Program-made: the position numbers and the translations under genes | Origin: Zhihengliuella salsuginis | GTDB taxonomy: Bacteria; Actinomycetota; Actinomycetes; Actinomycetales; Micrococcaceae | NCBI RefSeq assembly: GCF_014651715.1 | Contig: NZ_BMXK01000004.1 | Coordinates: 62,001-126,000, forward strand | DNA length: 64,000 nt | Direction of reading: 5' to 3' | The notes under the pieces: generated by a model | Seen by the model: the letters and a program-made list of their open reading frames with translations, nothing else | Told to the model about the DNA's origin: nothing | Database searches by the model: none | In this document: positions 1 through 64,000 of the stretch, piece after piece | Layout of the letters: every line of letters begins with the position of its first letter | Position numbering within the stretch: the first letter of the stretch is position 1

Positions 1-1
1 G

Positions 2-22
2 GCCAAGGTCCAGGCCGGCTAG
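2..22 (+). CDS. 3' end of an upstream gene (partial)
   Basis: The first bases can be read as A-K-V-Q-A-G followed by TAG at 20-22, and a strong hairpin follows 17 bases later, as expected for a gene end. Six codons cannot identify the product, and the frame was chosen only because of the stop codon and hairpin. Confidence 0.3.
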   Translation, partial: AKVQAG

Positions 23-39
23 CCACGGTCCCGCCGGGT

Positions 40-94
40 ACGACGACGCCCGGCACCTGGCGCGGTTTCCGCGTCGGGTGCCGGGCGTCGTCGT
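40..94. terminator. Bidirectional intrinsic terminator
   Basis: A perfect 18-bp inverted repeat (arms 40-57 and 77-94) with a 19-nt loop lies between a plus-strand gene end and the minus-strand gene ending at 105. It has no clear T tract, which is common for GC-rich actinobacterial terminators. Confidence 0.8.
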
Positions 95-104
95 CTCTGG
101 TGGT

Positions 105-917
105 TCAGTCGCGCTTGTCGCCGTCGGCGTCCTGGGCCGGCTCGGTCCGCTCGGAGTCCTGGGCGCCCTCCGAGGGAGCGGCCTCAGATTCCGCGCCGTC
201 CTGCACGGGCGCCGCGACGCGCACGCCGAACTGCGGGCGCCCGTCCGGCAGGTCGCCGTAGCCGGGACGACCGCCAGTGTCCTCGGCCGGCTTCTCCGGC
301 TTCTCCGGGTCCTGCTGCTTCGGCGCCGGCGCGGCTGCGGGGGCCGCGGAACCGGCCGATCCCGCGGACGGGCCCTGCCCCTGGCGTGGCGGCGCCCACG
401 CCGGGGTGACGTTGCCGGCCTGCACCTGGCTCATCGGCAGGCTCGAGGCGAGCCGGCGGGCCTCGGGCGCCTGCTCGAAGGCGACGACGACGTCGTAGTA
501 GCCGGCCAGGAACTGGTTCGAGGAGGAGAAGTCCCGCTTGCCGCGGCGGAACGAGTAGCCGACGACGCCCACGATCATCCAGATGGCCATGCCGAGGGCG
601 ACGGAGGACAGGATCTGCCCGAGCGGGTTGCCCTCGTTGAAGAGGCTCAGCAGCAGGCCGACGAAGATGCCGAACATGGCGCCCTGCGCCGCGCCGGACA
701 TCGCCACGCGCGGGTAGGAGAGCTTGGCGGTCACGCGCTCGACGCTCTTGAGGTCGCAGCCGATGATGCTGACGTTGGAGACCGGGAAGTCGTGGTCCGC
801 GAGATAGTCCACGACCTTCTGCGCGTCGAGGTAGGACTCGTAGCGGCCGAGGACCTCGCCGCGGGGAAGCGAGAGCAGGTCGTTGTTGGACTTGGGAGCA
901 CCGAACGGAGTGGACAT
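105..917 (-). CDS. General stress protein 17M-like (YflT-type) membrane protein
   Basis: 270 residues starting MSTPFGAPK. After a short leader comes a soluble domain of the general stress protein 17M N-terminal type (LGRYESYLDAQKVVDYLADH, about residues 23-75). Two hydrophobic segments follow (about 78-102 and 112-135), then a basic stretch and a long low-complexity tail rich in Pro, Ala, Glu and Asp. It is probably an inner-membrane protein with a cytoplasmic tail. The in-frame upstream Met codons (992, 947) were rejected because the extension is basic and unlike the family. The exact role is unknown. Confidence 0.75.
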   Translation of the reverse strand: MSTPFGAPKSNNDLLSLPRGEVLGRYESYLDAQKVVDYLADHDFPVSNVSIIGCDLKSVERVTAKLSYPRVAMSGAAQGAMFGIFVGLLLSLFNEGNPLGQILSSVALGMAIWMIVGVVGYSFRRGKRDFSSSNQFLAGYYDVVVAFEQAPEARRLASSLPMSQVQAGNVTPAWAPPRQGQGPSAGSAGSAAPAAAPAPKQQDPEKPEKPAEDTGGRPGYGDLPDGRPQFGVRVAAPVQDGAESEAAPSEGAQDSERTEPAQDADGDKRD

Positions 918-1060
918 GACTCCATTCTGCCGTGTTTTCCTGACCATGACATGAAAAGGCTCCCGGTATCGCTGCCGGTGAACCGGAAGCACCGTTTCGC
1001 GCGTGACGCCACGCTTCCCGGGCCCCCTTCCGGAGGCCTCCGAGGCAGTAGCCTTGGGGG

Positions 1061-2335
1061 ATGAGCAGCAACCTCGCCACCAAGGCCTTCGTCGCCCGAC
1101 TGCTCGGTCTCGACGTCTTCGACCCGCTGGGAGACCGCCTCGGGCGCCTGCGCGACGTCGTCGTGATCAACCGCGGCGTCTCGAGACCCGCGCAGGCCGT
1201 GGGCCTGCTCGTCGAGGTCCCGGGGAAGCGCCGCGTCTTCGTCCCCATGACGCGCGTGCAGGCCATCGAGGCCGGGCAGATCATCTGCTCCGGGCTCGTC
1301 AACCTGCGCCGCTTCCAGCAGCGCGGCGCCGAGCACCTGGCGGTCGGCGAGCTCTTCGACCAGAAGGTCACGTTCAAGGACGGCTCGGGCGCCGGGATCA
1401 TCGAGGACATCGGGCTGGACCAGCAGCGCAACGGCGACTGGCACGTCTCCGCGTACTACGTGCGCCGCGGCGGCCGCGACACGGGCTTCCGCCCCTTCCG
1501 GCGGCTGGCGCGCGGCGAGCGGATCGTCGTCGACTGGAACGAGATCCTGCACATCAACGACTCCGAGCCGCAGGCGGCCACCCAGTTCGTCGCGGCCCAC
1601 GACGAGCTCAAGCCCGCCGACTTCGCCGAGGCGCTGCACGAGATGCCGGACAAGCGCCGCCTCGAGGTCGCGGCCGAGCTCCAGGACGACCGCCTGGCGG
1701 TCGTCCTGCAGGAGCTGCCCAACGAGGAGCAGGTGCAGATCCTCTCCGCCCTCGACATGGAGCGCGCCGCCGACGTCCTCGAGGAGATGGACCCGGACGA
1801 CGCCGCCGACCTCCTCAACGAGCTGACGGACGAGGCGCAGGAGGCCCTCCTGCAGCTCATGGAACCGGACGACGCCGAGGACGTGCGCCGGCTTCTCGAG
1901 TACGAGGAGGACACGGCCGGCTCGCTCATGACCCCCGTGCCGGTCATCCTTCCGCCGGAGGCGACCGTGGCCGAGGCCCTCGCCTACGTCCGCCAGGAGG
2001 AGCTCAGCCCGGCGACGGCCAGCGCCGTCTACGTGTGCCGCCCGCCGCTGGAGACGCCCACGGGCCGCTATCTCGGCGTCGTGCACCTGCAGGCGCTGTT
2101 GCGCACTCCCCCGCCGGAGTCGCTCGGCAGCATCATCGACACGGACCTCGAGCCGCTCAACGACATGTCGCCGGTCGCCGAGGTCGCCCGGACGCTGGCC
2201 ACGTACAATCTCACGAGTGCGGCGGTCGTCAACGAGCAGGGCCGGCTCGTCGGCTCGGTCACGGTCGACGACGTCCTCGACCACCTGCTCCCCGACGACT
2301 GGCGCACGCACGACGACGACCCGAAGGCGGTGTGA
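1061..2335 (+). CDS. MgtE N-terminal/CBS-domain protein without a channel domain
   Basis: 424 residues. An N-terminal PRC-barrel-like part (about 1-160) is followed by an acidic MgtE intracellular N domain with repeated VLEEMDPDDAADLLNEL-type helices (about 175-265), then a CBS pair (about 275-400). The five-helix membrane domain of MgtE magnesium channels is absent, so this is a soluble Mg-sensor-like protein rather than a transporter, a form common in Actinobacteria. A TAGCCT -10 hexamer (1049-1054) lies 6 nt before the ATG, predicting a leaderless mRNA. The DUF1003 gene starts 2 nt after its stop, so the two are probably cotranscribed. Confidence 0.85.
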   Translation: MSSNLATKAFVARLLGLDVFDPLGDRLGRLRDVVVINRGVSRPAQAVGLLVEVPGKRRVFVPMTRVQAIEAGQIICSGLVNLRRFQQRGAEHLAVGELFDQKVTFKDGSGAGIIEDIGLDQQRNGDWHVSAYYVRRGGRDTGFRPFRRLARGERIVVDWNEILHINDSEPQAATQFVAAHDELKPADFAEALHEMPDKRRLEVAAELQDDRLAVVLQELPNEEQVQILSALDMERAADVLEEMDPDDAADLLNELTDEAQEALLQLMEPDDAEDVRRLLEYEEDTAGSLMTPVPVILPPEATVAEALAYVRQEELSPATASAVYVCRPPLETPTGRYLGVVHLQALLRTPPPESLGSIIDTDLEPLNDMSPVAEVARTLATYNLTSAAVVNEQGRLVGSVTVDDVLDHLLPDDWRTHDDDPKAV

Positions 2336-2337
2336 CC

Positions 2338-2967
2338 ATGCCCGAAAACCCCAGGCTCCGGCGAGCCCTCGACACCCCGATGGCCGCCCGGGCGCGCATG
2401 TTCCCCCGCATGCGGCCCGACCCGGACGCGTTCGGCCGCGCCACGGAGGGCTTCGCCCGCTTCATGGGCACCCCGCAGTTCCTCGTCTACATGACCGTCT
2501 TCTGCGCCATCTGGCTGGTCTGGAACACGGTGGCCCCGCAGGCCTGGCGGTTCGATTCGGCGGCGCTCGGCTTCACCGCCCTGACCCTCATGCTCTCGCT
2601 GCAGGCCTCCTACGCTGCGCCGCTGCTCCTGCTGGCGCAGAACCGCCAGGACGACCGCGACAAGGTCTCGCTCACCGAGGACCGGAAGCGGAGCGAACGG
2701 AACCTGCACGACACCGAGTACCTCACCCGCGAACTCGCCGCCCTGCGCATCGCCCTGCGCGACGTCGCCACCCGCGACTTCGTCCGCTCGGAGCTGCGCA
2801 GCGTCCTCGAGGAGCTGGCCGAGTCCCAGGACGGCGAGGAGATCCGGCTGCGCCGCGGCACCAGGAAGCGGAAGAAGAAGGAGACCCTCTCCGAGGCGAC
2901 CACCCAGTTGCCCGCCGTCTCGCCCGGCCGCAACGACACCGACAACGGAGAACCCCACCAGACGTGA
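2338..2967 (+). CDS. DUF1003 membrane protein
   Basis: 209 residues, start at ATG 2338 immediately behind the MgtE-N gene. Two membrane segments (about 46-63 and 73-98) contain the FxVxxTVFxxIWLxWN and LSLQASYAAPLLLLAQNRQDDRD features of DUF1003. A charged helical region and a Lys/Arg-rich tail follow (RGTRKRKKKE, near 180). The pairing with the CBS protein suggests a shared ion or membrane-stress role, but the function is unknown. Confidence 0.85.
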   Translation: MPENPRLRRALDTPMAARARMFPRMRPDPDAFGRATEGFARFMGTPQFLVYMTVFCAIWLVWNTVAPQAWRFDSAALGFTALTLMLSLQASYAAPLLLLAQNRQDDRDKVSLTEDRKRSERNLHDTEYLTRELAALRIALRDVATRDFVRSELRSVLEELAESQDGEEIRLRRGTRKRKKKETLSEATTQLPAVSPGRNDTDNGEPHQT

Positions 2968-4091
2968 CTTCCCCCGCGAACCCCGATCTGACCCGGCGGC
3001 TGAACGCCGCACTCGCGCACGTGCAGGACCCCGAGCTGCGACGGCCGATCACTGATCTCGGCATGGTGGCGGATGCCACCGCGTACGACGACGGCACGGC
3101 CGCCGTCGACGTGCTGCTCACGATCGCCGGCTGCCCGCTGCGCAACACGATCGTCGACGATGTGACGCGCGCGGCCACCGCCGTCGACGGCATCGACTCC
3201 GTGGACGTGACGCTCGACGTGATGACGCCGGAGCAGCGCAAAGCGCTCAAGGACCAGTTGACGTCGCGCACGGTCCCGTTCACCCAGCCGAATTCGCTCA
3301 CGCGGATCATCGGCGTCGCCAGCGGCAAGGGCGGCGTCGGCAAGTCGAGCCTGACCGTGAACCTGGCCTGCTCGATGGCAGCCGAGGGGCTCCGCGTCGG
3401 GATCGTCGATGCCGACGTCCACGGGTTCTCGGTCCCCTCCCTGATGGGCATCACGCAGGCGCCGACCCGCGTCGACGAGATGATCCTGCCCCCGGTGGCC
3501 CACGGGGTGAAGGTCATCTCGATCGGCATGTTCGTCGAGGGCAACCAGCCGGTCGTCTGGCGCGGCCCGATGCTCCACCGGGCGCTCGAGCAGTTCCTGA
3601 CGGACGTGCACTTCGGGGACCTGGACGTCCTGCTGCTGGACCTGCCGCCCGGAACGGGCGACATCGCCATCTCGGTCTCCCAGCTCCTGCCGGAGTCGGG
3701 CCTGCTGGTCGTGACGACCCCGCAGTCCGCGGCCGCCGAGGTCGCCGAGCGCGCCGGAGCAGTCGCCTCGACCACGGGTCAGAAGGTCGTCGGCGTCGTG
3801 GAGAACATGTCGTGGCTCGAGCTGCCGGACGGATCCCGGATGGAGCCGTTCGGCTCCGGGGGCGGCGCGCTGCTGGCCGGCCGTCTCTCCGAGGGCCTCG
3901 ATGCCGACGTCCCGCTCCTGGGCTCGGTCCCGATGGAGCCGCGCCTGCGCGAGGGCGGGGACGCCGGCACACCGCTGGTGGTCTCGGACCCGGAGTCGGC
4001 GGCGGCGCAGGAGATCGCCGCCATCGCCCGCCGGCTCACGCACACCCCGCGGGGCCTGGCGGGGATGCCGCTGAACGTCACGCCGTCCTGA
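2964..4091 (+). CDS. mrp: Mrp/NBP35-family Fe-S carrier ATPase
   Basis: 375 residues, GTG start overlapping the DUF1003 stop by 4 nt. It has an N-terminal MIP18/DUF59 domain with AGCPLR (Cys57), a deviant Walker A SGKGGVGKSS (about 120-129), and the LPPGTGD Walker B region. The family loads Fe-S clusters onto target proteins. The CxxC that bridges the cluster in E. coli Mrp is missing: after VENMS the sequence reads WLELPDGSRMEPFGSGGG. From memory, mycobacterial Mrp lacks it too. The C-terminal RGLAGMPLNV is a typical actinobacterial ending. Confidence 0.92.
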   Translation: MTSPANPDLTRRLNAALAHVQDPELRRPITDLGMVADATAYDDGTAAVDVLLTIAGCPLRNTIVDDVTRAATAVDGIDSVDVTLDVMTPEQRKALKDQLTSRTVPFTQPNSLTRIIGVASGKGGVGKSSLTVNLACSMAAEGLRVGIVDADVHGFSVPSLMGITQAPTRVDEMILPPVAHGVKVISIGMFVEGNQPVVWRGPMLHRALEQFLTDVHFGDLDVLLLDLPPGTGDIAISVSQLLPESGLLVVTTPQSAAAEVAERAGAVASTTGQKVVGVVENMSWLELPDGSRMEPFGSGGGALLAGRLSEGLDADVPLLGSVPMEPRLREGGDAGTPLVVSDPESAAAQEIAAIARRLTHTPRGLAGMPLNVTPS

Positions 4092-4092
4092 A

Positions 4093-4113
4093 CCGTCGCC
4101 GGTGCGGCGACGG
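4093..4113. terminator. Short hairpin between convergent mrp and tatB
   Basis: 8-bp perfect stem (4093-4100 with 4106-4113) and a 5-nt loop, starting right after the mrp stop and placed between two convergent genes. There is no T tract, so the strength is uncertain. Confidence 0.5.
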
Positions 4114-4148
4114 GAGGTCCTGCGGGGCCATGCATCGCCGGCTGCCGG

Positions 4149-4625
4149 TCAGGTGGCCTCGAGGTCGAAAGGCGCCTGTTCGCCGTCGGCCAGGCGCGGC
4201 AGGGCCGCTGCCGTCCCGGCGATTCCCGCGGCCGCGACGCCGGCGGCGCCGGTTGCCGCCGCGGAGCCGCCCAGGGCCGGGCTCGGCGCCACGGCCGGCG
4301 TGGAGGCGGGGATGGACTTGCGGGTGGAGGGTGCCTGCGGGGTCTCCCGGGCGGCGCGGGCCGCGTCCTCGAAGTCGTCGAGGAGGGCCTCTTTGATGAT
4401 CCGGCGCGGGTCGTACTGGCGCGGGTCGAGCTTGCGCCACTCGATCTCGGTGATCTCCTCGCCGACCTCGTCACGCAGCTGGTCTTTGGCGCCCTGGGCC
4501 ATCCTGCGCACGTTCTTGACGAGCTCCGCCAGCTGCTGGGCATAGCCCGGGAGCTTGTCTGGCCCGAGGATGAGGACAGCCAGAACCGCAAGGATGACGA
4601 ACTCGCTGCCGTTGATACCGAACAC
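4149..4625 (-). CDS. tatB: Sec-independent protein translocase subunit TatB
   Basis: 158 residues. It has an N-terminal membrane helix MFGINGSEFVILAVLAVLIL, then the GPDKLPGYAQQL hinge and a long amphipathic helix, as in TatB/TatA proteins. The Ala/Pro-rich tail (about 95-158) is disordered. TatB recognises twin-arginine substrates with TatC. The start is GTG 4625. TAGTCT (4633-4638) lies 7 nt upstream, so tatB probably also has its own leaderless promoter, besides read-through from the sigE operon 47 nt away. Confidence 0.88.
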   Translation of the reverse strand: MFGINGSEFVILAVLAVLILGPDKLPGYAQQLAELVKNVRRMAQGAKDQLRDEVGEEITEIEWRKLDPRQYDPRRIIKEALLDDFEDAARAARETPQAPSTRKSIPASTPAVAPSPALGGSAAATGAAGVAAAGIAGTAAALPRLADGEQAPFDLEAT

Positions 4626-4672
4626 GTACTAGAGACTACCTGTTCCGGGCCAGGGATTCGTAGTCGAACACG

Positions 4673-5647
4673 TCAGTCGACCACTTCGAGGACGCCCATG
4701 CGCGCCAGCCCCTTGCCCAGACGCGCGAGGGCGCTGTCCGGCTGGGCGGGCGCGTGCTCGAGCTGGGAGTTCTCGGTGAGCATGATCCGGTTGACGACGA
4801 CGTCGCGGCCCGCCTCGTCCGCGGGGAAGGTCACCTCGTAGACGGCGTTCGCGGTGTCGACCAGCGACGTGTTCGACGAGTCTGCGCCGACGCTCGCCGA
4901 CAGGGCGCCCGCCGGGGCCGGGCCGCCCGGGGAACCCGGTGTCGTGGCGGCGCCGTCCTCCCCGGCTGCGCCGTTCGGCACCTGTGCCGACGCGCTGCCG
5001 AGGACCGGCGCCAGCTTGCGCTGCTCGCTGACCACCACGTCGCCAGCGGGGCCGGCGTAGGTGAGGGTGACGCGCGGGACGCCGTCCACGGTGGATCCGA
5101 CGGCGGAACCGAGCTGGTAGCCGACCATGTTCAGGCTCGGCAGGTTCCATCCGGCGCGACGCAGGTCCGTGACGGTCTGGGTGGAGAGCTCGCGCCCGGT
5201 CTCGTCCCACTCCGCGGTGACCGGGGCCGCGGAGCGGCTGCTCGCGTTCCCGCCGCCGAGAGCCCACGCGGTGGACAGGAAAACGGCCAGGAGGCCGCAC
5301 ACTGCCAGGACGGCGATCACGGGAACCGCCTCCCGCCAGAAGCTCCTGCCCTCGGGCGTCCACGCGGCGCGCGGAGTCCCGCTGACGGTGTCGTTCGGCC
5401 CCGTATCGGCACCGACGGCGACGGCGTAGGCGGATCCGGGCTGGCCGGCCCGGCGCTCACCCGGGCGGGCGGAGACCACCGGCAGGGCCGAGGTGTACCG
5501 GGCCGCGCGGGTGGCGCGGCGTCGATGCTGCTCGAGCTCCACACGGCAGTCGGCGCACCGCGCCACGTGGGATTCGAACCGCTCGGCCTGCCTCTCGCTC
5601 AGTTCCCCGAGCACGTAGGCATCAAGCCATCGACGCATTGTGTGCAT
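4673..5647 (-). CDS. Zinc-finger anti-sigma factor for SigE (membrane-spanning)
   Basis: 324 residues. The N-terminal zinc-binding anti-sigma domain has the HxxxCxxC motif (His27, Cys31, Cys34). A single membrane helix (about 108-130) is followed by an extracytoplasmic domain of nearly 200 residues. The gene begins 10 nt after the sigE stop, so it is the expected partner that holds SigE inactive until an envelope signal. It is much longer than mycobacterial RseA, so the external part may be a true sensor. M1 (5647) or M4 could be the start. Confidence 0.87.
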   Translation of the reverse strand: MHTMRRWLDAYVLGELSERQAERFESHVARCADCRVELEQHRRRATRAARYTSALPVVSARPGERRAGQPGSAYAVAVGADTGPNDTVSGTPRAAWTPEGRSFWREAVPVIAVLAVCGLLAVFLSTAWALGGGNASSRSAAPVTAEWDETGRELSTQTVTDLRRAGWNLPSLNMVGYQLGSAVGSTVDGVPRVTLTYAGPAGDVVVSEQRKLAPVLGSASAQVPNGAAGEDGAATTPGSPGGPAPAGALSASVGADSSNTSLVDTANAVYEVTFPADEAGRDVVVNRIMLTENSQLEHAPAQPDSALARLGKGLARMGVLEVVD

Positions 5648-5657
5648 AGACCGACCG

Positions 5658-6275
5658 CTACGACACCGCGCGCGTCACGCGTGGCAGAGACATCGTCGGG
5701 GTCTTCGGGCGCGCCGGGTTCCGGTGTGCCAGGCGCACCCGCAGCATCGCGCGGCCGCGGTGGATGCGGGACCTGACCGTGCCGAGCTTGATGCCCAGCG
5801 ACGCGGAGACCTCTTCGTAGGAGAGCCCCTCGAGGTCGCAGAGGACGACGGCGGCGCGGAAGTCGGCCGGGAGCGTGTCCAGCGCCTGCTGCACGTCGAT
5901 GTCCAGGTTGTTGTGCTCGAAGACCCGCTCCGGGCCCGGCTCGCGGCCGGCCAGGCGGGACTCGGCGTCGTCCGCGAGGGCGTCGAACCTGATGCGGGAT
6001 TTGCGGCGGGCCTGGTCCAGGAAGAGATTGGTGGTGATGCGGTGGAGCCACCCGCCGAGCGTCCCGGGGGTGAAGGTGTCCAGCGAGCGGAAGACGCGGA
6101 CGAAGGTCTCCTGGGTGAGGTCCTCGGCGTCGTAGGCGTTTCCGGTCAGGCGGTAGGCCAGCCGGTAGACCTTCGACGAGTGATCCTCAACGATGGACTC
6201 CCAGCTGGGGACAGATTCCGAGGACTCGGCGGCCTGCTGGGCCGCGGGTTCGGACGGGGCTGGTGATCGTTTCAC
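5658..6275 (-). CDS. sigE: ECF RNA polymerase sigma factor SigE
   Basis: 205 residues from GTG 6275 ([10 protein letters not shown]). Region 2 (about 30-95) contains [23 protein letters not shown], and region 4 (about 140-190) contains [25 protein letters not shown]. The reading frame is open about 190 nt further upstream, but that part has no Met and a composition unlike the family. The order sigE, anti-sigma, tatB and the divergent O-methyltransferase match the sigE locus of mycobacteria. Expected role: envelope stress response. Confidence 0.9.
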
Positions 6276-6397
6276 GACTTCAATGGTGGCAGAACTGCCT
6301 GTGAAATCGCTGTACAGCACACCGCAAGCCCCTGAAGATCCGGCGCTAGACTGGGTGGGTTCGCACCACCCGCCCACCGAAGGAAAATCGCCACCAG

Positions 6398-7030
6398 ATG
6401 AGCACCGACAAGCACAGCAGCTGGTCCTACGCCGAGGCCCTGCCACTGGAGGACGACGTGCTCGCACGCGCCCGCGAGCGCGGACACGAGCTCGGCGTCA
6501 CCCCGGTCGGCACGGGGGCGGCCGCCCTGCTGACGGTCCTCGCAGCGAACTCAGGCGCGCGCACCGCCGTCGAGATCGGCGCCGGTGTGGGCGTCTCCGG
6601 GGTCAGCCTGCTGCGCGGCTTCTCGGCCCAGACCGTCTTCACGACGATCGACGTCGACGTGGACCACCTCTCCGCGGCGCGTCAGGCCTACGTGGAGCTC
6701 GGCGTCCCCGCCAGCCGCACGCGCACCATCTCCGGGCGCGCCCGCGACGTGCTGCCGCGCCTGACGACGTCCGCGTACGACTTCGTGTTCATCGACGCCG
6801 ACAAGCCGTCCGTCGTGGACTACGTGGAGCACGGCCTGCGTCTGCTGCGCCCGGGCGGGATGCTCGTGCTGCACGACGCGCTCGACGCGGACAAGGTCCC
6901 GCTGCCGGCCGTGCGCCAGTCCTCCACCGTCGCGGCCCGCCAGGCCGGCCGCCTGCTCCGCGAGAACGACGACGTCGTCAGCGCCCTGGTGCCCACCGGC
7001 ACGGGGCTGTTCCTCGCCGTCAAACGCTAG
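6398..7030 (+). CDS. Class I SAM-dependent O-methyltransferase
   Basis: 210 residues. The SAM-binding motif [11 protein letters not shown] is near residue 52, followed by an acidic strand TIDVD, then FVFIDADK and [14 protein letters not shown], as in the catechol O-methyltransferase-like family 3. It is divergent from sigE, as is its homologue next to sigE in Mycobacterium. A Shine-Dalgarno-like AAGGAAAA precedes the ATG by about 10 nt. The substrate cannot be told from sequence. Confidence 0.88.
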
Positions 7031-7050
7031 CCGCACCGGCGTCGCCGAAA

Positions 7051-7087
7051 GCGGCGGCCGGGCCGGGAATCCCGACCCGGCCGCCGC
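7051..7087. terminator. Bidirectional intrinsic terminator
   Basis: A 17-bp stem with one mismatch (arms 7051-7067 and 7071-7087) and a tight loop, between the convergent methyltransferase and DUF3117 genes. A short A/T-rich stretch (TTAAGAGAAAA) follows on the plus side. Confidence 0.85.
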
Positions 7088-7114
7088 CGTCGTTAAGAGA
7101 AAATGTGGTGTGGA

Positions 7115-7282
7115 TCAGTCGGTGACGCCGACGAGGCAGGCCTTCAACTCCGCCGCTTCCGCGGCGTTCAGCTCCACCACGAGGCGTCCGCCCCCATCGA
7201 TCGGGACCCGCATGATCAGGCTCCGGCCCTCTTTGGTCACTTCCATGGGTCCGTCGCCCGTACGCGGTTTCATCGCAGCCAT
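7115..7282 (-). CDS. DUF3117 small protein
   Basis: 55 residues, MAAMKPRTGDGPMEVTKEGR... ending KACLVGVTD. It is a near-complete match to the short actinobacterial DUF3117 family, which nearly always begins MAAMKPRTGDG. That and an AAGGA about 11 nt upstream favour the ATG at 7282 over the ATG at 7294 (MTAPMAAMK). No function is established. Confidence 0.88.
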   Translation of the reverse strand: MAAMKPRTGDGPMEVTKEGRSLIMRVPIDGGGRLVVELNAAEAAELKACLVGVTD

Positions 7283-7454
7283 TGGTGCTGTCATCCTTCC
7301 TCGACAAACGGAACCCCTGCGGCCCCGCCAAGCGGTGCGGCCGGCAGCACCGGCCCCGAGGGCGTCCGATGCTTTCAACCTGCGTTTCATATTATTCCCA
7401 AGATCGCCCCGTGGCGCTAATCACAGCGCGACACGACACGCCCGGAAGCCCTGC

Positions 7455-7769
7455 TCAGAGCCCCGGACCGCGTTCGCCGATCCCCGGATCCCGCACCCGG
7501 TCAAGTTCTCCGCGCAGCCTCTCGATCTCGCCGGCGAGCGAATCCACCACCTCGTCGACCTGGTCGCAGCGGTACCCGCGCAGTCCCAGGGAGAAACGGA
7601 CATCGCGCACGTCGGCCGCGCGCGGCTGCTCCGGGAGCAGCACGGGCGGCAGCGACGTCGTCGCCTCCCCCAGGCCCTGGGTCGGCAGCCGCGCGCCGCC
7701 GCGGCCCACGACCAGGAACACCGTCGCCCCCAGGACGGCGATCGCGAGGAACAGCAGGACGTACTCCAC
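7455..7769 (-). CDS. DivIVA-like small membrane-anchored protein
   Basis: 104 residues. One N-terminal membrane helix (about 2-22) is followed by a Pro-rich linker and a short DivIVA-type segment (VRFSLGLRGYRCDQVDEVVD) running into a coiled coil (LAGEIERLRGELDRVRD). DivIVA domains bind curved membrane and recruit wall-growth proteins; this short version is probably an accessory. It lies 7 nt downstream of the LOG-family gene, in the same operon. The 172 bases beyond its 3' end hold nothing I recognise. Confidence 0.75.
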   Translation of the reverse strand: MEYVLLFLAIAVLGATVFLVVGRGGARLPTQGLGEATTSLPPVLLPEQPRAADVRDVRFSLGLRGYRCDQVDEVVDSLAGEIERLRGELDRVRDPGIGERGPGL

Positions 7770-7776
7770 GGCGGTC

Positions 7777-8568
7777 CTACGCCTCCCCGGGCCCGGTCGG
7801 GACCTCGGGGCGGTAGGCGGTCGCCCACTTCACCGCCTCCTCGGGGTCGTCGGTGAGGTGGAAGAGGTCGATGTCGCTGCTGGACACGGTGCCCTGGGCG
7901 ATCAGGGTGTTCCTGATCCAGTCCACCAGGGGACCCCAGAACGTCGTGCCGAAGAGGACGATCGGGAAGTTGGTGACCTTCTGGGTCTGGACCAGCGTGA
8001 GCGCCTCGAACAGCTCGTCCAGCGTCCCGAATCCGCCGGGCAGGACGATGAAGCCCTGCGAGTACTTGAGGAACATGGTCTTGCGGGCGAAGAAGTACCG
8101 GAAGTTGATGCCCAGGTCGACCCATTCGTTCAGGCCGGTCTCGAAGGGCAGCTCGATGCCCAGGCCCACGGACGTGCCGCCGGCTTCCACCGCTCCCTTG
8201 TTGGCCGCCTCCATGGCGCCCGGCCCGCCGCCGGTCATCACCGCGTAGCCCTGCTCGACGAGGAGCCGGGCGATGTACTCCGCCTGCCCGTACTCCTCGC
8301 TGCCGCGGTGGGTGCGCGCGGAGCCGAAGACGCAGATGGTGGGGCCCAGCTCGGCCAGCGTCCCGAAGCCCTCGATGAACTCGCTCTGGATCCGCAGCAC
8401 GCGCCACGGGTCCGAATGCACGAACTTCGTATCGCGCGGCGCCTCGAAGAGGAACTCGTCGGCCTGCCGGATCTTCGCCTGCTCGCGGCGCAGAACCACG
8501 GAGCCCTTGCGCCTCGCGGGGTCCGGCAGCGCATCGAAGCTGGTCGAAGAAATGTGGTCGCTTCCCAT
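7777..8568 (-). CDS. LOG-family (TIGR00730) Rossmann-fold protein
   Basis: 263 residues. It has the nucleotide-binding signature GGGPGAMEAAN and the catalytic loop PGGFGTLDELFE of the lysine-decarboxylase-like/LOG family. Characterised members are cytokinin-type phosphoribohydrolases (5'-monophosphate nucleosides to free base). Here the physiological substrate is unknown. TAGGCT (8575-8580) ends 6 nt before the ATG, predicting a leaderless transcript. Confidence 0.88.
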   Translation of the reverse strand: MGSDHISSTSFDALPDPARRKGSVVLRREQAKIRQADEFLFEAPRDTKFVHSDPWRVLRIQSEFIEGFGTLAELGPTICVFGSARTHRGSEEYGQAEYIARLLVEQGYAVMTGGGPGAMEAANKGAVEAGGTSVGLGIELPFETGLNEWVDLGINFRYFFARKTMFLKYSQGFIVLPGGFGTLDELFEALTLVQTQKVTNFPIVLFGTTFWGPLVDWIRNTLIAQGTVSSSDIDLFHLTDDPEEAVKWATAYRPEVPTGPGEA

Positions 8569-8654
8569 GCCTCCAGCCTATGCCCCTTCGTTCCTACGGG
8601 GTCGTATTGCGTTGCGAACCGATTAAATTTTCCCCATTTATAGCCGATCGCCCC

Positions 8655-8689
8655 TTGTGACGCGGGCAACATCAAGTAATGTCGTTTGC
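8655..8689 (+). promoter_or_regulatory. Predicted leaderless promoter of gluABCD
   Basis: TTGTGA (8655-8660), a 16-nt spacer and TAATGT (8677-8682), with the ATG of gluA 7 nt after the -10 box. No Shine-Dalgarno is visible, so transcription is predicted to start at the start codon. Confidence 0.55.
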
Positions 8690-9460
8690 ATGAAAGAAAC
8701 CCAGTCCGGTTCCGGGTCCGGCGAGACGCCAGTTGTCCGCATGGACAAGGTCAACAAGCACTACGGTGCGCTGCACGTGCTCCAGGACATCGAGCTCGAA
8801 GTCACGCGCGGGGAGGTCGTCGTGGTCCTGGGGCCCTCCGGCTCCGGCAAGTCGACGCTGTGCCGCACGATCAACCGGCTCGAGACGATCGACGACGGCG
8901 ACATCTACATCGACGGCACCCGGCTCCCCGCGGAGGGCAAGCCGCTCGCGCAGCTGCGCGCCGACGTCGGAATGGTGTTCCAGTCCTTCAACCTCTTCGC
9001 CCACAAATCGATCCTCGAGAACGTCACGCTCGGCCCGATCAAGGTCAAGGGGATGAAGAAGGCCGAGGCCGACAAACTGGCGATGAAGCTGCTCACGCGC
9101 GTGGGCGTCGCCAACCAGAAGGACAAGCTGCCGGCGCAGCTCTCGGGCGGCCAGCAGCAGCGCGTCGCCATCGCACGGGCCCTGGCGATGAAGCCGAAGG
9201 TCATGCTGTTCGACGAGCCGACGTCGGCCCTCGATCCGGAGATGATCCAGGAGGTCCTCGACACCATGGTGGAGCTCGCCGAGGAGGGCATGACGATGAT
9301 CGTCGTGACCCACGAGATGGGCTTCGCCCGCAAGGCCGCCCACCGGGTGGTCTTCATGTCCGATGGCGCGATCGTCGAGGAGGCCAAGCCCGAGGACTTC
9401 TTCACGAACCCGCAGTCGGACCGCGCCAAGGACTTCCTCGGCAAGCTGATCACCAACTGA
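8690..9460 (+). CDS. gluA: Glutamate/polar amino acid ABC transporter ATPase
   Basis: 256 residues. Walker [11 protein letters not shown]-loop QSFNLF, signature LSGGQQQR, Walker B VMLFDEP and a switch His in VVTHEMGF are all present. It is closest to GluA/GlnQ-type ATPases, and the order with a lipoprotein and two permeases matches gluABCD of Corynebacterium. The ATG at 8690 is chosen from the leaderless promoter; an in-frame upstream ATG at 8657 lies inside that promoter. Confidence 0.92.
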
Positions 9461-9516
9461 CCACCCCATCATCGACATCTCAGCCAGCTACTGGCACCCG
9501 AATCAAGGAGAAGAAC

Positions 9517-10362
9517 ATGCGTAAGAGAAGCGTCGCGATGGCCGGCATGGCCGCCGTCGCAGCACTGGCACTGTCCGCCTGCGGTGGTTCCACCGAGGAG
9601 GGTGGCGGCGGCTCCGAGGGCGAAGGCGGAGGCGAGGGTGTGAAGATCGGCATCAAGTTCGATCAGCCCGGTCTCGGTTTCAAGGAGGGCGACTCCTACA
9701 CGGGCTTCGACGTCGACGTCGCAAAGTACGTGGCCGGCGAGCTCGGCTACTCCGAAGACCAGATCGAATGGGTCTCCGCTCCGTCCGCCAACCGCGAGAC
9801 GCTGCTCGAGACCAACGGCGTGGACATGATCTTCGCGACCTACTCGATCACCGACGAGCGCGCCGAGCGCGTCGCCTTCGCGGGCCCGTACTTCATCGCC
9901 GGCCAGGATCTGCTCGTCCGCGAGGACGAGAGCGAGATCTCCGGCCCCGAGGATCTCGAGGGCAAGAACCTCTGTTCCGTCACCGGGTCCACCTCGGCCA
10001 CCAAGCTCAAGGAGCTGCACCCCGGCATCAACCTCGTCGAGCAGGGCGGCTACGCCGACTGCCTCGGCCTGATGGAGACCGGGAACATCGACGCGGTGAC
10101 CACGGATGACATCATTCTGGCCGGCCTGGCCGCCACGGAGGCCAACCAGGGCAAGTTCAAGGTCGTCGGCAACACGTTCTCCGAGGAGCGCTACGGCGTC
10201 GGCCTCAACAAGGAGAGCGAGAACTGCGAGGCCATCAACGAGGCCATCACCAAGATGATCGACGATGGCGCTTGGGAAGAGGCGCTGAAGTCCAACACCG
10301 ACGGCACCGGCTACGAGCCGAACTCCGAGGTCAACCCGCCGGAACCGGACGCCTGCGCATAG
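9517..10362 (+). CDS. gluB: Glutamate-binding lipoprotein
   Basis: 281 residues. The signal peptide has the lipobox LSAC (Cys22), then a Gly/Glu linker and a PBP2-type domain. GFDVDVAKYVAGEL and FAGPYFIAGQDLLVR are standard for polar-amino-acid binding proteins. AAGGAGAAG lies 5-10 nt before the ATG. It would deliver glutamate or a related acid to GluC/GluD. Confidence 0.92.
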   Translation: MRKRSVAMAGMAAVAALALSACGGSTEEGGGGSEGEGGGEGVKIGIKFDQPGLGFKEGDSYTGFDVDVAKYVAGELGYSEDQIEWVSAPSANRETLLETNGVDMIFATYSITDERAERVAFAGPYFIAGQDLLVREDESEISGPEDLEGKNLCSVTGSTSATKLKELHPGINLVEQGGYADCLGLMETGNIDAVTTDDIILAGLAATEANQGKFKVVGNTFSEERYGVGLNKESENCEAINEAITKMIDDGAWEEALKSNTDGTGYEPNSEVNPPEPDACA

Positions 10363-10377
10363 TCTTCGGCAGGTGAT

Positions 10378-10419
10378 CGCGAACCGGCGGCCGGGCGACA
10401 GCCGGGCCGCCGGTTCGCG
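10378..10419 (+). terminator. Hairpin between gluB and gluC (partial terminator or mRNA stabiliser)
   Basis: A perfect 15-bp inverted repeat (10378-10392 with 10405-10419) and a 12-nt loop in the 86-nt gap. A similar hairpin sits after the binding-protein gene of the opp operon. It probably lowers permease expression relative to the binding protein. Confidence 0.7.
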
Positions 10420-10448
10420 TCACACCACCACCGCAAAGGAGCTAGGCC

Positions 10449-11129
10449 GTGGATGCCTACCTTTCCCTCTGGGAAACCTACGGCGGACAGATGTTGTCCA
10501 CCTTCTGGACCAACATGCAGTTGACCTTCTGGGCGGCCATCGCAGCTTTCGCCCTCGGCACGCTGCTGGCCGTCATGCGGATCTCCCCGGTCCCCAGCCT
10601 CCGCTGGGTCGGGACCGCCTACGTCAACATCTTCCGCAACACCCCGCTGACCATCATCCTGACCTTCGGCGTCCTGGTCCTCTTCGGCGTCTTCCAGGTC
10701 AGCCTGGCCTCGGACTTCAACCTGAACTTCTTCCGGATCGCGATCGTCGGCCTGACGATCTACCACGCGGCGTTCTTCTGCGAGGCGATCCGCTCCGGAG
10801 TCAACACGGTCCCCCTGGGGCAGGCGGAGGCGGCACGCGCCATCGGCCTCAGCTTCCTGCCCGCGGCGAAGATCGTCATCCTGCCTCAGGCGTTCCGTGG
10901 CTCTATCGCCCCCATCGGCAACGTGCTGATCGCGCTGATCAAGAACTCGACCGTTGCAACGGCCGGTTCCGTGGCTGAGATCTCCGGCCTGATGAAGACG
11001 ATGATCGAGTTCCGACCCGACGTCGGCATCCTGGTCTTCCTGACCGTCGCCGTCTTCTTCGTGATCGTCGTCATCCCCGTCGGCCTCCTCACGACCTGGG
11101 CTTCCAAGAAACTGGCGGTGTCACGATGA
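10449..11129 (+). CDS. gluC: Glutamate ABC transporter permease GluC
   Basis: 226 residues, GTG start with GGAGC 7 nt upstream. Five or so membrane helices, beginning NMQLTFWAAIAAFALGTLLAVMR, and the EAA loop EAARAIGLSFLPAAKIVILPQ that docks the ATPase. HisM/GluC-type amino acid permease, forming a heterodimer with GluD. Confidence 0.92.
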   Translation: MDAYLSLWETYGGQMLSTFWTNMQLTFWAAIAAFALGTLLAVMRISPVPSLRWVGTAYVNIFRNTPLTIILTFGVLVLFGVFQVSLASDFNLNFFRIAIVGLTIYHAAFFCEAIRSGVNTVPLGQAEAARAIGLSFLPAAKIVILPQAFRGSIAPIGNVLIALIKNSTVATAGSVAEISGLMKTMIEFRPDVGILVFLTVAVFFVIVVIPVGLLTTWASKKLAVSR

Positions 11130-12025
11130 GCGGATCAGTACTGTTCGACGCGCCCGGCCCCAAGGCCCGGCGGCGCATCACCATCCTCAACATCGTGGCG
11201 GCCCTGGCCTTCATCGGTTTCTTGGTCTGGGTGGTCAAGGTCCTCGGGGACTACGGCCAGCTGGACGCGGCCAAGTGGGTCTCCTTCACACAGTCTGGAA
11301 CGTGGGCGAACTACATCCTGCCCGGCCTGCTCAACACCCTGAAGGCGGCCGCGATCGCGATTGCCACGTCCATGGTGTTCGGCTTCGTCTTCGGCATGGG
11401 GCGACTGGCCCACAACAAGGTCGTCAATGTGCTCAGTTCCATCGTGGTGGAGTTCTTCCGCTCCGTCCCGGTGCTGCTGATGATGATCTTCTTCTGGATC
11501 TTCTTCGGTCGCATGGGCATCGTCCCGTCGGGCGACGCCCCCTTCGTGGCCGTCGTCCTGGCCCTGACCCTCTACAACGGCTCGGTCGTCGCGGAGCTCA
11601 TCCGCTCCGGCGTGCACGGGCTGCCCAAGGGCCAGCGCGAGGCCGGCATCGCGATCGGCCTGACCCGCGGCCAGTCGTTGCGCTTCATCGAAGTGCCCCA
11701 GGCCCTCGTGGCGATGATGCCGGCCCTGCTCGGCCAGTTCGTGGTCATCCTCAAGGACTCGGCGCTGGGCTACATCATCAACTACAACGAGCTGCTCTTC
11801 AACGGCAGGCTCCTGGGCACGGGCAACGCCAACGTGTTCCAGGCGCTCCTCGTCGTCGCCGTGATCTTCATCGTGATCAACTTCGCGCTGACATCGCTGG
11901 CGCAGTGGGTCTCGACGCGGGTCGCCCGCCGACGGGCCAAAGCCGACGCGACCGAGGACGAGGACGCCGGCGATACCGGGCTGATGATGCCCGAGGCACC
12001 TGGAATCACAGGGCCGAACAAGTAG
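11126..12025 (+). CDS. gluD: Glutamate ABC transporter permease GluD
   Basis: 299 residues, ATG overlapping the gluC stop by 4 nt. It has an extra N-terminal membrane helix (about 18-40), then the permease core with REAGIAIGLTRGQSLRFIEVPQ as the ATPase-docking loop. The charged C-terminal tail (about 270-299) is typical of actinobacterial GluD. Confidence 0.92.
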   Translation: MSGSVLFDAPGPKARRRITILNIVAALAFIGFLVWVVKVLGDYGQLDAAKWVSFTQSGTWANYILPGLLNTLKAAAIAIATSMVFGFVFGMGRLAHNKVVNVLSSIVVEFFRSVPVLLMMIFFWIFFGRMGIVPSGDAPFVAVVLALTLYNGSVVAELIRSGVHGLPKGQREAGIAIGLTRGQSLRFIEVPQALVAMMPALLGQFVVILKDSALGYIINYNELLFNGRLLGTGNANVFQALLVVAVIFIVINFALTSLAQWVSTRVARRRAKADATEDEDAGDTGLMMPEAPGITGPNK

Positions 12026-12041
12026 TCCCTTACTGCCCCCT

Positions 12042-12089
12042 AGGGCGATGCCCGCGCGATCGGACGGCAGACCGCGCGGGCATCGCCCT
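12042..12089. terminator. Intrinsic terminator between gluD and dapE
   Basis: A perfect 17-bp stem (12042-12058 with 12073-12089) with a 14-nt loop, between the convergent gluABCD operon and dapE. One of the strongest hairpins in the window. Confidence 0.9.
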
Positions 12090-12109
12090 CTCGTGCATGC
12101 GCAGCCAGG

Positions 12110-13252
12110 TCACTGCTGAGCAGTCAACCATTCGTAGAGGGAGCCGTAGCAGGCCCGGATCGCGTTGGCGGAGACGTGCTCGTCGTCCGAGTGGGCCAGC
12201 AAGGCGTCGCCCGGACCGAAGTTGACGGCGGGCACGCCGGCAGCCGAGAAGCGCGCGACGTCGGTCCACCCGTACTTCGGCTTCGGCACCTGGCCGACCG
12301 TCTCCACGAAGGCCGCGGCGGCCGGGTGGTTCAGTCCGGGACGTGCGCCGGCGGCGGCGTCGGTGCGCTCCAGCTCGTAGCCCGGCAGCAGGGCGCGGAT
12401 GTACTCTTCGGCGCCGTCCGGGTCCTTGTCGGGGGCGAAGCGGTAGTTGATCTCCGCCTCGCAGTGGTCCGGGATGACGTTGCCGGCGATGCCGCCGCTG
12501 ACCTTCACCGCGTTGAGCGACTCCCGGAAAGCCAGCCCGTCGACATTCACCGTCACCGGCCGGTACACGGCCAGGCGGGTCAGGACGTCGGCCATGCCGT
12601 GGATCGCGTTCTCCCCCATCCACGCGCGGGCCGAGTGCGCGGCTTTGCCCCGGGTGGTCACGCGGAAACGGATGGTGCCGTTGCAGCCTCCCTCGACCGT
12701 CCCGTCGGTCGGTTCCAGCAGGATCGCGAAGTCGCCGCCGAGCAGCTCGGGGTTGTTGCGGTACAGCCGACCCAGGCCGGACTTGTGCCCCTCGACCTCC
12801 TCGTGGTCGTAGAACACGTAGGTCACATCGCGGTTCGGCTCCGTCAGCGCGGCGGCCAGCGCGAGCTGCACGGCCACGCCGCCCTTCATGTCGGTCGTCC
12901 CGCGGCCGTAGAGCACGTCCTCGCCGTCCTCGCCCTTCTCCCAGGTCGCCGGGACGGTGCCACGGGAGCCGGGCGTCGTCGGCAACGGCACCGTGTCGAG
13001 GTGCCCGGCGAGGATGATCCGCTCGCTGCGCCCGAGCCCGGTCCGCGCGATGATCGAGTCGCCGTCCCGGTGCACGCTCAGGTGCGGCAGACGCGTCAGC
13101 GCCGCCTCGACGGCGTCCGCGATCGGGGTCTCGAAATCGGAGACCGATTCGATGTTGATCAGCTGTTCGGTCAGTGCCACCACGTCGTGCCCCAGGTCCA
13201 GGGCCGCGGGCAGCGCTGCGACGTCGTCGGTTGCCTCTTTATCGTTAGTCAC
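12110..13252 (-). CDS. dapE: Succinyl-diaminopimelate desuccinylase
   Basis: 380 residues, M20 metallopeptidase. Zinc-site landmarks are [18 protein letters not shown] and the DHEEVEG glutamates. A dimerisation domain sits in the middle (about 185-300). It removes succinate from N-succinyl-LL-diaminopimelate in lysine and peptidoglycan synthesis. The GTG start at 13252 is only 6 nt from a TAGGCT -10 box, so the mRNA is likely leaderless. Divergent from dapD. Confidence 0.93.
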
Positions 13253-13258
13253 CTGACC

Positions 13259-13287
13259 AGCCTATCGCCGGTCGTCGCCGCTACGAT
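13259..13287. promoter_or_regulatory. Back-to-back leaderless promoters of dapE and dapD
   Basis: TAGGCT on the minus strand (13259-13264), 6 nt from the dapE GTG, and TACGAT on the plus strand (13282-13287), 6 nt from the dapD ATG. The whole intergenic gap is 41 bp, so each -35 region must overlap the other promoter. Confidence 0.65.
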
Positions 13288-13293
13288 GGTCAA

Positions 13294-14256
13294 ATGACTT
13301 CTGCTACCACTCAGCCCTCCTCTGCCCGAAAGACCGACGTACGCGTGGCCGCCGGCTACGGTCTGGCCACGCTCGCGGCCGACGGCTCCGTTCTCGACGC
13401 CTGGTTCCCCGCCCCCGCGCTGGGCGCCCTCGACGACGCACAGGACATCAGCGCCGACCTGACCGCCGCCGCGGCCGAAGACGCCGACCGGGGAACCCGC
13501 CAGGAGGTCGTCGCCGTCGAGGCCGATCTCGATTCGGCGCCGACGTCCACGGCCGACGCCTGGCTGCGCCTGCACCTGCTCTCCTCCCGCCTGGCCGCTC
13601 CGAACACGATCAACCTCGACGGCGTGTTCGGTCTGCTGACCAACGTCGTCTGGACGAACTTCGGCCCCTGCCAGGTCGAGGGCTTCGAGCTGACCCGGCT
13701 CAAGCTGCGCCGCCGCGGAACCGTCACGGTGTTCGGCATCGACAAGTTCCCGCGCATGGTCGACTACGTCGTGCCCTCCGGCGTGCGCATCGGCGACGCC
13801 GGCCGCGTCCGCCTCGGCGCCCACCTCGCCGAGGGCACCACGGTCATGCACGAGGGCTTCGTGAACTTCAACGCCGGCACGCTCGGCAACTCCATGGTCG
13901 AGGGCCGCATCTCCGCATCCGTCGTCGTGGGCAACGGGTCCGACGTCGGCGGCGGCGCCTCCATCATGGGCACCCTCTCCGGCGGCGGCAAGGAGAAGAT
14001 CGTCATCGGCGAGCGGGTCCTCCTCGGTGCCAACGCCGGCGTCGGCATCTCGGTCGGCGACGACTGCGTGGTCGAGGCCGGCCTCTACGTCACCGCGGGC
14101 ACGCGCGTCACCCTCGGCGACAAGGTCGTCAAGGCCCTCGACCTCTCGGGGGTCCCGAACCTGCTCTTCCGCCGCAACTCCACGTCCGGCGCCGTCGAAG
14201 CCCTGCCGCGCGAGGGCCAGACGGTCGAGCTCAACTCCGCGCTGCACGCCAACTAG
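13294..14256 (+). CDS. dapD: Tetrahydrodipicolinate N-succinyltransferase
   Basis: 320 residues of the actinobacterial DapD type. The C-terminal left-handed beta-helix shows hexapeptide repeats ([39 protein letters not shown]). It transfers succinate from succinyl-CoA to tetrahydrodipicolinate, the step before DapC and DapE. All three are found within 6.4 kb here. Confidence 0.93.
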
Positions 14257-14259
14257 TCC

Positions 14260-15162
14260 ATGGCAGCACGACGACAGCGGCGGCGTTTCAGGACCTTCGC
14301 CACCTTGGCCCTGAGCGTCGCCGTCGTCGCGGCCGGCATCTACGGCGTCTCCCGCGTGGTCGACGACTCCCAGTTCCTGGTCCGCGAGCAGTGCACCGCC
14401 TTCATCGATTCCGAGCGGCAGACGCTCGCGCCCGATCAGGCGGCGAATGCGGCGCTGATCGCCGCCGTCTCCGTCGAGCGCGGCCTCCGCGCCCGGGCAG
14501 CCACGATCGGCATCGCCACCTCGATGCAGGAGTCCAAGCTGCGCAACATCGACTACGGAGACGACGCCGGCCCGGATTCCCGCGGCCTGTTCCAGCAGCG
14601 CCCCTCGCAGGGCTGGGGCACCGAGGAACAGGTCATGGATCCCCTCTACGCGGCCAACCGGTTCTACGCCGAGCTCGAGACGTTCGACTACGCGTCGATG
14701 CGCATCACCGAGGCGGCGCAGAAGGTCCAGCGCAGTGCCTTCCCCGAGGCGTACGGCAAGCACGAGCCGACGGCGCGCGCCTTCGCCTCGGCGCTGACGG
14801 GCTACTCGCCGGCCTCGCTCAACTGCACTCTGCGCCGCGCCGAGGAGGCCGGCGACCCCGAGACCGTCCGCTCCCAGCTGGCCGAGCAGCACAGCCCGCT
14901 GCTCGCCGCCCAGGCGAGCGTGGAGGGGCGTCGGATCAGCATCCCGACGCACGCGTCGTCCGGCCTCGTCGAGTCGAACGAGCTCACGCAGCGCACCGGC
15001 TGGTCCATCGCCCAGTGGGCGGTGGCCCGGGCGGGAAGCGAGAACATCGAGTCCGTGGCCTTCGCAGGCTTGATCTGGAACCGTGCCGAGAACAGCTGGG
15101 TCCAGGGCAGCACCACCGACGGCCATGTCGTGGTCACCGTCGCCTCCGCCCCGCAGTCCTAG
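14260..15162 (+). CDS. Membrane-anchored lysozyme/transglycosylase-like protein
   Basis: 300 residues, 3 nt behind dapD. A basic N-terminus and signal anchor (about 11-32) are followed by a domain with IGIATSMQESKLRNIDYGD and RGLFQQRPSQGWGT, which resemble the helix-and-motif pattern of lysozyme-like folds (Glu in MQES as a possible acid). Similar proteins are often annotated vaguely as heavy-metal or cobalt transporters, which the sequence does not support. A role at the cell wall is inferred. Confidence 0.65.
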   Translation: MAARRQRRRFRTFATLALSVAVVAAGIYGVSRVVDDSQFLVREQCTAFIDSERQTLAPDQAANAALIAAVSVERGLRARAATIGIATSMQESKLRNIDYGDDAGPDSRGLFQQRPSQGWGTEEQVMDPLYAANRFYAELETFDYASMRITEAAQKVQRSAFPEAYGKHEPTARAFASALTGYSPASLNCTLRRAEEAGDPETVRSQLAEQHSPLLAAQASVEGRRISIPTHASSGLVESNELTQRTGWSIAQWAVARAGSENIESVAFAGLIWNRAENSWVQGSTTDGHVVVTVASAPQS

Positions 15163-15815
15163 CCGATGAAGCGGATCATCGGCTCGAGGTAGCTGCGCAG
15201 CAGGCGCTCGTCGTGCACGAGCTCCTGGCTGAGGATCACGGTCCGCTCCCCCACGAGCCACGCCCGCCGCTCGGCCAGCGGCAGTTCGATCATGTTCAGG
15301 GTGATCTCGCTCGTCGGCCCGGTCTCCATCGAGCGTTCCTCCACCAGCGACTCCACGACCTGGCGGCGGCCCGCCGCGACGTGTTCGCGGCTCAACGAGT
15401 TGTACTCGCGCCGCCTCTCATGCGCCCAGTCCGTCGCCGCGCCGTAGTGGGCGCGGATCAACCGCTGCAGCGAGGGCGAGGAACTGTAGGCGCTGAAGTG
15501 CGGCTGCCCGAGCAGCCCCGGCTCGGGCGACTCCGACTCGGCGGGCGACCCGTCGAGGTCGTACCTGGTGACGATGCGCCGCCACCACTGGTGCCACTCC
15601 TGGCACAGCTCCGCGAACTCGGCGCGGGAGATCTCGTCGGCCGCACGCGGCTTCACGGGCGGGTTCAGCGGGCTGAGCAACGGGGTCTGCGGCGTGTCGT
15701 AGAGCGCGGGCGTGGCATTGCGGATCCCGGCGAGATCGCGGATGTACAGGGCGATCAGCATGCTCATGTGACTGCGGGCGGATACCTGCCAGCCCGGACC
15801 GGAGCGTTCGAACAC
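15159..15815 (-). CDS. Conserved hypothetical protein (helical, soluble)
   Basis: 218 residues, not assigned to a family. No signal peptide or membrane helix. It is rich in Trp/His/Arg (EWHQWWRRIVTRYDLDGS, AHERRREYNSLSREH). The GTG start at 15815 has GGGCGG 5 nt upstream; Met codons at 15767 and 15761 are alternatives. Its 3' end overlaps the convergent lysozyme-like gene by 4 nt. Confidence 0.6.
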   Translation of the reverse strand: MFERSGPGWQVSARSHMSMLIALYIRDLAGIRNATPALYDTPQTPLLSPLNPPVKPRAADEISRAEFAELCQEWHQWWRRIVTRYDLDGSPAESESPEPGLLGQPHFSAYSSSPSLQRLIRAHYGAATDWAHERRREYNSLSREHVAAGRRQVVESLVEERSMETGPTSEITLNMIELPLAERRAWLVGERTVILSQELVHDERLLRSYLEPMIRFIG

Positions 15816-15902
15816 TGCAACCGCCCATCACTCGTGCGCATCGGCTATCTGTGAGACCAACCGTAGCGCTGACGTGGGCCCCACACCACCAGTTTAAACC
15901 CT

Positions 15903-15944
15903 GAACGGCGACGGCGGGTACTCATGTACCCTCCGTCGCCGTTC
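15903..15944 (-). terminator. Terminator of gltA
   Basis: A long stem: 12 bp perfect (15903-15914 with 15933-15944), one mismatch, then 6 bp more (15916-15921 with 15926-15931) around a TCAT loop. It lies 23 nt past the gltA stop. Confidence 0.88.
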
Positions 15945-15967
15945 GTGCCGGTGGCCTCCGCCGGCCT

Positions 15968-17251
<1,284 letters not shown>

Positions 17252-17367
17252 AACCTCTCCTTGGTTCGGAGTGAAGGTGGATCGAGCGTCAACGCGATTG
17301 CGCCTCAGCGATAATCAGGCAACACGGTACCGGCACGGCCCACAACATATCTAATCGAGGCTCGGCT

Positions 17368-18486
17368 TTATGACCCCTTGACAGCTTCGACGAGCCGTGC
17401 AGTGGCGGCGTCGACGCGCTCGTCCGGGGCCGTCAAGGCGACCCGCACGTAGCCCTCGCCGGCCTCGCCGTAGAAGCTCCCGGGGCCGACGACGATACCG
17501 AGCTCCGCGAGCCGCCCGACCGTCGCCCACGTGTCCTCGCCCGCCGTGCACCAGAGGTAGAGACCCGCCTGCGAGTGGTCGATGCGCAGACCGAAGGCCT
17601 CGAGCGCGGGGATCAGGCGTTCGCGGCGTCCGCGGTACAGGTCCTTCTGGACCTGCACGTGCGCCTCGTCGGCGAGCCCGACGCGCATGGCCTCCTGGAC
17701 CGGGTAGGGGACGATCATGCCCGCGTGCTTGCGGTTGTTGACCAGGCTCGGCAGCAGGTTGGGCGCGCCGGCGACGAAGGCGGCGCGGTAGCCGGCCACG
17801 TTCGACTGCTTGGACATCGAGTACACGGCCAACAGGTCCGTGTGGTCGCCGCCGCTGACCGCGTCCTCCAGCAGACCGGGCACGCCGTCCTCCCACTGCC
17901 CCCACCCGAGTTCCGAGTAGCACTCGTCGGACGCCACGACGGCGCCGATCGCGCGGGCGTCGGCGACGGTCTCCGCCAGCGACTCGGCGGAGCGGACGAT
18001 GCCGGTCGGGTTGCCCGGCGAGTTCACCCAGACGAGCTTCACGCGCGCGCGGACGTCGTCGTCCAGATCCCGCAGGGAGTCGGCAGCGACCGACGTCGCG
18101 CCGGTGAGCTGCGCGCCGATGTCGTAGGTCGGGTAGGCGACCACGGGGCGCACTACGACGTCGCCCTCCCCCAGGCCGAGCAGGAGCGGCAGCCACGCGA
18201 CGAGCTCCTTGGAGCCGACCGTGGGCATGACGAACGCGGGGTCCAGGTCCGGCACCCGGCGGCGTCGCGCGAACCAGTCCACGACGGCCTCGCGCAGCGC
18301 CTCCGTGCCGTGCGTCGTCGGATACCCGGGGGCGTCGGCGGCGGACCTCAGGGCCTCCTGGATGACGTCCGGCGTCGGGTCGACGGGCGTGCCGATGGAC
18401 AGGTCCACCGTCCCGCCCGGGTGCCGCGCGGCCTGCTCGCGGTAGGGGCGCAGCGCCTCCCAGGGGTAGTCCGGCAGGGTCAGCAC
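17368..18486 (-). CDS. dapC: Succinyldiaminopimelate aminotransferase
   Basis: 372 residues from GTG 18486 (VLTLPDYPWEALRPY), 4 nt behind fdxA. Fold-type I PLP enzyme: NSPGNPTG, the PLP lysine in YSMSKQSNVAGYR and the final GYVRVAL. The ferredoxin-dapC pair is conserved in Actinobacteria (for example fdxC-dapC in Mycobacterium). It acts between DapD and DapE. The frame stays open upstream into fdxA, but that extension is not protein-like. Confidence 0.92.
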   Translation of the reverse strand: MLTLPDYPWEALRPYREQAARHPGGTVDLSIGTPVDPTPDVIQEALRSAADAPGYPTTHGTEALREAVVDWFARRRRVPDLDPAFVMPTVGSKELVAWLPLLLGLGEGDVVVRPVVAYPTYDIGAQLTGATSVAADSLRDLDDDVRARVKLVWVNSPGNPTGIVRSAESLAETVADARAIGAVVASDECYSELGWGQWEDGVPGLLEDAVSGGDHTDLLAVYSMSKQSNVAGYRAAFVAGAPNLLPSLVNNRKHAGMIVPYPVQEAMRVGLADEAHVQVQKDLYRGRRERLIPALEAFGLRIDHSQAGLYLWCTAGEDTWATVGRLAELGIVVGPGSFYGEAGEGYVRVALTAPDERVDAATARLVEAVKGS

Positions 18487-18490
18487 GCGG

Positions 18491-18814
18491 TCAGTCCTGG
18501 TTCTGCGGCGGAAGCGAGGAGATGATGGGGTGGTCCGTTCCGGTGTTGCCCATCTTCGCCGCACCTCCCGGGGACCCGATCTCGTCGAAGAACTCGACGT
18601 TGGCCTTGTAGTAGTCGGACCACTCGTCGGGGACGTCGTCCTCGTAGTAGATGGCCTCGACCGGGCAGACGGGCTCGCAGGCGCCGCAGTCGACGCACTC
18701 GTCCGGATGGATGTACAGCGAACGGTCGCCCTCGTAGATGCAGTCGACGGGGCATTCGTCGATGCAGGCCTTGTCTTTCACGTCCACGCACGGCTGGGCG
18801 ATGATGTAGGTCAC
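18491..18814 (-). CDS. fdxA: 7Fe ferredoxin ([3Fe-4S][4Fe-4S])
   Basis: 107 residues. MTYIIAQPCVDVKDKACIDECPVDC carries the first cysteine set, and CVDCGACEPVCPVEAIYYEDD the second, as in FdxA/FdxC seven-iron ferredoxins. The C-terminal extension is normal for the family. A low-potential electron carrier; its partners are not shown by context. GTG start with AAGGCAGCGGG upstream. Confidence 0.93.
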   Translation of the reverse strand: MTYIIAQPCVDVKDKACIDECPVDCIYEGDRSLYIHPDECVDCGACEPVCPVEAIYYEDDVPDEWSDYYKANVEFFDEIGSPGGAAKMGNTGTDHPIISSLPPQNQD

Positions 18815-18964
18815 TGAACCCGCTGCCTTCCTACTGGTCTGTGTTCTCGAAGCTGGCGCCGCCGCCCCGCGGTTCGATGCCGGGCGCGAACGACTAGGTA
18901 CCAGCTTAGTCCCTGAGTACCGGTGCGGTATTCGGTCTCCTGGTGTGACGGTAGGCTACCTAAT

Positions 18965-19222
18965 GTGACCATCCGCTCGTTTGACGACCTGCCCGAAGGC
19001 GAACGAATCGTCGTCCGCTACCGGCTCCCCGCGTCCGGCTCCGACTCCGGACCGAAACTCTCGGACGCCCTGGGCACCTTCACGGGGCTGCACCAGGACG
19101 GCGACGGGGCCGGGATCGCGACGATCGAGACCCGTTCCGGACCCGTGCAGGTCCCGCTGGCGGACATCACCCACGCGAAGCGCGTTCCGCCGCCACCCGC
19201 TCGGCGGCGCCCCAGGCCGTGA
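18965..19222 (+). CDS. Stand-alone SH3-like domain protein (N-terminal domain of Rv0428c-type acetyltransferases)
   Basis: 85 residues from GTG 18965: MTIRSFDDLPEGERIVVRYRL, a variable loop, then VPLADITHAKRVPPPPARR. This is the pattern of the small beta-barrel domain and Pro-rich linker found before the GNAT domain in Rv0428c-like proteins. Here a stop codon follows the linker and no GNAT domain is in the next frames. TAGGCT (18952-18957) lies 7 nt upstream of the GTG (leaderless). Family match is from memory. Confidence 0.65.
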   Translation: MTIRSFDDLPEGERIVVRYRLPASGSDSGPKLSDALGTFTGLHQDGDGAGIATIETRSGPVQVPLADITHAKRVPPPPARRRPRP

Positions 19223-19286
19223 CGACCGCTTCATCTGCGGTTTGAAAACACCAATCACTCCCCCGTTGTCCCGTATGCTTGACGGC

Positions 19287-19796
19287 ATGTCATCCGCCAA
19301 CGCCGCAACAGACGAGGAACTCCAGGCCCGCGCACGCGCCCTGAGTTCGCCGCTGCGACTGCGCATCCTCAGGCTCTGCCTGCACAAGGCGCGCACCAAC
19401 AAGGAGATCGCCGACCTGCTCGAGATCAACCCGGCCACCAGCCTGCACCACGTGCGCACGCTGCTGACCAACGGGTTCCTGGAGGCCGGTGAGACGCGCC
19501 GCGGCAACCGCGGCGCCAAGGAGGTCCCCTACCGGGCCACGCGCATGTCCTGGGGCACGAAGATCCCGGATGCCGCCCCGGTCCTCGTGGACACGTTCCT
19601 GCAGGAGATCGACGGGCTCGCACCCGACGAGATCCAGGTGATGCGCATCGGTCTCAAACTCACCGAGGAGGACCAGCGCGAGCTTCTCGAGCGGATCAAG
19701 GGCCTGCTCTCCGAGTACGCGATGCGCCCGGCCGACGACGACGGCGTGGCCACGTCGCTCTTCCTGGCCCACCACCTCGACCAGACCGCCAACTGA
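19287..19796 (+). CDS. ArsR-type winged-helix transcriptional regulator
   Basis: 169 residues. The winged helix (about 12-80) reads LSSPLRLRILRLCLHKARTN, then NPATSLHHVRTLLTNGFLEA as the recognition helix. The C-terminal part (about 95-165) is helical, of the kind seen in actinobacterial helix-turn-helix proteins with a DUF-type dimerisation tail. No metal-binding Cys pair is visible. TATGCT (19274-19279) lies 7 nt before the ATG, so the in-frame ATG at 19275 is inside the promoter and is rejected as start. Confidence 0.8.
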   Translation: MSSANAATDEELQARARALSSPLRLRILRLCLHKARTNKEIADLLEINPATSLHHVRTLLTNGFLEAGETRRGNRGAKEVPYRATRMSWGTKIPDAAPVLVDTFLQEIDGLAPDEIQVMRIGLKLTEEDQRELLERIKGLLSEYAMRPADDDGVATSLFLAHHLDQTAN

Positions 19797-19800
19797 CCGG

Positions 19801-20229
19801 CTAGCGACTCCGGCGCAGGACCCCTGCGGAGACGAACAGGGCGACGACCGTCGCGGCGACCAGCCCGAAGGTCCACACCGAGCCCGCGAGGGCCGGCCCG
19901 AACATGAACTCGCGGCCGCTCCACGGGACGATCAGCCAGTTCTCGGAGTCGAACGAGACCAGCGCCACGACGCCGTAGGCCAGCGTTCCGGCCAGCGCCG
20001 CCGCCCAGATCTTCTCCGAGTAGGTCGCGGCCAGCGTGAAGAAGCCGGTGGCCAGCACGAGTGCCGCCACGGCGCCCCACGTCACGGGCGTGTCGCCCAC
20101 GTAGAGGATCTGCCCGTGCAGTACCGTCCCGATCAGCGCGGTGAGGAGGCCGGCGACGACGGCGGAGATGCCGCCGACGACGGTTCCGTACTGTGCGCTG
20201 GAGGGCTTGCTGGTCTGCTGCTGCGACAT
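19801..20229 (-). CDS. Four-helix membrane protein, unknown function
   Basis: 142 residues: a short Gln/Ser-rich N-terminus, then four hydrophobic segments (about 16-38, 45-65, 72-92, 112-135). GGAAGGAC precedes the ATG at 20229. It is downstream of typA, separated by a terminator. I do not recognise a family. Confidence 0.7.
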   Translation of the reverse strand: MSQQQTSKPSSAQYGTVVGGISAVVAGLLTALIGTVLHGQILYVGDTPVTWGAVAALVLATGFFTLAATYSEKIWAAALAGTLAYGVVALVSFDSENWLIVPWSGREFMFGPALAGSVWTFGLVAATVVALFVSAGVLRRSR

Positions 20230-20305
20230 GGGTCCTTCCGGTGGCTGTGAGAGGGCTGGAGCCAGTCTACGCGGCCCCGAGAGGGCTCGGCCGACGTCCG
20301 CGGGC

Positions 20306-20359
20306 ACGACGACGCCCCGCCGCCGTCGGGGTGAACCGAGGGCGACGGGGCGTCGTCGT
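20306..20359 (-). terminator. Terminator of typA
   Basis: A perfect 14-bp stem (20306-20319 with 20346-20359), 14 nt past the typA stop, with a 26-nt GC-rich loop that can fold further. Confidence 0.8.
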
Positions 20360-20372
20360 AGTGCGCGGGCGC

Positions 20373-22280
20373 TCAGGAGCGGGCGCGGGCGCGATTCGCC
20401 TTGGTGCGCTCGTTGGCCTGCAGCAGCACCTTGCGGATGCGGATGGCCTCCGGCGTGACCTCGACGCACTCGTCCTCGCGGGCGAACTCGAGGGACTCCT
20501 CGAGGGTCAGGATCTTCGGCGGGGTCAGGTTCTCGAAGGTGTCCGCAGCGGCAGAGCGCATGTTGGTCAGCTTCTTCTCCTTGGTGATGTTGACGTCCAT
20601 GTCGTCGGCGCGCGAGTTCTCGCCGACGATCATGCCCTCGTACACCTCGGAGGTCGGCTTCACGAAGAACGAGCCGCGCTCCTGCAGGTTGATCATCGCG
20701 AACGGGGTCACGACGCCGGCGCGGTCGGCGACCATGGAGCCGTTGGTCCGGTACTCGATCGGACCGGCCCACGCCTCGTAGCCCTCTGCTATCGAGGCGG
20801 CGATGCCCGCGCCTCGGGTCTCGGTCAGGAACCTGGTGCGGAAGCCGATCAGGCCGCGCGCCGGAACCACGAACTCCATCCGGACCCAGCCGGTGCCGTG
20901 GTTCGTCATGGACTCCATGCGGCCCTTGCGGGAGGCCATCAGCTGCGTGACCGCGCCGAGGAACTCCTCCGGGACGTCGATGGTCATGCGCTCCATCGGC
21001 TCGTGGACCTTGCCGTCGACCTCGCGGGTGACGACCTGCGGCTTGCCGACGGTCAGCTCGAAGCCCTCGCGGCGCATCTGCTCGACGAGGATGGCCAGCG
21101 CCAGCTCGCCGCGGCCCTGCACCTCCCACGCATCCGGGCGCTCGGTCGGCAGGACCTTGATCGAGACGTTGCCGATGAGTTCCTTGTCGAGGCGGTCCTT
21201 GACCTGGCGCGCCGTGACCTTGGCGCCCTTGACCTTGCCGGCCAGCGGGGAGGTGTTGATGCCGACGGTCATCGAGATGGCCGGGTCGTCGACGGTGATG
21301 AGCGGCAGCGGCTTCGGGTTCTCGGCGTCGGTGAGGGTCTCGCCGATCATGATGTCCTCGATGCCGGCGACGGCGACGATCTCGCCCGGCCCGGCCGATT
21401 CGGCGGGGACGCGGTTGAGGCCCTTGGTCGCCAGAAGCTCGGTGATCTTCACGTTCTTCAGCTGGCCGTCCTGGCGGGCCCAGGCGACCTGCTGGCCCTT
21501 CTTCAGGGTGCCGTTGAAGATGCGCAGCAGCGCCAGACGGCCGAGGAACGGCGAGGCGTCGAGGTTGGTGACGTGCGCCTGCAGGACCTCGCTCTCGTCG
21601 TAGGCGGGGGCCGGGACGTGCTTGAGGATGGTCTCGAACAGCGGCTCGAGGTCCTCGCTGTCCGGCAGCTCGCCGTCGCCCGGCTGGTTGGTCGAGGCGC
21701 GGCCGGCCTTGCCGGAGGCGAAGACGACCGGCAGGTCCAGCACGGAGTCCAGGTCCAGGTCCGGAACCTCTTCCGAGAGATCCGAGGCCAGGCCCAGCAG
21801 GAGGTCCATCGAGTCGGCGACGACGCCGTCGATGCGGGCATCCGGGCGGTCGGTCTTGTTCACGACGAGGATCACCGGCAGCTTGGCGGCCAGCGCCTTG
21901 CGCAGCACGAAGCGGGTCTGCGGCAGCGGACCCTCGGAGGCGTCGACGAGCAGGACGACACCGTCGACCATGGACAGGCCGCGCTCGACCTCTCCGCCGA
22001 AGTCGGCGTGGCCGGGTGTGTCGATGACGTTGATGAGGAGGTTCTCGCCCTTGGCCGCGGGGCCGGAGTAGAACACCGTGGTGTTCTTGGCGAGGATCGT
22101 GATGCCCTTCTCGCGCTCCAACTCGCCCGAGTCCATCACGCGATCTTCCGTCTCGCCGTGAGAGGAGAAGGCGCCCGTCTGCGCCAGCATCGCGTCAACG
22201 AGTGTGGTTTTGCCGTGGTCAACGTGCGCAACGATAGCGACGTTGCGCAGGTCTTCGCGTCGGGTGATGGTTTCTGACAT
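20373..22280 (-). CDS. typA: Translational GTPase TypA/BipA
   Basis: 635 residues. G1 HVDHGKTTLVD near the N-terminus, the switch and G3 DTPGHADFGGEVER and G4 NKTDRPDAR are clear, followed by domains II, III, V and the TypA-specific C-terminal domain (RGxxAxxxEGYEAWAGPIEYRTNGSMV). It binds the ribosome and helps 50S assembly and stress adaptation. Length is normal. Confidence 0.96.
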   Translation of the reverse strand: MSETITRREDLRNVAIVAHVDHGKTTLVDAMLAQTGAFSSHGETEDRVMDSGELEREKGITILAKNTTVFYSGPAAKGENLLINVIDTPGHADFGGEVERGLSMVDGVVLLVDASEGPLPQTRFVLRKALAAKLPVILVVNKTDRPDARIDGVVADSMDLLLGLASDLSEEVPDLDLDSVLDLPVVFASGKAGRASTNQPGDGELPDSEDLEPLFETILKHVPAPAYDESEVLQAHVTNLDASPFLGRLALLRIFNGTLKKGQQVAWARQDGQLKNVKITELLATKGLNRVPAESAGPGEIVAVAGIEDIMIGETLTDAENPKPLPLITVDDPAISMTVGINTSPLAGKVKGAKVTARQVKDRLDKELIGNVSIKVLPTERPDAWEVQGRGELALAILVEQMRREGFELTVGKPQVVTREVDGKVHEPMERMTIDVPEEFLGAVTQLMASRKGRMESMTNHGTGWVRMEFVVPARGLIGFRTRFLTETRGAGIAASIAEGYEAWAGPIEYRTNGSMVADRAGVVTPFAMINLQERGSFFVKPTSEVYEGMIVGENSRADDMDVNITKEKKLTNMRSAAADTFENLTPPKILTLEESLEFAREDECVEVTPEAIRIRKVLLQANERTKANRARARS

Positions 22281-22354
22281 GCGTAAATTACTCGCTTCAA
22301 GTAGAGGGAGCGGGCGCGCAAAGGCCCAGACACCACCAGTCTAACTGGTGAAGA

Positions 22355-22404
22355 CGCCGACGGCGCACCGCGCTTCGAAATCGAAGCCCGATGCGCCGTC
22401 GGCG
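22355..22404 (-). terminator. Terminator of the opp operon
   Basis: A perfect 13-bp stem (22355-22367 with 22392-22404). The loop itself contains a second inverted repeat (GCTTCGA/TCGAAGC). Located 8 nt past the ATPase gene's stop. Confidence 0.85.
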
Positions 22405-22411
22405 AGGCCGG

Positions 22412-24109
22412 TCAGTCGATGCGCAGACCCTGCTCGCGCAGCAGCTTGCGGCGGGCCTCCCGGCGGTCGCGCTGCTCGCCCGGGTGCGGCACGGGTGCCG
22501 CCGCGAGCAGCCGCTTCGTGTAGTCCTCCTGCGGCGCGTGCAGCACGGTCGACGTCGGCCCCTGCTCGACCGTGCGCCCGTCCTTCATGACGACCACGTG
22601 GTGCGCCAGCAGGTCGACGACGGCGAGATCGTGGCTGACGAACAGGCAGGCGAACTCGTACTCGGCCTGGAGCTCGGCGATCATCTCCAGCACCGAGGCC
22701 TGGACCGAGACGTCGAGCGCCGACGTCGGCTCGTCCGCGATCAGGAGTTCGGGCTTGAGCGTCAGCGCGCGGGCGATGGAGATGCGTTGGCGCTGTCCCC
22801 CGGAGAGCTCGTGCGGGTAGCGGTTCAGGACGGTGCGCGGCAGCCGGACAGCGTCCAACAGCTCGGCTGCGCGGTCCAGCCGCTCCTTGCGGGTGCCGAC
22901 CCGGTGGATGACCATGGGCTCGGTGATGCAGTCGCCGATCGGGAAGCGCGGGTTCAACGACGCGGCCGGATCCTGGAAAACCACGCCGATCCGCCGGCGC
23001 ACGGCCTTGGCCTTCTTCGGCGGCAGCGTGACGAGGTCCTCGCCCTGAACGGACAGCGTCCCGCTGGCAACGGGCAGCAGCCCGAGAACGGCCTTCGCGA
23101 TGGTCGACTTGCCCGACCCGGATTCGCCGACGATGCCGAGGATCTCATTGCTGGCCACGTCGAAGGACACGTCCTCGACCGCCCGGAACTTGTGCCCGCG
23201 CATGTCGTACTCGAGCACGAGGTTCTTCGCCTCGAGCACGAGCCGTCGATCCGCCTCGGCCGCCCCGCTCCTGCCTGCGCTCGCCAGCGCCTCGTCGGCG
23301 TGCCGCAGCCGCGGTACCGCCTCGAGGAGCTTCTGAGTGTAGGGGTGCTGCGGCTTGGTCAGCACGTCTTCGACCGTTCCCGTCTCCACCAGGTCGCCCC
23401 GGAACATCACGGCAACGCGGTCGGCCATGTCGGCGACGACGCCCATGTTGTGCGTGATCAACAGGATTCCCGTTCCCAGATCGTCCTTCAGACGGCGGAG
23501 CAGGTCGAGGATCTCGGCCTGGACGGTCACGTCGAGGGCGGTCGTCGGCTCGTCGGCGATGATGATGTCGGGGTTGCACGAGATCGCCATCGCGATCACG
23601 ATCCGCTGCCGCTGGCCGCCCGAGAACTGGTGCGGATACTGCTTGATGCGCCGCTTCGGATCCGGGATGCCCACCTGCTCGAGCAGCTCGACGGCCCGGT
23701 CGACGGCGTCCTGACCGTAGGCGAGGTCGTGCAGCTCCAGCGCCTCGGTCATCTGCCGTTCGACCGATAGCACGGGGTTCAGCGCCGTCATGGGCTCTTG
23801 GAAGACCATGGCGACATTGGTCGCCCGCAGGCGGCGGACCTGCTCTTCGGGCAGGCCGACGACGTTGCTCTCGCCCACGCTGGCCGCTCCGGTGATGTGC
23901 GCATTGTGGGGCAACAGGCCCATGGCGGCCGTCGAGGTGACGGACTTGCCGGAACCGGACTCGCCGACGAGGGCGACGACTTCGCCGGGCTTCACATCCA
24001 GGCTGAGCTTCTTGACGGCGTCGACATCCCCGAATTCGGTGTCGAAAGTGACACTGAGGTCGGCGAAGCTCAGGACCGGCGCCGCGGGGTTCTCGCTCGG
24101 TGTCTTCAT
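22412..24109 (-). CDS. Fused double ATPase of a dipeptide/oligopeptide ABC transporter
   Basis: 565 residues from ATG 24109, overlapping the permease stop by 3 nt. Two complete nucleotide-binding domains: Walker A GESGSGKS in each, signatures FSGGQRQR and LSGGQRQR, and Walker B IIIADEPTTALD and [12 protein letters not shown]. The oligopeptide-family C-terminal HPYTQKLLEAVP and DYTKRLLAAAP are also present. It replaces separate OppD and OppF. The downstream end is Arg/Glu rich. Confidence 0.93.
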   Translation of the reverse strand: MKTPSENPAAPVLSFADLSVTFDTEFGDVDAVKKLSLDVKPGEVVALVGESGSGKSVTSTAAMGLLPHNAHITGAASVGESNVVGLPEEQVRRLRATNVAMVFQEPMTALNPVLSVERQMTEALELHDLAYGQDAVDRAVELLEQVGIPDPKRRIKQYPHQFSGGQRQRIVIAMAISCNPDIIIADEPTTALDVTVQAEILDLLRRLKDDLGTGILLITHNMGVVADMADRVAVMFRGDLVETGTVEDVLTKPQHPYTQKLLEAVPRLRHADEALASAGRSGAAEADRRLVLEAKNLVLEYDMRGHKFRAVEDVSFDVASNEILGIVGESGSGKSTIAKAVLGLLPVASGTLSVQGEDLVTLPPKKAKAVRRRIGVVFQDPAASLNPRFPIGDCITEPMVIHRVGTRKERLDRAAELLDAVRLPRTVLNRYPHELSGGQRQRISIARALTLKPELLIADEPTSALDVSVQASVLEMIAELQAEYEFACLFVSHDLAVVDLLAHHVVVMKDGRTVEQGPTSTVLHAPQEDYTKRLLAAAPVPHPGEQRDRREARRKLLREQGLRID

Positions 24110-25152
24110 GCGTTGGCCTTCGCTTTCCTCTTCTTGCTGCGCTTCTGCGTCTGCCGCGGGTCGAACGCGTCGCGGAGCCCGTCGCCGATGAAGTTCACGC
24201 TCAGGGCGATCGCGACGATGATGACGCCCGGCCACCAGAACAACCACGGGCGGTTCGTGAACGAGTTCTGGTACTCGCTGATGAGCAGCCCGAGCGATGA
24301 CTCCGGCGCCACGACGCCGAAGCCGAGGTAGCTCAGTGACGTCTCAAGCAGGATGGCGCCCGCGATGGCGAAGGTCGCGTTCACGACGATGACGCCGATC
24401 GTGTTCGGCAGCAGGTGCTTGAAGATGATGCGTCCGGAGGAGGAACCCATCGACTGGGCCGCCGAGACGAACTCGCGTTCGCGCAGGGAGAGGATCTCGC
24501 CGCGGACGAGTCGTGCCAGCCCGGTCCAGGTCACCAGTCCCAGCACGAGGGCCAGATAGACGATCGAACTGCCCAGGTTGCCGGCGATCTGGCCGAGAAC
24601 GGCGGCCAGGACCAGCAGCGGGATGACGATGAACAGGTCGGTCACGCGCATCAGGATCGAATCGACCCAGCCGCGGAAGTAGCCGGCCACGGCGCCGATG
24701 ATGGCTCCGATGCAGGTCGCCACGGCTCCGACGATCACGGCGATGAGGATCGACTTCTGCGTTCCGCGCATCACGAGCGCAAAGTAGTCCTTGCCCGTGT
24801 TCTCCTGTCCGAAGGGGTATTCGCCCCAGCGGATCCCGTCGCCTCCGAGCCAGGTGGGGATGAGGCTCAGAGTCGGCCGGCCGCCGTCGATCACGGTCCC
24901 GGCGTCCAGGTACGTCTTGCCCCACCATCCCGGCAGCCCGGCGAATCCGATCGAGGAGAAGGCCATCACGGTGATGAAAACCAGGACGCCGACCGAGACC
25001 ATGGCGGCCTTGTGGTGAAGGAACCGGCGTCGGATCAGCTGTCCTTGGGACAGGGACTCCGCGTCCTCCTTGATGAGCCGGGCGTCCTCGGCCTCGGCGA
25101 GCGAGTACACGTCCCCCGACGAGGGCGTTTTCTGGTCGTTCATGGTGCTCAT
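24106..25152 (-). CDS. Oligopeptide ABC transporter permease (OppC/DppC type)
   Basis: 348 residues. A cytoplasmic N-tail (about 1-45) precedes the first helix, then an external loop (about 70-125) and five core helices, with EFVSAAQSMGSSSGRIIFKHLLPN as the ATPase-docking loop. The C-terminal DGLRDAFDPRQ is a DppC signature. ATG at 25152 overlaps the upstream permease stop. Confidence 0.93.
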   Translation of the reverse strand: MSTMNDQKTPSSGDVYSLAEAEDARLIKEDAESLSQGQLIRRRFLHHKAAMVSVGVLVFITVMAFSSIGFAGLPGWWGKTYLDAGTVIDGGRPTLSLIPTWLGGDGIRWGEYPFGQENTGKDYFALVMRGTQKSILIAVIVGAVATCIGAIIGAVAGYFRGWVDSILMRVTDLFIVIPLLVLAAVLGQIAGNLGSSIVYLALVLGLVTWTGLARLVRGEILSLREREFVSAAQSMGSSSGRIIFKHLLPNTIGVIVVNATFAIAGAILLETSLSYLGFGVVAPESSLGLLISEYQNSFTNRPWLFWWPGVIIVAIALSVNFIGDGLRDAFDPRQTQKRSKKRKAKANA

Positions 25153-26669
25153 ACCCTGATCCTCGGGTCGATGATGGCATAGAAGATGTCCGCCAGCAGG
25201 TTGAACAGGATGGCCGCCGTGCCGGTGATGAGGAAGAAGGCCATCACCGGGTTCGGGTCGACTTCCCTCAGTCCGGTCTGGAACAGCTCGCCCATCCCCT
25301 TCCAGCCGAAGACCTGTTCCGTGATGACCGCGCCGCCGATCAGAGCAGCGAAGTCGAAAGCGGCGATCGTGGCGATCGGGATGAGCGCGTTGCGGAACGC
25401 GTGGCGGAAGATGACCGTCCGCTCCGGCAGGCCCTTCGAGCGGGCCGTCCGGATGTAGTCCTGGCTGGAGACCTCCAGCATGGATGCACGCGTGTAGCGG
25501 CTGTAGCTGGCGAGGGAGATGATCGTCAGCAGGATGGTCGGCAGCAGGAGCTGCGTTCCCTGGTCCAGCATGGTCTGCCAGAAGTCGCCACCGAAGTTCG
25601 GGGTCTGCGACCCGATCGTGGCGATGGGACGCGGCTTCATGCCGAGGAACCCCGGCCAGGCGCGGAACACGTGGTCGACGACGGTCAGGCCGGCGCCGAT
25701 GACGCCGGTGGCGACGCTGACACCTGCGGCGATCCCCTTGTAGCGGCCGCCCATCGACCGTCCGATGAACCACGGGATGGCCGCGGCCAGCGCGAGTCCT
25801 CCGATCATGATGAACCAGTTCATGTAGTAGACGAAGACGTTGTACAGAGCGACTTGGACCACGGAGACGAGCGCTGCCGTGATGAGTGCGGGGTAGAGGA
25901 CCTTCCGGTTCTTGACCCCGACGGCCATCGCCGTGGCGCTGAGGGCCACCGCGAAGGTCAGGACGGCCACGCCGATGTAGCCGAGCTGCGGATTCCGGAA
26001 GTACTCGAGCGCGGTGAGGCTCGGCAGTGCCGCGGCGAAGAACCCTGCCGTCACGGCGAACGTGATGATCCGCCGCCGCATGCTGCCGGCGAGGAAGACC
26101 TGCATCAGGAATCCGGCGATGACTGCTATGACGATGATCTGGACCGGGCCGAAATCCGGCTCCCTCACCCAGTCGTTGTAGCCGATGGCCATGTACTCCT
26201 TCAGGAGCACCGCCGCCCAGAAGACCGGCAGCGAGAAGAACAGGAACGTCGCGAACGTCACGCCGTAGTCCAACCCCGAGTACTGGCGGACGGCGGTCAG
26301 GATACCGATGGAGATGCCGAAGACTAGCGCCAGCAGAGTCGCCAGGAGGACCAGCCGGAGCGTCGAGGAGGCGGCCAGCTCGAGCAGACTGTTGATGGAC
26401 ACGCCCGATCGGTTCGTGCCGAGATCGCACTGGAGGGCGAAGCACTTGCCGACGCCGGTGAGCCACGACCAGTACCGCTGGTACCACGGCAGATCGAGAT
26501 TCATGTTGTCGATCCGCTGCTGCATCAAGTACTCGCGGTTGTCCGCGTTGCTCTCCCGCAGGTCACTGAGCGGGTCGCCGGAGTTGATGACGAGGACGTA
26601 GAGCAGGACGGAGGCGCCGAAGAGAATCACGAGCGCGGCGCCGAGCCTGCGAAGGATGAATTTAAGCAC
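25149..26669 (-). CDS. Oligopeptide ABC transporter permease (OppB/DppB type) with a large insertion
   Basis: 506 residues, against about 310-340 for most OppB/DppB. The N-terminal helix (8-28), the YG..ATF.FFSLPVFW helices (about 100-165) and the C-terminal docking loop SSQDYIRTARSKGLPERTVI are normal. Between about 170 and 345 lies an extra block with several more hydrophobic segments and a GGxGxG-like stretch. Large forms like this are known in Actinobacteria (from memory). The start codon follows the binding-protein gene by 113 nt including a hairpin. Confidence 0.9.
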   Translation of the reverse strand: MLKFILRRLGAALVILFGASVLLYVLVINSGDPLSDLRESNADNREYLMQQRIDNMNLDLPWYQRYWSWLTGVGKCFALQCDLGTNRSGVSINSLLELAASSTLRLVLLATLLALVFGISIGILTAVRQYSGLDYGVTFATFLFFSLPVFWAAVLLKEYMAIGYNDWVREPDFGPVQIIVIAVIAGFLMQVFLAGSMRRRIITFAVTAGFFAAALPSLTALEYFRNPQLGYIGVAVLTFAVALSATAMAVGVKNRKVLYPALITAALVSVVQVALYNVFVYYMNWFIMIGGLALAAAIPWFIGRSMGGRYKGIAAGVSVATGVIGAGLTVVDHVFRAWPGFLGMKPRPIATIGSQTPNFGGDFWQTMLDQGTQLLLPTILLTIISLASYSRYTRASMLEVSSQDYIRTARSKGLPERTVIFRHAFRNALIPIATIAAFDFAALIGGAVITEQVFGWKGMGELFQTGLREVDPNPVMAFFLITGTAAILFNLLADIFYAIIDPRIRV

Positions 26670-26726
26670 TGCTTATGGTTCCTTTCGAACCCGTCGCCGC
26701 CCCCAAGCGGGCGGCCGGGCAGGGGG

Positions 26727-26757
26727 CGGGGCCCGGCGCTCTGCGCGCCGGGCCCCG
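26727..26757 (-). terminator. Hairpin between binding-protein gene and permease gene
   Basis: A perfect 13-bp GC-only stem (26727-26739 with 26745-26757) with a 5-nt loop, in the 113-nt gap inside the opp operon. It is probably an attenuator or 3'-end stabiliser rather than a full terminator, because the permeases lack an obvious promoter. Confidence 0.7.
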
Positions 26758-26782
26758 TTCCTGTCGGACGGCTACCTAGCTG

Positions 26783-28522
26783 TTACTCGGCGCGGTGCCA
26801 GGTTTCGGCGTTCCAGACGATGCCGTCCTGGGTCGCTGTGCCTTCGACGTTCTCGATGTCGGCAGCAGAGGCATCGAGTCCCGGGTGGGCGAACACCGGG
26901 ATGCCGAACAGGTCATCCCAGAGCAGCTTCTCGATGTTCTTCGTCTCCTCCATGTGGACCGACTCGTCGAGCGACGTGGCCAGGTTGGACCAGGCCTCGT
27001 CGACCTCCGGGTTCGAGTACTCGCCGTAGTTCTGCGGCTTGCCCGTGGCGTAGATGTTCTCGCCGGAGGTGATCTGGCCGGATCCGGCCCAGGCGAAGAG
27101 CGCCACCTCGTAGTCGCCGCGCTCCTGCGTGCCGCCCGGCTGGAAGAAGTCGGCGTTGCCGGCGTCGGTGATCTCGAACCCTGCTTCATCGCAGGAGGAC
27201 TTGATCATGGCGACCTGGTCGGCGCGGCGGGGGTTCGGTGCCGAGTAGCCGATGCGGACCTCGGTGCCCTCGGCCCCTTCCGCCGCGATGATCTCCTTGG
27301 CGCCCTCGATGTCGACCTCGTCGTACTGCCCGTCGTACGACGCGGAGACGACCTCCTCGTAGTTCTCCTGGAAGGGGAACACCTCGCGTGCGTTGAGGAC
27401 CTGGGCCTCCGGGTTGATCGGCTGGATGAGGTTCTCGACGATCTGCTGGCGCGGAACGCACATCGCGAACGCCTTGCGGAGCTCGAGGTTGTCAGCGAAC
27501 AGGGCGCCGTCGACGAAGTTGAAGTCGAGGTGCTCCCACGTCATGGTGTCGCGCTGGTGGATGGTCACGGCGTCGCCGAGACCCTCGAGCTGGCTCAGGG
27601 TATCGACGGTCGGCTGCGGGGCGATGACGTCGAGGTCCGCGTTGTCGAGGGCCTGCACCATGGCGCCCTGGTCGACGAAGCGGAAGACGAGTTCGTCGTT
27701 CTGGGCGGGCTCGCCGTAGTAGTTCTCGTTGGGCACGAGGGTCAAGGACTGGCCCGCCTCCCATGACCCGAACTTGTAGGGGCCGCTGACCGGGACCTGC
27801 GCCTCGTCCGGGAGCATGCCCGGGTCCGTGTGCCACCCGGTGTTCCAGAACTCCGCGGCGTCGGCGAGCGCGTCGGCATCGCCGTCGCGTGCGGCCTGGA
27901 CGAACTCCTCGGTGGTCAGCCCGCCCTGCTCCGCGACGACGTGCGCCGGGTGCAGCATCCACGTCTGGATCTCCCAGTCGGGGTTCGGTGCGGCGAATTC
28001 GACCGTGAACGACTTCCCGCTCGGATCACCTTGCGGCCCCTCGGGCACCTCGTCGCCGAGATCGGCGGAGACGGAGTTGAAGAGCGCTTCGTCGTCGACC
28101 GCGAGATTCGGGTTCTGGACCGCCCATGCGAGGACCGCGTCGGCGACCGTGATGGGCGTCCCGTCGGACCAGACGGCGTCGTCGGAGATGGTGTACTCGA
28201 CGACCATCGGGTCCTCGCTCACCAGCTCGTAGGAGCCGAGGTCCTCGTTGGGGATGATCTCGCCCTCGGTGCCGAAGCTGGCGAAGCCGGCCTGCGTCCG
28301 ATCGACGATGGACGAGTTGTACGTGCTGTAGGACTCCGGTGTGAAGCCGTTGTAGCTGATGAACTCGTTCGGTCCCACCGACACCGAAATGGACTGGCTG
28401 ACCCCGGAGTCCCCGCCTCCGTTACCGTCACCGTTCGACGCCCCCTCGGGTGCGCACGCGCTCAGGGCCAGCCCCAGGATCGCTCCTGCGGCAACCGCCT
28501 TGGAAATACGCTTCAGACGCAT
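26783..28522 (-). CDS. ABC transporter peptide-binding lipoprotein (SBP family 5)
   Basis: 579 residues from ATG 28522, with AAGGAGG 5 nt upstream. The signal peptide ends in lipobox LSAC (Cys23). A family-5 solute-binding fold follows, with DDAVWSDGTPITVADAVLAW and ELRKAFAMCVPRQQIVEN. First gene of the opp-type operon. Ligand is likely a peptide, but sugars or other solutes are possible in this family. The upstream in-frame Met codons (28552, 28543) are rejected for lack of a ribosome site. Confidence 0.93.
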   Translation of the reverse strand: MRLKRISKAVAAGAILGLALSACAPEGASNGDGNGGGDSGVSQSISVSVGPNEFISYNGFTPESYSTYNSSIVDRTQAGFASFGTEGEIIPNEDLGSYELVSEDPMVVEYTISDDAVWSDGTPITVADAVLAWAVQNPNLAVDDEALFNSVSADLGDEVPEGPQGDPSGKSFTVEFAAPNPDWEIQTWMLHPAHVVAEQGGLTTEEFVQAARDGDADALADAAEFWNTGWHTDPGMLPDEAQVPVSGPYKFGSWEAGQSLTLVPNENYYGEPAQNDELVFRFVDQGAMVQALDNADLDVIAPQPTVDTLSQLEGLGDAVTIHQRDTMTWEHLDFNFVDGALFADNLELRKAFAMCVPRQQIVENLIQPINPEAQVLNAREVFPFQENYEEVVSASYDGQYDEVDIEGAKEIIAAEGAEGTEVRIGYSAPNPRRADQVAMIKSSCDEAGFEITDAGNADFFQPGGTQERGDYEVALFAWAGSGQITSGENIYATGKPQNYGEYSNPEVDEAWSNLATSLDESVHMEETKNIEKLLWDDLFGIPVFAHPGLDASAADIENVEGTATQDGIVWNAETWHRAE

Positions 28523-28650
28523 TCCGCCTCCTTGTGTCTGCATGTGAATCACATGTCGTTTGTACGAGTCGTTCCGGCTTGCGCCGGTCCAACCACTGCG
28601 CCCCGCACCCGACGTGCGTGGCGTACCTCACACGAGAAAGAGTAGTCCGT

Positions 28651-28692
28651 GAAACGTTTCTTGAATATAAACTTTCGAACCGCCGATCCGAA
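28651..28692 (-). promoter_or_regulatory. Promoter and palindromic operator of the opp operon
   Basis: TTCGGA (28687-28692) and TATATT (28664-28669) with a 17-nt spacer give a good promoter reading toward the binding-protein gene. The perfect palindrome GAAACGTTTC (28651-28660) covers the expected start of transcription. Its CG centre resembles LacI-family operators. A second inverted pair CGAACGT/ACGTTCG (28689-28695, 28718-28724) flanks the -35 box. Confidence 0.55.
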
Positions 28693-28724
28693 CGTTACCG
28701 ACTCGCAACATTTAGTTACGTTCG

Positions 28725-29063
28725 TCACTTCCGGCCCCTGAATCCGGGCATGCGCGTGCATCCGCGAGAAATCAAGGATGTGCTTCAGGTTGGCTAAACC
28801 CAATCACTCCCCCGCGCCACTACTGGGATCCGCGAGAGGAGACAGAGAATTTTCAATCGGTCGGCGCGTCGCCGGGTTCCGATCCCCGACCAGCTGCCTC
28901 CAGCGCGCCGTGCGCGCGGGTGGGAGCGGACGCGCAGATCGGCTTTGACTTCCTCCGCCCTGTGGCCTAGACGGCCTGCAGTCTCCCCGTCTGGAGGCCG
29001 ATCGCCCGGCGGTCTCCTGGCACACCCGCCGTCGCAACCGCCCCAATCGGCACGGGCACGACG
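28725..29063. other. Non-coding stretch between opp promoter and channel-gene terminator
   Basis: About 340 bases. Open frames here are short, have odd composition and no ribosome site. I see no RNA gene or repeat in it. Confidence 0.5.
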
Positions 29064-29111
29064 ACGGCGGGTGGCCCGGCGGCGCTTTCGCGTCGCCGGG
29101 CCACCCGCCGT
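29064..29111 (-). terminator. Terminator of the channel-like gene
   Basis: A perfect 18-bp stem (29064-29081 with 29094-29111) with a 12-nt loop, 38 nt past the stop codon of the gene ending at 29150. Confidence 0.88.
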
Positions 29112-29149
29112 TCATGACGGCCGGAACGTCCCGGCCGTGGACTGGAGCG

Positions 29150-30424
29150 TCAGCTCGAGTGCAGACCACCCGTGTTGCCGCCGGTCGTCGGCCCGCCCGG
29201 CGCGGTGCCGCCCGGCACGGTGCCGCCTGGAACCGTTCCGCCCGGGGTGGCGCCCGGGGTGTCCGTTTCCAGATCGACCTTGCTCAGCGTCCTGGCGGCT
29301 GCGTCGCGACCGCCGAGGCCGAAGGCCAGGGCCGCGGCCAGGGCACCGCCGATGACGACCGCGCCGAAGGCGAGGTTGATGATGGAGTCGGCGAGGCCCA
29401 TGTAGCGCAGGCCCATCGCGACGAACAGCGCGATGGCCGAGTAGCGCAGCACCTTGGACGCCAGGTCGTTCGTGACGAACTTCCCGATCAGCTTCGCGAT
29501 CAGGAAGCCGGCCGCGATGATGACGCCGCCGAAGAGGACGTTGCCGCCCAGCTCCAGGATCTCGTTGAGGATGTTCGTGATCGCCGGGAAGCCCAGCAGC
29601 TGGGTGGCCATGATCGCGAAGAAGATCACGATCGCGACCTGGACGATCTTGCTGATCACGCCGGAGACGCTAGTGCCCGCCGGGACGACGCCGAGACCGC
29701 CGATGGCGCGGTCCGTGCCGACTCCGCGCAGCAGCTCCTCGAGCAGCTTGCCGAGGAACGAGGCGATGACGACGCCGATGGTCAGTAGGATGCCGGCGGC
29801 GATGATGGCCGGGATGGCCTCGAGGAACATCGAGAGCATCTGCTCGGCCGGTTGCGAGATGGCTGCGATGCCCAGGACCTGCAGAGCCGCGATGGCGACC
29901 ACGATGATGATGATGCCGAAGAGGAGGTTGCCCACGAGCGAGGAGACCTTGGCGTTGGCCTCCTGGGGGTCGACGGGCTCGGCATCCTTCGACTTGAACT
30001 TGCTCGTCAGCTTGGTGAGATCGACCGTGCCGAGCGCCGTCTGTACCAGCTGGCGCACGATCTTGGCGATGACGAAGCCGATGAAGAAGATGAATGCGGC
30101 GCCGATGAGGTTCGGCAGGAACCCGAAGATCCCGCCGAGCAGACCCTGCAGCGGCGAGAGGACCTGGTCGAGGTTGAAGAGCTGCAGGATGGCGATCAGT
30201 CCGAACAGCCACACCAGGAGCGATGCGATCTGACCGATGGACTCACCGACCTGCTGCCCGTCGTTTCCCTGCTTCTGCAGCGCGGGAATCTTGCCAACCG
30301 CCTTGCTGATGGCCCACTTGACGGCCTTCGCGATAATCCACGTGACGATCAGGATGACGATCGCGAAGACGACCTTCAGGAGCATCGACCCCCAATCGAT
30401 GTCACCCAGGAAGTTTGATTCCAT
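29150..30424 (-). CDS. Mechanosensitive-channel-like multi-helix membrane protein
   Basis: 424 residues with about ten hydrophobic segments. Repeated units of the conserved TM-helix type found before MscS domains (VVIASFLGKLLEELLRGVG, IIAAGFLIAKLIGKFV) suggest an MscS-related protein made mainly of these repeats, without the usual MscS beta-domain. The extreme C-terminus has PGGT repeats (about 390-412). An osmotic or membrane-tension role is inferred. GGGAGGAG precedes the ATG. Confidence 0.75.
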   Translation of the reverse strand: MESNFLGDIDWGSMLLKVVFAIVILIVTWIIAKAVKWAISKAVGKIPALQKQGNDGQQVGESIGQIASLLVWLFGLIAILQLFNLDQVLSPLQGLLGGIFGFLPNLIGAAFIFFIGFVIAKIVRQLVQTALGTVDLTKLTSKFKSKDAEPVDPQEANAKVSSLVGNLLFGIIIIVVAIAALQVLGIAAISQPAEQMLSMFLEAIPAIIAAGILLTIGVVIASFLGKLLEELLRGVGTDRAIGGLGVVPAGTSVSGVISKIVQVAIVIFFAIMATQLLGFPAITNILNEILELGGNVLFGGVIIAAGFLIAKLIGKFVTNDLASKVLRYSAIALFVAMGLRYMGLADSIINLAFGAVVIGGALAAALAFGLGGRDAAARTLSKVDLETDTPGATPGGTVPGGTVPGGTAPGGPTTGGNTGGLHSS

Positions 30425-30817
30425 GACTTTTCTCCTCCCACCTCAGGCGAACCGGCCGGGAGCCGAGTCGCTATGTTCCCTTTGAGCCTAAGAAGTAATT
30501 GGACGCACCACAAGGGTTTTCACACGTCAGAATGAAGTCGCGTGTTTTTCTTGAGCAACTCTTCGATCGCCGCCCGGGAGGGACGCGCGAGGATCGGCGA
30601 CGCAGCGAAACCACTAGTCACTGCTCCGAGCTGCCGAGCACGGGTCGTCTCCCGGCCGACCACGCCATGCGGAACGGCCAATTCCGGGAAATCAAATACG
30701 CGGTTAAGAACAGGCGAACCGATGGCGCCGCTTCCCATCATCACCACCACTCGATAAACGCCGCGGTCGGAGAATTACTTTTACTTTCAACCGCGATCCA
30801 GGGGGAGTTCTCGGAGA
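30425..30817. other. Intergenic region with no recognised gene
   Basis: About 390 bases between the start of the channel-like gene and the end of the arabinanase gene, less GC-rich than its surroundings. Two short overlapping open frames (near 30520-30757) look non-protein-like. The channel promoter must lie in its left part, but I could not fix its boxes. Confidence 0.5.
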
Positions 30818-32293
30818 TCACCGGGCCGCGTGGTCTGCACTGCCCCACAGCGAGACGCCGGCCTCCGACTGGACCGTGAAGGTCATGACCCACGCCTCGG
30901 ACACCGGGTCCCACTGGCGGGCGAAGCGGCCGTCGTAGGCCTCGCCGCCCACGGTCAGCATCGCGCGGTTCCGGTCGTAGAGCCGCCAGCGGCCCTCGAC
31001 CGCCCCGGTGACGGTGCCGTTGCGGTTCAGACTCACGTCGCGTGCCTGTGCGGCCTCGGCCGTGATCGCCTTGCCGTGGTCGATCATCCGGTACCGGCCG
31101 ACGGCCTCGCCCCGGCGCACGTGCTCCAGCTCGCCGCCGGCGAACCGGTAGGGCGCGACGACCGGCCAGCCCGCGGAGTTGAAGAACATCTGGTTCACGC
31201 GCACGTTGTGGCGCTCGCCCTGCCCGGGGAACCGCGAGTGGAAGATCAGCAGCATCCGACCTGTCTCGGGGTCCACGTAGGTCGTGTTGTGCCCCGGCGA
31301 GACGTAGCCGTCCCCGGGACCGGCGCCCGGATCCCCGTCCTGGCGCTGGAAGAGGTAGCTTCCCATCAGTTTGGTGCCGTAGGGCTCGATCGACGCGTCG
31401 TCGAAGAGGGGCAGGCTGGCGTCCGAGCGCGCCTCGCGCATGTCGTTGCCCGCGGCGTCGTAGTAGGGGCCCTCCGGGCTCCCGGAGCGGGCGACCCGCA
31501 TGTTGTAGCCGCCGTCCGCGTCCAGTCCGCCGAAGGAGAGGAACATGTAGTAGTCGCCGGATGCGGCGTCCGGCATGATCGAAGCCCCCTCGATCCGGCT
31601 GTGGTTCCCGCCGGTCAGGTGGGTGCCGTAGCCCTGGTCCGGCAGCGGCATCCCGGTCTCCGGGTCCAACTCGAGGCTGAAGATGCCCCCGGAATAGGAG
31701 CCGTAGGTCATCCAGAGGTCGCCCTCGTGGTCGTAGAAGACGTCCGGGTCGACGGCGTTGGGGTGGACGCGCCCGTCGTAGGCCGTGCCGTCGGCACTCA
31801 TGCCCTCGCCGTCGCGGTGGCCGGAGCGCAGGATGATGCCGAGGTCCCGGTAGGGCCCGTCGACATCGTCCGCGACGGCGACGCCCATGGCCGAGCGCGG
31901 AGAATCGCCCCGGCACGCGTTGTAATACATGTAGTAGCGGCCGTCGGCGAGCTGGATGACGTCCGGCGCCCAGAGCGTGTCCGTCTCCGCCCACTCGAAG
32001 GTCTCCGCCAGTTCGGTCGTGACGTCGTCGAAGAGCGGGTTCTCCGGCGTGACGTGGTTGGCCCGCTGCTCCCACTCCATGAAGTCCCCGGTGCTGGCGG
32101 CCGCGAGGTGGGAACCGAAGACCCAGTGCTCGCCGTCGGCCTCCACATAGGACGGGTCGTGGACCTCGACGTCGGTGAGCGCGGGCGCCGCGGGTGGCGC
32201 GGGCTGCGGGGGCGCGGCCGTCGCGGCAGGGGACGCGACGGAGAGAGTCAGGGCCGCCACGGCGGCCGCTGCGAGGTGGATGCGATGTCTCAC
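30818..32293 (-). CDS. Secreted GH43 endo-1,5-alpha-L-arabinanase-like glycoside hydrolase
   Basis: 491 residues from GTG 32293 with GGAGGAG 5 nt upstream. Signal peptide (about 1-26, ending ASPAATAAP). The five-bladed GH43 domain shows the expected carboxylates: Asp in VHDPSY (base), Asp in NAVDPDVFYD, and Glu in SRIEGASIM (acid). A C-terminal beta domain (about 360-491) is of the kind seen in large Bacillus arabinanases (AbnB-like). It would release arabino-oligosaccharides from pectin arabinan outside the cell. No arabinose transporter or regulator gene lies nearby. Confidence 0.85.
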   Translation of the reverse strand: MRHRIHLAAAAVAALTLSVASPAATAAPPQPAPPAAPALTDVEVHDPSYVEADGEHWVFGSHLAAASTGDFMEWEQRANHVTPENPLFDDVTTELAETFEWAETDTLWAPDVIQLADGRYYMYYNACRGDSPRSAMGVAVADDVDGPYRDLGIILRSGHRDGEGMSADGTAYDGRVHPNAVDPDVFYDHEGDLWMTYGSYSGGIFSLELDPETGMPLPDQGYGTHLTGGNHSRIEGASIMPDAASGDYYMFLSFGGLDADGGYNMRVARSGSPEGPYYDAAGNDMREARSDASLPLFDDASIEPYGTKLMGSYLFQRQDGDPGAGPGDGYVSPGHNTTYVDPETGRMLLIFHSRFPGQGERHNVRVNQMFFNSAGWPVVAPYRFAGGELEHVRRGEAVGRYRMIDHGKAITAEAAQARDVSLNRNGTVTGAVEGRWRLYDRNRAMLTVGGEAYDGRFARQWDPVSEAWVMTFTVQSEAGVSLWGSADHAAR

Positions 32294-32334
32294 GGGTACT
32301 CCTCCTCGTCCGCGCCGGTGGCGGCACCACCAAG

Positions 32335-32381
32335 TACAACGTTGTATATTCTGGACGCGGACAATGGGTTCCAACGTTGTA
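32335..32381 (-). promoter_or_regulatory. Arabinanase promoter with two palindromic operators
   Basis: On the minus strand TTGGAA (32369-32374) and AATATA (32345-32350) are 18 nt apart. The perfect 12-bp palindrome TACAACGTTGTA (32335-32346) overlaps the -10 box. A copy with one mismatch (32370-32381) overlaps the -35 box; the centres are 35 bp apart. This looks like a repressor site pair for a LacI- or AraR-like regulator encoded elsewhere. Confidence 0.7.
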
Positions 32382-32458
32382 TGTTGTGAGTAGCATCACG
32401 GATCCATCCGCGTCCGTCAAGTGTTCCCGCCGCCGGTGGATCCGCCTAGGATGAGGCC

Positions 32459-32932
32459 ATGGAACTGCATCTGGGCGGCGAAGAGGCCGCACTCGTGGGC
32501 ATGCTGGAGCTCCAGCGGGAGGCGATCGACGGCCTGCTCGAGGACCTTTCCGACGACGAGGCCCGCCTGCGCCTGGTCCCCTCCCTGACGACGCCCCTGG
32601 GACTGGTCAAGCACGCGGCCTTCGTCGAGCGCGTCTGGTTCGCCCACCGCGTCGGCGGCGGCGACCGGCGCGCGCTCGGCCTGCCCGACGCCGTCGACGA
32701 CACCTTCCGGCTGGGCCCCGACGACACGATCGGCTCCGTGCGCGCCGACTTCGCCGCCGCGTGCGCCCGCTCCCGGGACATCGCCGCCGAGCACGACCTC
32801 GACGAGCGCTTCACCTGGCGGGAGAAGACCGTCACGCTGCGGTTCGTCTACCTGCACATGATCCGCGAATTCGCCCGGCACGCCGGCCACGGGGACATCC
32901 TGGCCGAGCAGATCCGGGCCCGCCGGCCCTGA
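32459..32932 (+). CDS. DinB-like / DUF664 four-helix protein
   Basis: 157 residues. It carries the DUF664 patterns LVKHAAFVERVWF and LRFVYLHMIREFARHAGHGDILAEQI, where the His residues would bind a metal. The family includes mycothiol- or bacillithiol-linked transferases, but no substrate can be assigned. TAGGAT (32447-32452) lies 6 nt before the ATG, so the mRNA should be leaderless. Confidence 0.85.
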   Translation: MELHLGGEEAALVGMLELQREAIDGLLEDLSDDEARLRLVPSLTTPLGLVKHAAFVERVWFAHRVGGGDRRALGLPDAVDDTFRLGPDDTIGSVRADFAAACARSRDIAAEHDLDERFTWREKTVTLRFVYLHMIREFARHAGHGDILAEQIRARRP

Positions 32933-32946
32933 CCGGACCTGTCCCG

Positions 32947-32976
32947 CCCGCGGCGGACGCAACCGCCCGCCGCGGG
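32947..32976. terminator. Bidirectional terminator
   Basis: A perfect 10-bp stem (32947-32956 with 32967-32976) and 10-nt loop between the convergent DinB-like and oxidoreductase genes. Confidence 0.75.
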
Positions 32977-32989
32977 GCCCGGGGTCATG

Positions 32990-33910
32990 TCAGCGCGTGG
33001 CGTCGATGAGGATCTTCCCGTTCGCTCCGGCCTGGTTCGCCTCCAGCGCGGCGGCCGACTCGGCCAGCGCGAAGGTCCGGTCGATGTCGACGCGGAGCGC
33101 ACCGGCCTCGACCTTCTGCAGCAGCTCCTGCAGGCGCGCTCCATCCGGGCGGACCCAGACCCAGTGCCCGCCGTCCTGCTCCACCGACGGGTCGGCGATC
33201 GAGACGTGCCGGCCGCCCTCGGCGAGGACCGCGAGGGTCTCCGGGAGCACTCCCCCGACGAAGTCGGCGACGGCCGTGACGCCCTCGGGCGCCGCCTCGC
33301 GGACGCGGTCGGCCAGGCCCTCGCCGTAGGCCACCGGTACGACGCCGATCTCCCGCAGCTTCTCGTGGTTCCGCTCGGACGCGGTGCCGATCACCGTGGC
33401 GCCGATCTCGGCCGCCAGCTGGGCGGCCAGGAAGCCGACGCCGCCGGAGGCGGCGTGGATCAGCAGCGTGTCGTCGCTGGTCAGCTCGAGCGTCTCCAGG
33501 GAGCGCTGGGCGGTGAGGCCCGCGAGCGGCAGGCCGGCCGCGTCGTCGTACGAGACCCCGCGCGGCACGCGCGCCACCGACGTCGCCGGCAGGGCGACGT
33601 ACTCGGCGTACGTGCCGCCGGAGACGACGTCCTTGCGGCCGTAGGAGGCCACCCGGTCGCCCGGGGCGAACTCCGGGACGTCGGGGCCGACCTGTTCGAC
33701 GACGCCGGACACGTCCCAGCCCGGGACGACCGGGAAGACCGCGTCGAGCATGCCGTCGAGGCCTCCGGACATGAGCTTCCAGTCGACCGGGTTCACCGCG
33801 GCGCGTTCGACGCGGATCAGCACGGCACCGGGGCCGACGCGGGGCGTCGGGACATCGGAGAGTTGCAGGGTTTCGGGCGTTCCGTAGTTGCTGTAGGTCA
33901 TAGCTCGCAT
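32990..33910 (-). CDS. NADP-dependent quinone-oxidoreductase-like MDR protein
   Basis: 306 residues, MRAMTYSNYGTPETLQL start typical of the zinc-free MDR group. Catalytic-domain motif VVPGWDVSGVVEQVG and the Rossmann motif HAASGGVGFLAAQLA are present; no structural-zinc cysteines are visible. Reduces quinones or enones with NADPH. ATG 33901 is an alternative start. It is 92 nt downstream of the FNT gene on the same strand. Confidence 0.85.
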   Translation of the reverse strand: MRAMTYSNYGTPETLQLSDVPTPRVGPGAVLIRVERAAVNPVDWKLMSGGLDGMLDAVFPVVPGWDVSGVVEQVGPDVPEFAPGDRVASYGRKDVVSGGTYAEYVALPATSVARVPRGVSYDDAAGLPLAGLTAQRSLETLELTSDDTLLIHAASGGVGFLAAQLAAEIGATVIGTASERNHEKLREIGVVPVAYGEGLADRVREAAPEGVTAVADFVGGVLPETLAVLAEGGRHVSIADPSVEQDGGHWVWVRPDGARLQELLQKVEAGALRVDIDRTFALAESAAALEANQAGANGKILIDATR

Positions 33911-34002
33911 GTCCGGCACAACCTCGCGTCCGGCGCGCGCATTCCCGCCCGGACCTGTGAGTTCCCCGGGTGCCGGTGTCGCGCCCGCCCCGCGGGGACG
34001 AT

Positions 34003-34845
34003 TCAGCCGGCCTGCCGCTCGAGTTCCTCGAGGGAGACGGTGCCGGTGCGCAGGGCGCGGAGGATGCGGCGGGTGCGGACCATGCGCGGCAGAGTGATGA
34101 TGAGGAGTCCGCCGAGCATGTTGAACGGGATGACGATTGCGAACCAGGTGAGGAAGTCGGTGACGGAGATGTCCGCGCCCGCCAGCATGGCCGCGAAGAC
34201 GACGATCGCGTTGAGCGCACCGTGGAGCATCCCGAACCCGATGACCAGCAGGCCGGAGATCATGCAGGTCAGTGCGGTGACGACGTCGTTGGAAGTGCCC
34301 TGCTGCATCCGCGTGGAAAGGGTGATGGTGGCGCCGGCCAGCAACGCGAGCGCGATCATGACCAGGAGCGAGGGCTGGTCGAGGTAGCCGACCGCGGTGT
34401 CGATGATGGTGCGGTGGTAGTCGGGCAGCCCCAGCACGATCAGCCAGCCGAACCCGAGACCGCCGAGCAGATTGGTGACGAGGCTGACCGACCAGAGCCG
34501 CAGGAGCTGCAGCCAGGTGCCCTGGCCGGCGATGACCGCGTTGAGCGGGAGCAGGAACTCCTCCGTGAAGAGCTCGGAATGGGCGAGCTTGAGCGCGAGC
34601 AGGCCGACTCCGAAGGCCATGCCGGCGAGAATGTCCGAGCCCGTCGCCTGCTTGACGAGGATCATCGCCAGGATGCCCAGTCCGACGTCGACACCGCCGA
34701 AGAACCCGGTGACGATGAGCTCGGGCCACCTGCGGTTCAGCCGCGCCGACCCCTCGGCGACGGTCGTGACGGCCTCGTCCAGCAGCGCGTCCTCGATGTC
34801 CAGATCGTTGTGGCCGAGCCGCTCGCGTTGCGCTTTCTCATTCAT
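34003..34845 (-). CDS. Formate/nitrite transporter (FNT) family channel
   Basis: 280 residues with six hydrophobic segments, and repeat features including GGVDVGLGILAM and HSELFTEEFLLPLNAVIAG. It lacks some exact FocA/NirC motifs, so the transported anion is unknown. It has its own predicted leaderless promoter, TAAGCT (34852-34857), 6 nt before the ATG. It is therefore probably not dependent on the riboswitch operon upstream. Confidence 0.8.
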   Translation of the reverse strand: MNEKAQRERLGHNDLDIEDALLDEAVTTVAEGSARLNRRWPELIVTGFFGGVDVGLGILAMILVKQATGSDILAGMAFGVGLLALKLAHSELFTEEFLLPLNAVIAGQGTWLQLLRLWSVSLVTNLLGGLGFGWLIVLGLPDYHRTIIDTAVGYLDQPSLLVMIALALLAGATITLSTRMQQGTSNDVVTALTCMISGLLVIGFGMLHGALNAIVVFAAMLAGADISVTDFLTWFAIVIPFNMLGGLLIITLPRMVRTRRILRALRTGTVSLEELERQAG

Positions 34846-34927
34846 TCGGACAGCTTACGGGTGCCGCGTGCCTGCGGGAGTGGCGGTCCGGGTGCGCGCC
34901 GCCCGGCGCCCCGATCCGGCCGGCCGG

Positions 34928-36238
34928 CTACCCGAGCAGGTGTGAGCGGAGCGTGCGCCCCTCGTAGGCCCGGCGGAACCGGCCGCGCTCCTGCAGGACC
35001 GGGACCACGAGGTCCACGAAGTCGTCGATGCCCTCCGGCAACGACGGCGGCATCAGGTTGAAGCCGTCGGCTCCCCCGCCGTCGACCCACCGCTCGATCT
35101 CGTCCGCGATCTGCTCCGGGGTGCCGATGAACGTGGCGTGCCCGCCGCCGGCGGCCAGGTAGCCGAGGAGCTCGCGCACGGTCGGCCGCGTGCTCTCGAT
35201 GATGCGCAGCACCGTGGCGTAGCGGCCCTGCGGGCCCCTGAACTCCTCCAGCGGCGGCAGGTCCGGAACCGGGGCGTCGAGCTCCCAGCCCGAGGTGTCG
35301 GCGCCGACGAAGAACGCCAGCTGGCGCAGCGAGTCCTCGACCGGCAGCAGCTCGTTGAGCCCGCGCTGGATCTCCTTCGCCTCCTGCTCGGAGGACGCGA
35401 CGTAGGTGACGAGGCCGGGCATGACCGCCACGCCGTCGGGGTCGCGGCCATGCTCGGCCACCCGGGACCGGATGTCCCGGCGGTACGCGCGCGCCGACTC
35501 CAGATCCCAGGCGACCGCGTAGATGCCCTCGGCGCACCGGGCCGCGAGGTCGCGCCCGGGCTCCGAGGCGCCCGCCTGGAACACCACCGGGCGGCCCTGG
35601 GGCGGCTGCGGGACGTTGAGCGGCCCGGCGACGTCGAAGTACCGGCCGCGGTGGTCGATCGGGTTCAGCTGCCCGGCGTCGGTGTAGGTTCCGGAGCGGT
35701 CGGCGACGATCGACTCCGCCGGCCACGAGTCCCAGAGGCCGGAGAGGACGGTGACGAACTCCGCCGCCCGGGCGTACCGCTCCTCGTGGCCGGGGAGCCC
35801 GGCCATGGAGTGGTTGTGCGCCTCCGCGTCGGTCATCGAGGTCACCACGTTCACTCCGGCCCGCCCCGCGGAGATGTGGTCGAGGCTCGCGAGCTGCCGG
35901 GCCGCATTGAAGGGGTTCCAGAACGTGCTGGAGACCGTGGTGACCAGGCCGATCCGCTCCGTCGCCCGGGCCAGCGCGGTGAGGGTCGTGATCGGTTCGA
36001 GGAACCACCGCGGTCCGCGGTCGATCCCGTCGAGTCCCGCCGACTGCCCGTCGGCGAGGAAGATCGCGTCGAAGAGCCCCCGTTCAGCCGTCCGCGCGAG
36101 CTGCTCCCAGTAGCCGATGTCCCCCAGGCGGTCCACGCTCGACGCCGGCGCGCGCCAGGCCGCGGCGTGGTGTCCGCACCCGTGCGCGAACAGGTTCAGG
36201 TGCACCTGCCGGGCCCCGCCGTCGTTCCCTGGGGCCAT
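34928..36238 (-). CDS. LLM-class flavin-dependent monooxygenase (NtaA/SnaA/DszA type)
   Basis: 436 residues, ATG 36238 sharing one base with the SDR stop. Landmarks: NLFAHGCGHHAAAWR, YWEQLARTAERGLFDAIFLADG, ITTLTALARATERIGLVTTVSSTF and FQAGASEPGRDLAAR. These define the reduced-FMN monooxygenases that act on nitrilotriacetate, dibenzothiophene sulfone, pristinamycin and similar compounds. Second gene of the unit behind the TPP riboswitch. It would need an FMN reductase, not present nearby. A role on a thiamine-related heterocycle is inference only. Confidence 0.88.
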   Translation of the reverse strand: MAPGNDGGARQVHLNLFAHGCGHHAAAWRAPASSVDRLGDIGYWEQLARTAERGLFDAIFLADGQSAGLDGIDRGPRWFLEPITTLTALARATERIGLVTTVSSTFWNPFNAARQLASLDHISAGRAGVNVVTSMTDAEAHNHSMAGLPGHEERYARAAEFVTVLSGLWDSWPAESIVADRSGTYTDAGQLNPIDHRGRYFDVAGPLNVPQPPQGRPVVFQAGASEPGRDLAARCAEGIYAVAWDLESARAYRRDIRSRVAEHGRDPDGVAVMPGLVTYVASSEQEAKEIQRGLNELLPVEDSLRQLAFFVGADTSGWELDAPVPDLPPLEEFRGPQGRYATVLRIIESTRPTVRELLGYLAAGGGHATFIGTPEQIADEIERWVDGGGADGFNLMPPSLPEGIDDFVDLVVPVLQERGRFRRAYEGRTLRSHLLG

Positions 36239-37035
36239 CAGTTCTTCACCAGCCCGCCGTCGATCACGAGGTTCTGGCCCGTGGCCGCCCGCGCCCAGGG
36301 CGAGGCGAAGAAGAGGACGGCGTCGGCGAACTCCGCCGGCGTCGTCACCGACCGCAGCGGCGTGGACTCGGCGATCGCGTCGAAGACCGGCTCGGGCGTG
36401 GCCGCGCTGGCGTCGGTCGTGCGCAGGAGCCCGCCGCTGACCATGTTCACGCGGATGCCGCGCGGCCCCAGGTCGTCGGCGAACGTGCGCGTGAGCGACA
36501 GCAGGGCCGCCTTGGCCGCCGTGTAGTCGTGGTACGGGACCACGGGGTGCTGGAAGAGGTTCGTCCCGACGTTGATCACGCGGCCGGACCCGAGCTGTTC
36601 GAAGCCGGGCAGAGCGGCCTGGACGACGTTCACCGCCCCCTGGATGGTTCCCGCGAACTGGTCCGCGAACTCCCCGTAGCCGATCTCGTGCGCGTGGGAC
36701 CGGGCGTCGCCGTTGAAGGAGAAGCCGACGAGGGCGTTGTTGACCACCGTCGACACGGGAGAGCCGAACGCCTCGTTGGCGCGGGCGACGAGCGCATCGA
36801 CCTGGGCCCGGTCGCGGACGTCCGCCCGGGCGGCGACGACGCGGCCCGGATGATCGGCGGCGAGCTGCTCGGCCGCCTCGCGGCTCTCGTGGTAGCCGAC
36901 GGCGACCTTCGCCCCCTGGCGGAGGAAGGCCTCGGTGATGGTGCGGCCCAGGCCGCGCGCGCCGCCGGTGACGAGGACCGTCTGGTCCGCGAGGGCCGGC
37001 GCCTGCCGGCCGGTGGTGGTTTCGATGGTGCTCAT
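36238..37035 (-). CDS. Short-chain dehydrogenase/reductase controlled by a TPP riboswitch
   Basis: 265 residues from ATG 37035, with AGAAGGG upstream. Coenzyme motif TGGARGLGR; catalytic YTAAK. Two positions differ from the norm: NNAG is NNAL, and the catalytic Ser 13 residues before the Tyr is Thr (VGTNLFQHP). C-terminal FFASPWARAATGQNLVIDGG is standard SDR. First gene behind the THI element, and translationally coupled to the monooxygenase. I recall an SDR called oarX reported under THI elements in other bacteria; identity with this one is not established. Confidence 0.88.
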   Translation of the reverse strand: MSTIETTTGRQAPALADQTVLVTGGARGLGRTITEAFLRQGAKVAVGYHESREAAEQLAADHPGRVVAARADVRDRAQVDALVARANEAFGSPVSTVVNNALVGFSFNGDARSHAHEIGYGEFADQFAGTIQGAVNVVQAALPGFEQLGSGRVINVGTNLFQHPVVPYHDYTAAKAALLSLTRTFADDLGPRGIRVNMVSGGLLRTTDASAATPEPVFDAIAESTPLRSVTTPAEFADAVLFFASPWARAATGQNLVIDGGLVKN

Positions 37036-37112
37036 GTGCGCGCCCTTCTGCTGGTGGCGAGGGCACGTCGGGAGGCATCGCCGCGGCCCGGCCGGATGGT
37101 CGGAACCACCGG

Positions 37113-37135
37113 CCGATGCGCGGAAGCCGCATCGG
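37113..37135 (-). other. Hairpin just after the riboswitch (candidate expression platform)
   Basis: A perfect 8-bp stem (37113-37120 with 37128-37135) begins 3-4 nt after the conserved GGGAAT of the THI element. A second stem with a 1-nt bulge follows (37092-37112). There is no U tract, so control of transcription by Rho or of translation is more likely than classic intrinsic termination. Confidence 0.45.
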
Positions 37136-37137
37136 AC

Positions 37138-37216
37138 ATTCCCTTCGCCAGTACTAACTGGATCAGGTTCGACGGGTCTCATCTCAGCCACCGGCGGTGG
37201 CGCCCCGAGTCATTGC
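37138..37216 (-). promoter_or_regulatory. TPP riboswitch (THI element)
   Basis: Minus-strand sequence shows the conserved THI core in order: CTCGGGGCGCC, GGCTGAGAT (37181-37189), GACCCG, GAACCTGATCCAGTTAG with CCTGATC at 37161-37167, TACTGGCGAAGGGAATG (GGCGAAGGGA at 37140-37149). This is the aptamer that binds thiamine pyrophosphate and usually shuts off genes when TPP is plentiful. The SDR start codon is about 100 nt further on. Confidence 0.95.
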
Positions 37217-37222
37217 ACTAGG

Positions 37223-37228
37223 ACGCTA
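37223..37228 (-). promoter_or_regulatory. Predicted -10 box of the riboswitch transcript
   Basis: TAGCGT on the minus strand, placed so that transcription would begin near 37216, the first base needed for the THI element. The -35 region is weak. Confidence 0.45.
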
Positions 37229-37395
37229 CCACGACGCCGCGTCGCCAGCACGGGCGCATCCAGCAGGACGGGGCCGCCCTGCTCGAGGGGCCGCGGCATC
37301 CACTGGACCGCCACCGACGCACGCTGCGCCCCGGGTTGTCCACAATCGCGGCCGCCCGGCCCACGGCCGATGGCATGTGCACCAGCATGGTGCCC

Positions 37396-37887
37396 ATGGG
37401 AATCAGATACTACGCATACACATGGCCTGCCGAAGACATCGACCAGGTCCTCCGGAATCCCGGAGCCGCGCTGTCAGTCGATCCGTTCGCCGATGCATGG
37501 CTCACCCCGCCGGATGAACAGCCCGACATGCTGTACCTGGACAAGATGTGGCCCGATTTCCAGCAACTGACCGCCTCTGATGGGCGCGAGCACCCGCGCC
37601 CGTGCCACCGCATGTTCGAGGGAGAGGTCAGCTACTGCGCCGATGAGGGCTGGTCCTGCTGGCACCCATGGATCAGGGCCATCGCCCCGGACGAGACCGG
37701 CGTCATCGCACGCGACCTCGCAGCACTCACGGACGCCGAGATCACCGCGCGGTTCGGCACGGGGAACACATCCGAGTCCCGGTTCAGGAACACCCGATCG
37801 ACGCTGTGCACCTACCTCGACACCGCCAGGAAATTCACCGAACGCGCCGCCGGGCAGGGGCGGGGCCTCGTGTACCTGATCGGATGA
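37396..37887 (+). CDS. DUF1877-like (YfbM-type) protein
   Basis: 163 residues, MGIRYYAYTWPAEDIDQVLRNP followed by LYLDKMWPDFQQLT. The opening and the LDKxWxxLH-like segment are typical of DUF1877, small proteins of unknown function often found near immunity or accessory genes. The start ATG 37396 is chosen from the family pattern; no clear ribosome site is visible. Divergent from the riboswitch unit. Confidence 0.65.
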   Translation: MGIRYYAYTWPAEDIDQVLRNPGAALSVDPFADAWLTPPDEQPDMLYLDKMWPDFQQLTASDGREHPRPCHRMFEGEVSYCADEGWSCWHPWIRAIAPDETGVIARDLAALTDAEITARFGTGNTSESRFRNTRSTLCTYLDTARKFTERAAGQGRGLVYLIG

Positions 37888-37898
37888 ATCCCCCGAGC

Positions 37899-38195
37899 TC
37901 ACTCCTCCGTGAGCTGCCGCATGAGCGCCGCGTCGTCGCGAACGCCCCAGAACTCGCGCAGCAGACCGTCCTCGAAGCGCATGAACCGGGCGTAGCTGAT
38001 GGCGACCTCGCGGCCGGTCGCGGGGACGCCGTTGAGCTCGCCGCTGTGCGTGCCGTGGAACGTGCAGTTGAGCGGCACCATTTCGCCGTCCGCAACAAGA
38101 TGGTGGATCTCCCAGCGCATGTCGGGGAAGACCCCCAGGAGCCACTTCATGACCCAGCGCCATCCCTCCGGGGCCGTGGCCTCCCGCGGGCTCAT
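37899..38195 (-). CDS. Short SnoaL-like (NTF2-fold) protein
   Basis: 98 residues, starting ATG 38195 with AAGGAGGGGAGAAGG just upstream. FPDMRWEIHHLVADGEMVPLNCTFHGTHSGELNGVPATGREV matches the later two thirds of SnoaL/ester-cyclase proteins, which usually have about 130-150 residues. The N-terminal helix with the usual substrate-pocket residues is missing, yet the ribosome site is strong, so this may be a genuine short form or a trimmed remnant. Confidence 0.7.
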   Translation of the reverse strand: MSPREATAPEGWRWVMKWLLGVFPDMRWEIHHLVADGEMVPLNCTFHGTHSGELNGVPATGREVAISYARFMRFEDGLLREFWGVRDDAALMRQLTEE

Positions 38196-38264
38196 AGTCC
38201 TTCTCCCCTCCTTGAAACCGGAGTTTCCTCTGCGATCTGCCGGGGGTCAAGGGGCCGTCGTCGT

Positions 38265-39008
38265 TCAGATGAGCAGGTTCACCGCGCCGAGTGCGGTCAG
38301 GACCAGCACGGCGACCTCGAATACCTTCTGCGGGATCCGCGAAGCGAGCCAGCGGCCGGCGAAGGCCCCGGCGACGACGAGCGGGACGAGCGAGACGGCG
38401 ATGGCGAAGATGTGCGCATCTAGCAGGCCGAGGCCGATCTGGAACGGCAGCTTCGCCAGGTTCACGACGAAGAAGAAGTAGGCGGCGGTGCCGAGGAAGG
38501 CCTTCACGGGCAAGCGCATCGAGAGCAGGTACAGGCTCATGACGGGTCCGCCGGCGTTGGCGACCATGGTCGTGAACCCGCCGAGCGTCCCGTAGCCGTA
38601 ACCGGCGGCGCGCGACGGCGAGGGGACAGCATCGGCGCGCGCCCTCTCCCGGCGCTGCCAGAGAGCGAAGCCCAGCAGCGCGAGCAGGATCGCCCCGATG
38701 ACGCGGCGCACGACGTCGTCCGTGGAGGCGCCCAGGAACACCGCGCCGACGACCATGCCGGCCAGCACGCCAGGGACCAGCCTGCGCAGGGTGCGCCAGT
38801 CGACGTCGTTCCGGTACATCCACACGGCGAAGAGGTCGCCGACGATCAGGAGCACGAGCAGCGCGCCTGTGGACTCGCGGGCCGGCAGGACGGCGGCGAA
38901 GAGCGCGACGCAGAGGGTCCCGGCTCCGGGCAGGGCGGTCTTCGCGAAGCCCGCGAGCAGGGCACCGAAGCCGAGGACCACCCAGCCGAGGACATCGAGT
39001 TCGATCAC
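38265..39008 (-). CDS. TSUP (TauE/SafE) family sulfite/organosulfonate exporter-like
   Basis: 247 residues, seven to eight hydrophobic segments, with the family pattern GFGALLAGFAKTALPGAG near the N-terminus and GFTTMVANAGGPVMSLYLL in the middle. GTG start at 39008; TAAGGT (minus strand, 39015-39020) lies 6 nt upstream, so leaderless. Substrate unknown; sulfur compounds are typical. Confidence 0.88.
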   Translation of the reverse strand: MIELDVLGWVVLGFGALLAGFAKTALPGAGTLCVALFAAVLPARESTGALLVLLIVGDLFAVWMYRNDVDWRTLRRLVPGVLAGMVVGAVFLGASTDDVVRRVIGAILLALLGFALWQRRERARADAVPSPSRAAGYGYGTLGGFTTMVANAGGPVMSLYLLSMRLPVKAFLGTAAYFFFVVNLAKLPFQIGLGLLDAHIFAIAVSLVPLVVAGAFAGRWLASRIPQKVFEVAVLVLTALGAVNLLI

Positions 39009-39129
39009 CGGCCAACCTTATGCGAGAGCCGGCTCCACGGGCGGGATCGTGAAGCCGCGTGCGCCTTTGCTGATCGCAAGGGTGGCAGCCGGGCGCGCGA
39101 GGATCGCAGATGACGGTGGCGCGCGTGCC

Positions 39130-40797
39130 TCAGAGCTCGGTGACGATGCCCTCCTCGACCCGCCAGTGGCGGTCGGTCTTCACGGTCGCGAGCATCCGCC
39201 GGTCGTGGGTGACGAGCAGCAGCGTCCCCTCGTAGGATTCGAGCGCCTGTTCCAGCTGCTCGATGGCGGGCAGGTCGAGATGGTTGGTGGGCTCGTCGAG
39301 GACCAGGACGTTGACGCCCTGCGCCTGCAGGAGAGCCATGCCGGCGCGCGTTCGCTCCCCCGGCGACAGCTCGTCGACGGGCCGGTTCACGTGCTCGGCC
39401 TTGAGCCCGAACTTGGCCAGCAGGGTGCGCACCTCCGCCGGGGCCATCTCCGGGACGACGTCCTCGACAGCCGTGACGAGATTCCCGGCCCCGGCCAGCT
39501 GGGAACGCGCCTGGTCGATCTCGCCGATCTGGACGCTCGCGCCGAGGCTGGCGGTCCCCTCATCCGGCGTCTGGTGTCCCAGCAGCGCCCGCAGCAGCGT
39601 CGACTTCCCGGCGCCGTTGGGCCCGGTGATGCCGATCCGCTCCCCCGCGTTGACCTGTAGGGACACCGGGCCGAGCGTGAACGCCCCCTGCTTCAAGACG
39701 GCCCGGCTCAGCGTCGAGACCACCGAGCTGGAGCGGGGAGCGGAGCCGATGGTGAAGGCGAGCTGCCACTCCTTGCGGGGCTCCTCGACCTCCTCGAGCC
39801 GGGCGATCCGGCTCTCCATCTGGCGCACCTTCTGCGCCTGCTTCTCGCTCGATTCGCTCGCGGCCTTGCGCTTGATCTTGTCGTTGTCGGGGGACTTCTT
39901 CATCGCGTTGCGCACGCCCTGGCTCGACCACTCCCGCTGGGTGCGGGCGCGGGAGACGAGATCGGCCTTCTTGCCCGCGAACTCGTCGTACTTCTCGCGC
40001 TGGTGGCGGCGGACCGTCGCCCGCTCCTCCAGGTAGGCGTCGTAGCCGCCGCCGTACACGCGGTTCGCGCCCTGCGCCAGGTCGAGCTCCAGTACGCGCG
40101 TGACGCACCGCGAGAGGAATTCGCGGTCGTGGCTGACCAGCACCACTCCCCCGCGCAGGCCGCGGACGAAGCCCTCGAGCCGTTCGAGCCCGTCCAGGTC
40201 CAGGTCGTTGGTGGGCTCGTCCAGCAGGACGACGTCGAAGCGCGAGAGGAGGAGCGCGGCCAGTCCGACGCGGGCGGCCTGCCCGCCGGAGAGCGACGTC
40301 ATCAGGGTCTGTTCGGCCCGCACGCCGTCGAGGTCGAGGCCCAGATCGGCGAGAACCAGCGGGAGCCGTTCGTCGAGATCGGCCGCCCCGCTGGCCAGCC
40401 AGCGGTCGAGAGCCGCCGAATAGACGTCCGCGGGGTCGCCGCCTCCCATTGCCTGGGCCGCCGGGTCGCCGAGCGCCTCCGCCGCGGTCTCCATGTTCCG
40501 TGCCGCCTCGTCGCACCCCGTGCGGCGGCCGATGTAGGCGGCGACGGTCTCGCCGGGGACCCGCTCGTGCTCCTGCGGCAGCCAGCCGACGAACGCGTCG
40601 GAGGGGGCCAGCGTGACGGATCCGTCCTGGGGCGCGTCGACGCCGGCGAGCAGCTTGAGCAGCGTGGACTTGCCGGCGCCGTTGGCGCCGACGACCCCGA
40701 CGACGTCGCCCGGGGCGACCGTGAGATCAAGAGAATCGAAGAGCGTGCGGTGGCCGTACCCGCCGGCCAGGCCGTGGGCGACGAGTGTTGCGGTCAT
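39130..40797 (-). CDS. ABC-F family ATPase
   Basis: 555 residues, two ATP-binding domains with no membrane part. Walker A VGANGAGKST and TGPNGAGKST; signatures LSGGQAARVG and LSPGERTRAG; Walker B VLLDEPTNDLD and LVLDEPTNHLD. The linker (about 235-320) is long and basic, KKSPDNDKIKRKAASESSEKQ, like actinobacterial ribosome-acting ABC-F proteins related to antibiotic-resistance factors. It probably acts on the ribosome; any drug specificity is not visible. Confidence 0.9.
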   Translation of the reverse strand: MTATLVAHGLAGGYGHRTLFDSLDLTVAPGDVVGVVGANGAGKSTLLKLLAGVDAPQDGSVTLAPSDAFVGWLPQEHERVPGETVAAYIGRRTGCDEAARNMETAAEALGDPAAQAMGGGDPADVYSAALDRWLASGAADLDERLPLVLADLGLDLDGVRAEQTLMTSLSGGQAARVGLAALLLSRFDVVLLDEPTNDLDLDGLERLEGFVRGLRGGVVLVSHDREFLSRCVTRVLELDLAQGANRVYGGGYDAYLEERATVRRHQREKYDEFAGKKADLVSRARTQREWSSQGVRNAMKKSPDNDKIKRKAASESSEKQAQKVRQMESRIARLEEVEEPRKEWQLAFTIGSAPRSSSVVSTLSRAVLKQGAFTLGPVSLQVNAGERIGITGPNGAGKSTLLRALLGHQTPDEGTASLGASVQIGEIDQARSQLAGAGNLVTAVEDVVPEMAPAEVRTLLAKFGLKAEHVNRPVDELSPGERTRAGMALLQAQGVNVLVLDEPTNHLDLPAIEQLEQALESYEGTLLLVTHDRRMLATVKTDRHWRVEEGIVTEL

Positions 40798-40837
40798 CGA
40801 ACGATTCTCCCACGCGCACGTCGGCGCCGGTGCCGGG

Positions 40838-41296
40838 TCAGCGGCCGCACAGGTCCGGGCTCGACCAGGGCCAGTCGGCGATGATCCACGCGCGCACGTC
40901 CTCCGCCAGCGGCCCGTCGAGCTCGGCGCGGTCGGCGCGCACCCAGGACTGGACCGTCACGTCGTTGCCGGCGGAGGCCGACGGGTACAGATAGACGCAG
41001 CCGATCACCTGGCCCCCGGCGGGGTCCAGGACGGTGAAGGTGAAGCCCTTCCCGGCCGCGAAGTCGGCGGCGTGGCGCTGCAGGTCCACCAGGTTCCGCT
41101 CGGGGGTCATCCCCTCTTCGGGCGGCCAGGAGCCGTCCGGGTAGCCCGGCGTGGCGCGGATGTGCTCGATGCTCGACGTCCACGCAGCGAGGTCGGAGGC
41201 GTTGTGCTGCGGGCCGAGGGGCTCCAGGTGGAAGCGGTCGGTGTCCAGCGACGTCGGCGCCGCGAACCCCTCCGGCACGAATGGATGCTGGCTCAT
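40838..41296 (-). CDS. GNAT-like N-acetyltransferase
   Basis: 152 residues. FTFTVLDPAGGQVIGCVYLYPS fits the beta4 strand region of GNATs, and the protein starts with the L.PLGPQHN.. pattern of RimJ/L-like members. The acetyl-CoA loop QxxGxG is not well formed (RADRAELDGPLAEDV), so activity is uncertain. TATCAT (41303-41308) lies 6 nt before the ATG, so leaderless. Confidence 0.7.
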   Translation of the reverse strand: MSQHPFVPEGFAAPTSLDTDRFHLEPLGPQHNASDLAAWTSSIEHIRATPGYPDGSWPPEEGMTPERNLVDLQRHAADFAAGKGFTFTVLDPAGGQVIGCVYLYPSASAGNDVTVQSWVRADRAELDGPLAEDVRAWIIADWPWSSPDLCGR

Positions 41297-41367
41297 CTGC
41301 TGATGATACCGGCCGACCGGCGGGCTCCGACATGCGCGGGACCGCGGGAGTGGGGCACACTCGTGGC

Positions 41368-41808
41368 ATGGACGATCTTCGAGTGCCCCCGGGCCCCGGT
41401 GCGCCCCACGGCCTCCGTGTGCCCGCGGCAGAGCTCTTCGAGCAGTTCGCCCGGGCCTCCGGGCCCGGCGGACAGGGCGTCAACACGACCGACTCGCGGG
41501 TCCAGCTCAGTCTGGATCTGGGCACGACGACGGCGCTGGACGAGGTGCAGCGCGAACGGGTCCTGGCCCGGCTCGCCGACCGGCTGACGGGCACGGTGAT
41601 CACCATCGACGCCTCGGAGCACCGCTCGCAGTGGCGGAACCGGACCGCGGCGCGGCAACGGCTGGCCGCCCTCCTGCGCGACGCCGTCGTTCCGGCACTG
41701 GTCCGGCGGCCGACACGGCCGACGCGCGGTTCGCAGCGGCGCCGGCTGGACGCGAAGCGGCAGCGCGCGGACGTCAAACGTCACCGCCGGAGGCCGGGAG
41801 CCGACTGA
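41368..41808 (+). CDS. arfB: Peptidyl-tRNA hydrolase ArfB (ribosome rescue)
   Basis: 146 residues. The GGQ catalytic loop is clear: ASGPGGQGVNTTDSRVQL. The C-terminal tail is rich in Arg/Lys (RRLDAKRQRADVKRHRRR), as needed to enter the mRNA channel of stalled ribosomes. It hydrolyses peptidyl-tRNA on nonstop complexes. The ATG at 41368 gives the usual length. Confidence 0.92.
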   Translation: MDDLRVPPGPGAPHGLRVPAAELFEQFARASGPGGQGVNTTDSRVQLSLDLGTTTALDEVQRERVLARLADRLTGTVITIDASEHRSQWRNRTAARQRLAALLRDAVVPALVRRPTRPTRGSQRRRLDAKRQRADVKRHRRRPGAD

Positions 41809-41833
41809 CCGCCCGGCGCCCGGCGCCTGCCGG

Positions 41834-42607
41834 TCAGCTGCCGGCGACCCACCTCGAGAGCTTCTCCGCCGACACCTCGGCCAGCCACATCTGCCACTGC
41901 GGCCCGAAGGTGAAGCGGCGGGCGCCGAGCGCGGTGAGAGCGGCCAGGTCGCCGGCGGCGTGGCCGTTGACGGGGTGCACCGTCAGGTTGACGGGTACGC
42001 TGACCGCCTCGACGAGACGGGTCACGTCGTCGGCCGATGACAGCCCCACGGGGTAGACAGCGCGGGCGCCGGCCTGTTCCATCAGCTTCGCCCGCTCCAC
42101 CGCTTCGGCGAGCGGGTCGGCGAACACCTCCGGTCCGAACTTGAGGGCGTCGGTCCGCCCGTTGATGACGAATTCGACACCCGCCGCGTCGGCGGCCTGC
42201 CGGGCGGCGGCGATGTAGTCCGCGTGCTCGTTGCGGTCGCGGACGCGTCCACCCTCGGAGCGGACGACGTCCTCGATGTTGGCCCCGACCGCGCCGGCCT
42301 CGAGCACCCGTTCGATGAGCTCGGCGGGAGCCAGTCCGTAGCCGGACTCGACGTCCGCGCTCACGGGGACGTCGACCGCGCCGGTGATCCGCTTGACCAC
42401 CGCGAGGTGGTCGGCGAAGTCCATGTTCTCGCCGTCGGAGCTTCCGCTGGCGTCGGCGATGGGGTGGCTACCGGTCGTGATCCCCTCGAAGCCCGCGTCC
42501 ACAGCGGTGCGCGCGCTCCAGACGTCCCACACCGTGGGAAGGACGACCGCGCGGCCGGACTCGTGGGCTGCGGCCAGTGTGCTGGCAAGTTCTTTGACGT
42601 TCGGCAT
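41834..42607 (-). CDS. Isocitrate lyase/PEP mutase superfamily enzyme
   Basis: 257 residues. PTVWDVWSARTAVDAGFEGITTGS, then VSADVESGYG with metal-binding acids, and GANIEDVVRSEGG place it with the phosphonomutase/2-methylisocitrate-lyase-like group. Lyase-specific KKCGH is absent, so it is likely a C-C or P-C lyase/mutase of unknown substrate, as in many stand-alone PEP mutase-like genes. Confidence 0.87.
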   Translation of the reverse strand: MPNVKELASTLAAAHESGRAVVLPTVWDVWSARTAVDAGFEGITTGSHPIADASGSSDGENMDFADHLAVVKRITGAVDVPVSADVESGYGLAPAELIERVLEAGAVGANIEDVVRSEGGRVRDRNEHADYIAAARQAADAAGVEFVINGRTDALKFGPEVFADPLAEAVERAKLMEQAGARAVYPVGLSSADDVTRLVEAVSVPVNLTVHPVNGHAAGDLAALTALGARRFTFGPQWQMWLAEVSAEKLSRWVAGS

Positions 42608-42682
42608 GAAGATCTCCTCGGCTGTGTGCTCTCGCGATCGGGCATGGATGTCCGTCAGTGTCAGACTAGGTGCATTCTCCGC

Positions 42683-42910
42683 TCATGTCAGGTGGTCGAA
42701 TGGCGGAATCGGGTGCTGTTCGATCTGGATGGTTCCCGAGGGGCACAGGTACTCGGCCTCGCGGACCGCCTCCCACTCGCTCTCCGGCGGTTCGGGCTCC
42801 AGCAGTTCCACGAAACCGCGATTCTCGTCGCGGTTGCGGAAGACCCGGGGAGCGACGAGCCCGCAGTTGCCCGAGGCCACGCACATTGAACCGTGAACGG
42901 TGACTTTCAT
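42683..42910 (-). CDS. [3Fe-4S] ferredoxin
   Basis: 75 residues, start ATG 42910 with AGGAGAGGAGAAG upstream. Cys10, Cys16 and the Cys of LCPSG match the CxxxxxC...CP arrangement of small actinobacterial ferredoxins that usually serve cytochrome P450s. No P450 gene is present. It sits 67 nt downstream of a desaturase gene on the same strand, so it is probably that enzyme's electron donor. Confidence 0.88.
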   Translation of the reverse strand: MKVTVHGSMCVASGNCGLVAPRVFRNRDENRGFVELLEPEPPESEWEAVREAEYLCPSGTIQIEQHPIPPFDHLT

Positions 42911-42977
42911 CGGCTTCTCTCCTCTCCTGGTGCCGTGCACGGCACCCGTTGTCCTCGTCCTCTCGTCGGCCGGCTCG

Positions 42978-44060
42978 TCATCCTCGGTACCTCTGCACCA
43001 AGGGGCAGGCGAACGGATCCCGGTTCTTCAACCCGACCTGGTTGAGGTAGGAGACCACGGTGACGGAGGCGCCGGCCAGCGTCTCCTGCGCATAGGGGAT
43101 GCCGACCCGGCTGCAGTGCTCCCGCACGATCGCCTGCAGTGCCGGAAGGCTGGGCCGGGGCACGGCGGGAAACAGGTGGTGCTCGACCTGGAACTGGAGG
43201 CCGCCCAGCAGCAACCGGGCCAGGGGCCCGTCCACGACATTGCGCGACATCCGCACCTGCCGGCGCAGGAAATCGAGGTGGACGCCGGCGGGGACGATCG
43301 GCATGCCGATGTGGTTGAGCGCGAACGCCCCGCCCAGCAGGAGGCCGAAGGTGCCGATCTGGACCCCGACGAATGCGAAGGCCATGCCCATCGGCAGCAC
43401 GGCGAACAGCAGCGTCAGGTACGCCGCGTGTCGAACAATGATGAGCGCGAGCTCGGTGGCCCGATGCGGCACCGACCCGGCGCTGCAGAGCATCCTCAGG
43501 GAGGCGACGTGGAGGTTCAGGCCCTCCAGGAGCAGCAGCGGGACGAAGAAGTATCCCTGGCGGCGGGCGAGCCAGGCGCTCAGACCCTCGCGGCGATCGG
43601 TGGCCGCGGGGGTGAGGGCCAGCAGGTTGGACTCGATGTCCGGGTCAGTCCCTTCGCGGTTCGGATGCGCGTGATGGGTGTTGTGCTTGGCCATCCACCA
43701 GCTGAAGCTGAGGCCCATGAGCAGCCCGGAGATGATGCGCGAGGTCCATTCGTTCCACGACCGCGAAGCGAACACCTGACGGTGCGCGGCCTCGTGCGAG
43801 AGGAAGCCCAGCTGCGCCATCACGGCGCCGAAGAGCGCGGCGACGATCAGTTGGAGCCACGTCTCGCCCAGGAGTACGACGCCGGCCAGCACGGCCGCCA
43901 GCGCCAGCACCCACCCGCCGATCCGTGTCGCGTAGAACGCGTAGCGACGCCGCATCAGGCCGGCGTCGTGCACCGTCAGGCTCAGCTGGCGGTAGGACTC
44001 CACGTACTCTGCACGGGACAAGAGCGGCACCCATCCTTCTTGCGCGTGCCGTACTCGCAC
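42978..44060 (-). CDS. Membrane fatty acid desaturase
   Basis: 360 residues with the three histidine boxes HEAAH (89-93), HNTHH (126-130) and QVEHH (291-295), between two pairs of membrane helices. The QxxHH third box is typical of front-end or acyl-lipid desaturases. The start may be GTG 44060 or GTG 44030 (VPLLSRAEY, with AGAAGG 4 nt upstream). No cytochrome b5 domain is fused, fitting a separate ferredoxin partner. Confidence 0.9.
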   Translation of the reverse strand: MRVRHAQEGWVPLLSRAEYVESYRQLSLTVHDAGLMRRRYAFYATRIGGWVLALAAVLAGVVLLGETWLQLIVAALFGAVMAQLGFLSHEAAHRQVFASRSWNEWTSRIISGLLMGLSFSWWMAKHNTHHAHPNREGTDPDIESNLLALTPAATDRREGLSAWLARRQGYFFVPLLLLEGLNLHVASLRMLCSAGSVPHRATELALIIVRHAAYLTLLFAVLPMGMAFAFVGVQIGTFGLLLGGAFALNHIGMPIVPAGVHLDFLRRQVRMSRNVVDGPLARLLLGGLQFQVEHHLFPAVPRPSLPALQAIVREHCSRVGIPYAQETLAGASVTVVSYLNQVGLKNRDPFACPLVQRYRG

Positions 44061-44200
44061 GGCACTGCCGGTCGGTCTGCGCCCGGCTGACTAGCTGCTG
44101 AGGGCTACATTAGACAGGAATGCCCACCCGTTCAATGCCCTGCCCGCGGCACGACGACGGCGGGGCGGGCCGGCCGGGCGCCTCTGCTAGCGTCAGCCGC

Positions 44201-44500
44201 ATGCCCTGGACGTTCGCAGCCGAACTCGTCGAATGGCGCGGACCGGCCCCGTTCGTGTTCGCTCCGATGCCGACGGCGATGTCGGCCGAGCTGAAAGAGG
44301 CCGCGCGGCATCTCATGTACTGGGGTCAGATCCCGGTCTCCGCGACCATCGGCGACACCCGGTTCGATACCGCGGTGTGGCCCAAAGACGGGCGGTTCCT
44401 GGTCCCGATCAAGATGAACGTCCGGCGGGCGGAGAGCATCGACGTCGGCGACGTCGTCTCCATCGGTCTGGAGGTGCGCACGGGCCGGCTCAGGAGCTGA
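44201..44500 (+). CDS. DUF1905 protein
   Basis: 99 residues: MPWTFAAELVEWRGPAPFVFAP, IPVSATIGDTRFDTAVWP and FLVPIKMNVRRAESIDVGDVV are the DUF1905 beta-barrel pattern. Function unknown. TAGCGT (44188-44193) lies 7 nt before the ATG (leaderless). The gene end overlaps the convergent methyltransferase by 11 nt. Confidence 0.88.
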   Translation: MPWTFAAELVEWRGPAPFVFAPMPTAMSAELKEAARHLMYWGQIPVSATIGDTRFDTAVWPKDGRFLVPIKMNVRRAESIDVGDVVSIGLEVRTGRLRS

Positions 44501-45110
44501 CTTCGGCGGTTCCGGCGTTCCGCAGGACGGTGACGGCGAAGTCGGCGTCGTCGTGCCAGGCCTTGAGATCCCAGGTGGCGAACCGGTGCTCGACCCGCAG
44601 CCCGGCGTCCGCCACGTGGCGGTCGAAATCGGCGAGCGCCAGGTGCCGCGCCACGTGGAATCCGACGATGATGAAGCCCTCGGGGCTGACGCAGGCGGCG
44701 ACCCGGCGCAGCACCTCGGTCTCCGTTCCGGGCGCGAGGAAGACCATCACGTTCCCGGCCAGGAGCGCCGCGTCGAACGGCTGGGACTGCCCGAGCGAGT
44801 CCAGCTCCAGCTCGGACAGGTCGACGACGGCGTACGTCGGGCCAGGGTGATCCTGCCGGGCCGCGGCGATCAGCTCGGGATCGGCATCTACCCCGACGAC
44901 GTCGTGCCCGCGCGCGTGCAGCTCGCCGGCATGACGGCCCGGCCCGCAGCCGGCGTCGAGGATCCTGGCCCGGCGCGGAACCATGGCATCGACCAGCCGG
45001 GCCTCCCCGATCAGGTCCTCGCCCTCGGCGGCCATCTCGCGGAAGCGGCCGATGTACCACTGCGAGTGCCCGTCCTTGGTCTCTGTCACCCAACGCGTCG
45101 GTTCTGCCAT
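44490..45110 (-). CDS. Class I SAM-dependent methyltransferase
   Basis: 206 residues from ATG 45110. SAM motif LDAGCGPGRHAGELHARGHDVVGVDAD; later DAALLAGNVMVFLAPG and VSPEGFIIVGF. TACGAT (45117-45122) sits 6 nt before the ATG, so the longer upstream frame is discarded. Small-molecule substrate unknown. Confidence 0.86.
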   Translation of the reverse strand: MAEPTRWVTETKDGHSQWYIGRFREMAAEGEDLIGEARLVDAMVPRRARILDAGCGPGRHAGELHARGHDVVGVDADPELIAAARQDHPGPTYAVVDLSELELDSLGQSQPFDAALLAGNVMVFLAPGTETEVLRRVAACVSPEGFIIVGFHVARHLALADFDRHVADAGLRVEHRFATWDLKAWHDDADFAVTVLRNAGTAEVSS

Positions 45111-45231
45111 GGACCCATCGTAGTCGCGGCCTCCACGCGCGGGCACCTCTGATCGCCGTCCCCCGTCCGCAGGGCGTGCGCGTACAATCGGCACAGGAGC
45201 TGCCTCTGGTTCCCCTATGACGGGAGTCCGG

Positions 45232-46428
45232 ATGTCCGGCACCACTCACCCTTCCCCCTCTTCGACCAGCACGCTGCTCACGCTCGGGCTGCTGGCCGGC
45301 TCCTCGATGGAGAACGAGCGGCGGCTGCCGATCCACCCCCACCACCTCGACCGGATCGACCCGGATCTCCGCGCGCGGATGATCGTCGAGCGCGGCTACG
45401 GCGCCGACTTCCAGCTGGAGCCGGGCTACGTCGAGTCCCGGGTCGGCAGGGTCGCGGACCGCTCCGAGGTGATCGCAGCGGCCGACGTGCTGCTGCTGCC
45501 CAAACCGCAGGCGGCCGACGTCGCCGCGATCCCCGAGGGCCGCGTGCTGTGGGGATGGCCGCACTGCGTACAGGACGCCGGCATGACCCAGACGGCCATC
45601 GACCGCCGGCTCACGCTGATCGCGTTCGAGGCGATGAACCACTGGAGCAGCCGCGGCGACTTCAACCTGCACGTCTTCCACAAGAACAACGAGCTCGCCG
45701 GCTACTGCTCGGTGCTCGACGCCCTGCGCCTCACCGGAACCACGGGCGTGTACGGGCCGCGCCGCAGCGCCGTCGTCATCGGTTTCGGCGCGACGGCGCG
45801 CGGCGCCGTGACGGCCCTGAACACGCAGGGCTTCCACGACATCCAGGTCCTCACCCAGCGCGACGTCTCGGCGGTCGGCTCCCCGATCCACGGCGTCCAC
45901 ATCGCCCAGCTCAACACCGGCGGCGGCGAGGTCCACCTCAGCGAGGTCCTCACGCAGGACGGCAACGTCCTGCTCCCCGAGTTCCTGGCCTCGCACGACG
46001 TCGTCGTCAACTGCACGCTCCAGGACGTCGGAGCCCCGCTGACCTACCTGCGGAACGAGGACCTGAAGGCGTTCGCCACGGGCAGCCTGATCATCGACGT
46101 CTCCTGCGACGCGGGGATGGGGTTCGAGTGGGCGAAACCCACCGGGTTCGACGACCCGATGTTCACGGTCGGCGACGGCGTCGACTACTACGCGGTCGAC
46201 CACAGCCCGTCGTACCTGTGGGACTCGGCCACGTGGGAGATCAGCGAGGCGCTGCTGCCGTTCCTGCGCACCGTCATGGAGGGCCCGGACGCGTGGGCGG
46301 AGAACCTCACCGTCTCCCGGGCGATCGAGATCCACGACGGCGTGATCGGCAACCCCAGCATCCTGGAGTTCCAGGGCCGCGAGGCGGCCTACCCGCACAG
46401 CCGCACTGCGTCGTCGTTCAGCCGGTAG
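45232..46428 (+). CDS. N5-(carboxyethyl)ornithine synthase-like reductase (AlaDH/PNT family)
   Basis: 398 residues from ATG 45232 with GGGAG 5 nt upstream. The N-terminal AlaDH-type domain reads GSSMENERRLPIHPHHL. The AGYCSVLDALRL region, the dinucleotide-binding stretch SAVVIGFGATARGAV, then GSLIIDVSCDAGMGFEW and AVDHSPSYLWDS follow the layout of lactococcal CEO synthase. It would reductively join pyruvate to ornithine or lysine, or run a related reaction. A TACAAT box (45183-45188) gives a short leader. Confidence 0.78.
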   Translation: MSGTTHPSPSSTSTLLTLGLLAGSSMENERRLPIHPHHLDRIDPDLRARMIVERGYGADFQLEPGYVESRVGRVADRSEVIAAADVLLLPKPQAADVAAIPEGRVLWGWPHCVQDAGMTQTAIDRRLTLIAFEAMNHWSSRGDFNLHVFHKNNELAGYCSVLDALRLTGTTGVYGPRRSAVVIGFGATARGAVTALNTQGFHDIQVLTQRDVSAVGSPIHGVHIAQLNTGGGEVHLSEVLTQDGNVLLPEFLASHDVVVNCTLQDVGAPLTYLRNEDLKAFATGSLIIDVSCDAGMGFEWAKPTGFDDPMFTVGDGVDYYAVDHSPSYLWDSATWEISEALLPFLRTVMEGPDAWAENLTVSRAIEIHDGVIGNPSILEFQGREAAYPHSRTASSFSR

Positions 46429-46704
46429 TGCTCGGAAGTCCCGGCGCTGCTCCTCGATCGCCGCGAGGGGAACCCGGTTCCGATCCGCTACTGCGGGGAG
46501 CGACGCCAGGGATTGAGCGTCGGCGAAGACCACGCGGCGATCCTGGACGCCCGCAAACCCGAGGTGACCTCGGAAATCGACGGGCACACCTCGTTCGCCG
46601 TGGAGATGCAGCTCTTCGACAGCATCCCTTGGGACGAGGAAGAAGACGGTCTGCGCGACGATACGGGCGTGCTGCGGATGATCTCCGACGAGGAGATCTC
46701 CTGA
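46429..46704 (+). pseudogene. Possible gene remnant or small unrecognised gene
   Basis: In the same frame as the preceding stop, 91 codons stay open and read like protein: EVPALLLDRREGNPVPIRYCGE, then a segment with DHAAILDARKPEVTSEIDG and a Glu/Asp-rich end FDSIPWDEEEDG. There is no ATG or GTG start. TTG 46513 would give 63 residues but has a poor ribosome site. It may be the tail of a gene whose front was lost next to the synthase gene. Family unknown. Confidence 0.4.
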
Positions 46705-46763
46705 CTCCGCTGCCGGACGAGGTGTCCCCGCCTCGGTCTGGAAGATCGTTCGTCCCCGCGACG

Positions 46764-47312
46764 TCAGCGGACCCAGTCGCGGCGCAGCAGGCCGTACACC
46801 CACGAGTCGGACACGTCTCCGTCGACGATGCAGTCCTCGCGCAGCGTCCCCTCGAGTTGGAAGCCGAGCTTCTCGAGCACGCGGGCCGACGCCGCATTGC
46901 GAGTGTCCGCCTCCGCCTGAACCCGGTTGAGGTCGAGTGATTCGAAAGCCCACGTCAAGAGGGCACGTGCCGATTCCGTCGCATAGCCATGTCCCCAGGC
47001 CGCTCGACTGAAGCAGTAGCCCAGGGACGCGCTCCGGAAATCCGGATTCCAGTCGTTGAAGGTGCACCAGCCGAGGAAACTCGCGTCGGAAGCGCGCTCG
47101 ACGACCACGCGCGTGCCGCTTCCGTCCTCCTCCATCGAGCGGTTCCGCTCCATGAAGCGCGCCACCGAGGTTCGATCGGTCCACGGCGGCGAATCCCAGT
47201 AGCGCAGCACATAGGGGTCGCTCTGCAAAGCGAAGAGCGCGTCGCCGTCATCATCGGCGAACGGACGCAATCGCAGTCGATCCGTCTCCAGGGTTGGCGT
47301 CGAGAGGGTCAT
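46764..47312 (-). CDS. RimJ/RimL-type GNAT acetyltransferase
   Basis: 182 residues. ETDRLRLRPFADDDGDALF at the start, ASLGYCFSRAAWGHGYATESARALL as the acetyl-CoA loop, and NRVQAEADTRNAASARVLEKLGFQLEG near the end are typical of ribosomal-protein-alanine acetyltransferase relatives. True substrate unknown. Confidence 0.9.
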   Translation of the reverse strand: MTLSTPTLETDRLRLRPFADDDGDALFALQSDPYVLRYWDSPPWTDRTSVARFMERNRSMEEDGSGTRVVVERASDASFLGWCTFNDWNPDFRSASLGYCFSRAAWGHGYATESARALLTWAFESLDLNRVQAEADTRNAASARVLEKLGFQLEGTLREDCIVDGDVSDSWVYGLLRRDWVR

Positions 47313-47417
47313 CGAACCAGTCTCACACGAGTCTCCGAGCGAAGTCAGTGCCCGGCTTCAGCGAATGCGCAGGGCGCGACGCGGCGATCGCTAGGCGCCG
47401 CGTGTGAGAATCGGCGT

Positions 47418-47834
47418 ATGACACTCAGCTATCAGAGCGGGGACGTTCCCGATCGGGGCGAGCTCACGGCCCTGTACGCATCCGTGGGATGGTCCGCCTA
47501 CACCAAAGATCCCGCGCGGCTCGCGGCGGCCGTCGCCGCCTCACTGCATGTCGTGACGGCGCGGGATGGGGTCCGGCTGATCGGACTCGCGCGCGTGGTG
47601 GGTGACGGGCTGACCATCGTGTATCTGCAGGACATCCTGGTTGCTCCCGAACATCGGCGCGCCGGGATCGGCCGCGAACTCTTCCGCCGGGCTTTCGAAC
47701 CGTTCGGCGACGTGCGCCAGAAGCTGCTCATGACCGACGACGAGCCCCGGCAGCTCGCGTTCTACGAATCGATGGGCTTCACCGAGATCCGAGACATGCC
47801 GCACCCGATCCGGGCCTTCGCGAAGTTCGGCTGA
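47418..47834 (+). CDS. GNAT N-acetyltransferase
   Basis: 138 residues from ATG 47418. YLQDILVAPEHRRAGIGRELFRRAF is a canonical acetyl-CoA loop, followed by LAFYESMGFTEI. Compact, single-domain. Acceptor unknown. Confidence 0.9.
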   Translation: MTLSYQSGDVPDRGELTALYASVGWSAYTKDPARLAAAVAASLHVVTARDGVRLIGLARVVGDGLTIVYLQDILVAPEHRRAGIGRELFRRAFEPFGDVRQKLLMTDDEPRQLAFYESMGFTEIRDMPHPIRAFAKFG

Positions 47835-47857
47835 GGCCGTTTGCGCACGACGAACTC

Positions 47858-48259
47858 TCAGCCCTCGCGCTCGCCCAGGCTCGTGCCCAGCAGGAGAAGC
47901 TCGTCCAAAGACTCGGCGCAGAGCTCCATGCTCTCCTCATCCATGGCGCCCATGTCCACCTCGTAGATACGGCGGTCTTGGAGGTTCAGCAGGATCGCGG
48001 AACCGCCGCCGTCGTCACCGATCATGAAGAAGCCGGGCAGGCAGGTCTGCACCTCGTAGTCGGCGTTCCGCTGGACGACGCCCTCGACGCCGAGAATCGA
48101 CAGGCTGCCGTCGGTGCACATCCCGTCCGAGACCCGCACAAGCTCCACGAAATCACCGGGCAGACGCCTGCCGTATTCGGCCTCTTCGCGCTCGATGGCG
48201 GCGGGCGATGCGGGAGGATTCAGCGTGAACGTCACGGCCAGCTCACTTCGCGACAGCAT
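47858..48259 (-). CDS. SMI1/KNR4-like immunity-type protein
   Basis: 133 residues. ASPAAIEREEAEYGRRLPGDFVELVRVSDGM and FMIGDDGGGSAILLNL match the SMI1/KNR4 (SUKH) fold, the commonest immunity domain in bacterial polymorphic-toxin systems. It starts 3 nt after the next gene's stop, as a pair. No toxin gene is adjacent. Confidence 0.82.
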   Translation of the reverse strand: MLSRSELAVTFTLNPPASPAAIEREEAEYGRRLPGDFVELVRVSDGMCTDGSLSILGVEGVVQRNADYEVQTCLPGFFMIGDDGGGSAILLNLQDRRIYEVDMGAMDEESMELCAESLDELLLLGTSLGEREG

Positions 48260-48262
48260 GGC

Positions 48263-48583
48263 TCAAAGCTCCCACACGATGAATGCGTCCCGAGCGAGGT
48301 AGTGCCGGAACGCGAGGAGCAGATCGGCCGTCGCCGGGTTCGCCCGCTGGGCTCTGGCGTTCGCGACGATGCTCTGCACGTCGTCGACGCTGAGGACGTA
48401 GTCGTAGCCGAGCGCGATGGCCTCCGCCGGCAGGTCCGTGGCGTCGTCGACGACGTCGTCCACGTCCCACACCAGCACCGGTGTGGACTCGTCGAATCCC
48501 CGGCGCTGCGCGGGAGCGTACAGGGCATGCGTCCACGGCAGCTTCTCGGCGGTCTTCAACACCTCGCCCAGCAGCATGTTCAT
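48263..48583 (-). CDS. Small protein of a DUF7716-like/immunity type
   Basis: 106 residues: LPWTHALYAPAQRRGFDESTPVLVWDVDDV then YVLSVDDVQSIVANARAQR and LLLAFRHYLARDAFI. It resembles small proteins (DUF7716 from memory) that occur beside SUKH proteins. It forms a two-gene unit with the SMI1/KNR4 gene. Function inferred from the pairing only. Confidence 0.6.
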   Translation of the reverse strand: MNMLLGEVLKTAEKLPWTHALYAPAQRRGFDESTPVLVWDVDDVVDDATDLPAEAIALGYDYVLSVDDVQSIVANARAQRANPATADLLLAFRHYLARDAFIVWEL

Positions 48584-48867
48584 GATGACCGGTACCGCTC
48601 ATTCATGCCACGGCGCTCCCTCGATTGGCTGGCTACACGAGCGATCCTACCAACGCGCTGGGACCCGGAATCCGGGCCAGGAGCCTGCCCGGCACCAACG
48701 CCACGATCGCCGACGACGGTCCAATCGGCGGCCGACGGCCCCTTCCTCGCGTGGGTCGCTGAGGAGATTCGGGCAGTGATCCGCATGTCTCCTGAGGCCC
48801 CTACCGATTCGTCGCGCTGCCTCCGTCCACTATTTACGCGGCAACGCACTACTGGTAAACCGAGAAT

Positions 48868-49206
48868 ATGGCTCACTACATCATCTACTTCAACCAGCAG
48901 TGGGTCGGCGACCACACCGAGGAATGGCTCGCCAGCCGCGGCCCGCTCGCCCAGGCGGTCGTAGAGGAGATGAAAGAGGCCGGCGTCTACGTCTTCGCCG
49001 GCGGGATAGACGACATCAACACCGCCTTCAGCGCCGATGCGAGAAGTGGAACCATCGAGATCACCGACGAGCCGTTCGCGGGGACCAAGGAGTACCTCGG
49101 CGGACTCACCATCGTGGACGTCGAGAACGACGACGCCGCCCGGCTGTGGGCGGGAAGGGTCGCCGAGGCGTGCGGCTGGCCCCAGGAGGTCCGCCGGATC
49201 GGATGA
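48868..49206 (+). CDS. YCII-related (YciI-like) protein
   Basis: 112 residues. HYIIYFNQQWVGDHTEEWLASRGPL and YVFAGGIDDI, GGLTIVDVENDDAARLWAGRVA fit the dimeric alpha-beta-barrel YCII domain of the DGPFPETKE-like group, often found beside ECF sigma genes. No sigma factor is next to it here. The 284 bases before it hold nothing recognised. Confidence 0.83.
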   Translation: MAHYIIYFNQQWVGDHTEEWLASRGPLAQAVVEEMKEAGVYVFAGGIDDINTAFSADARSGTIEITDEPFAGTKEYLGGLTIVDVENDDAARLWAGRVAEACGWPQEVRRIG

Positions 49207-49269
49207 TGCCGCCTCCGCGGACGCGTTGGCATCCGGAATCAGCTGGAGCGCGGCCTCAGCGGCCAGCCC

Positions 49270-50802
49270 TCAACGGGAATCCGACCGCGCGGCACCGGCG
49301 CGATCCCGCCACAGCATGACGACCAGCGAGACGCCGAGACCGAGGAGGATGACGGTGAACGGCGCCGCCGCGATGACCGCCGCACCGCGAAGACTGTCCG
49401 GACCTCCGCTGAGGAGCAGGACAGCTGCGAAGGCGGCCGAGAACGACCACAGCAGCCGCACCGGGCGCGGCGGATTCATGCTGCCGCCCGTCGTCGTGCT
49501 GCCGAGCATGAACGACGCCGAGTCGGCGGAGGTGATGAACAGCAGGGCCAGCACCGGTACGAGCAGCAGGAGCGCGAGCCCGGTCAGCGGCAGGGTGTCG
49601 AACACGGCGAAGGTGGCGATGGACTTCGCCTCCCCGGCCACCCCGGACACCGACACGGCGCCGCTGAGTTCGCGCTCGAGCGCGGTGCCGCCGAAGACCG
49701 AGAACCACACGACGCTCACGAGGCTCGGTACCAGCAGGACGCCGGCGACGACGCCGCGGATCGTGCGGCCGCGCGAGATGCGCGCGATGAACGTCCCCAC
49801 GAACGGCGCCCACGCGATCCACCACGCCCAGAAGAAGTAGACCCACTCCCCCGTCCACGCATCTCCTGCCGCCCCTTCCGTCGCGAGGCTCATCGGCACG
49901 AAGGCGGCCGCGTAGTCCGCTACGCCCGTGCCGAGCGTGGACAGGATCCATGCCGTGGGGCCGACGACGAACACGAGCGCGAGGAGGGTGCCGCAGAGGG
50001 CGGCGTTCGCGAGGCTGAGGGCACGGATCCCCCGGCCCAGCCCAGTCATCGACGAGATCGTCGCGAACGTCATCAGCGCCACGATGATCGCGATCTTCAC
50101 CCCGTACGAATCGGCGATGCCGAACCGGTCGGCGAGGCCGGCGTTGAGTTCACCCGTGCCGAGCCCGAGCGAAGTTGCGACGCCGAACAGGATGGCGAGC
50201 ACGGCGAAGGTGTCGATCAGACTGCCGACCCAGCCGTCGACGAGGCGCCCGAGCAGCGGGCGCAGCGCGGCGCTCACGAGCATGCTGCCGCCCCGGTTGA
50301 AGCACGCGTAGCCGATCGCGATCGCGACGACGGCGTAGATCGCCCAGGCGTGCGGGCCCCAGAACAGGTACGAGTACCGCATTCCCGCGCGGGCGGCCTC
50401 CGCAGAAGCGGGAGCGGTCTCGCCGTACGGCGGGTCGGCGAGATGGATGAGTGGCTCTGCGGTACCCCAGAACAGGAAGCTGAGCCCGACGCCGGCGCTC
50501 ATGAGCATCGCGATCCAGGAGATGGCGCCGAACTCGGGTTTCGCGTCGGGGCCGCCGAGCCGTTTTCGCCCGACCGGGGCCAGCGCGAGCACGACGACGA
50601 ACACGAGCAGCAGGGACACCGTCACCGGATAGACGGGGCCGAAGGTCCCGACGACGACCTCGCGGGTCGCGTCGAGGGAGTCCGTGAGCGCGCCCGGGAA
50701 GATCAGGCCGAACGCGACGAACGCGACCGACAGCATCATCGAGGCGTAGAACACCAGTCCGAGGCGTCCCCGGACTTCCGGACCTGACGCTGGCGCGTTC
50801 AT
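49270..50802 (-). CDS. BCCT-family betaine/choline/carnitine transporter
   Basis: 510 residues with twelve predicted helices. Family motifs: FLFWGTAEPLIHLADPPYG and YFFWAWWIAWAPFVGTFIARISRGRTIR, plus FITSADSASFMLGS. Imports trimethylammonium compounds for osmoprotection or carbon. TAGACT (50811-50816) is 8 nt before the ATG, so it is probably leaderless. The exact substrate is not assignable. Confidence 0.93.
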   Translation of the reverse strand: MNAPASGPEVRGRLGLVFYASMMLSVAFVAFGLIFPGALTDSLDATREVVVGTFGPVYPVTVSLLLVFVVVLALAPVGRKRLGGPDAKPEFGAISWIAMLMSAGVGLSFLFWGTAEPLIHLADPPYGETAPASAEAARAGMRYSYLFWGPHAWAIYAVVAIAIGYACFNRGGSMLVSAALRPLLGRLVDGWVGSLIDTFAVLAILFGVATSLGLGTGELNAGLADRFGIADSYGVKIAIIVALMTFATISSMTGLGRGIRALSLANAALCGTLLALVFVVGPTAWILSTLGTGVADYAAAFVPMSLATEGAAGDAWTGEWVYFFWAWWIAWAPFVGTFIARISRGRTIRGVVAGVLLVPSLVSVVWFSVFGGTALERELSGAVSVSGVAGEAKSIATFAVFDTLPLTGLALLLLVPVLALLFITSADSASFMLGSTTTGGSMNPPRPVRLLWSFSAAFAAVLLLSGGPDSLRGAAVIAAAPFTVILLGLGVSLVVMLWRDRAGAARSDSR

Positions 50803-50901
50803 GTTGCCCGAGTCTATTACCGCGACGTGCGCCTGCCCAGAGCTTCACGGGACCCGCGGCAAGCCCCCGCACCTGGCCTCAGTTGCGGTGTCGAGGAGGC
50901 G

Positions 50902-51438
50902 TCACGTGTTCTTCAACGGCCCGACGACGTCGTACCGGGCGACGATGAAGTCCCCGTTGCGATCGCACTCCTGCAGCGCCAGATCGAAGGCCCCGCCGAA
51001 CAACCGCCTCCCCGAGCCGAGCGTGACGGGCGCGATCGAGACCAGCACCTCGTCCAGCATTCCGGCTGCCGCGAACTCGGCCGCGAGGTCGCCGCCGCCC
51101 ATCACCCACACGTCGCGGTCCCCGGCCGCGGCTTCGATCGCCTTCTTGTGATCGGCAGGAGCCCCGGCGAGGAATGAGACGTGCTCGTTCGCCGGTTCCA
51201 GGTCGCGGTGGGTGAACACGAAGGTGGGCATCTCCGGCAGCCACGAGCGTTCGTGCTCCAGAATCCACTCGTAGGTGGTCGACCCCATGACCTGCGCGCC
51301 CACGCCGGCGATGAACGCTGTTGCGTTCCCTGGTCCGTCGTCGTCGATGTGCTGCTTGAAAAGCCAGGCCAGGGAGTCGTTGTCGTCGGCCAGGAAGCCG
51401 TCCAGCGTGGTGGCGGTGTAGTAGCGGTAGCGGGTCAT
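50902..51438 (-). CDS. Dihydrofolate-reductase-like (RibD C-terminal) protein
   Basis: 178 residues from ATG 51438, GGAGG 5 nt upstream. TRYRYYTATTLDGFLADDNDSLAWL, VMGSTTYEWIL, VWVMGGGDLAAEFAAAGMLDEV and PVTLGSGRRLF are typical of the RibD-C/DHFR-like reductase family common in Actinobacteria. Substrate unknown. Confidence 0.9.
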   Translation of the reverse strand: MTRYRYYTATTLDGFLADDNDSLAWLFKQHIDDDGPGNATAFIAGVGAQVMGSTTYEWILEHERSWLPEMPTFVFTHRDLEPANEHVSFLAGAPADHKKAIEAAAGDRDVWVMGGGDLAAEFAAAGMLDEVLVSIAPVTLGSGRRLFGGAFDLALQECDRNGDFIVARYDVVGPLKNT

Positions 51439-51526
51439 GCGTTGCCTCCAGAATCGTTGCGGTACCCCATGATCTGGCTGAGACCGGGTAAACGGGTGAA
51501 AGTGGCGTTCCCGGCGTCCAGTGCGC

Positions 51527-52189
51527 TCATCGCTCCTCGGACGCGGCCGCCGCGGCGCGGGCGAGCCAGGCCGGGGTGCGCCCCGGGCGCTGGGGCGGGA
51601 TGAGTTCGCCTGCCTTGCAGCACGCGACGAGCTGGTGCGCGCGTCGCTCGCGCGTGGTCTGCTGTTTCGCGGACATGATCCAGTGGCGGACGGCCTTGCG
51701 GTATCCGGGCGTCGCCTGGGCGAGGAACGCCAGTGCACCGGGCGCGGCGTCGACGATCGCCTGCAGATCGGCGGTGAGCTCGGCCTCGGGGTTCTCGTGG
51801 GAGTAGGTCCCCGACCGGGCTGCGGTGCGGCGCTCGAACGCCGCGACGCCCGCCGGGTGCATCCGACCTTCCGCCATCAGCCGCTCGACATGCGCGATGT
51901 TCACCTTCGACCACGTGCTGCCCGGTTTGCGCGGCGACCACCGCTGGCGGCGCGAGTCTGCATCGATTTTCTGCGAGACGGAGTCGATCCATCCGAAGCA
52001 CAACGCCTCGGGGACCGCGTCCTTCCACGTGAGCCCGCGATCCTCGACGTGTGCGAGCTTGAGCCCCATCCACAACTCGCCCTCGGAGTCATGATGGCGC
52101 TCCAGCCAGACGCGGAACTCGGCGCCGTCGCGGAAGAAGATCGCGGGACGCTCCGCCGTGCCGCCCGGGGTGCCGGGATCGTTGGACAT
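51527..52189 (-). CDS. YdeI/OmpD-associated family protein
   Basis: 220 residues: FRDGAEFRVWLERHHDSEGELWMGL, PEALCFGWIDSVSQKIDADSRRQRWSPRKPGSTWSKVN, then a C-terminal YdeI-type segment around GYRKAVRHWIMSAKQQTTRERR. TAGACT (52196-52201) is 6 nt before the ATG (leaderless). The family is poorly characterised. Confidence 0.88.
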   Translation of the reverse strand: MSNDPGTPGGTAERPAIFFRDGAEFRVWLERHHDSEGELWMGLKLAHVEDRGLTWKDAVPEALCFGWIDSVSQKIDADSRRQRWSPRKPGSTWSKVNIAHVERLMAEGRMHPAGVAAFERRTAARSGTYSHENPEAELTADLQAIVDAAPGALAFLAQATPGYRKAVRHWIMSAKQQTTRERRAHQLVACCKAGELIPPQRPGRTPAWLARAAAAASEER

Positions 52190-52276
52190 GCGTTCAGTCT
52201 ACGAGGTCCGTGCCGACGTGTGGAGCCGGTCCGAGGCCGCCTTCCTCCTCGGTCGACGCGGCAGCACTCCACCGGG

Positions 52277-52930
52277 TCATCGCGGACCATCGCCGGTATC
52301 CCGCACACGACGCCCCAGCGCGATGCCGATCCAGATGAAGAACAGGCTCCACCCGGTCAGTGCCAGGTAGGCGGGGTCGCCCCGGCCGGCGATCAGCGCG
52401 GGCGTGACGACGAAGATCATGAACAGGCCGGAGAGGATCACCGACCACCGGCTGATGCCGGGCAGCAGGCGACGGCGGATGATCGCCACCCCGCCGACAA
52501 CGGACGCCACGGCGAGCAGCATCGATCCTGCCCCGTAGCCGTTCTCCAGGTTGATCGCCGCAGCGGCCTCCGTCGACGTGCCCCAGAGCGTGGCCGAGAT
52601 GCCCTCGCAGACCGCGACGACGAGAAAGCCCACCGCCACAGCTCCCATCGACCACGTCACGACACGACCGCCTGGCAGCCGGGCAAGTCCGACGAAACCG
52701 TAGGCCGTCAGCGCGTGCGCGACCAAGAGGACCACGGCGACCCCGACGTGGACGCCCCGTGGGAAGGGGTGGCCCCAGAGCGTGTCGGCGATCGCCGGCG
52801 GATAGGCGAAGGTGAGCAGGCCGACCGGCACCGAGAGCACTCCGCTGAGGACCAGGGAAAAGGCGGGCGCGAGCCCGGCCGGACGCGAACGACGGCCTGA
52901 CGGGACGTCGAGTGGATCAGTGAGAGACAT
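52277..52930 (-). CDS. Membrane protein divergent from TetR gene
   Basis: 217 residues, about six hydrophobic segments (from about residue 20). No known transporter motif. It is divergent from a TetR regulator and shares an operator array with it, so it is the regulator's probable target. Confidence 0.75.
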   Translation of the reverse strand: MSLTDPLDVPSGRRSRPAGLAPAFSLVLSGVLSVPVGLLTFAYPPAIADTLWGHPFPRGVHVGVAVVLLVAHALTAYGFVGLARLPGGRVVTWSMGAVAVGFLVVAVCEGISATLWGTSTEAAAAINLENGYGAGSMLLAVASVVGGVAIIRRRLLPGISRWSVILSGLFMIFVVTPALIAGRGDPAYLALTGWSLFFIWIGIALGRRVRDTGDGPR

Positions 52931-52944
52931 GGTCTTCTCCTTTT

Positions 52945-53002
52945 CACTAGAGCCTCCACTAGAGTGATACTCTAGAGCGTTCCACTAGTGGGACACTCTA
53001 GT
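52945..53002. promoter_or_regulatory. Operator array of five phased CTAG half-sites
   Basis: CTAG occurs at 52947, 52959, 52972, 52985 and 52998, spaced 12 or 13 bp, in repeats of the form ACTAGAG/CTCTAGT. CCACTAGTGG (52982-52991) is a perfect palindrome, and ACTAGAGT (52958-52965) with ACTCTAGT (52995-53002) is an inverted pair. It fills the gap between the membrane-protein gene and the TetR gene. Confidence 0.75.
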
Positions 53003-53027
53003 CAACAGCCATCGTAGGATGAAACAG

Positions 53028-53633
53028 ATGACGAGCACCCGCGACCAACGCGCGAAAGAGACCCGGCGACGCATGACGGCGGCCGCATGCAGGCTGTTCA
53101 GTGAGCGCGGGTACGCCGCGACGACGATGGACGCCGTTGCCAAGGAGGCCGGCGTCGCCGTCCAGACGACCTATTTCACCTTCCGCAACAAGGCGTCGCT
53201 GTTGCAGGCGGCGTTCGAGCACGCCGTACTCGGGCCCGACGAGGTCCCACCGCACCTGAGCGACTGGTACCGGAATGCCAGATCAGCACCGGACGTGGAG
53301 ACCGCGGTCCGCATCTTCGTTGACGGCAACTTCGCAATCCTGCAACGCGCCGCACCCCTGTCCTGGGTGATGAGCGCCGACAAGGACGGGCGGGCGACCG
53401 CGGATTACAACGAGGGGCTCCGCCGCGACGGGTTCCGGGAGCACATCGAGGCCTTTGCCGCCAAGCACCCCCTGCGCGATGGCCTCTCCCCCGAGCACGC
53501 ACTGGACCTGCTGCTGGTTCTCGTCGGACCGCATCAGTTCCAGCTGTTCATCGGCGACTATGGCTGGGGCCTCGACGAGTACCGCAACTGGGTGGTGGCC
53601 GTCGTCCTTCGGGAGCTCTTCGCGATCGGATGA
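53028..53633 (+). CDS. TetR-family repressor
   Basis: 201 residues. HTH: RRRMTAAACRLFSERGYAATTMDAVAKEAGVAVQTTYFTFRNKASLL (about 15-60). Effector domain of about 130 residues with EDLLLVLVGP-like helices. Its -10 box TAGGAT (53015-53020) overlaps the ATG at 53019, and 7 nt follow to ATG 53028, which is chosen as start. It probably represses itself and the divergent membrane-protein gene. Ligand unknown. Confidence 0.88.
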   Translation: MTSTRDQRAKETRRRMTAAACRLFSERGYAATTMDAVAKEAGVAVQTTYFTFRNKASLLQAAFEHAVLGPDEVPPHLSDWYRNARSAPDVETAVRIFVDGNFAILQRAAPLSWVMSADKDGRATADYNEGLRRDGFREHIEAFAAKHPLRDGLSPEHALDLLLVLVGPHQFQLFIGDYGWGLDEYRNWVVAVVLRELFAIG

Positions 53634-53746
53634 GCCGACTGGGCGGCGGCTCGGACCCCGGAACGGACGCCCCCGGGCTCACTCATGGAGACCGGCGAAC
53701 GGGCACAGCTGGAACTTCCTCACTCGAGAGGAATGGCAAAGACAGA

Positions 53747-54733
53747 TCATCGGGCGTCGCCGGCCGCGTGAAGCATCCTCGTCGCGGTGTCCCTCACCCG
53801 GTTTCGAAGTTCCTCGGGGCGATCGATCACCACTTCGCAGTCGAGTGCCGCGATGACGGATGGCAACCAATCGAGGCTCTCAGCATGAATCTCGGTCCGA
53901 TGCCAGGCCGGGGTATCGTCGCGTCCGCGGGCCACCGCGCCATCCAGTCGTTCGAGTCGAGCCACACTGCGCGGTAGCTTCGCTCGGATGCGTTCCTCGG
54001 TCTCGCGAATGCGCAGAACGACCTGCCATCGATAGTCCGCATCGACGAAGTGGTCGAGGAGACGACCTGCCGCATCGGTTTGCTGCGGGGCCACGAAGGA
54101 TCCAGGCATGGACCGGGCCGTTCGAATCCGGTCCACCCGGAACGTGCGCTCCTCCTGCTTGTCCGTGTCGAATGCGATGAGATACCACCGTTCCGAGTGC
54201 GCGACCAGACCGTAGGGGTGGACCGTGCGCCGCGTCGCGACGCCTTTGCCACTGAGGTAGCGCAGGTCGAGGACGCGCGAACGGTTGACGGCTTCCGCCA
54301 GGGTCAACATCACGGCAGGGTCGGGGGCGGCTCCCCCGCTCTGGGCCGTATGCGTCATCACGCCGAGCAGCGTGTCGATCCGCTTCGCATCAGTAGCCGG
54401 CAATGCCCGTTTGATCTTGGACAAGGCGGTCTGCGCGGCAATCTCCGGTTCACGGTCTGCTGCCTGCGCACGGGAGAGTCCGAGAAAGACCGTGACCGCT
54501 TCCTCACTGCTGAACATGAGCGGGAGCACGCGCTGGCCGGGAGCGAGCTGGTACCCGCCGTAGCGCCCACGCAGGGTCTCGACGGGGACTCCCAGATCGG
54601 ACAGCCGCGCCACATCTCTGCGAACCGTCCGTTCGTCGACATCGAGGCGCTCCGCCAGCTCGGCAACCGTGCGCTGCTGCGCGGACTGCAGCAGATCGAG
54701 CAGCTGCAACGCTCGCGCGGTTGTATCGGCCAT
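53747..54733 (-). CDS. WYL-domain transcriptional regulator (YafY/DeoR type)
   Basis: 328 residues from ATG 54733. Winged helix with LAERLDVDERTVRRDVARLSDLGVPVE (about 25-60), the linker GRYGGYQLAPG, a WYL domain (about 130-220; RTVHPYGLVAHSERWYLIAFD) and the C-terminal extension. These sense small ligands or nucleotides. Divergent from a VOC protein gene with a clean inverted repeat between them, so it probably regulates that gene. Confidence 0.88.
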   Translation of the reverse strand: MADTTARALQLLDLLQSAQQRTVAELAERLDVDERTVRRDVARLSDLGVPVETLRGRYGGYQLAPGQRVLPLMFSSEEAVTVFLGLSRAQAADREPEIAAQTALSKIKRALPATDAKRIDTLLGVMTHTAQSGGAAPDPAVMLTLAEAVNRSRVLDLRYLSGKGVATRRTVHPYGLVAHSERWYLIAFDTDKQEERTFRVDRIRTARSMPGSFVAPQQTDAAGRLLDHFVDADYRWQVVLRIRETEERIRAKLPRSVARLERLDGAVARGRDDTPAWHRTEIHAESLDWLPSVIAALDCEVVIDRPEELRNRVRDTATRMLHAAGDAR

Positions 54734-54751
54734 GACTCCATCATGGCTCAA

Positions 54752-54776
54752 ATACCGGGCAGTTTCTGCCCGGTAT
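54752..54776. promoter_or_regulatory. Inverted-repeat operator between WYL regulator and VOC gene
   Basis: Perfect 10-bp arms ATACCGGGCA (54752-54761) and TGCCCGGTAT (54767-54776) with a 5-nt spacer GTTTC. It lies 19 nt from the regulator start and 69 nt from the VOC start, the right place for autoregulation. Confidence 0.75.
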
Positions 54777-54844
54777 AGCCAGTAGCGTCACGTCAGTGGC
54801 CAGGTTCAAGGGCCCATTCACGTTCACACCAGAAGGAGACAACA

Positions 54845-55255
54845 ATGCAGTTTGCAGCCACCCGCATCATCACCGACGACGTCGACGGGCTCGTCGCATT
54901 CTACGAAGCGGCCACCGGAATCACCGCTGACCGCCTTCACCCGATGTTCGCCGAGCTTCGTACACCATCCGGCATGCTGGCCATCGCGAGCACTGCCACG
55001 GTGCCGTTGCTCGGAGACAACGCGGCCGAGGCCCGCGCAAATCGCAGCATCGCCTTGGACTTCCTCGTCGACGACGTCGACGCGACCTACGACACTCTTC
55101 AAGGTGTCGTCGACGTGTTCGTCAATGAGCCGACGGATATGCCATGGGGCAACCGTTCGCTCCTCGTCAGGGATCCGGACGGCAACCTGATCAACTTCTT
55201 CACGCCTGCCACCGAGGCAGCCCAGGCCCGATTCGCGAACGAGGCCCAAGATTAA
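54845..55255 (+). CDS. VOC-superfamily (glyoxalase-fold) protein
   Basis: 136 residues with GAAGGAGA upstream. FAATRIITDDVDGLVAFYEAATG and FLVDDVDATYDTL, RSLLVRDPDGNLINFFTP show one full VOC module. Such proteins include dioxygenases, drug-binding proteins and isomerases. The regulator next to it suggests a ligand-induced role. Confidence 0.9.
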   Translation: MQFAATRIITDDVDGLVAFYEAATGITADRLHPMFAELRTPSGMLAIASTATVPLLGDNAAEARANRSIALDFLVDDVDATYDTLQGVVDVFVNEPTDMPWGNRSLLVRDPDGNLINFFTPATEAAQARFANEAQD

Positions 55256-55381
55256 AACTTGGAGTACAGGTGCACCCGATGGCGACAGAGCAAACCTCTG
55301 GCGAAGAGGAACCGGCACGCTGCAGACAAGCTCTAATTCCACGTTGAAGCGGAGCTCCACCGAATTACGGTGCTGACGAAG

Positions 55382-55822
55382 TCACATTCGACGTCGCATA
55401 TAAGCCGCGCAGGCGGCTGCGATCGCGCACGCTGCATCGATGGCCTCTGTGACATCCTGAGCCGTCGCCGTCGGACGATCGAGATCCGGATACTCAGTGG
55501 CGTTGCGCACCTGCCGCATCCAATCGAATTCCTCGAGCGATGGATCGCCGACGAACACCGCCGCGGCGACCCCCGTGTTCCGGTGAGCACCGCCTACCGG
55601 GCGCACGCGCAATCCCTCGATGGCGAGAACGGCTGTGAGCGCCTTCCGTGCACCGTCATACGCAGCGGTGAACGCCATCCCCTGGTCGTCCGTCTCGGCC
55701 AGCATTTTCGCGGTGGAGACGTGACGCTCCGCCGTCTGCACGACGGCGAGCGCGTGCTCAAGGTTCGGTTCAACGCGCTCCAGGCGACGATTCGCCAGCA
55801 TCTGCTCGATCACGTCAGACAT
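55382..55822 (-). CDS. HEPN-domain protein of a HEPN/MNT pair
   Basis: 146 residues from ATG 55822, overlapping the MNT gene end by 8 nt (GTG 55831 is an alternative). A four-helix protein with HVSTAKMLAETDDQGMAFTAAYDGARKALTAVLA and then WMRQVRNATEYPDL. The RNase-type HEPN motif is Rx4-6H; here the position reads RNATEY, with Tyr and no His. It may be a PF05168-like variant rather than an active HepT-type toxin. Confidence 0.75.
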   Translation of the reverse strand: MSDVIEQMLANRRLERVEPNLEHALAVVQTAERHVSTAKMLAETDDQGMAFTAAYDGARKALTAVLAIEGLRVRPVGGAHRNTGVAAAVFVGDPSLEEFDWMRQVRNATEYPDLDRPTATAQDVTEAIDAACAIAAACAAYMRRRM

Positions 55823-56408
55823 GCACGTCACCGGTCAACACATCGACGATCGGGCGCGATCTGATCGTGGAGATGAAAGGCGACGGCTCGTCGGATTCCC
55901 ATTCGTGAGGCCCGAGCCGGGTCACGTTCACGGGTATATCGAGCCGCTCGCCCGCCTCGGTCGCGATCACCGACAGGGTCCGGCGAGGCACGGTTCCGAC
56001 GACGAGCAGATCAATATCGTTCGGAAACGCCCCACTCTCCCCCGCACGGCGCGCGGCCCACGAACCATAGATGAACACGTGGGCCGCACCGTCAACGTCG
56101 TCGAAGAGCTCGCGCAGTACGGGGACGGGACCGTACGTGGCCGCAATCAGATCGCGCATGAGAGCGAACAACGGGTGCTCCTCGTTCGCGCGCACGAGTC
56201 GATTGCGCCCCTGGTGGCGATCGCGAAGCACATCACTCTCGATCAACCGGCCGACCTCGCGATGGACGACGGGCCCGCTCACGCCTGTGCGGCGCCCCAC
56301 CTCAGACAGTGAGAATTCGCGGTCGGGGTGTCCCAGCAGTTCTGCAAGGATCGACCCGACCGCATCGGAACGCACGAATGGCGTCAGTTGCGGGGCGATA
56401 GTCTTCAC
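55815..56408 (-). CDS. HTH-fused minimal nucleotidyltransferase (MNT)
   Basis: 197 residues from GTG 56408. An N-terminal winged helix (about 20-75; EFSLSEVGRRTGVSGPVVHREVGRL) is followed by an MNT domain, VFIYGSWAARR, 14 residues, then NDIDLLVVG. That is GSx14DxD instead of the usual GSx10DxD. In HEPN/MNT systems the MNT antitoxin modifies the toxin with AMP; the fused HTH adds DNA binding. Cotranscribed with the HEPN gene. Confidence 0.78.
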   Translation of the reverse strand: MKTIAPQLTPFVRSDAVGSILAELLGHPDREFSLSEVGRRTGVSGPVVHREVGRLIESDVLRDRHQGRNRLVRANEEHPLFALMRDLIAATYGPVPVLRELFDDVDGAAHVFIYGSWAARRAGESGAFPNDIDLLVVGTVPRRTLSVIATEAGERLDIPVNVTRLGPHEWESDEPSPFISTIRSRPIVDVLTGDVHV

Positions 56409-56416
56409 AGAACAGA

Positions 56417-56446
56417 AAGATATCTTCCAGTTATAGGAAGAGTCAA
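56417..56446 (-). promoter_or_regulatory. HEPN/MNT promoter with self-operator
   Basis: Minus strand: TTGACT (56441-56446), 16-nt spacer, GATATC (56419-56424), ending 10 nt before the GTG. The palindrome AAGATATCTT (56417-56426) covers the -10 box, and TCTTCC/GGAAGA (56423-56428, 56436-56441) forms a second inverted pair. It fits autorepression by the HTH-MNT protein. Confidence 0.6.
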
Positions 56447-56456
56447 GAAGTCTCGC

Positions 56457-57542
56457 TCAGACGTTGAAGCGGAACTCCACCACGTCGCCGTCCTTCATGA
56501 CGTAGTCCTTGCCCTCGATGCGCGCCTTGCCGGCGGACTTCGCCGCCGCCGTCGAGCCGGCCTCGACGAGGTCGTCGAAGCCGATGACCTCCGCCTTGAT
56601 GAAGCCGCGCTGGAAGTCGGTGTGGATGACACCCGCGGCCTGCGGGGCCGTGTCGCCGCGGTGGATCGTCCACGCGCGGGTCTCCTTCGGGCCGGCGGTC
56701 AGGTAGGTCTGCAGGCCCAGCGTGTCGAAGCCGACGCGGGCGAGCTTGCCCAGGCCGGACTCCTCGTAGCCGGCGTCCTCCAGCATCTCGGCGGCCTCTT
56801 CCTCGGTCAGCTCGGCCAGCTCGGACTCGAACTGCGCATCCAGGAAGATCGCCTCGGCCGGGGCGACGAGGGCGGAGAGCTTCGCCTGCATCTCCTCATC
56901 GGCCAGGCCGGCTTCGTCGGTGTTGAAGACGTAGATGAAGGGCTTGGTGGTCATCAGCTGCAGCGGGGCCAGCTCGTCGAGGTCGATCTTCGCGGCGGCG
57001 GCGCCGGCGAAGAGGGTCGTGCCCTCCTCGAGGACCTTCTGCGCTTCCTTGACGGTCGCGATGAAGGACGCCTCGATCTTCTTGGCGCGCAGCTCCTTGT
57101 CGAGGCGCGGCAGCTGGTTCTCGATCGTCTGCAGATCGGCCAGGATCAGCTCCGTGGCGATCGTCTCGATGTCCGAGGCCGGGTTGATCTCGCCGTCGAC
57201 GTGGACCACGTCGCTGTCCTCGAACACGCGCGTGACCTGGCAGATCGCGTCGGCCTCGCGGATGTTGGCGAGGAACTTGTTGCCCAGGCCCTCACCCTCG
57301 GAGGCACCCTTGACGATGCCGGCGATGTCCACGAAGGACACGGTCGCGGGCAGGATCTTGTCCGAGGAGAAGATCCCGGCCAGGACCTTCAGACGCGGAT
57401 CCGGCAGCGGGACGACACCCACGTTCGGTTCGATCGTTGCGAACGGGTAGTTCGCCGCCAGGATCTGGGCGCGGGTGAGTGCATTGAACATGGTGGACTT
57501 GCCGACGTTGGGCAGTCCGACGATTCCGATAGTAAGAGCCAC
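56457..57542 (-). CDS. ychF: YchF/Obg-like ATPase
   Basis: 361 residues from GTG 57542, the usual length. G1 GLPNVGKSTMFNALT, the N-terminal domain with VSFVDIAGIVKGASEG and a NTDE that gives ATP preference, and a C-terminal TGS domain ending VVEFRFNV. Ribosome-linked regulatory ATPase in stress. TAGACT (57551-57556) is 8 nt from the GTG, so it is likely leaderless. Confidence 0.95.
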   Translation of the reverse strand: MALTIGIVGLPNVGKSTMFNALTRAQILAANYPFATIEPNVGVVPLPDPRLKVLAGIFSSDKILPATVSFVDIAGIVKGASEGEGLGNKFLANIREADAICQVTRVFEDSDVVHVDGEINPASDIETIATELILADLQTIENQLPRLDKELRAKKIEASFIATVKEAQKVLEEGTTLFAGAAAAKIDLDELAPLQLMTTKPFIYVFNTDEAGLADEEMQAKLSALVAPAEAIFLDAQFESELAELTEEEAAEMLEDAGYEESGLGKLARVGFDTLGLQTYLTAGPKETRAWTIHRGDTAPQAAGVIHTDFQRGFIKAEVIGFDDLVEAGSTAAAKSAGKARIEGKDYVMKDGDVVEFRFNV

Positions 57543-57659
57543 GGGAGTCGAGTCTACCCGCCGTGGTCCCACATCGCAGATTCATGGTCTCCGTCCTGCC
57601 GGCGGGCGCGGCCGGCGGACCATTCCTATTCTGCGAGTGCTCCGTGCGAGAGTCGTCCC

Positions 57660-58889
57660 ATGACTGCATTGAGCTTCGTTGTGGCCCTGTTGGCCTTCGT
57701 GATCGGCGCCGCCGCGGGCGCGGGCGCCCTCTGGTGGTGGGCCGTGCGCGGGCGCACGGTTGCGGACATCACCGCGTACGACGACGTCGCGTCCCGTCTG
57801 GGTGCCACGCAGACGGAGCTGGCGGCCGTCCGGGCCGAGCGCGACTCCCTGCAGGACCGCCTCGTCGACGAGCGCCAGCGCTCGACCGAGGACCGCACCG
57901 TGTTGCAGATGATGGCACCGCTGGCGGACCAGCTGCGCCAGGTCCAGCACCAGGTCACGACCCTGGAGCGGGACCGCGTGGAGCAGTTCGGCCAGCTCAG
58001 CCAGCAGCTCTCCGTGGCCGCCGAGCAGGACGCGGCGCTGCTGCGGACCACGTCGTCGCTCGCGGGAGCCCTGAACAACAATGCGGTGCGCGGCACGTGG
58101 GGCGAGACGCAGCTGCGCCGCGTCGTCGAATCGGCCGGGATGATCAACCGCGTCGACTTCAGCGAGCAGGTGACGTCGGGTTCGGGAGCAGCGCCCCGCC
58201 TGCGCCCGGACATGGTGGTCCACCTGCCGGCCGGCAAGTCGATAGCCGTGGACTCCAAGGTGCCGCTGGCCGCCTATCTGGAGGCCCAGTCTCTCGGCGA
58301 CGCCGACTCCCCTGCCGACCGGGAGCAGCTGCAGGCCCGGCAGCGCGAACTCATGCGCGCGCACTCGAAGGCCCTGCGCAGCCACGTCGACGCCCTGGCG
58401 AAGAAGGAGTACTGGGAGGGCCTGCCCGGCAGCCCGGAACTGGTGGTCTGCTTCCTGCCGGCCGAATCGTTCCTGGCCGCCGCGTTGGAGGCGGACCCGG
58501 GCCTGCTCGACGACGCGTTCGCCAAGAACGTCGCGCTCGCCTCCCCCAGCACGCTGCTCTCGATTCTCAAGGGGCTCGCCTACGCCTGGCGGCAGGAGCT
58601 GCTGACCGAGAACGCCCGGGCGCTCTTCGACGAATCGCGCGAGCTCTACAAGCGGCTCGGCACGCTCGGCGGACACATCAACGACCTCGGCAAGTCGCTG
58701 AAGACGTCGGTCGAACGCTACAACTCGTTCATCGGCACGCTCGAGTCGCGGGTCCTGCCGTCGACGCGGCGCATCCAGGACCTGGACCCGGGACTCGCCC
58801 AGAGCGCCGCGGCCGAGTCGCCTTCCACCGTCGAGGCGACGCCCCGCGTCCTGAGCGCCGCCGAGCTGATCCCCGCCGAGCGCCCATGA
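57660..58889 (+). CDS. rmuC: DNA recombination protein RmuC
   Basis: 409 residues. One N-terminal membrane helix (about 4-27), a coiled coil (about 45-115), then the RmuC nuclease-like core: LNNNAVRGTWGETQLRRVVESAGM, LPAGKSIAVDSKVPLAAYLEA and VVCFLPAESFLAAALE. It limits inversion recombination in E. coli. ATG at 57660. Confidence 0.93.
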   Translation: MTALSFVVALLAFVIGAAAGAGALWWWAVRGRTVADITAYDDVASRLGATQTELAAVRAERDSLQDRLVDERQRSTEDRTVLQMMAPLADQLRQVQHQVTTLERDRVEQFGQLSQQLSVAAEQDAALLRTTSSLAGALNNNAVRGTWGETQLRRVVESAGMINRVDFSEQVTSGSGAAPRLRPDMVVHLPAGKSIAVDSKVPLAAYLEAQSLGDADSPADREQLQARQRELMRAHSKALRSHVDALAKKEYWEGLPGSPELVVCFLPAESFLAAALEADPGLLDDAFAKNVALASPSTLLSILKGLAYAWRQELLTENARALFDESRELYKRLGTLGGHINDLGKSLKTSVERYNSFIGTLESRVLPSTRRIQDLDPGLAQSAAAESPSTVEATPRVLSAAELIPAERP

Positions 58890-58957
58890 CAATCGTCATG
58901 GCCACTTCGTGACCGAGGGCCCGTGGCCGCCGGAGCGGACCGTCCTAGCCTGAAGGC

Positions 58958-59878
58958 ATGGATACACAACCAGTCCTCAGGCTCGAAGGGATCCGCCGGT
59001 CCTTCCCCGACGGCGCCGGCGGACGCACCGCCGCCGTCGACGGCGTCGACCTCACGGTCTCCCCCGGCGAGGTCGTCGCCCTGCTCGGCCCGAACGGTGC
59101 CGGCAAGACGACCCTGATCGACATCGTCCTCGGCCTCGTCGCGGCCGAGGACGGATTCGTCGAGGTCCTCGGCACGACGTCCCGCCGCGCGGTCACCTCG
59201 GGCCGGATCTCGGCGCTCCTGCAGACCGGCGGTCTCCTGCCGGACCTCAGCGTGCGCGAGACCGTGAAGATGATCGCCTCCCTCCACCGGAATCCCCGGG
59301 ATACCGACGAGGTGCTGGCCGCCGCCGGGGCCGCCGGATTCGCCTCGAGGAGGGTCTCCCGCTGCTCGGGCGGCGAACAGCAGCGCCTCCGGTTCGCCCT
59401 CGCCCTCTTGACCCGCCCCGAAGTCCTCATCCTCGACGAGCCGACCACCGGCATGGACGTCAACGCCCGCCACGACTTCTGGCGGAACATGAGCTCACTG
59501 GCCGACGAGGGCGCAACCATCGTCTTCGCGACGCACTACCTCGAGGAAGCCGAGCGGTTCGCGCGGCGGACAGTCCTCATGGACGCCGGCCGTGTGCTCG
59601 CCGACGGGCCGACCGCCGACATCCGGCGCCGTGCCGGCGCCGCCCGAGTGACCGTGACCTGGGCGCCGAGCGACGCCGAGCTCGCGGCACTGGACCACGT
59701 GCTCGGCGTGGAGCGCCACGGTGCCCGCATCGAACTGCGCACCGACGACGCCGACGCGCTCGCCCGCGAACTCCTCACCCGGACCGGCGCCCACGGCATC
59801 GAAGTCGCCTCCGCGAGTCTGGACGAGGCGTTCCGGTACCTGACGGCACCTTCGGACGAGAAGGAGGTGGCGGCATGA
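58958..59878 (+). CDS. ABC exporter ATPase (DrrA-like)
   Basis: 306 residues. Walker A GPNGAGKTT, signature CSGGEQQRLRFA, Walker B LILDEPTTGMD, switch His in FATHYLEE. Single ATPase domain plus a C-terminal extension (about 225-300) as in drug-exporter ATPases. TAGCCT (58946-58951) is 6 nt before the ATG. First gene of a four-gene unit. Confidence 0.92.
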   Translation: MDTQPVLRLEGIRRSFPDGAGGRTAAVDGVDLTVSPGEVVALLGPNGAGKTTLIDIVLGLVAAEDGFVEVLGTTSRRAVTSGRISALLQTGGLLPDLSVRETVKMIASLHRNPRDTDEVLAAAGAAGFASRRVSRCSGGEQQRLRFALALLTRPEVLILDEPTTGMDVNARHDFWRNMSSLADEGATIVFATHYLEEAERFARRTVLMDAGRVLADGPTADIRRRAGAARVTVTWAPSDAELAALDHVLGVERHGARIELRTDDADALARELLTRTGAHGIEVASASLDEAFRYLTAPSDEKEVAA

Positions 59879-60636
59879 GCATCGCCACCTACGTCGTCAT
59901 GGACTTCTGGCGCAACCTGAGGAACCTGGGCAACAGCTTCTTCGTGATCGTGCTGCCCACCGTCCTCTTCCTCTTCTTCGGCTCCTCGATGGAGTGGTCC
60001 ACGATCCGGGTGGGCGACGGAAACATCAGCGCCTGGACCATGATCTCGATCGCCTGCTACGGGGCCGCCATGGCGGCGACGTCCCTCGCCGGCTCCGCCG
60101 CCGTCGAACTCCAGCAGGGCTGGGGCCGGCAGCTGGCGCTGACCGCCCTGCCGCACAGCGGGTTCGTGGCGGCCAAGACGATCGTCGCCCTCTGCTTCGC
60201 CGTGCTCCCGGTCCTCACCCTCAACGTCACCGGCGTCTTCACCGTCACCGACATGCCGCTCGGCACCTGGCTCGCCACTGCGGGCCTGACCGTCGTCGGG
60301 GTCCTCCCGTTCGCGCTCTACGGGCTCGCCATCGGCATGGCCTTCCGCTCCGACGCCGCCGTCGGCACCGCCACCGGGCTGCTGGTGATCTTCAGCTTCC
60401 TCGGCAACGCCTTCACGCCCCTCGACGGCTTCCTGCTCGACCTCGGGCGATTCACGCCGCTCTACGGCGTCGTCGCCCTGGCCCGCTATCCGCTCACCGG
60501 CGGCGACCAGATCTCGATGAACGGCATCGCCGGCAACGATCCGCTGTGGGCCGTCCTCGCGAACGTGGTCGCGTGGACCGCCGTCTTCGGCGCCGCCTGC
60601 CTGATGCTGCAGCGCCGCCGGACCAGGAGGCAGTAG
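59875..60636 (+). CDS. ABC-2 type exporter permease
   Basis: 253 residues, ATG overlapping the ATPase stop by 4 nt. Six hydrophobic segments, FFVIVLPTVLFLFFGSSMEW near the start and the G.AFRSDAAVGTATGLLVIFSFLGNAFTPLDGF region typical of ABC-2 permeases. Works with the ATPase to export a lipid, peptide or drug. Confidence 0.9.
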   Translation: MSIATYVVMDFWRNLRNLGNSFFVIVLPTVLFLFFGSSMEWSTIRVGDGNISAWTMISIACYGAAMAATSLAGSAAVELQQGWGRQLALTALPHSGFVAAKTIVALCFAVLPVLTLNVTGVFTVTDMPLGTWLATAGLTVVGVLPFALYGLAIGMAFRSDAAVGTATGLLVIFSFLGNAFTPLDGFLLDLGRFTPLYGVVALARYPLTGGDQISMNGIAGNDPLWAVLANVVAWTAVFGAACLMLQRRRTRRQ

Positions 60637-60642
60637 AGAACC

Positions 60643-61770
60643 ATGAACACACGCCACGAAGAATTCACGCCGGCTGGCAGAATGAGGGGCATGGACTCCG
60701 ACGACCAGCCGAAACGCTCCCTCGCCGGGCTGTTCTATGCGGGCGTCTGGCTGGTCTTCCTCGGATTCCCGCTCTCCTCCGCGATCGTCGGGCCCTCCGG
60801 CCCGCTGTGGACGGGCGTCGCGATCGGCGCGACCGCCGCCTTCGTCGCCGTCTACCTCTGGCTGTTCTGGACGCTCTCCGCTCCGGGCGACCCGGTGGCG
60901 CACCAGGGCCGCAGAGTGGTCTGGGGCGTCGTGGCCCTGTCCGCGCTCGCGGCCCTCGCCGCTCCGGGCGCCGGGGCATGGGTCAGCGCCTACACCCCGT
61001 TCATCGCCGCGGCCCTGATCTTCAGCCTCCCGCTCGTCCCGGGCATCGCTGCGGGCACGCTGGTCTGGCTGATCCCCAGCGCGGCCGCCGCGCAGTTCTC
61101 CGGCACGCTCTGGACCCTGCTCGGCCCCGGCTTCGGCGTCGCCGTGATCGTCTTCGCCCGCCTCATGGAGCACAACGAGCGCCGGGCGCAGGAGGCCCAG
61201 CACCACCTCCGCATCGCCTCCGAGCGGGAGGAGATCGCCCGCGATGTCCACGACGTCCTGGGCCACACCCTGACCGTCCTGTCCATCAAGGCCCAGCTGG
61301 CGCGCAAGCTTCTCGACCGGGATCTCGACCGCGCCCGCACCGAACTCGACGCCATCGACGAGCTGGCCCGCGAATCCCTGACGCAGATCCGCTCCACGGT
61401 CACCCGGCTGCGGACCCCGTCGCTCGCCGACGAACTCGAGTCGGCCCGGACCGCCCTGCGCGCCGCCGGCATCACGCCCGACATCGACGCGGACCCGCAG
61501 CTGCGCGACGGATCCGACCTCTTCGCCTGGGCCGTCCGCGAAGGCGTCACCAACGCGGTGCGCCACTCGTCGGCGACCACGTGCCGCATCGAGGCCACCG
61601 CGACCCGGCTCACGATCTCCGACGACGGGGCCGGCTGCGGCGGCTCCGGTCCCGGCAACGGCCTGACCGGCCTGCGCGAGCGCGCCCGCGACGCCGGCGC
61701 GCGCCTGGACGTGCGCCCCACCCATCCGGACAGCCCGCGACCCGGAACCACCCTGGAGGTGACGCGTTGA
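60643..61770 (+). CDS. DesK-type sensor histidine kinase
   Basis: 375 residues. Four to five membrane helices (about 30-175), then the H-box EREEIARDVHDVLGHTL with His203, a dimerisation helix and an HATPase domain (AVREGVTNAVRHSSATTCRIEA, SDDGAGCGG). NarL-type partner follows at once. Next ATG 60691 is a possible start. It senses the membrane or a drug in comparable systems. Confidence 0.9.
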   Translation: MNTRHEEFTPAGRMRGMDSDDQPKRSLAGLFYAGVWLVFLGFPLSSAIVGPSGPLWTGVAIGATAAFVAVYLWLFWTLSAPGDPVAHQGRRVVWGVVALSALAALAAPGAGAWVSAYTPFIAAALIFSLPLVPGIAAGTLVWLIPSAAAAQFSGTLWTLLGPGFGVAVIVFARLMEHNERRAQEAQHHLRIASEREEIARDVHDVLGHTLTVLSIKAQLARKLLDRDLDRARTELDAIDELARESLTQIRSTVTRLRTPSLADELESARTALRAAGITPDIDADPQLRDGSDLFAWAVREGVTNAVRHSSATTCRIEATATRLTISDDGAGCGGSGPGNGLTGLRERARDAGARLDVRPTHPDSPRPGTTLEVTR

Positions 61771-62381
61771 CTCGGACCATCCGGGTGCTCCTCGCCGACG
61801 ACCAGGACCTGGTCCGCGGCGGGCTCGCCGCCCTGCTCGCGCTGGAAGACGACCTCGACGTCGTCGCACAGGTGGGCCGCGGGGACGAGGTCCTGGCCGC
61901 GGTCCGCGAGCATCGGCCGGACGTCGCCCTGATCGACATCGAGATGCCCGGCGCCGACGGCATCGACGTCACCCGTCAGATCACGTCGGCGCTGCTCGGG
62001 TGCCGGTGCCTGATCGTGACGACGTTCGGCCGGCCCGGCTACCTGCGGCGGGCCATGGACGCCGGGGCGTCGGGGTTCGTGGTGAAGGACACGCCCTCCG
62101 ACCGGCTCGCGCAGATGGTCCGGCAGGTCGCCGCAGGCCAGCACGTGCTCGACCCCCAGCTCGCCGCCGACTCGCTCGCCGGCGGGATCGACCCGCTGAC
62201 CGAACGGGAGCGCGACGTCCTGCGCGCCGCCGCGGCCGGCGGATCGATCCGGGCCATCGCCGAGACCGTGCACCTCAGCCCGGGCACAGTCCGCAACCAC
62301 CTCTCGAGCGCGATCGGGAAGACCGATACGCAGAACCGGTACGAGGCGGCGCGCGCCGCACAGCAGCGCGGGTGGCTCTGA
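61767..62381 (+). CDS. NarL/LuxR-type response regulator
   Basis: 204 residues from TTG 61767, overlapping the kinase stop by 4 nt, with GGAGG 8 nt upstream (TGGAGGTGACGCG). Receiver with Asp11, Asp12, phospho-Asp57 and Lys about 106 (FVVKDT); LuxR-type HTH at the end (PLTERERDVLRAAAAGGSIRAIAETVHLSPGTVRNHL). It probably regulates the ABC exporter genes in front. Confidence 0.9.
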   Translation: MTRTIRVLLADDQDLVRGGLAALLALEDDLDVVAQVGRGDEVLAAVREHRPDVALIDIEMPGADGIDVTRQITSALLGCRCLIVTTFGRPGYLRRAMDAGASGFVVKDTPSDRLAQMVRQVAAGQHVLDPQLAADSLAGGIDPLTERERDVLRAAAAGGSIRAIAETVHLSPGTVRNHLSSAIGKTDTQNRYEAARAAQQRGWL

Positions 62382-62390
62382 AACCCGCCG

Positions 62391-64000
62391 TCAGCCGAGC
62401 CGGAAGACGGCCGTCAGCAGGGTCATCGTGACGACGGTGATGAGCAGGATGCCGGCCAGGTTCAGCCAGATGCCGCCCTTGATCATCTGCCCGATCGTGA
62501 CGTAGCCGGACCCGTACGCGATCGCGTTCGGGGGCGTCGCCACGGGAAGCATGAACGCGCAGGTGGCCGCCAGCGCCACCGGCACGGCCAGCAGCATCGG
62601 ATCCACGCCCAGGCCGAGCGCGACGCCGCCGGCCACCGGGAGGAAGGTCGCCGCCGTCGCGGTGTTGCTCGTGAGCTCCGTCAGGAAGATGACGCCCGCG
62701 ACCATGACGAGCACCAGGACGATCACGGGGACCGTTCCGAGCGCCTCCGCCTGCTCGCCGATCCAGTCGGTCAGCCCGGAGGAGCTGAACTGCGCGGACA
62801 GGGCCAGGCCGCCGCCGAAGAGCAGCAGCACGCCCCACGGGAGCTTGACGGCCGATTCCCAGTCGAGGAGGCGCACGCCGCGCTTGGCGCCGGCCGGCAG
62901 CAGGAACAGCAGCACCGAGACGGTCATCGCGATCCCCGCATCGGAGATCAGCCCGGAGGCGATCATCGGCATGAAGACCCAGGAGAGCGCGGCGAGGGCG
63001 AAGAGCGCCAGCACGAGCTTCTCCCCCGTGCTCATCGGTCCGAGCTCGCGCAGCTGGCGGCGGATCGGCTCGCGTCCGCCCGGGATCTCGTCGATCTCCG
63101 GCTTGAACAGCACCCTGGTGAGCAGGAACCAGACCAGCACCAGCATCACGGCCGCCAGCGGCAGGCCCACCAGCATCCACCGGCCGAAGCCGATCTCCAC
63201 CCCGTGGGCGTCGTTCATGTAGCCCACGAGGAGCGTGTTCGGCGGCGTCCCGATGATGGTGGAGAGCGATCCCACCGAGGCGGCGTAGGCGATGCCGAGC
63301 ATCAGCGCGGTGCCGAAGTTGGACTTGACCACCGCCTCCTTCACCTTCGCGTCGGTGGACCTCGCCTGCCCGCTCCCCTCCTCGCCGTCGGACGGCTCGC
63401 CGGCGCCCTCGCGCCCGCCGCCGATGTTGGTGACGAGCAGCAGCACGGAGACGCCGATGGGCAGCATCATCACGGTGGTCGCCGTGTTGGAGACCCACAT
63501 GCTGAGGAACGCGGTGGCCAGCATGAAGCCGGCGATCACCATGTTGGAGCGGGTGCCCATCGCGGAGACCGTCATCAGCGCGATCCGCCGGTGGAGATTC
63601 CACCGCTGCATCGCCAGGGCGAGGATGAATCCGCCCATGAAGAGGAAGATGATGTCGTTGCCGTAGCTGGACCCGACGTCGCCGATGTCGACGCCCCCGA
63701 AGACCGGGAACACCACCAGCGGCACCAGGGCCGTCGCCGGGATGGGCAGGGCCTCCGTCATCCACCAGATGCCCATGAGGACGGCCGTGGCCGCGGTCAA
63801 CCGGGCGGCGGGATCGAGATCCTGCGGCATCGAGAAATACACGGCGAATGCGGCGACGATTCCGGCGGCCAGGCCGATCCACCGCCTCTTGTTCGTCCGG
63901 GGCTCGACCGGCTCTGCCAGGAGACCGGGAGCCGTGTGCTCGCTCTCGCGGGCACTCGACTGCGCGCTCCGGTTCTCGCCGCCGGGTGTGTATGAACGGG
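62391..64000 (-). CDS. DASS/SLC13-family dicarboxylate/sodium symporter (5' end outside window)
   Basis: The protein-coding frame is open from the stop at 62391 to the window end (more than 530 codons), with no start codon before GTG 63842. The reading before it looks real: PVEPRTNKRRWIGLAAGIVAAFAV is the first membrane helix. Motifs: WWMTEALPIPATALVP, FLFMGGFILALAMQRWNLH, VSNTATTVMMLPIG and LPVATPPNAIAYGSG. Sodium-coupled uptake of succinate, malate or similar; substrate not proven. Confidence 0.9.
   Translation of the reverse strand, partial: RSYTPGGENRSAQSSARESEHTAPGLLAEPVEPRTNKRRWIGLAAGIVAAFAVYFSMPQDLDPAARLTAATAVLMGIWWMTEALPIPATALVPLVVFPVFGGVDIGDVGSSYGNDIIFLFMGGFILALAMQRWNLHRRIALMTVSAMGTRSNMVIAGFMLATAFLSMWVSNTATTVMMLPIGVSVLLLVTNIGGGREGAGEPSDGEEGSGQARSTDAKVKEAVVKSNFGTALMLGIAYAASVGSLSTIIGTPPNTLLVGYMNDAHGVEIGFGRWMLVGLPLAAVMLVLVWFLLTRVLFKPEIDEIPGGREPIRRQLRELGPMSTGEKLVLALFALAALSWVFMPMIASGLISDAGIAMTVSVLLFLLPAGAKRGVRLLDWESAVKLPWGVLLLFGGGLALSAQFSSSGLTDWIGEQAEALGTVPVIVLVLVMVAGVIFLTELTSNTATAATFLPVAGGVALGLGVDPMLLAVPVALAATCAFMLPVATPPNAIAYGSGYVTIGQMIKGGIWLNLAGILLITVVTMTLLTAVFRLG

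Follow-up and report, generated by a model that had tools for sequence, protein, structure and literature searches.

A TPP-riboswitch-linked short-chain dehydrogenase and flavin monooxygenase as a candidate module for thiamine-precursor recovery

Riboswitches that respond to TPP mark genes of vitamin B1 acquisition, most of which have known roles. What, then, could such an element control when the genes behind it are a short-chain dehydrogenase (SDR) and a luciferase-like monooxygenase (LLM)? We address this question for a locus of Zhihengliuella salsuginis, located in a 64-kb stretch of contig NZ_BMXK01000004.1 that was analyzed as a whole and is hereafter called the window. An earlier note on this DNA proposed that the two genes recover part of altered thiamine or convert an environmental precursor, and this is also the reading that best accommodates our comparisons: the pair is a putative TPP-linked thiamine-precursor module. 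On balance, we lean toward a TPP-controlled recovery of one half of thiamine by the SDR and the LLM, most likely of the pyrimidine, by way of an aldehyde that would be reduced to HMP.

The TPP riboswitch aptamer (THI element) lies at 37122..37217 on the minus strand, where it matched Rfam RF00059 over model positions 1–105 of 105 (66.9 bits; gathering score, 54.3; E = 5.7e-11). No other Rfam match within the window exceeded its threshold. From this full-length match, the aptamer is predicted to bind TPP and to switch expression. It is separated from the SDR by a leader of 86 bases (37036..37121, minus strand) without any terminator-like site, in which the motif AGAAGGG at 37049–37043, followed by a 7-nt spacer before the SDR start codon, is partly paired in the predicted fold. 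These two features make translation the likelier level of control over other steps. The SDR (265 aa; 36238..37035, minus strand; ATG at 37035, TGA at 36240–36238) matched NCBIfam NF006393 (PRK08642) with 406.6 bits (cut-off, 292), as well as Pfam PF13561/PF00106. The LLM is a flavin monooxygenase of 436 aa (34928..36238, minus strand) that matched the NtaA/DmoA family TIGR03860 with 512.8 bits (cut-off, 279.7), and its ATG at 36238–36236 has exactly one base, 36238, in common with the SDR stop codon. The THI element and the overlapping SDR and NtaA/SnaA-type monooxygenase that had been recognized from the letters alone were thus both borne out, and the interval originally given for them, 36238–37228, leaves out the LLM, which runs to 34928.

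As a member of TIGR03860, the LLM is predicted to cleave C–N or C–S bonds in an FMNH2/O2-dependent manner. The solved structures nearest to it are those of B. subtilis YtnJ/MoxC (330 bits), which we take to be CmoJ, an alkylcysteine sulfoxide C–S monooxygenase. Both genes of the pair appear to be constrained, since their dN/dS is approximately 0.21–0.25 (Nei–Gojobori, against two relatives). Lineage-specific residues of the LLM include W78, Y240, D245, F310, and W318, among others; when they were placed on the substrate pocket of BdsA, as given in PMC5819316, the numbering offsets conflicted, and we make no claim from them.

The SDR and the LLM had been described as the only genes behind the element. 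Both do lie behind it, but a formate/nitrite-transporter-family gene (34845–34003) follows on the same strand 82 bases past the LLM, so that the end of the transcript, and with it the word "only," is uncertain. In the gene lists of loci L013, L014, L016, and L021, which were read as lists only, no formate/nitrite-transporter-family gene was noticed behind the LLM.

Is the position of the aptamer ahead of this pair a coincidence? A scan for the LLM in 84,980 species genomes yielded at least 80 loci, of which 79 were searched using a covariance model derived from 25 aptamers, partly of these same loci; the exception was L023, a further copy from a genome already represented. Rfam's own model agreed with this custom model on the relatives where it was run. 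Among the matches listed, an aptamer was found upstream on the same strand in all 26 testable loci whose LLM is at least 63% identical, whereas none was found, in the stretch at hand, in the 52 loci with an identity of 50% or less, three of which (L057, L078, and L087) offer fewer than 500 bases upstream. L031, with an LLM of at least 63% identity, is cut off upstream and stands outside the 26. Because of this contrast among the matches listed, the link between aptamer and pair is not due to chance location, a possibility that the earlier note had tied to homologous pairs lacking THI elements; no such pair occurred among the 26 close homologues.

The same picture was obtained within the order, where 13 of 297 genomes carried a close LLM, which is fragmented in one of them, and a distant one (44–49% identity) was present in 22. 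Eleven of the 13 holders had a clear aptamer and two had a weak one, namely G161 (38 bits by the custom model, at the operon head) and G090 (degenerate, 33.5 bits in Rfam). No aptamer was found within approximately 1.5 kb on each side of 17 distant LLM loci (L105–L121). An apparent aptamer at L103 came from a TPP regular expression, which also gave false matches; it reached only 33.5 bits in Rfam. In an LLM tree built with a quick method, for which support is SH-aLRT only, the TPP-linked entries formed one clade of 38 (support, 92), comprising 34 with an SDR and an upstream TPP aptamer, two with a zinc alcohol dehydrogenase, one cut-off locus, and one stretch ending short of the aptamer; the pair L105/L108 was sister to this clade (support, 95). 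The SDR and the LLM co-occurred in 43 of 48 close-LLM loci (some genomes being counted twice), and the five loci without the SDR were the truncated L031 and four loci of the two genomes with the alcohol dehydrogenase.

The operons in which the module occurs point to thiamine metabolism. The gene order was TPP-thiY-thiX-thiZ-SDR-LLM in L021, where ThiY matched two PDB sequences at E 1e-10, one of which is the formyl-aminomethylpyrimidine binding protein 3ix1. It was TPP-thiM-thiE-SDR-LLM in L019 and L030, in which a facing thiD has its own aptamer, TPP-SDR-LLM-thiM in L014, and TPP-SDR-LLM-ykoE-type-ykoDC-type in L099/L127; the gene maps of L019 and L016 were derived from tblastn. In two genomes, a zinc alcohol dehydrogenase (ADH; PF08240/PF00107) takes the place of the SDR, in the orders ADH-LLM (L124) and thiO-thiS-thiG-thiF-ADH-LLM (L125). 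These contexts bear on the reading that the pair provides a metabolic by-pass around failing TPP enzymes, for instance by disposing of aldehyde or keto-acid products, rather than serving in vitamin salvage. In favor of that reading, both enzymes are of generic types, and a TPP switch shows only that the TPP level matters; however, the recurrence of operons with thiM, thiE, thiD, thiYXZ, ykoEDC, and thiW-type genes argues against a by-pass, to which we give little credence.

We also searched 72,556 plasmid records, and the SDR was detected in 44 of them at E 1e-50. The trio TPP-SDR-LLM was present on plasmids of Pseudochrobactrum (two records), Rhodococcus, Mesobacillus, and Exiguobacterium (with the LLM in two pieces), that is, in Pseudomonadota, Actinomycetota, and Bacillota, and the aptamer was found in five of the five opened loci. 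An LLM-free arrangement, TPP-thiM-thiE-thiD-SDR, occurred on plasmids of Gemmobacter, Neorhizobium, and Rhizobium (aptamer in 3/3); the Rhizobium locus has no annotation, and the genes identified there were limited to thiM, thiD, and the SDR. In a third arrangement, TPP-LuxE-LuxC-(transporter)-SDR, the partners are neighboring genes with LuxE (PF04443) and LuxC (PF05893) domains. LuxC-type matches were obtained in 27 plasmid records at E 1e-40, and the aptamer was found in all nine loci that were opened, eight over threshold and one, with 49 bits in Priestia, short of the gathering score; the hosts were Azospirillum (two), Pantoea (two), Niallia, Priestia, Lactiplantibacillus, Levilactobacillus, and Pseudomonas (with broken frames). 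A Caballeronia SDR locus (L174) had no aptamer in the stretch searched, which brings the opened plasmid SDR loci with an aptamer to 17 of 18, one of them below threshold.

Each of the 15 plasmid SDRs that were scored had NF006393 as its best-matching model, and 13 exceeded the cut-off of 292; of the seven LuxE/LuxC-associated SDRs among those scored, five were barely over it, at 294–300 bits, and those of L178 (276.4) and L181 (278.1) were below it. In an SDR tree, the three LuxE/LuxC-associated SDRs included branched outside the LLM-linked SDRs, and those associated with thiM-thiE-thiD branched inside. LuxE/LuxC was not found in loci L013–L131, nor was the LLM found in the LuxE/LuxC loci. TPP control is kept by the SDR as its partner varies among the LLM, LuxE plus LuxC, and thiM-thiE-thiD. 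The view that only an SDR and an LLM stand under the switch applies to the present locus, whereas relatives combine the same switch with LuxE/LuxC, the zinc alcohol dehydrogenase, thiYXZ, or thiMED. NF006393 carries the name 3-oxoacyl-ACP reductase, but the contexts of such SDRs, with a TPP aptamer at 17 of the 18 plasmid loci opened (one below threshold), argue against a role in reducing 3-oxoacyl-ACP during fatty acid synthesis.

A lineage sister to the TPP-linked LLMs occurs in clusters of another composition. In L122 and L123, the LLM is accompanied by TenA, a GMC oxidoreductase, and two amidohydrolases, to which L122 adds an aldehyde dehydrogenase and a flavin reductase and L123 a nitroreductase-family gene; no aptamer was found in these two clusters. 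The company of TenA in both, and of aldehyde dehydrogenase and flavin reductase in L122, also counts in favor of the preferred reading. The clusters look catabolic, particularly with the aldehyde dehydrogenase of L122, and would thus suit the reading that the SDR and the LLM work in a degradative direction, clearing damaged thiamine or a toxic analogue by oxidation. However, these catabolic-looking sister clusters are without aptamers, bacterial TPP aptamers are normally OFF switches of acquisition genes, and the LuxE/LuxC partners go the reductive way in the lux system. We therefore consider clean-up very improbable and retain the recovery of a thiamine half as the preferred reading.

Which half would be recovered? 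The genome of Z. salsuginis contains four TPP aptamers, including that of the SDR–LLM pair. The second precedes a ykoE-type gene with an ATPase fusion (PF09819 plus an ECF-type ATPase), for which we assume the name ykoEDC, and the remaining two precede thiO-thiS-thiG and thiM, the latter with a thiD-tenA fusion nearby. thiC is present as a broken remnant only: Pfam matches 45 aa, a decayed stretch aligns to residues 66–255 of the ThiC frame of a relative at 37%, and an intact thiC is not in the assembly, whose completeness is 99.95%. Since thiO-thiS-thiG is present and thiC is only a remnant, the organism can probably make the thiazole and probably cannot make the pyrimidine.

Across the order, full ThiG was encoded by 9 of the 13 holders and 67 of the 284 other genomes (p = 0.0009, the tests ignoring descent), whereas full ThiC did not differ (1/13 versus 45/284, p = 0.70). 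ThiG without ThiC was found in 8 of 13 holders, representing six genera, against 31 of 284 others (p = 3.5e-5, descent ignored), and, within one genus of the order sample, in 3/5 against 0/15 (p = 0.009, descent ignored). The suggestion that the pair tracks with missing thiC thus failed as a simple rule and held for the combination of thiG present and thiC absent. In 33 genomes of one genus, ThiC was found in two of eight holders and 8 of 25 others, and the 27 holder genomes reached through the loci had ThiC in 11 and ThiG in 19. We therefore rejected the pair as a substitute for ThiC as a rule; in particular, the module is not simply such a substitute because thiC is intact in those 11 genomes. 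A substitution for TenA was likewise dropped as a threshold artefact: in the sampled genus, TenA was absent from the five holders and present in 13 of 15 others at E 1e-20, but five of eight holders had a TenA domain at 1e-10. TenA did not track with the pair in one genus (5/8 holders versus 21/25 others), and it coexists with the pair in the present genome.

What tracks with the pair is thiG present together with thiC absent, and this leads us to favor, without certainty, recovery of the pyrimidine half over the thiazole half. The competing view is that LuxE/LuxC, or the LLM, makes 4-methylthiazole-5-acetaldehyde and that the SDR converts it to hydroxyethylthiazole for ThiM. It would explain why thiM is within the operon in L014, L019, L030, L170, L171, and L172, and why one LuxE/LuxC operon (L175) includes ThiW, which has a role in thiazole metabolism. 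On the other hand, holders tend to make their own thiazole, as the ThiG counts above indicate, and the transporters near the module are mostly of the pyrimidine/nucleobase type, namely NMT1 (NMT1/THI5) in L021, L173, L177, and L182 and an NCS2 permease in L175 and L178. Moreover, cleavage of a CH2–X bond by the LLM would be a better match to the pyrimidine than to the side chain of the thiazole. We regard the thiazole as an unlikely substrate, though a less unlikely alternative than either clean-up or a by-pass.

HMP and hydroxyethylthiazole are the two alcohols that enter thiamine synthesis, and LuxE/LuxC-type enzymes convert an acid to an aldehyde, as established for the lux system. CmoJ is reported to free an aldehyde from an S-benzylcysteine sulfoxide, an arylmethyl sulfur compound (PMC10863075), and we propose that the LLM likewise releases an aldehyde. 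An aldehyde-to-alcohol step is suggested because LuxE/LuxC makes an aldehyde, CmoJ frees one, and the SDR is exchanged for a zinc alcohol dehydrogenase. When TPP is scarce, the riboswitch would permit synthesis of the SDR and the LLM, and an altered vitamer would then yield one of the thiamine halves. In the most likely route, the LLM would use reduced FMN and O2 to cut the CH2–X bond of a pyrimidine derivative (X being N, S, or sulfonate) and liberate 4-amino-2-methylpyrimidine-5-carbaldehyde. The SDR would turn this formyl-pyrimidine into HMP, and phosphorylation by ThiD, which this genome encodes as a fusion with TenA, would make HMP available for thiamine synthesis. Elsewhere, LuxE and LuxC would convert the carboxylate to the aldehyde and so feed an SDR of the same family, and the zinc alcohol dehydrogenase could replace the SDR as the aldehyde reducer. 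More broadly, it is plausible, at slightly less than even chances, that these systems form an undescribed B1 salvage hub in three phyla, in which a TPP-controlled reductase, fed by an LLM or by LuxE/LuxC, takes an aldehyde to HMP, and that this hub has been spread in part by plasmids.

TPP-controlled vitamer salvage is already known as a kind, whereas the enzymes and the exchange of partners appear undescribed. The SDR oarX, reported under THI elements by Rodionov et al. in 2002, plausibly belongs to this SDR family; it is likewise an SDR under a TPP riboswitch, to which the present analysis adds partners, breadth, and a proposed function. ThiXYZ-TenA-YlmB is a TPP-controlled system that recovers the pyrimidine half from formylaminopyrimidine by hydrolysis, with no redox step. 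A ThiY-type protein within the SDR–LLM operon of L021 recalls it, but the proposed SDR–LLM route would be redox, and TenA occurs alongside the pair here. CmoJ serves cysteine salvage, unlike the B1 role proposed for the LLM, and we know of no TPP control or SDR partner of CmoJ. The fatty acid reductase of luminous bacteria shares adjacent genes with LuxE and LuxC domains with the plasmid operons; however, the plasmid proteins fall well short of the cut-offs that NCBIfam sets for the true lux enzymes (e.g., 124 versus 750 bits), and their genes stand behind a TPP aptamer and ahead of the SDR. In the literature searched, we found no account of the SDR–LLM pair, the LuxE/LuxC–SDR operon, or their role; PMC3766115 and PMC2258182 were covered in their main text, and their regulon tables may list these genes.

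The SDR family and its exchangeable partners are thus TPP-marked genes still without an assigned role. If the proposed route is true, oxidised pyrimidine (the aldehyde or the carboxylate), usually regarded as dead-end B1 waste, would become a source of the vitamin for bacteria of soil, plants, and food, and genes whose present annotation reads 3-oxoacyl-ACP reductase, acyl-CoA reductase, or LLM oxidoreductase would receive names that reflect this function.

Two neighbours of the SDR–LLM module stand out in the window. A formate/nitrite-transporter family gene (34003–34845, minus strand) lies on the same strand as the LLM gene, 82 bases downstream of it, and could be reached by readthrough from the riboswitch operon. 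The other, a permease-like gene (38265–39008, minus strand; TauE-type as judged by eye), has a similar counterpart at 1416–2159 of the Kocuria module locus L013 (also TauE-type by eye), and is retained close to the module in both; a link with sulfite release is only a thought. In Brachybacterium massiliense, the module occurs in two copies (L022 and L023) in opposite orientation on one contig.

The nearly complete Z. salsuginis genome harbors a decayed thiC remnant near 163857–163994 of contig C10 (loci L012 and L163), adjoined by a LacI-type regulator gene, and an intact thiC is present in G253, a genome of the same genus. Several genomes of the G206 genus without the SDR–LLM pair carry two adjacent TenA-like genes (e.g., G342, contig C3, 38568–39865).

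On some plasmids, LuxE and LuxC stand with an SDR in place of the LLM. In a Niallia megaplasmid (L175), two tandem TPP aptamers (1161–1457) precede thiW, an NCS2 permease gene, LuxE, LuxC and the SDR gene, in that order, and two lactobacilli from food share a TPP-linked permease–LuxE–LuxC–SDR operon on small plasmids (L178, 1390–6321; L179, 2267–7198).

An LLM homologue (40%) also appears in records named Listeria phage (OR848160, OR846733, OR848164 and OR846724), which may be bacterial DNA. Members of the sister LLM lineage lie in clusters with TenA, a GMC oxidoreductase and two amidohydrolases (L122, 694–11030; L123, 644–7430), the former additionally encoding an aldehyde dehydrogenase, a flavin reductase, an M20 hydrolase and a GntR-like regulator. 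Neither cluster contains a TPP aptamer, and both are candidate thiamine-catabolic clusters.
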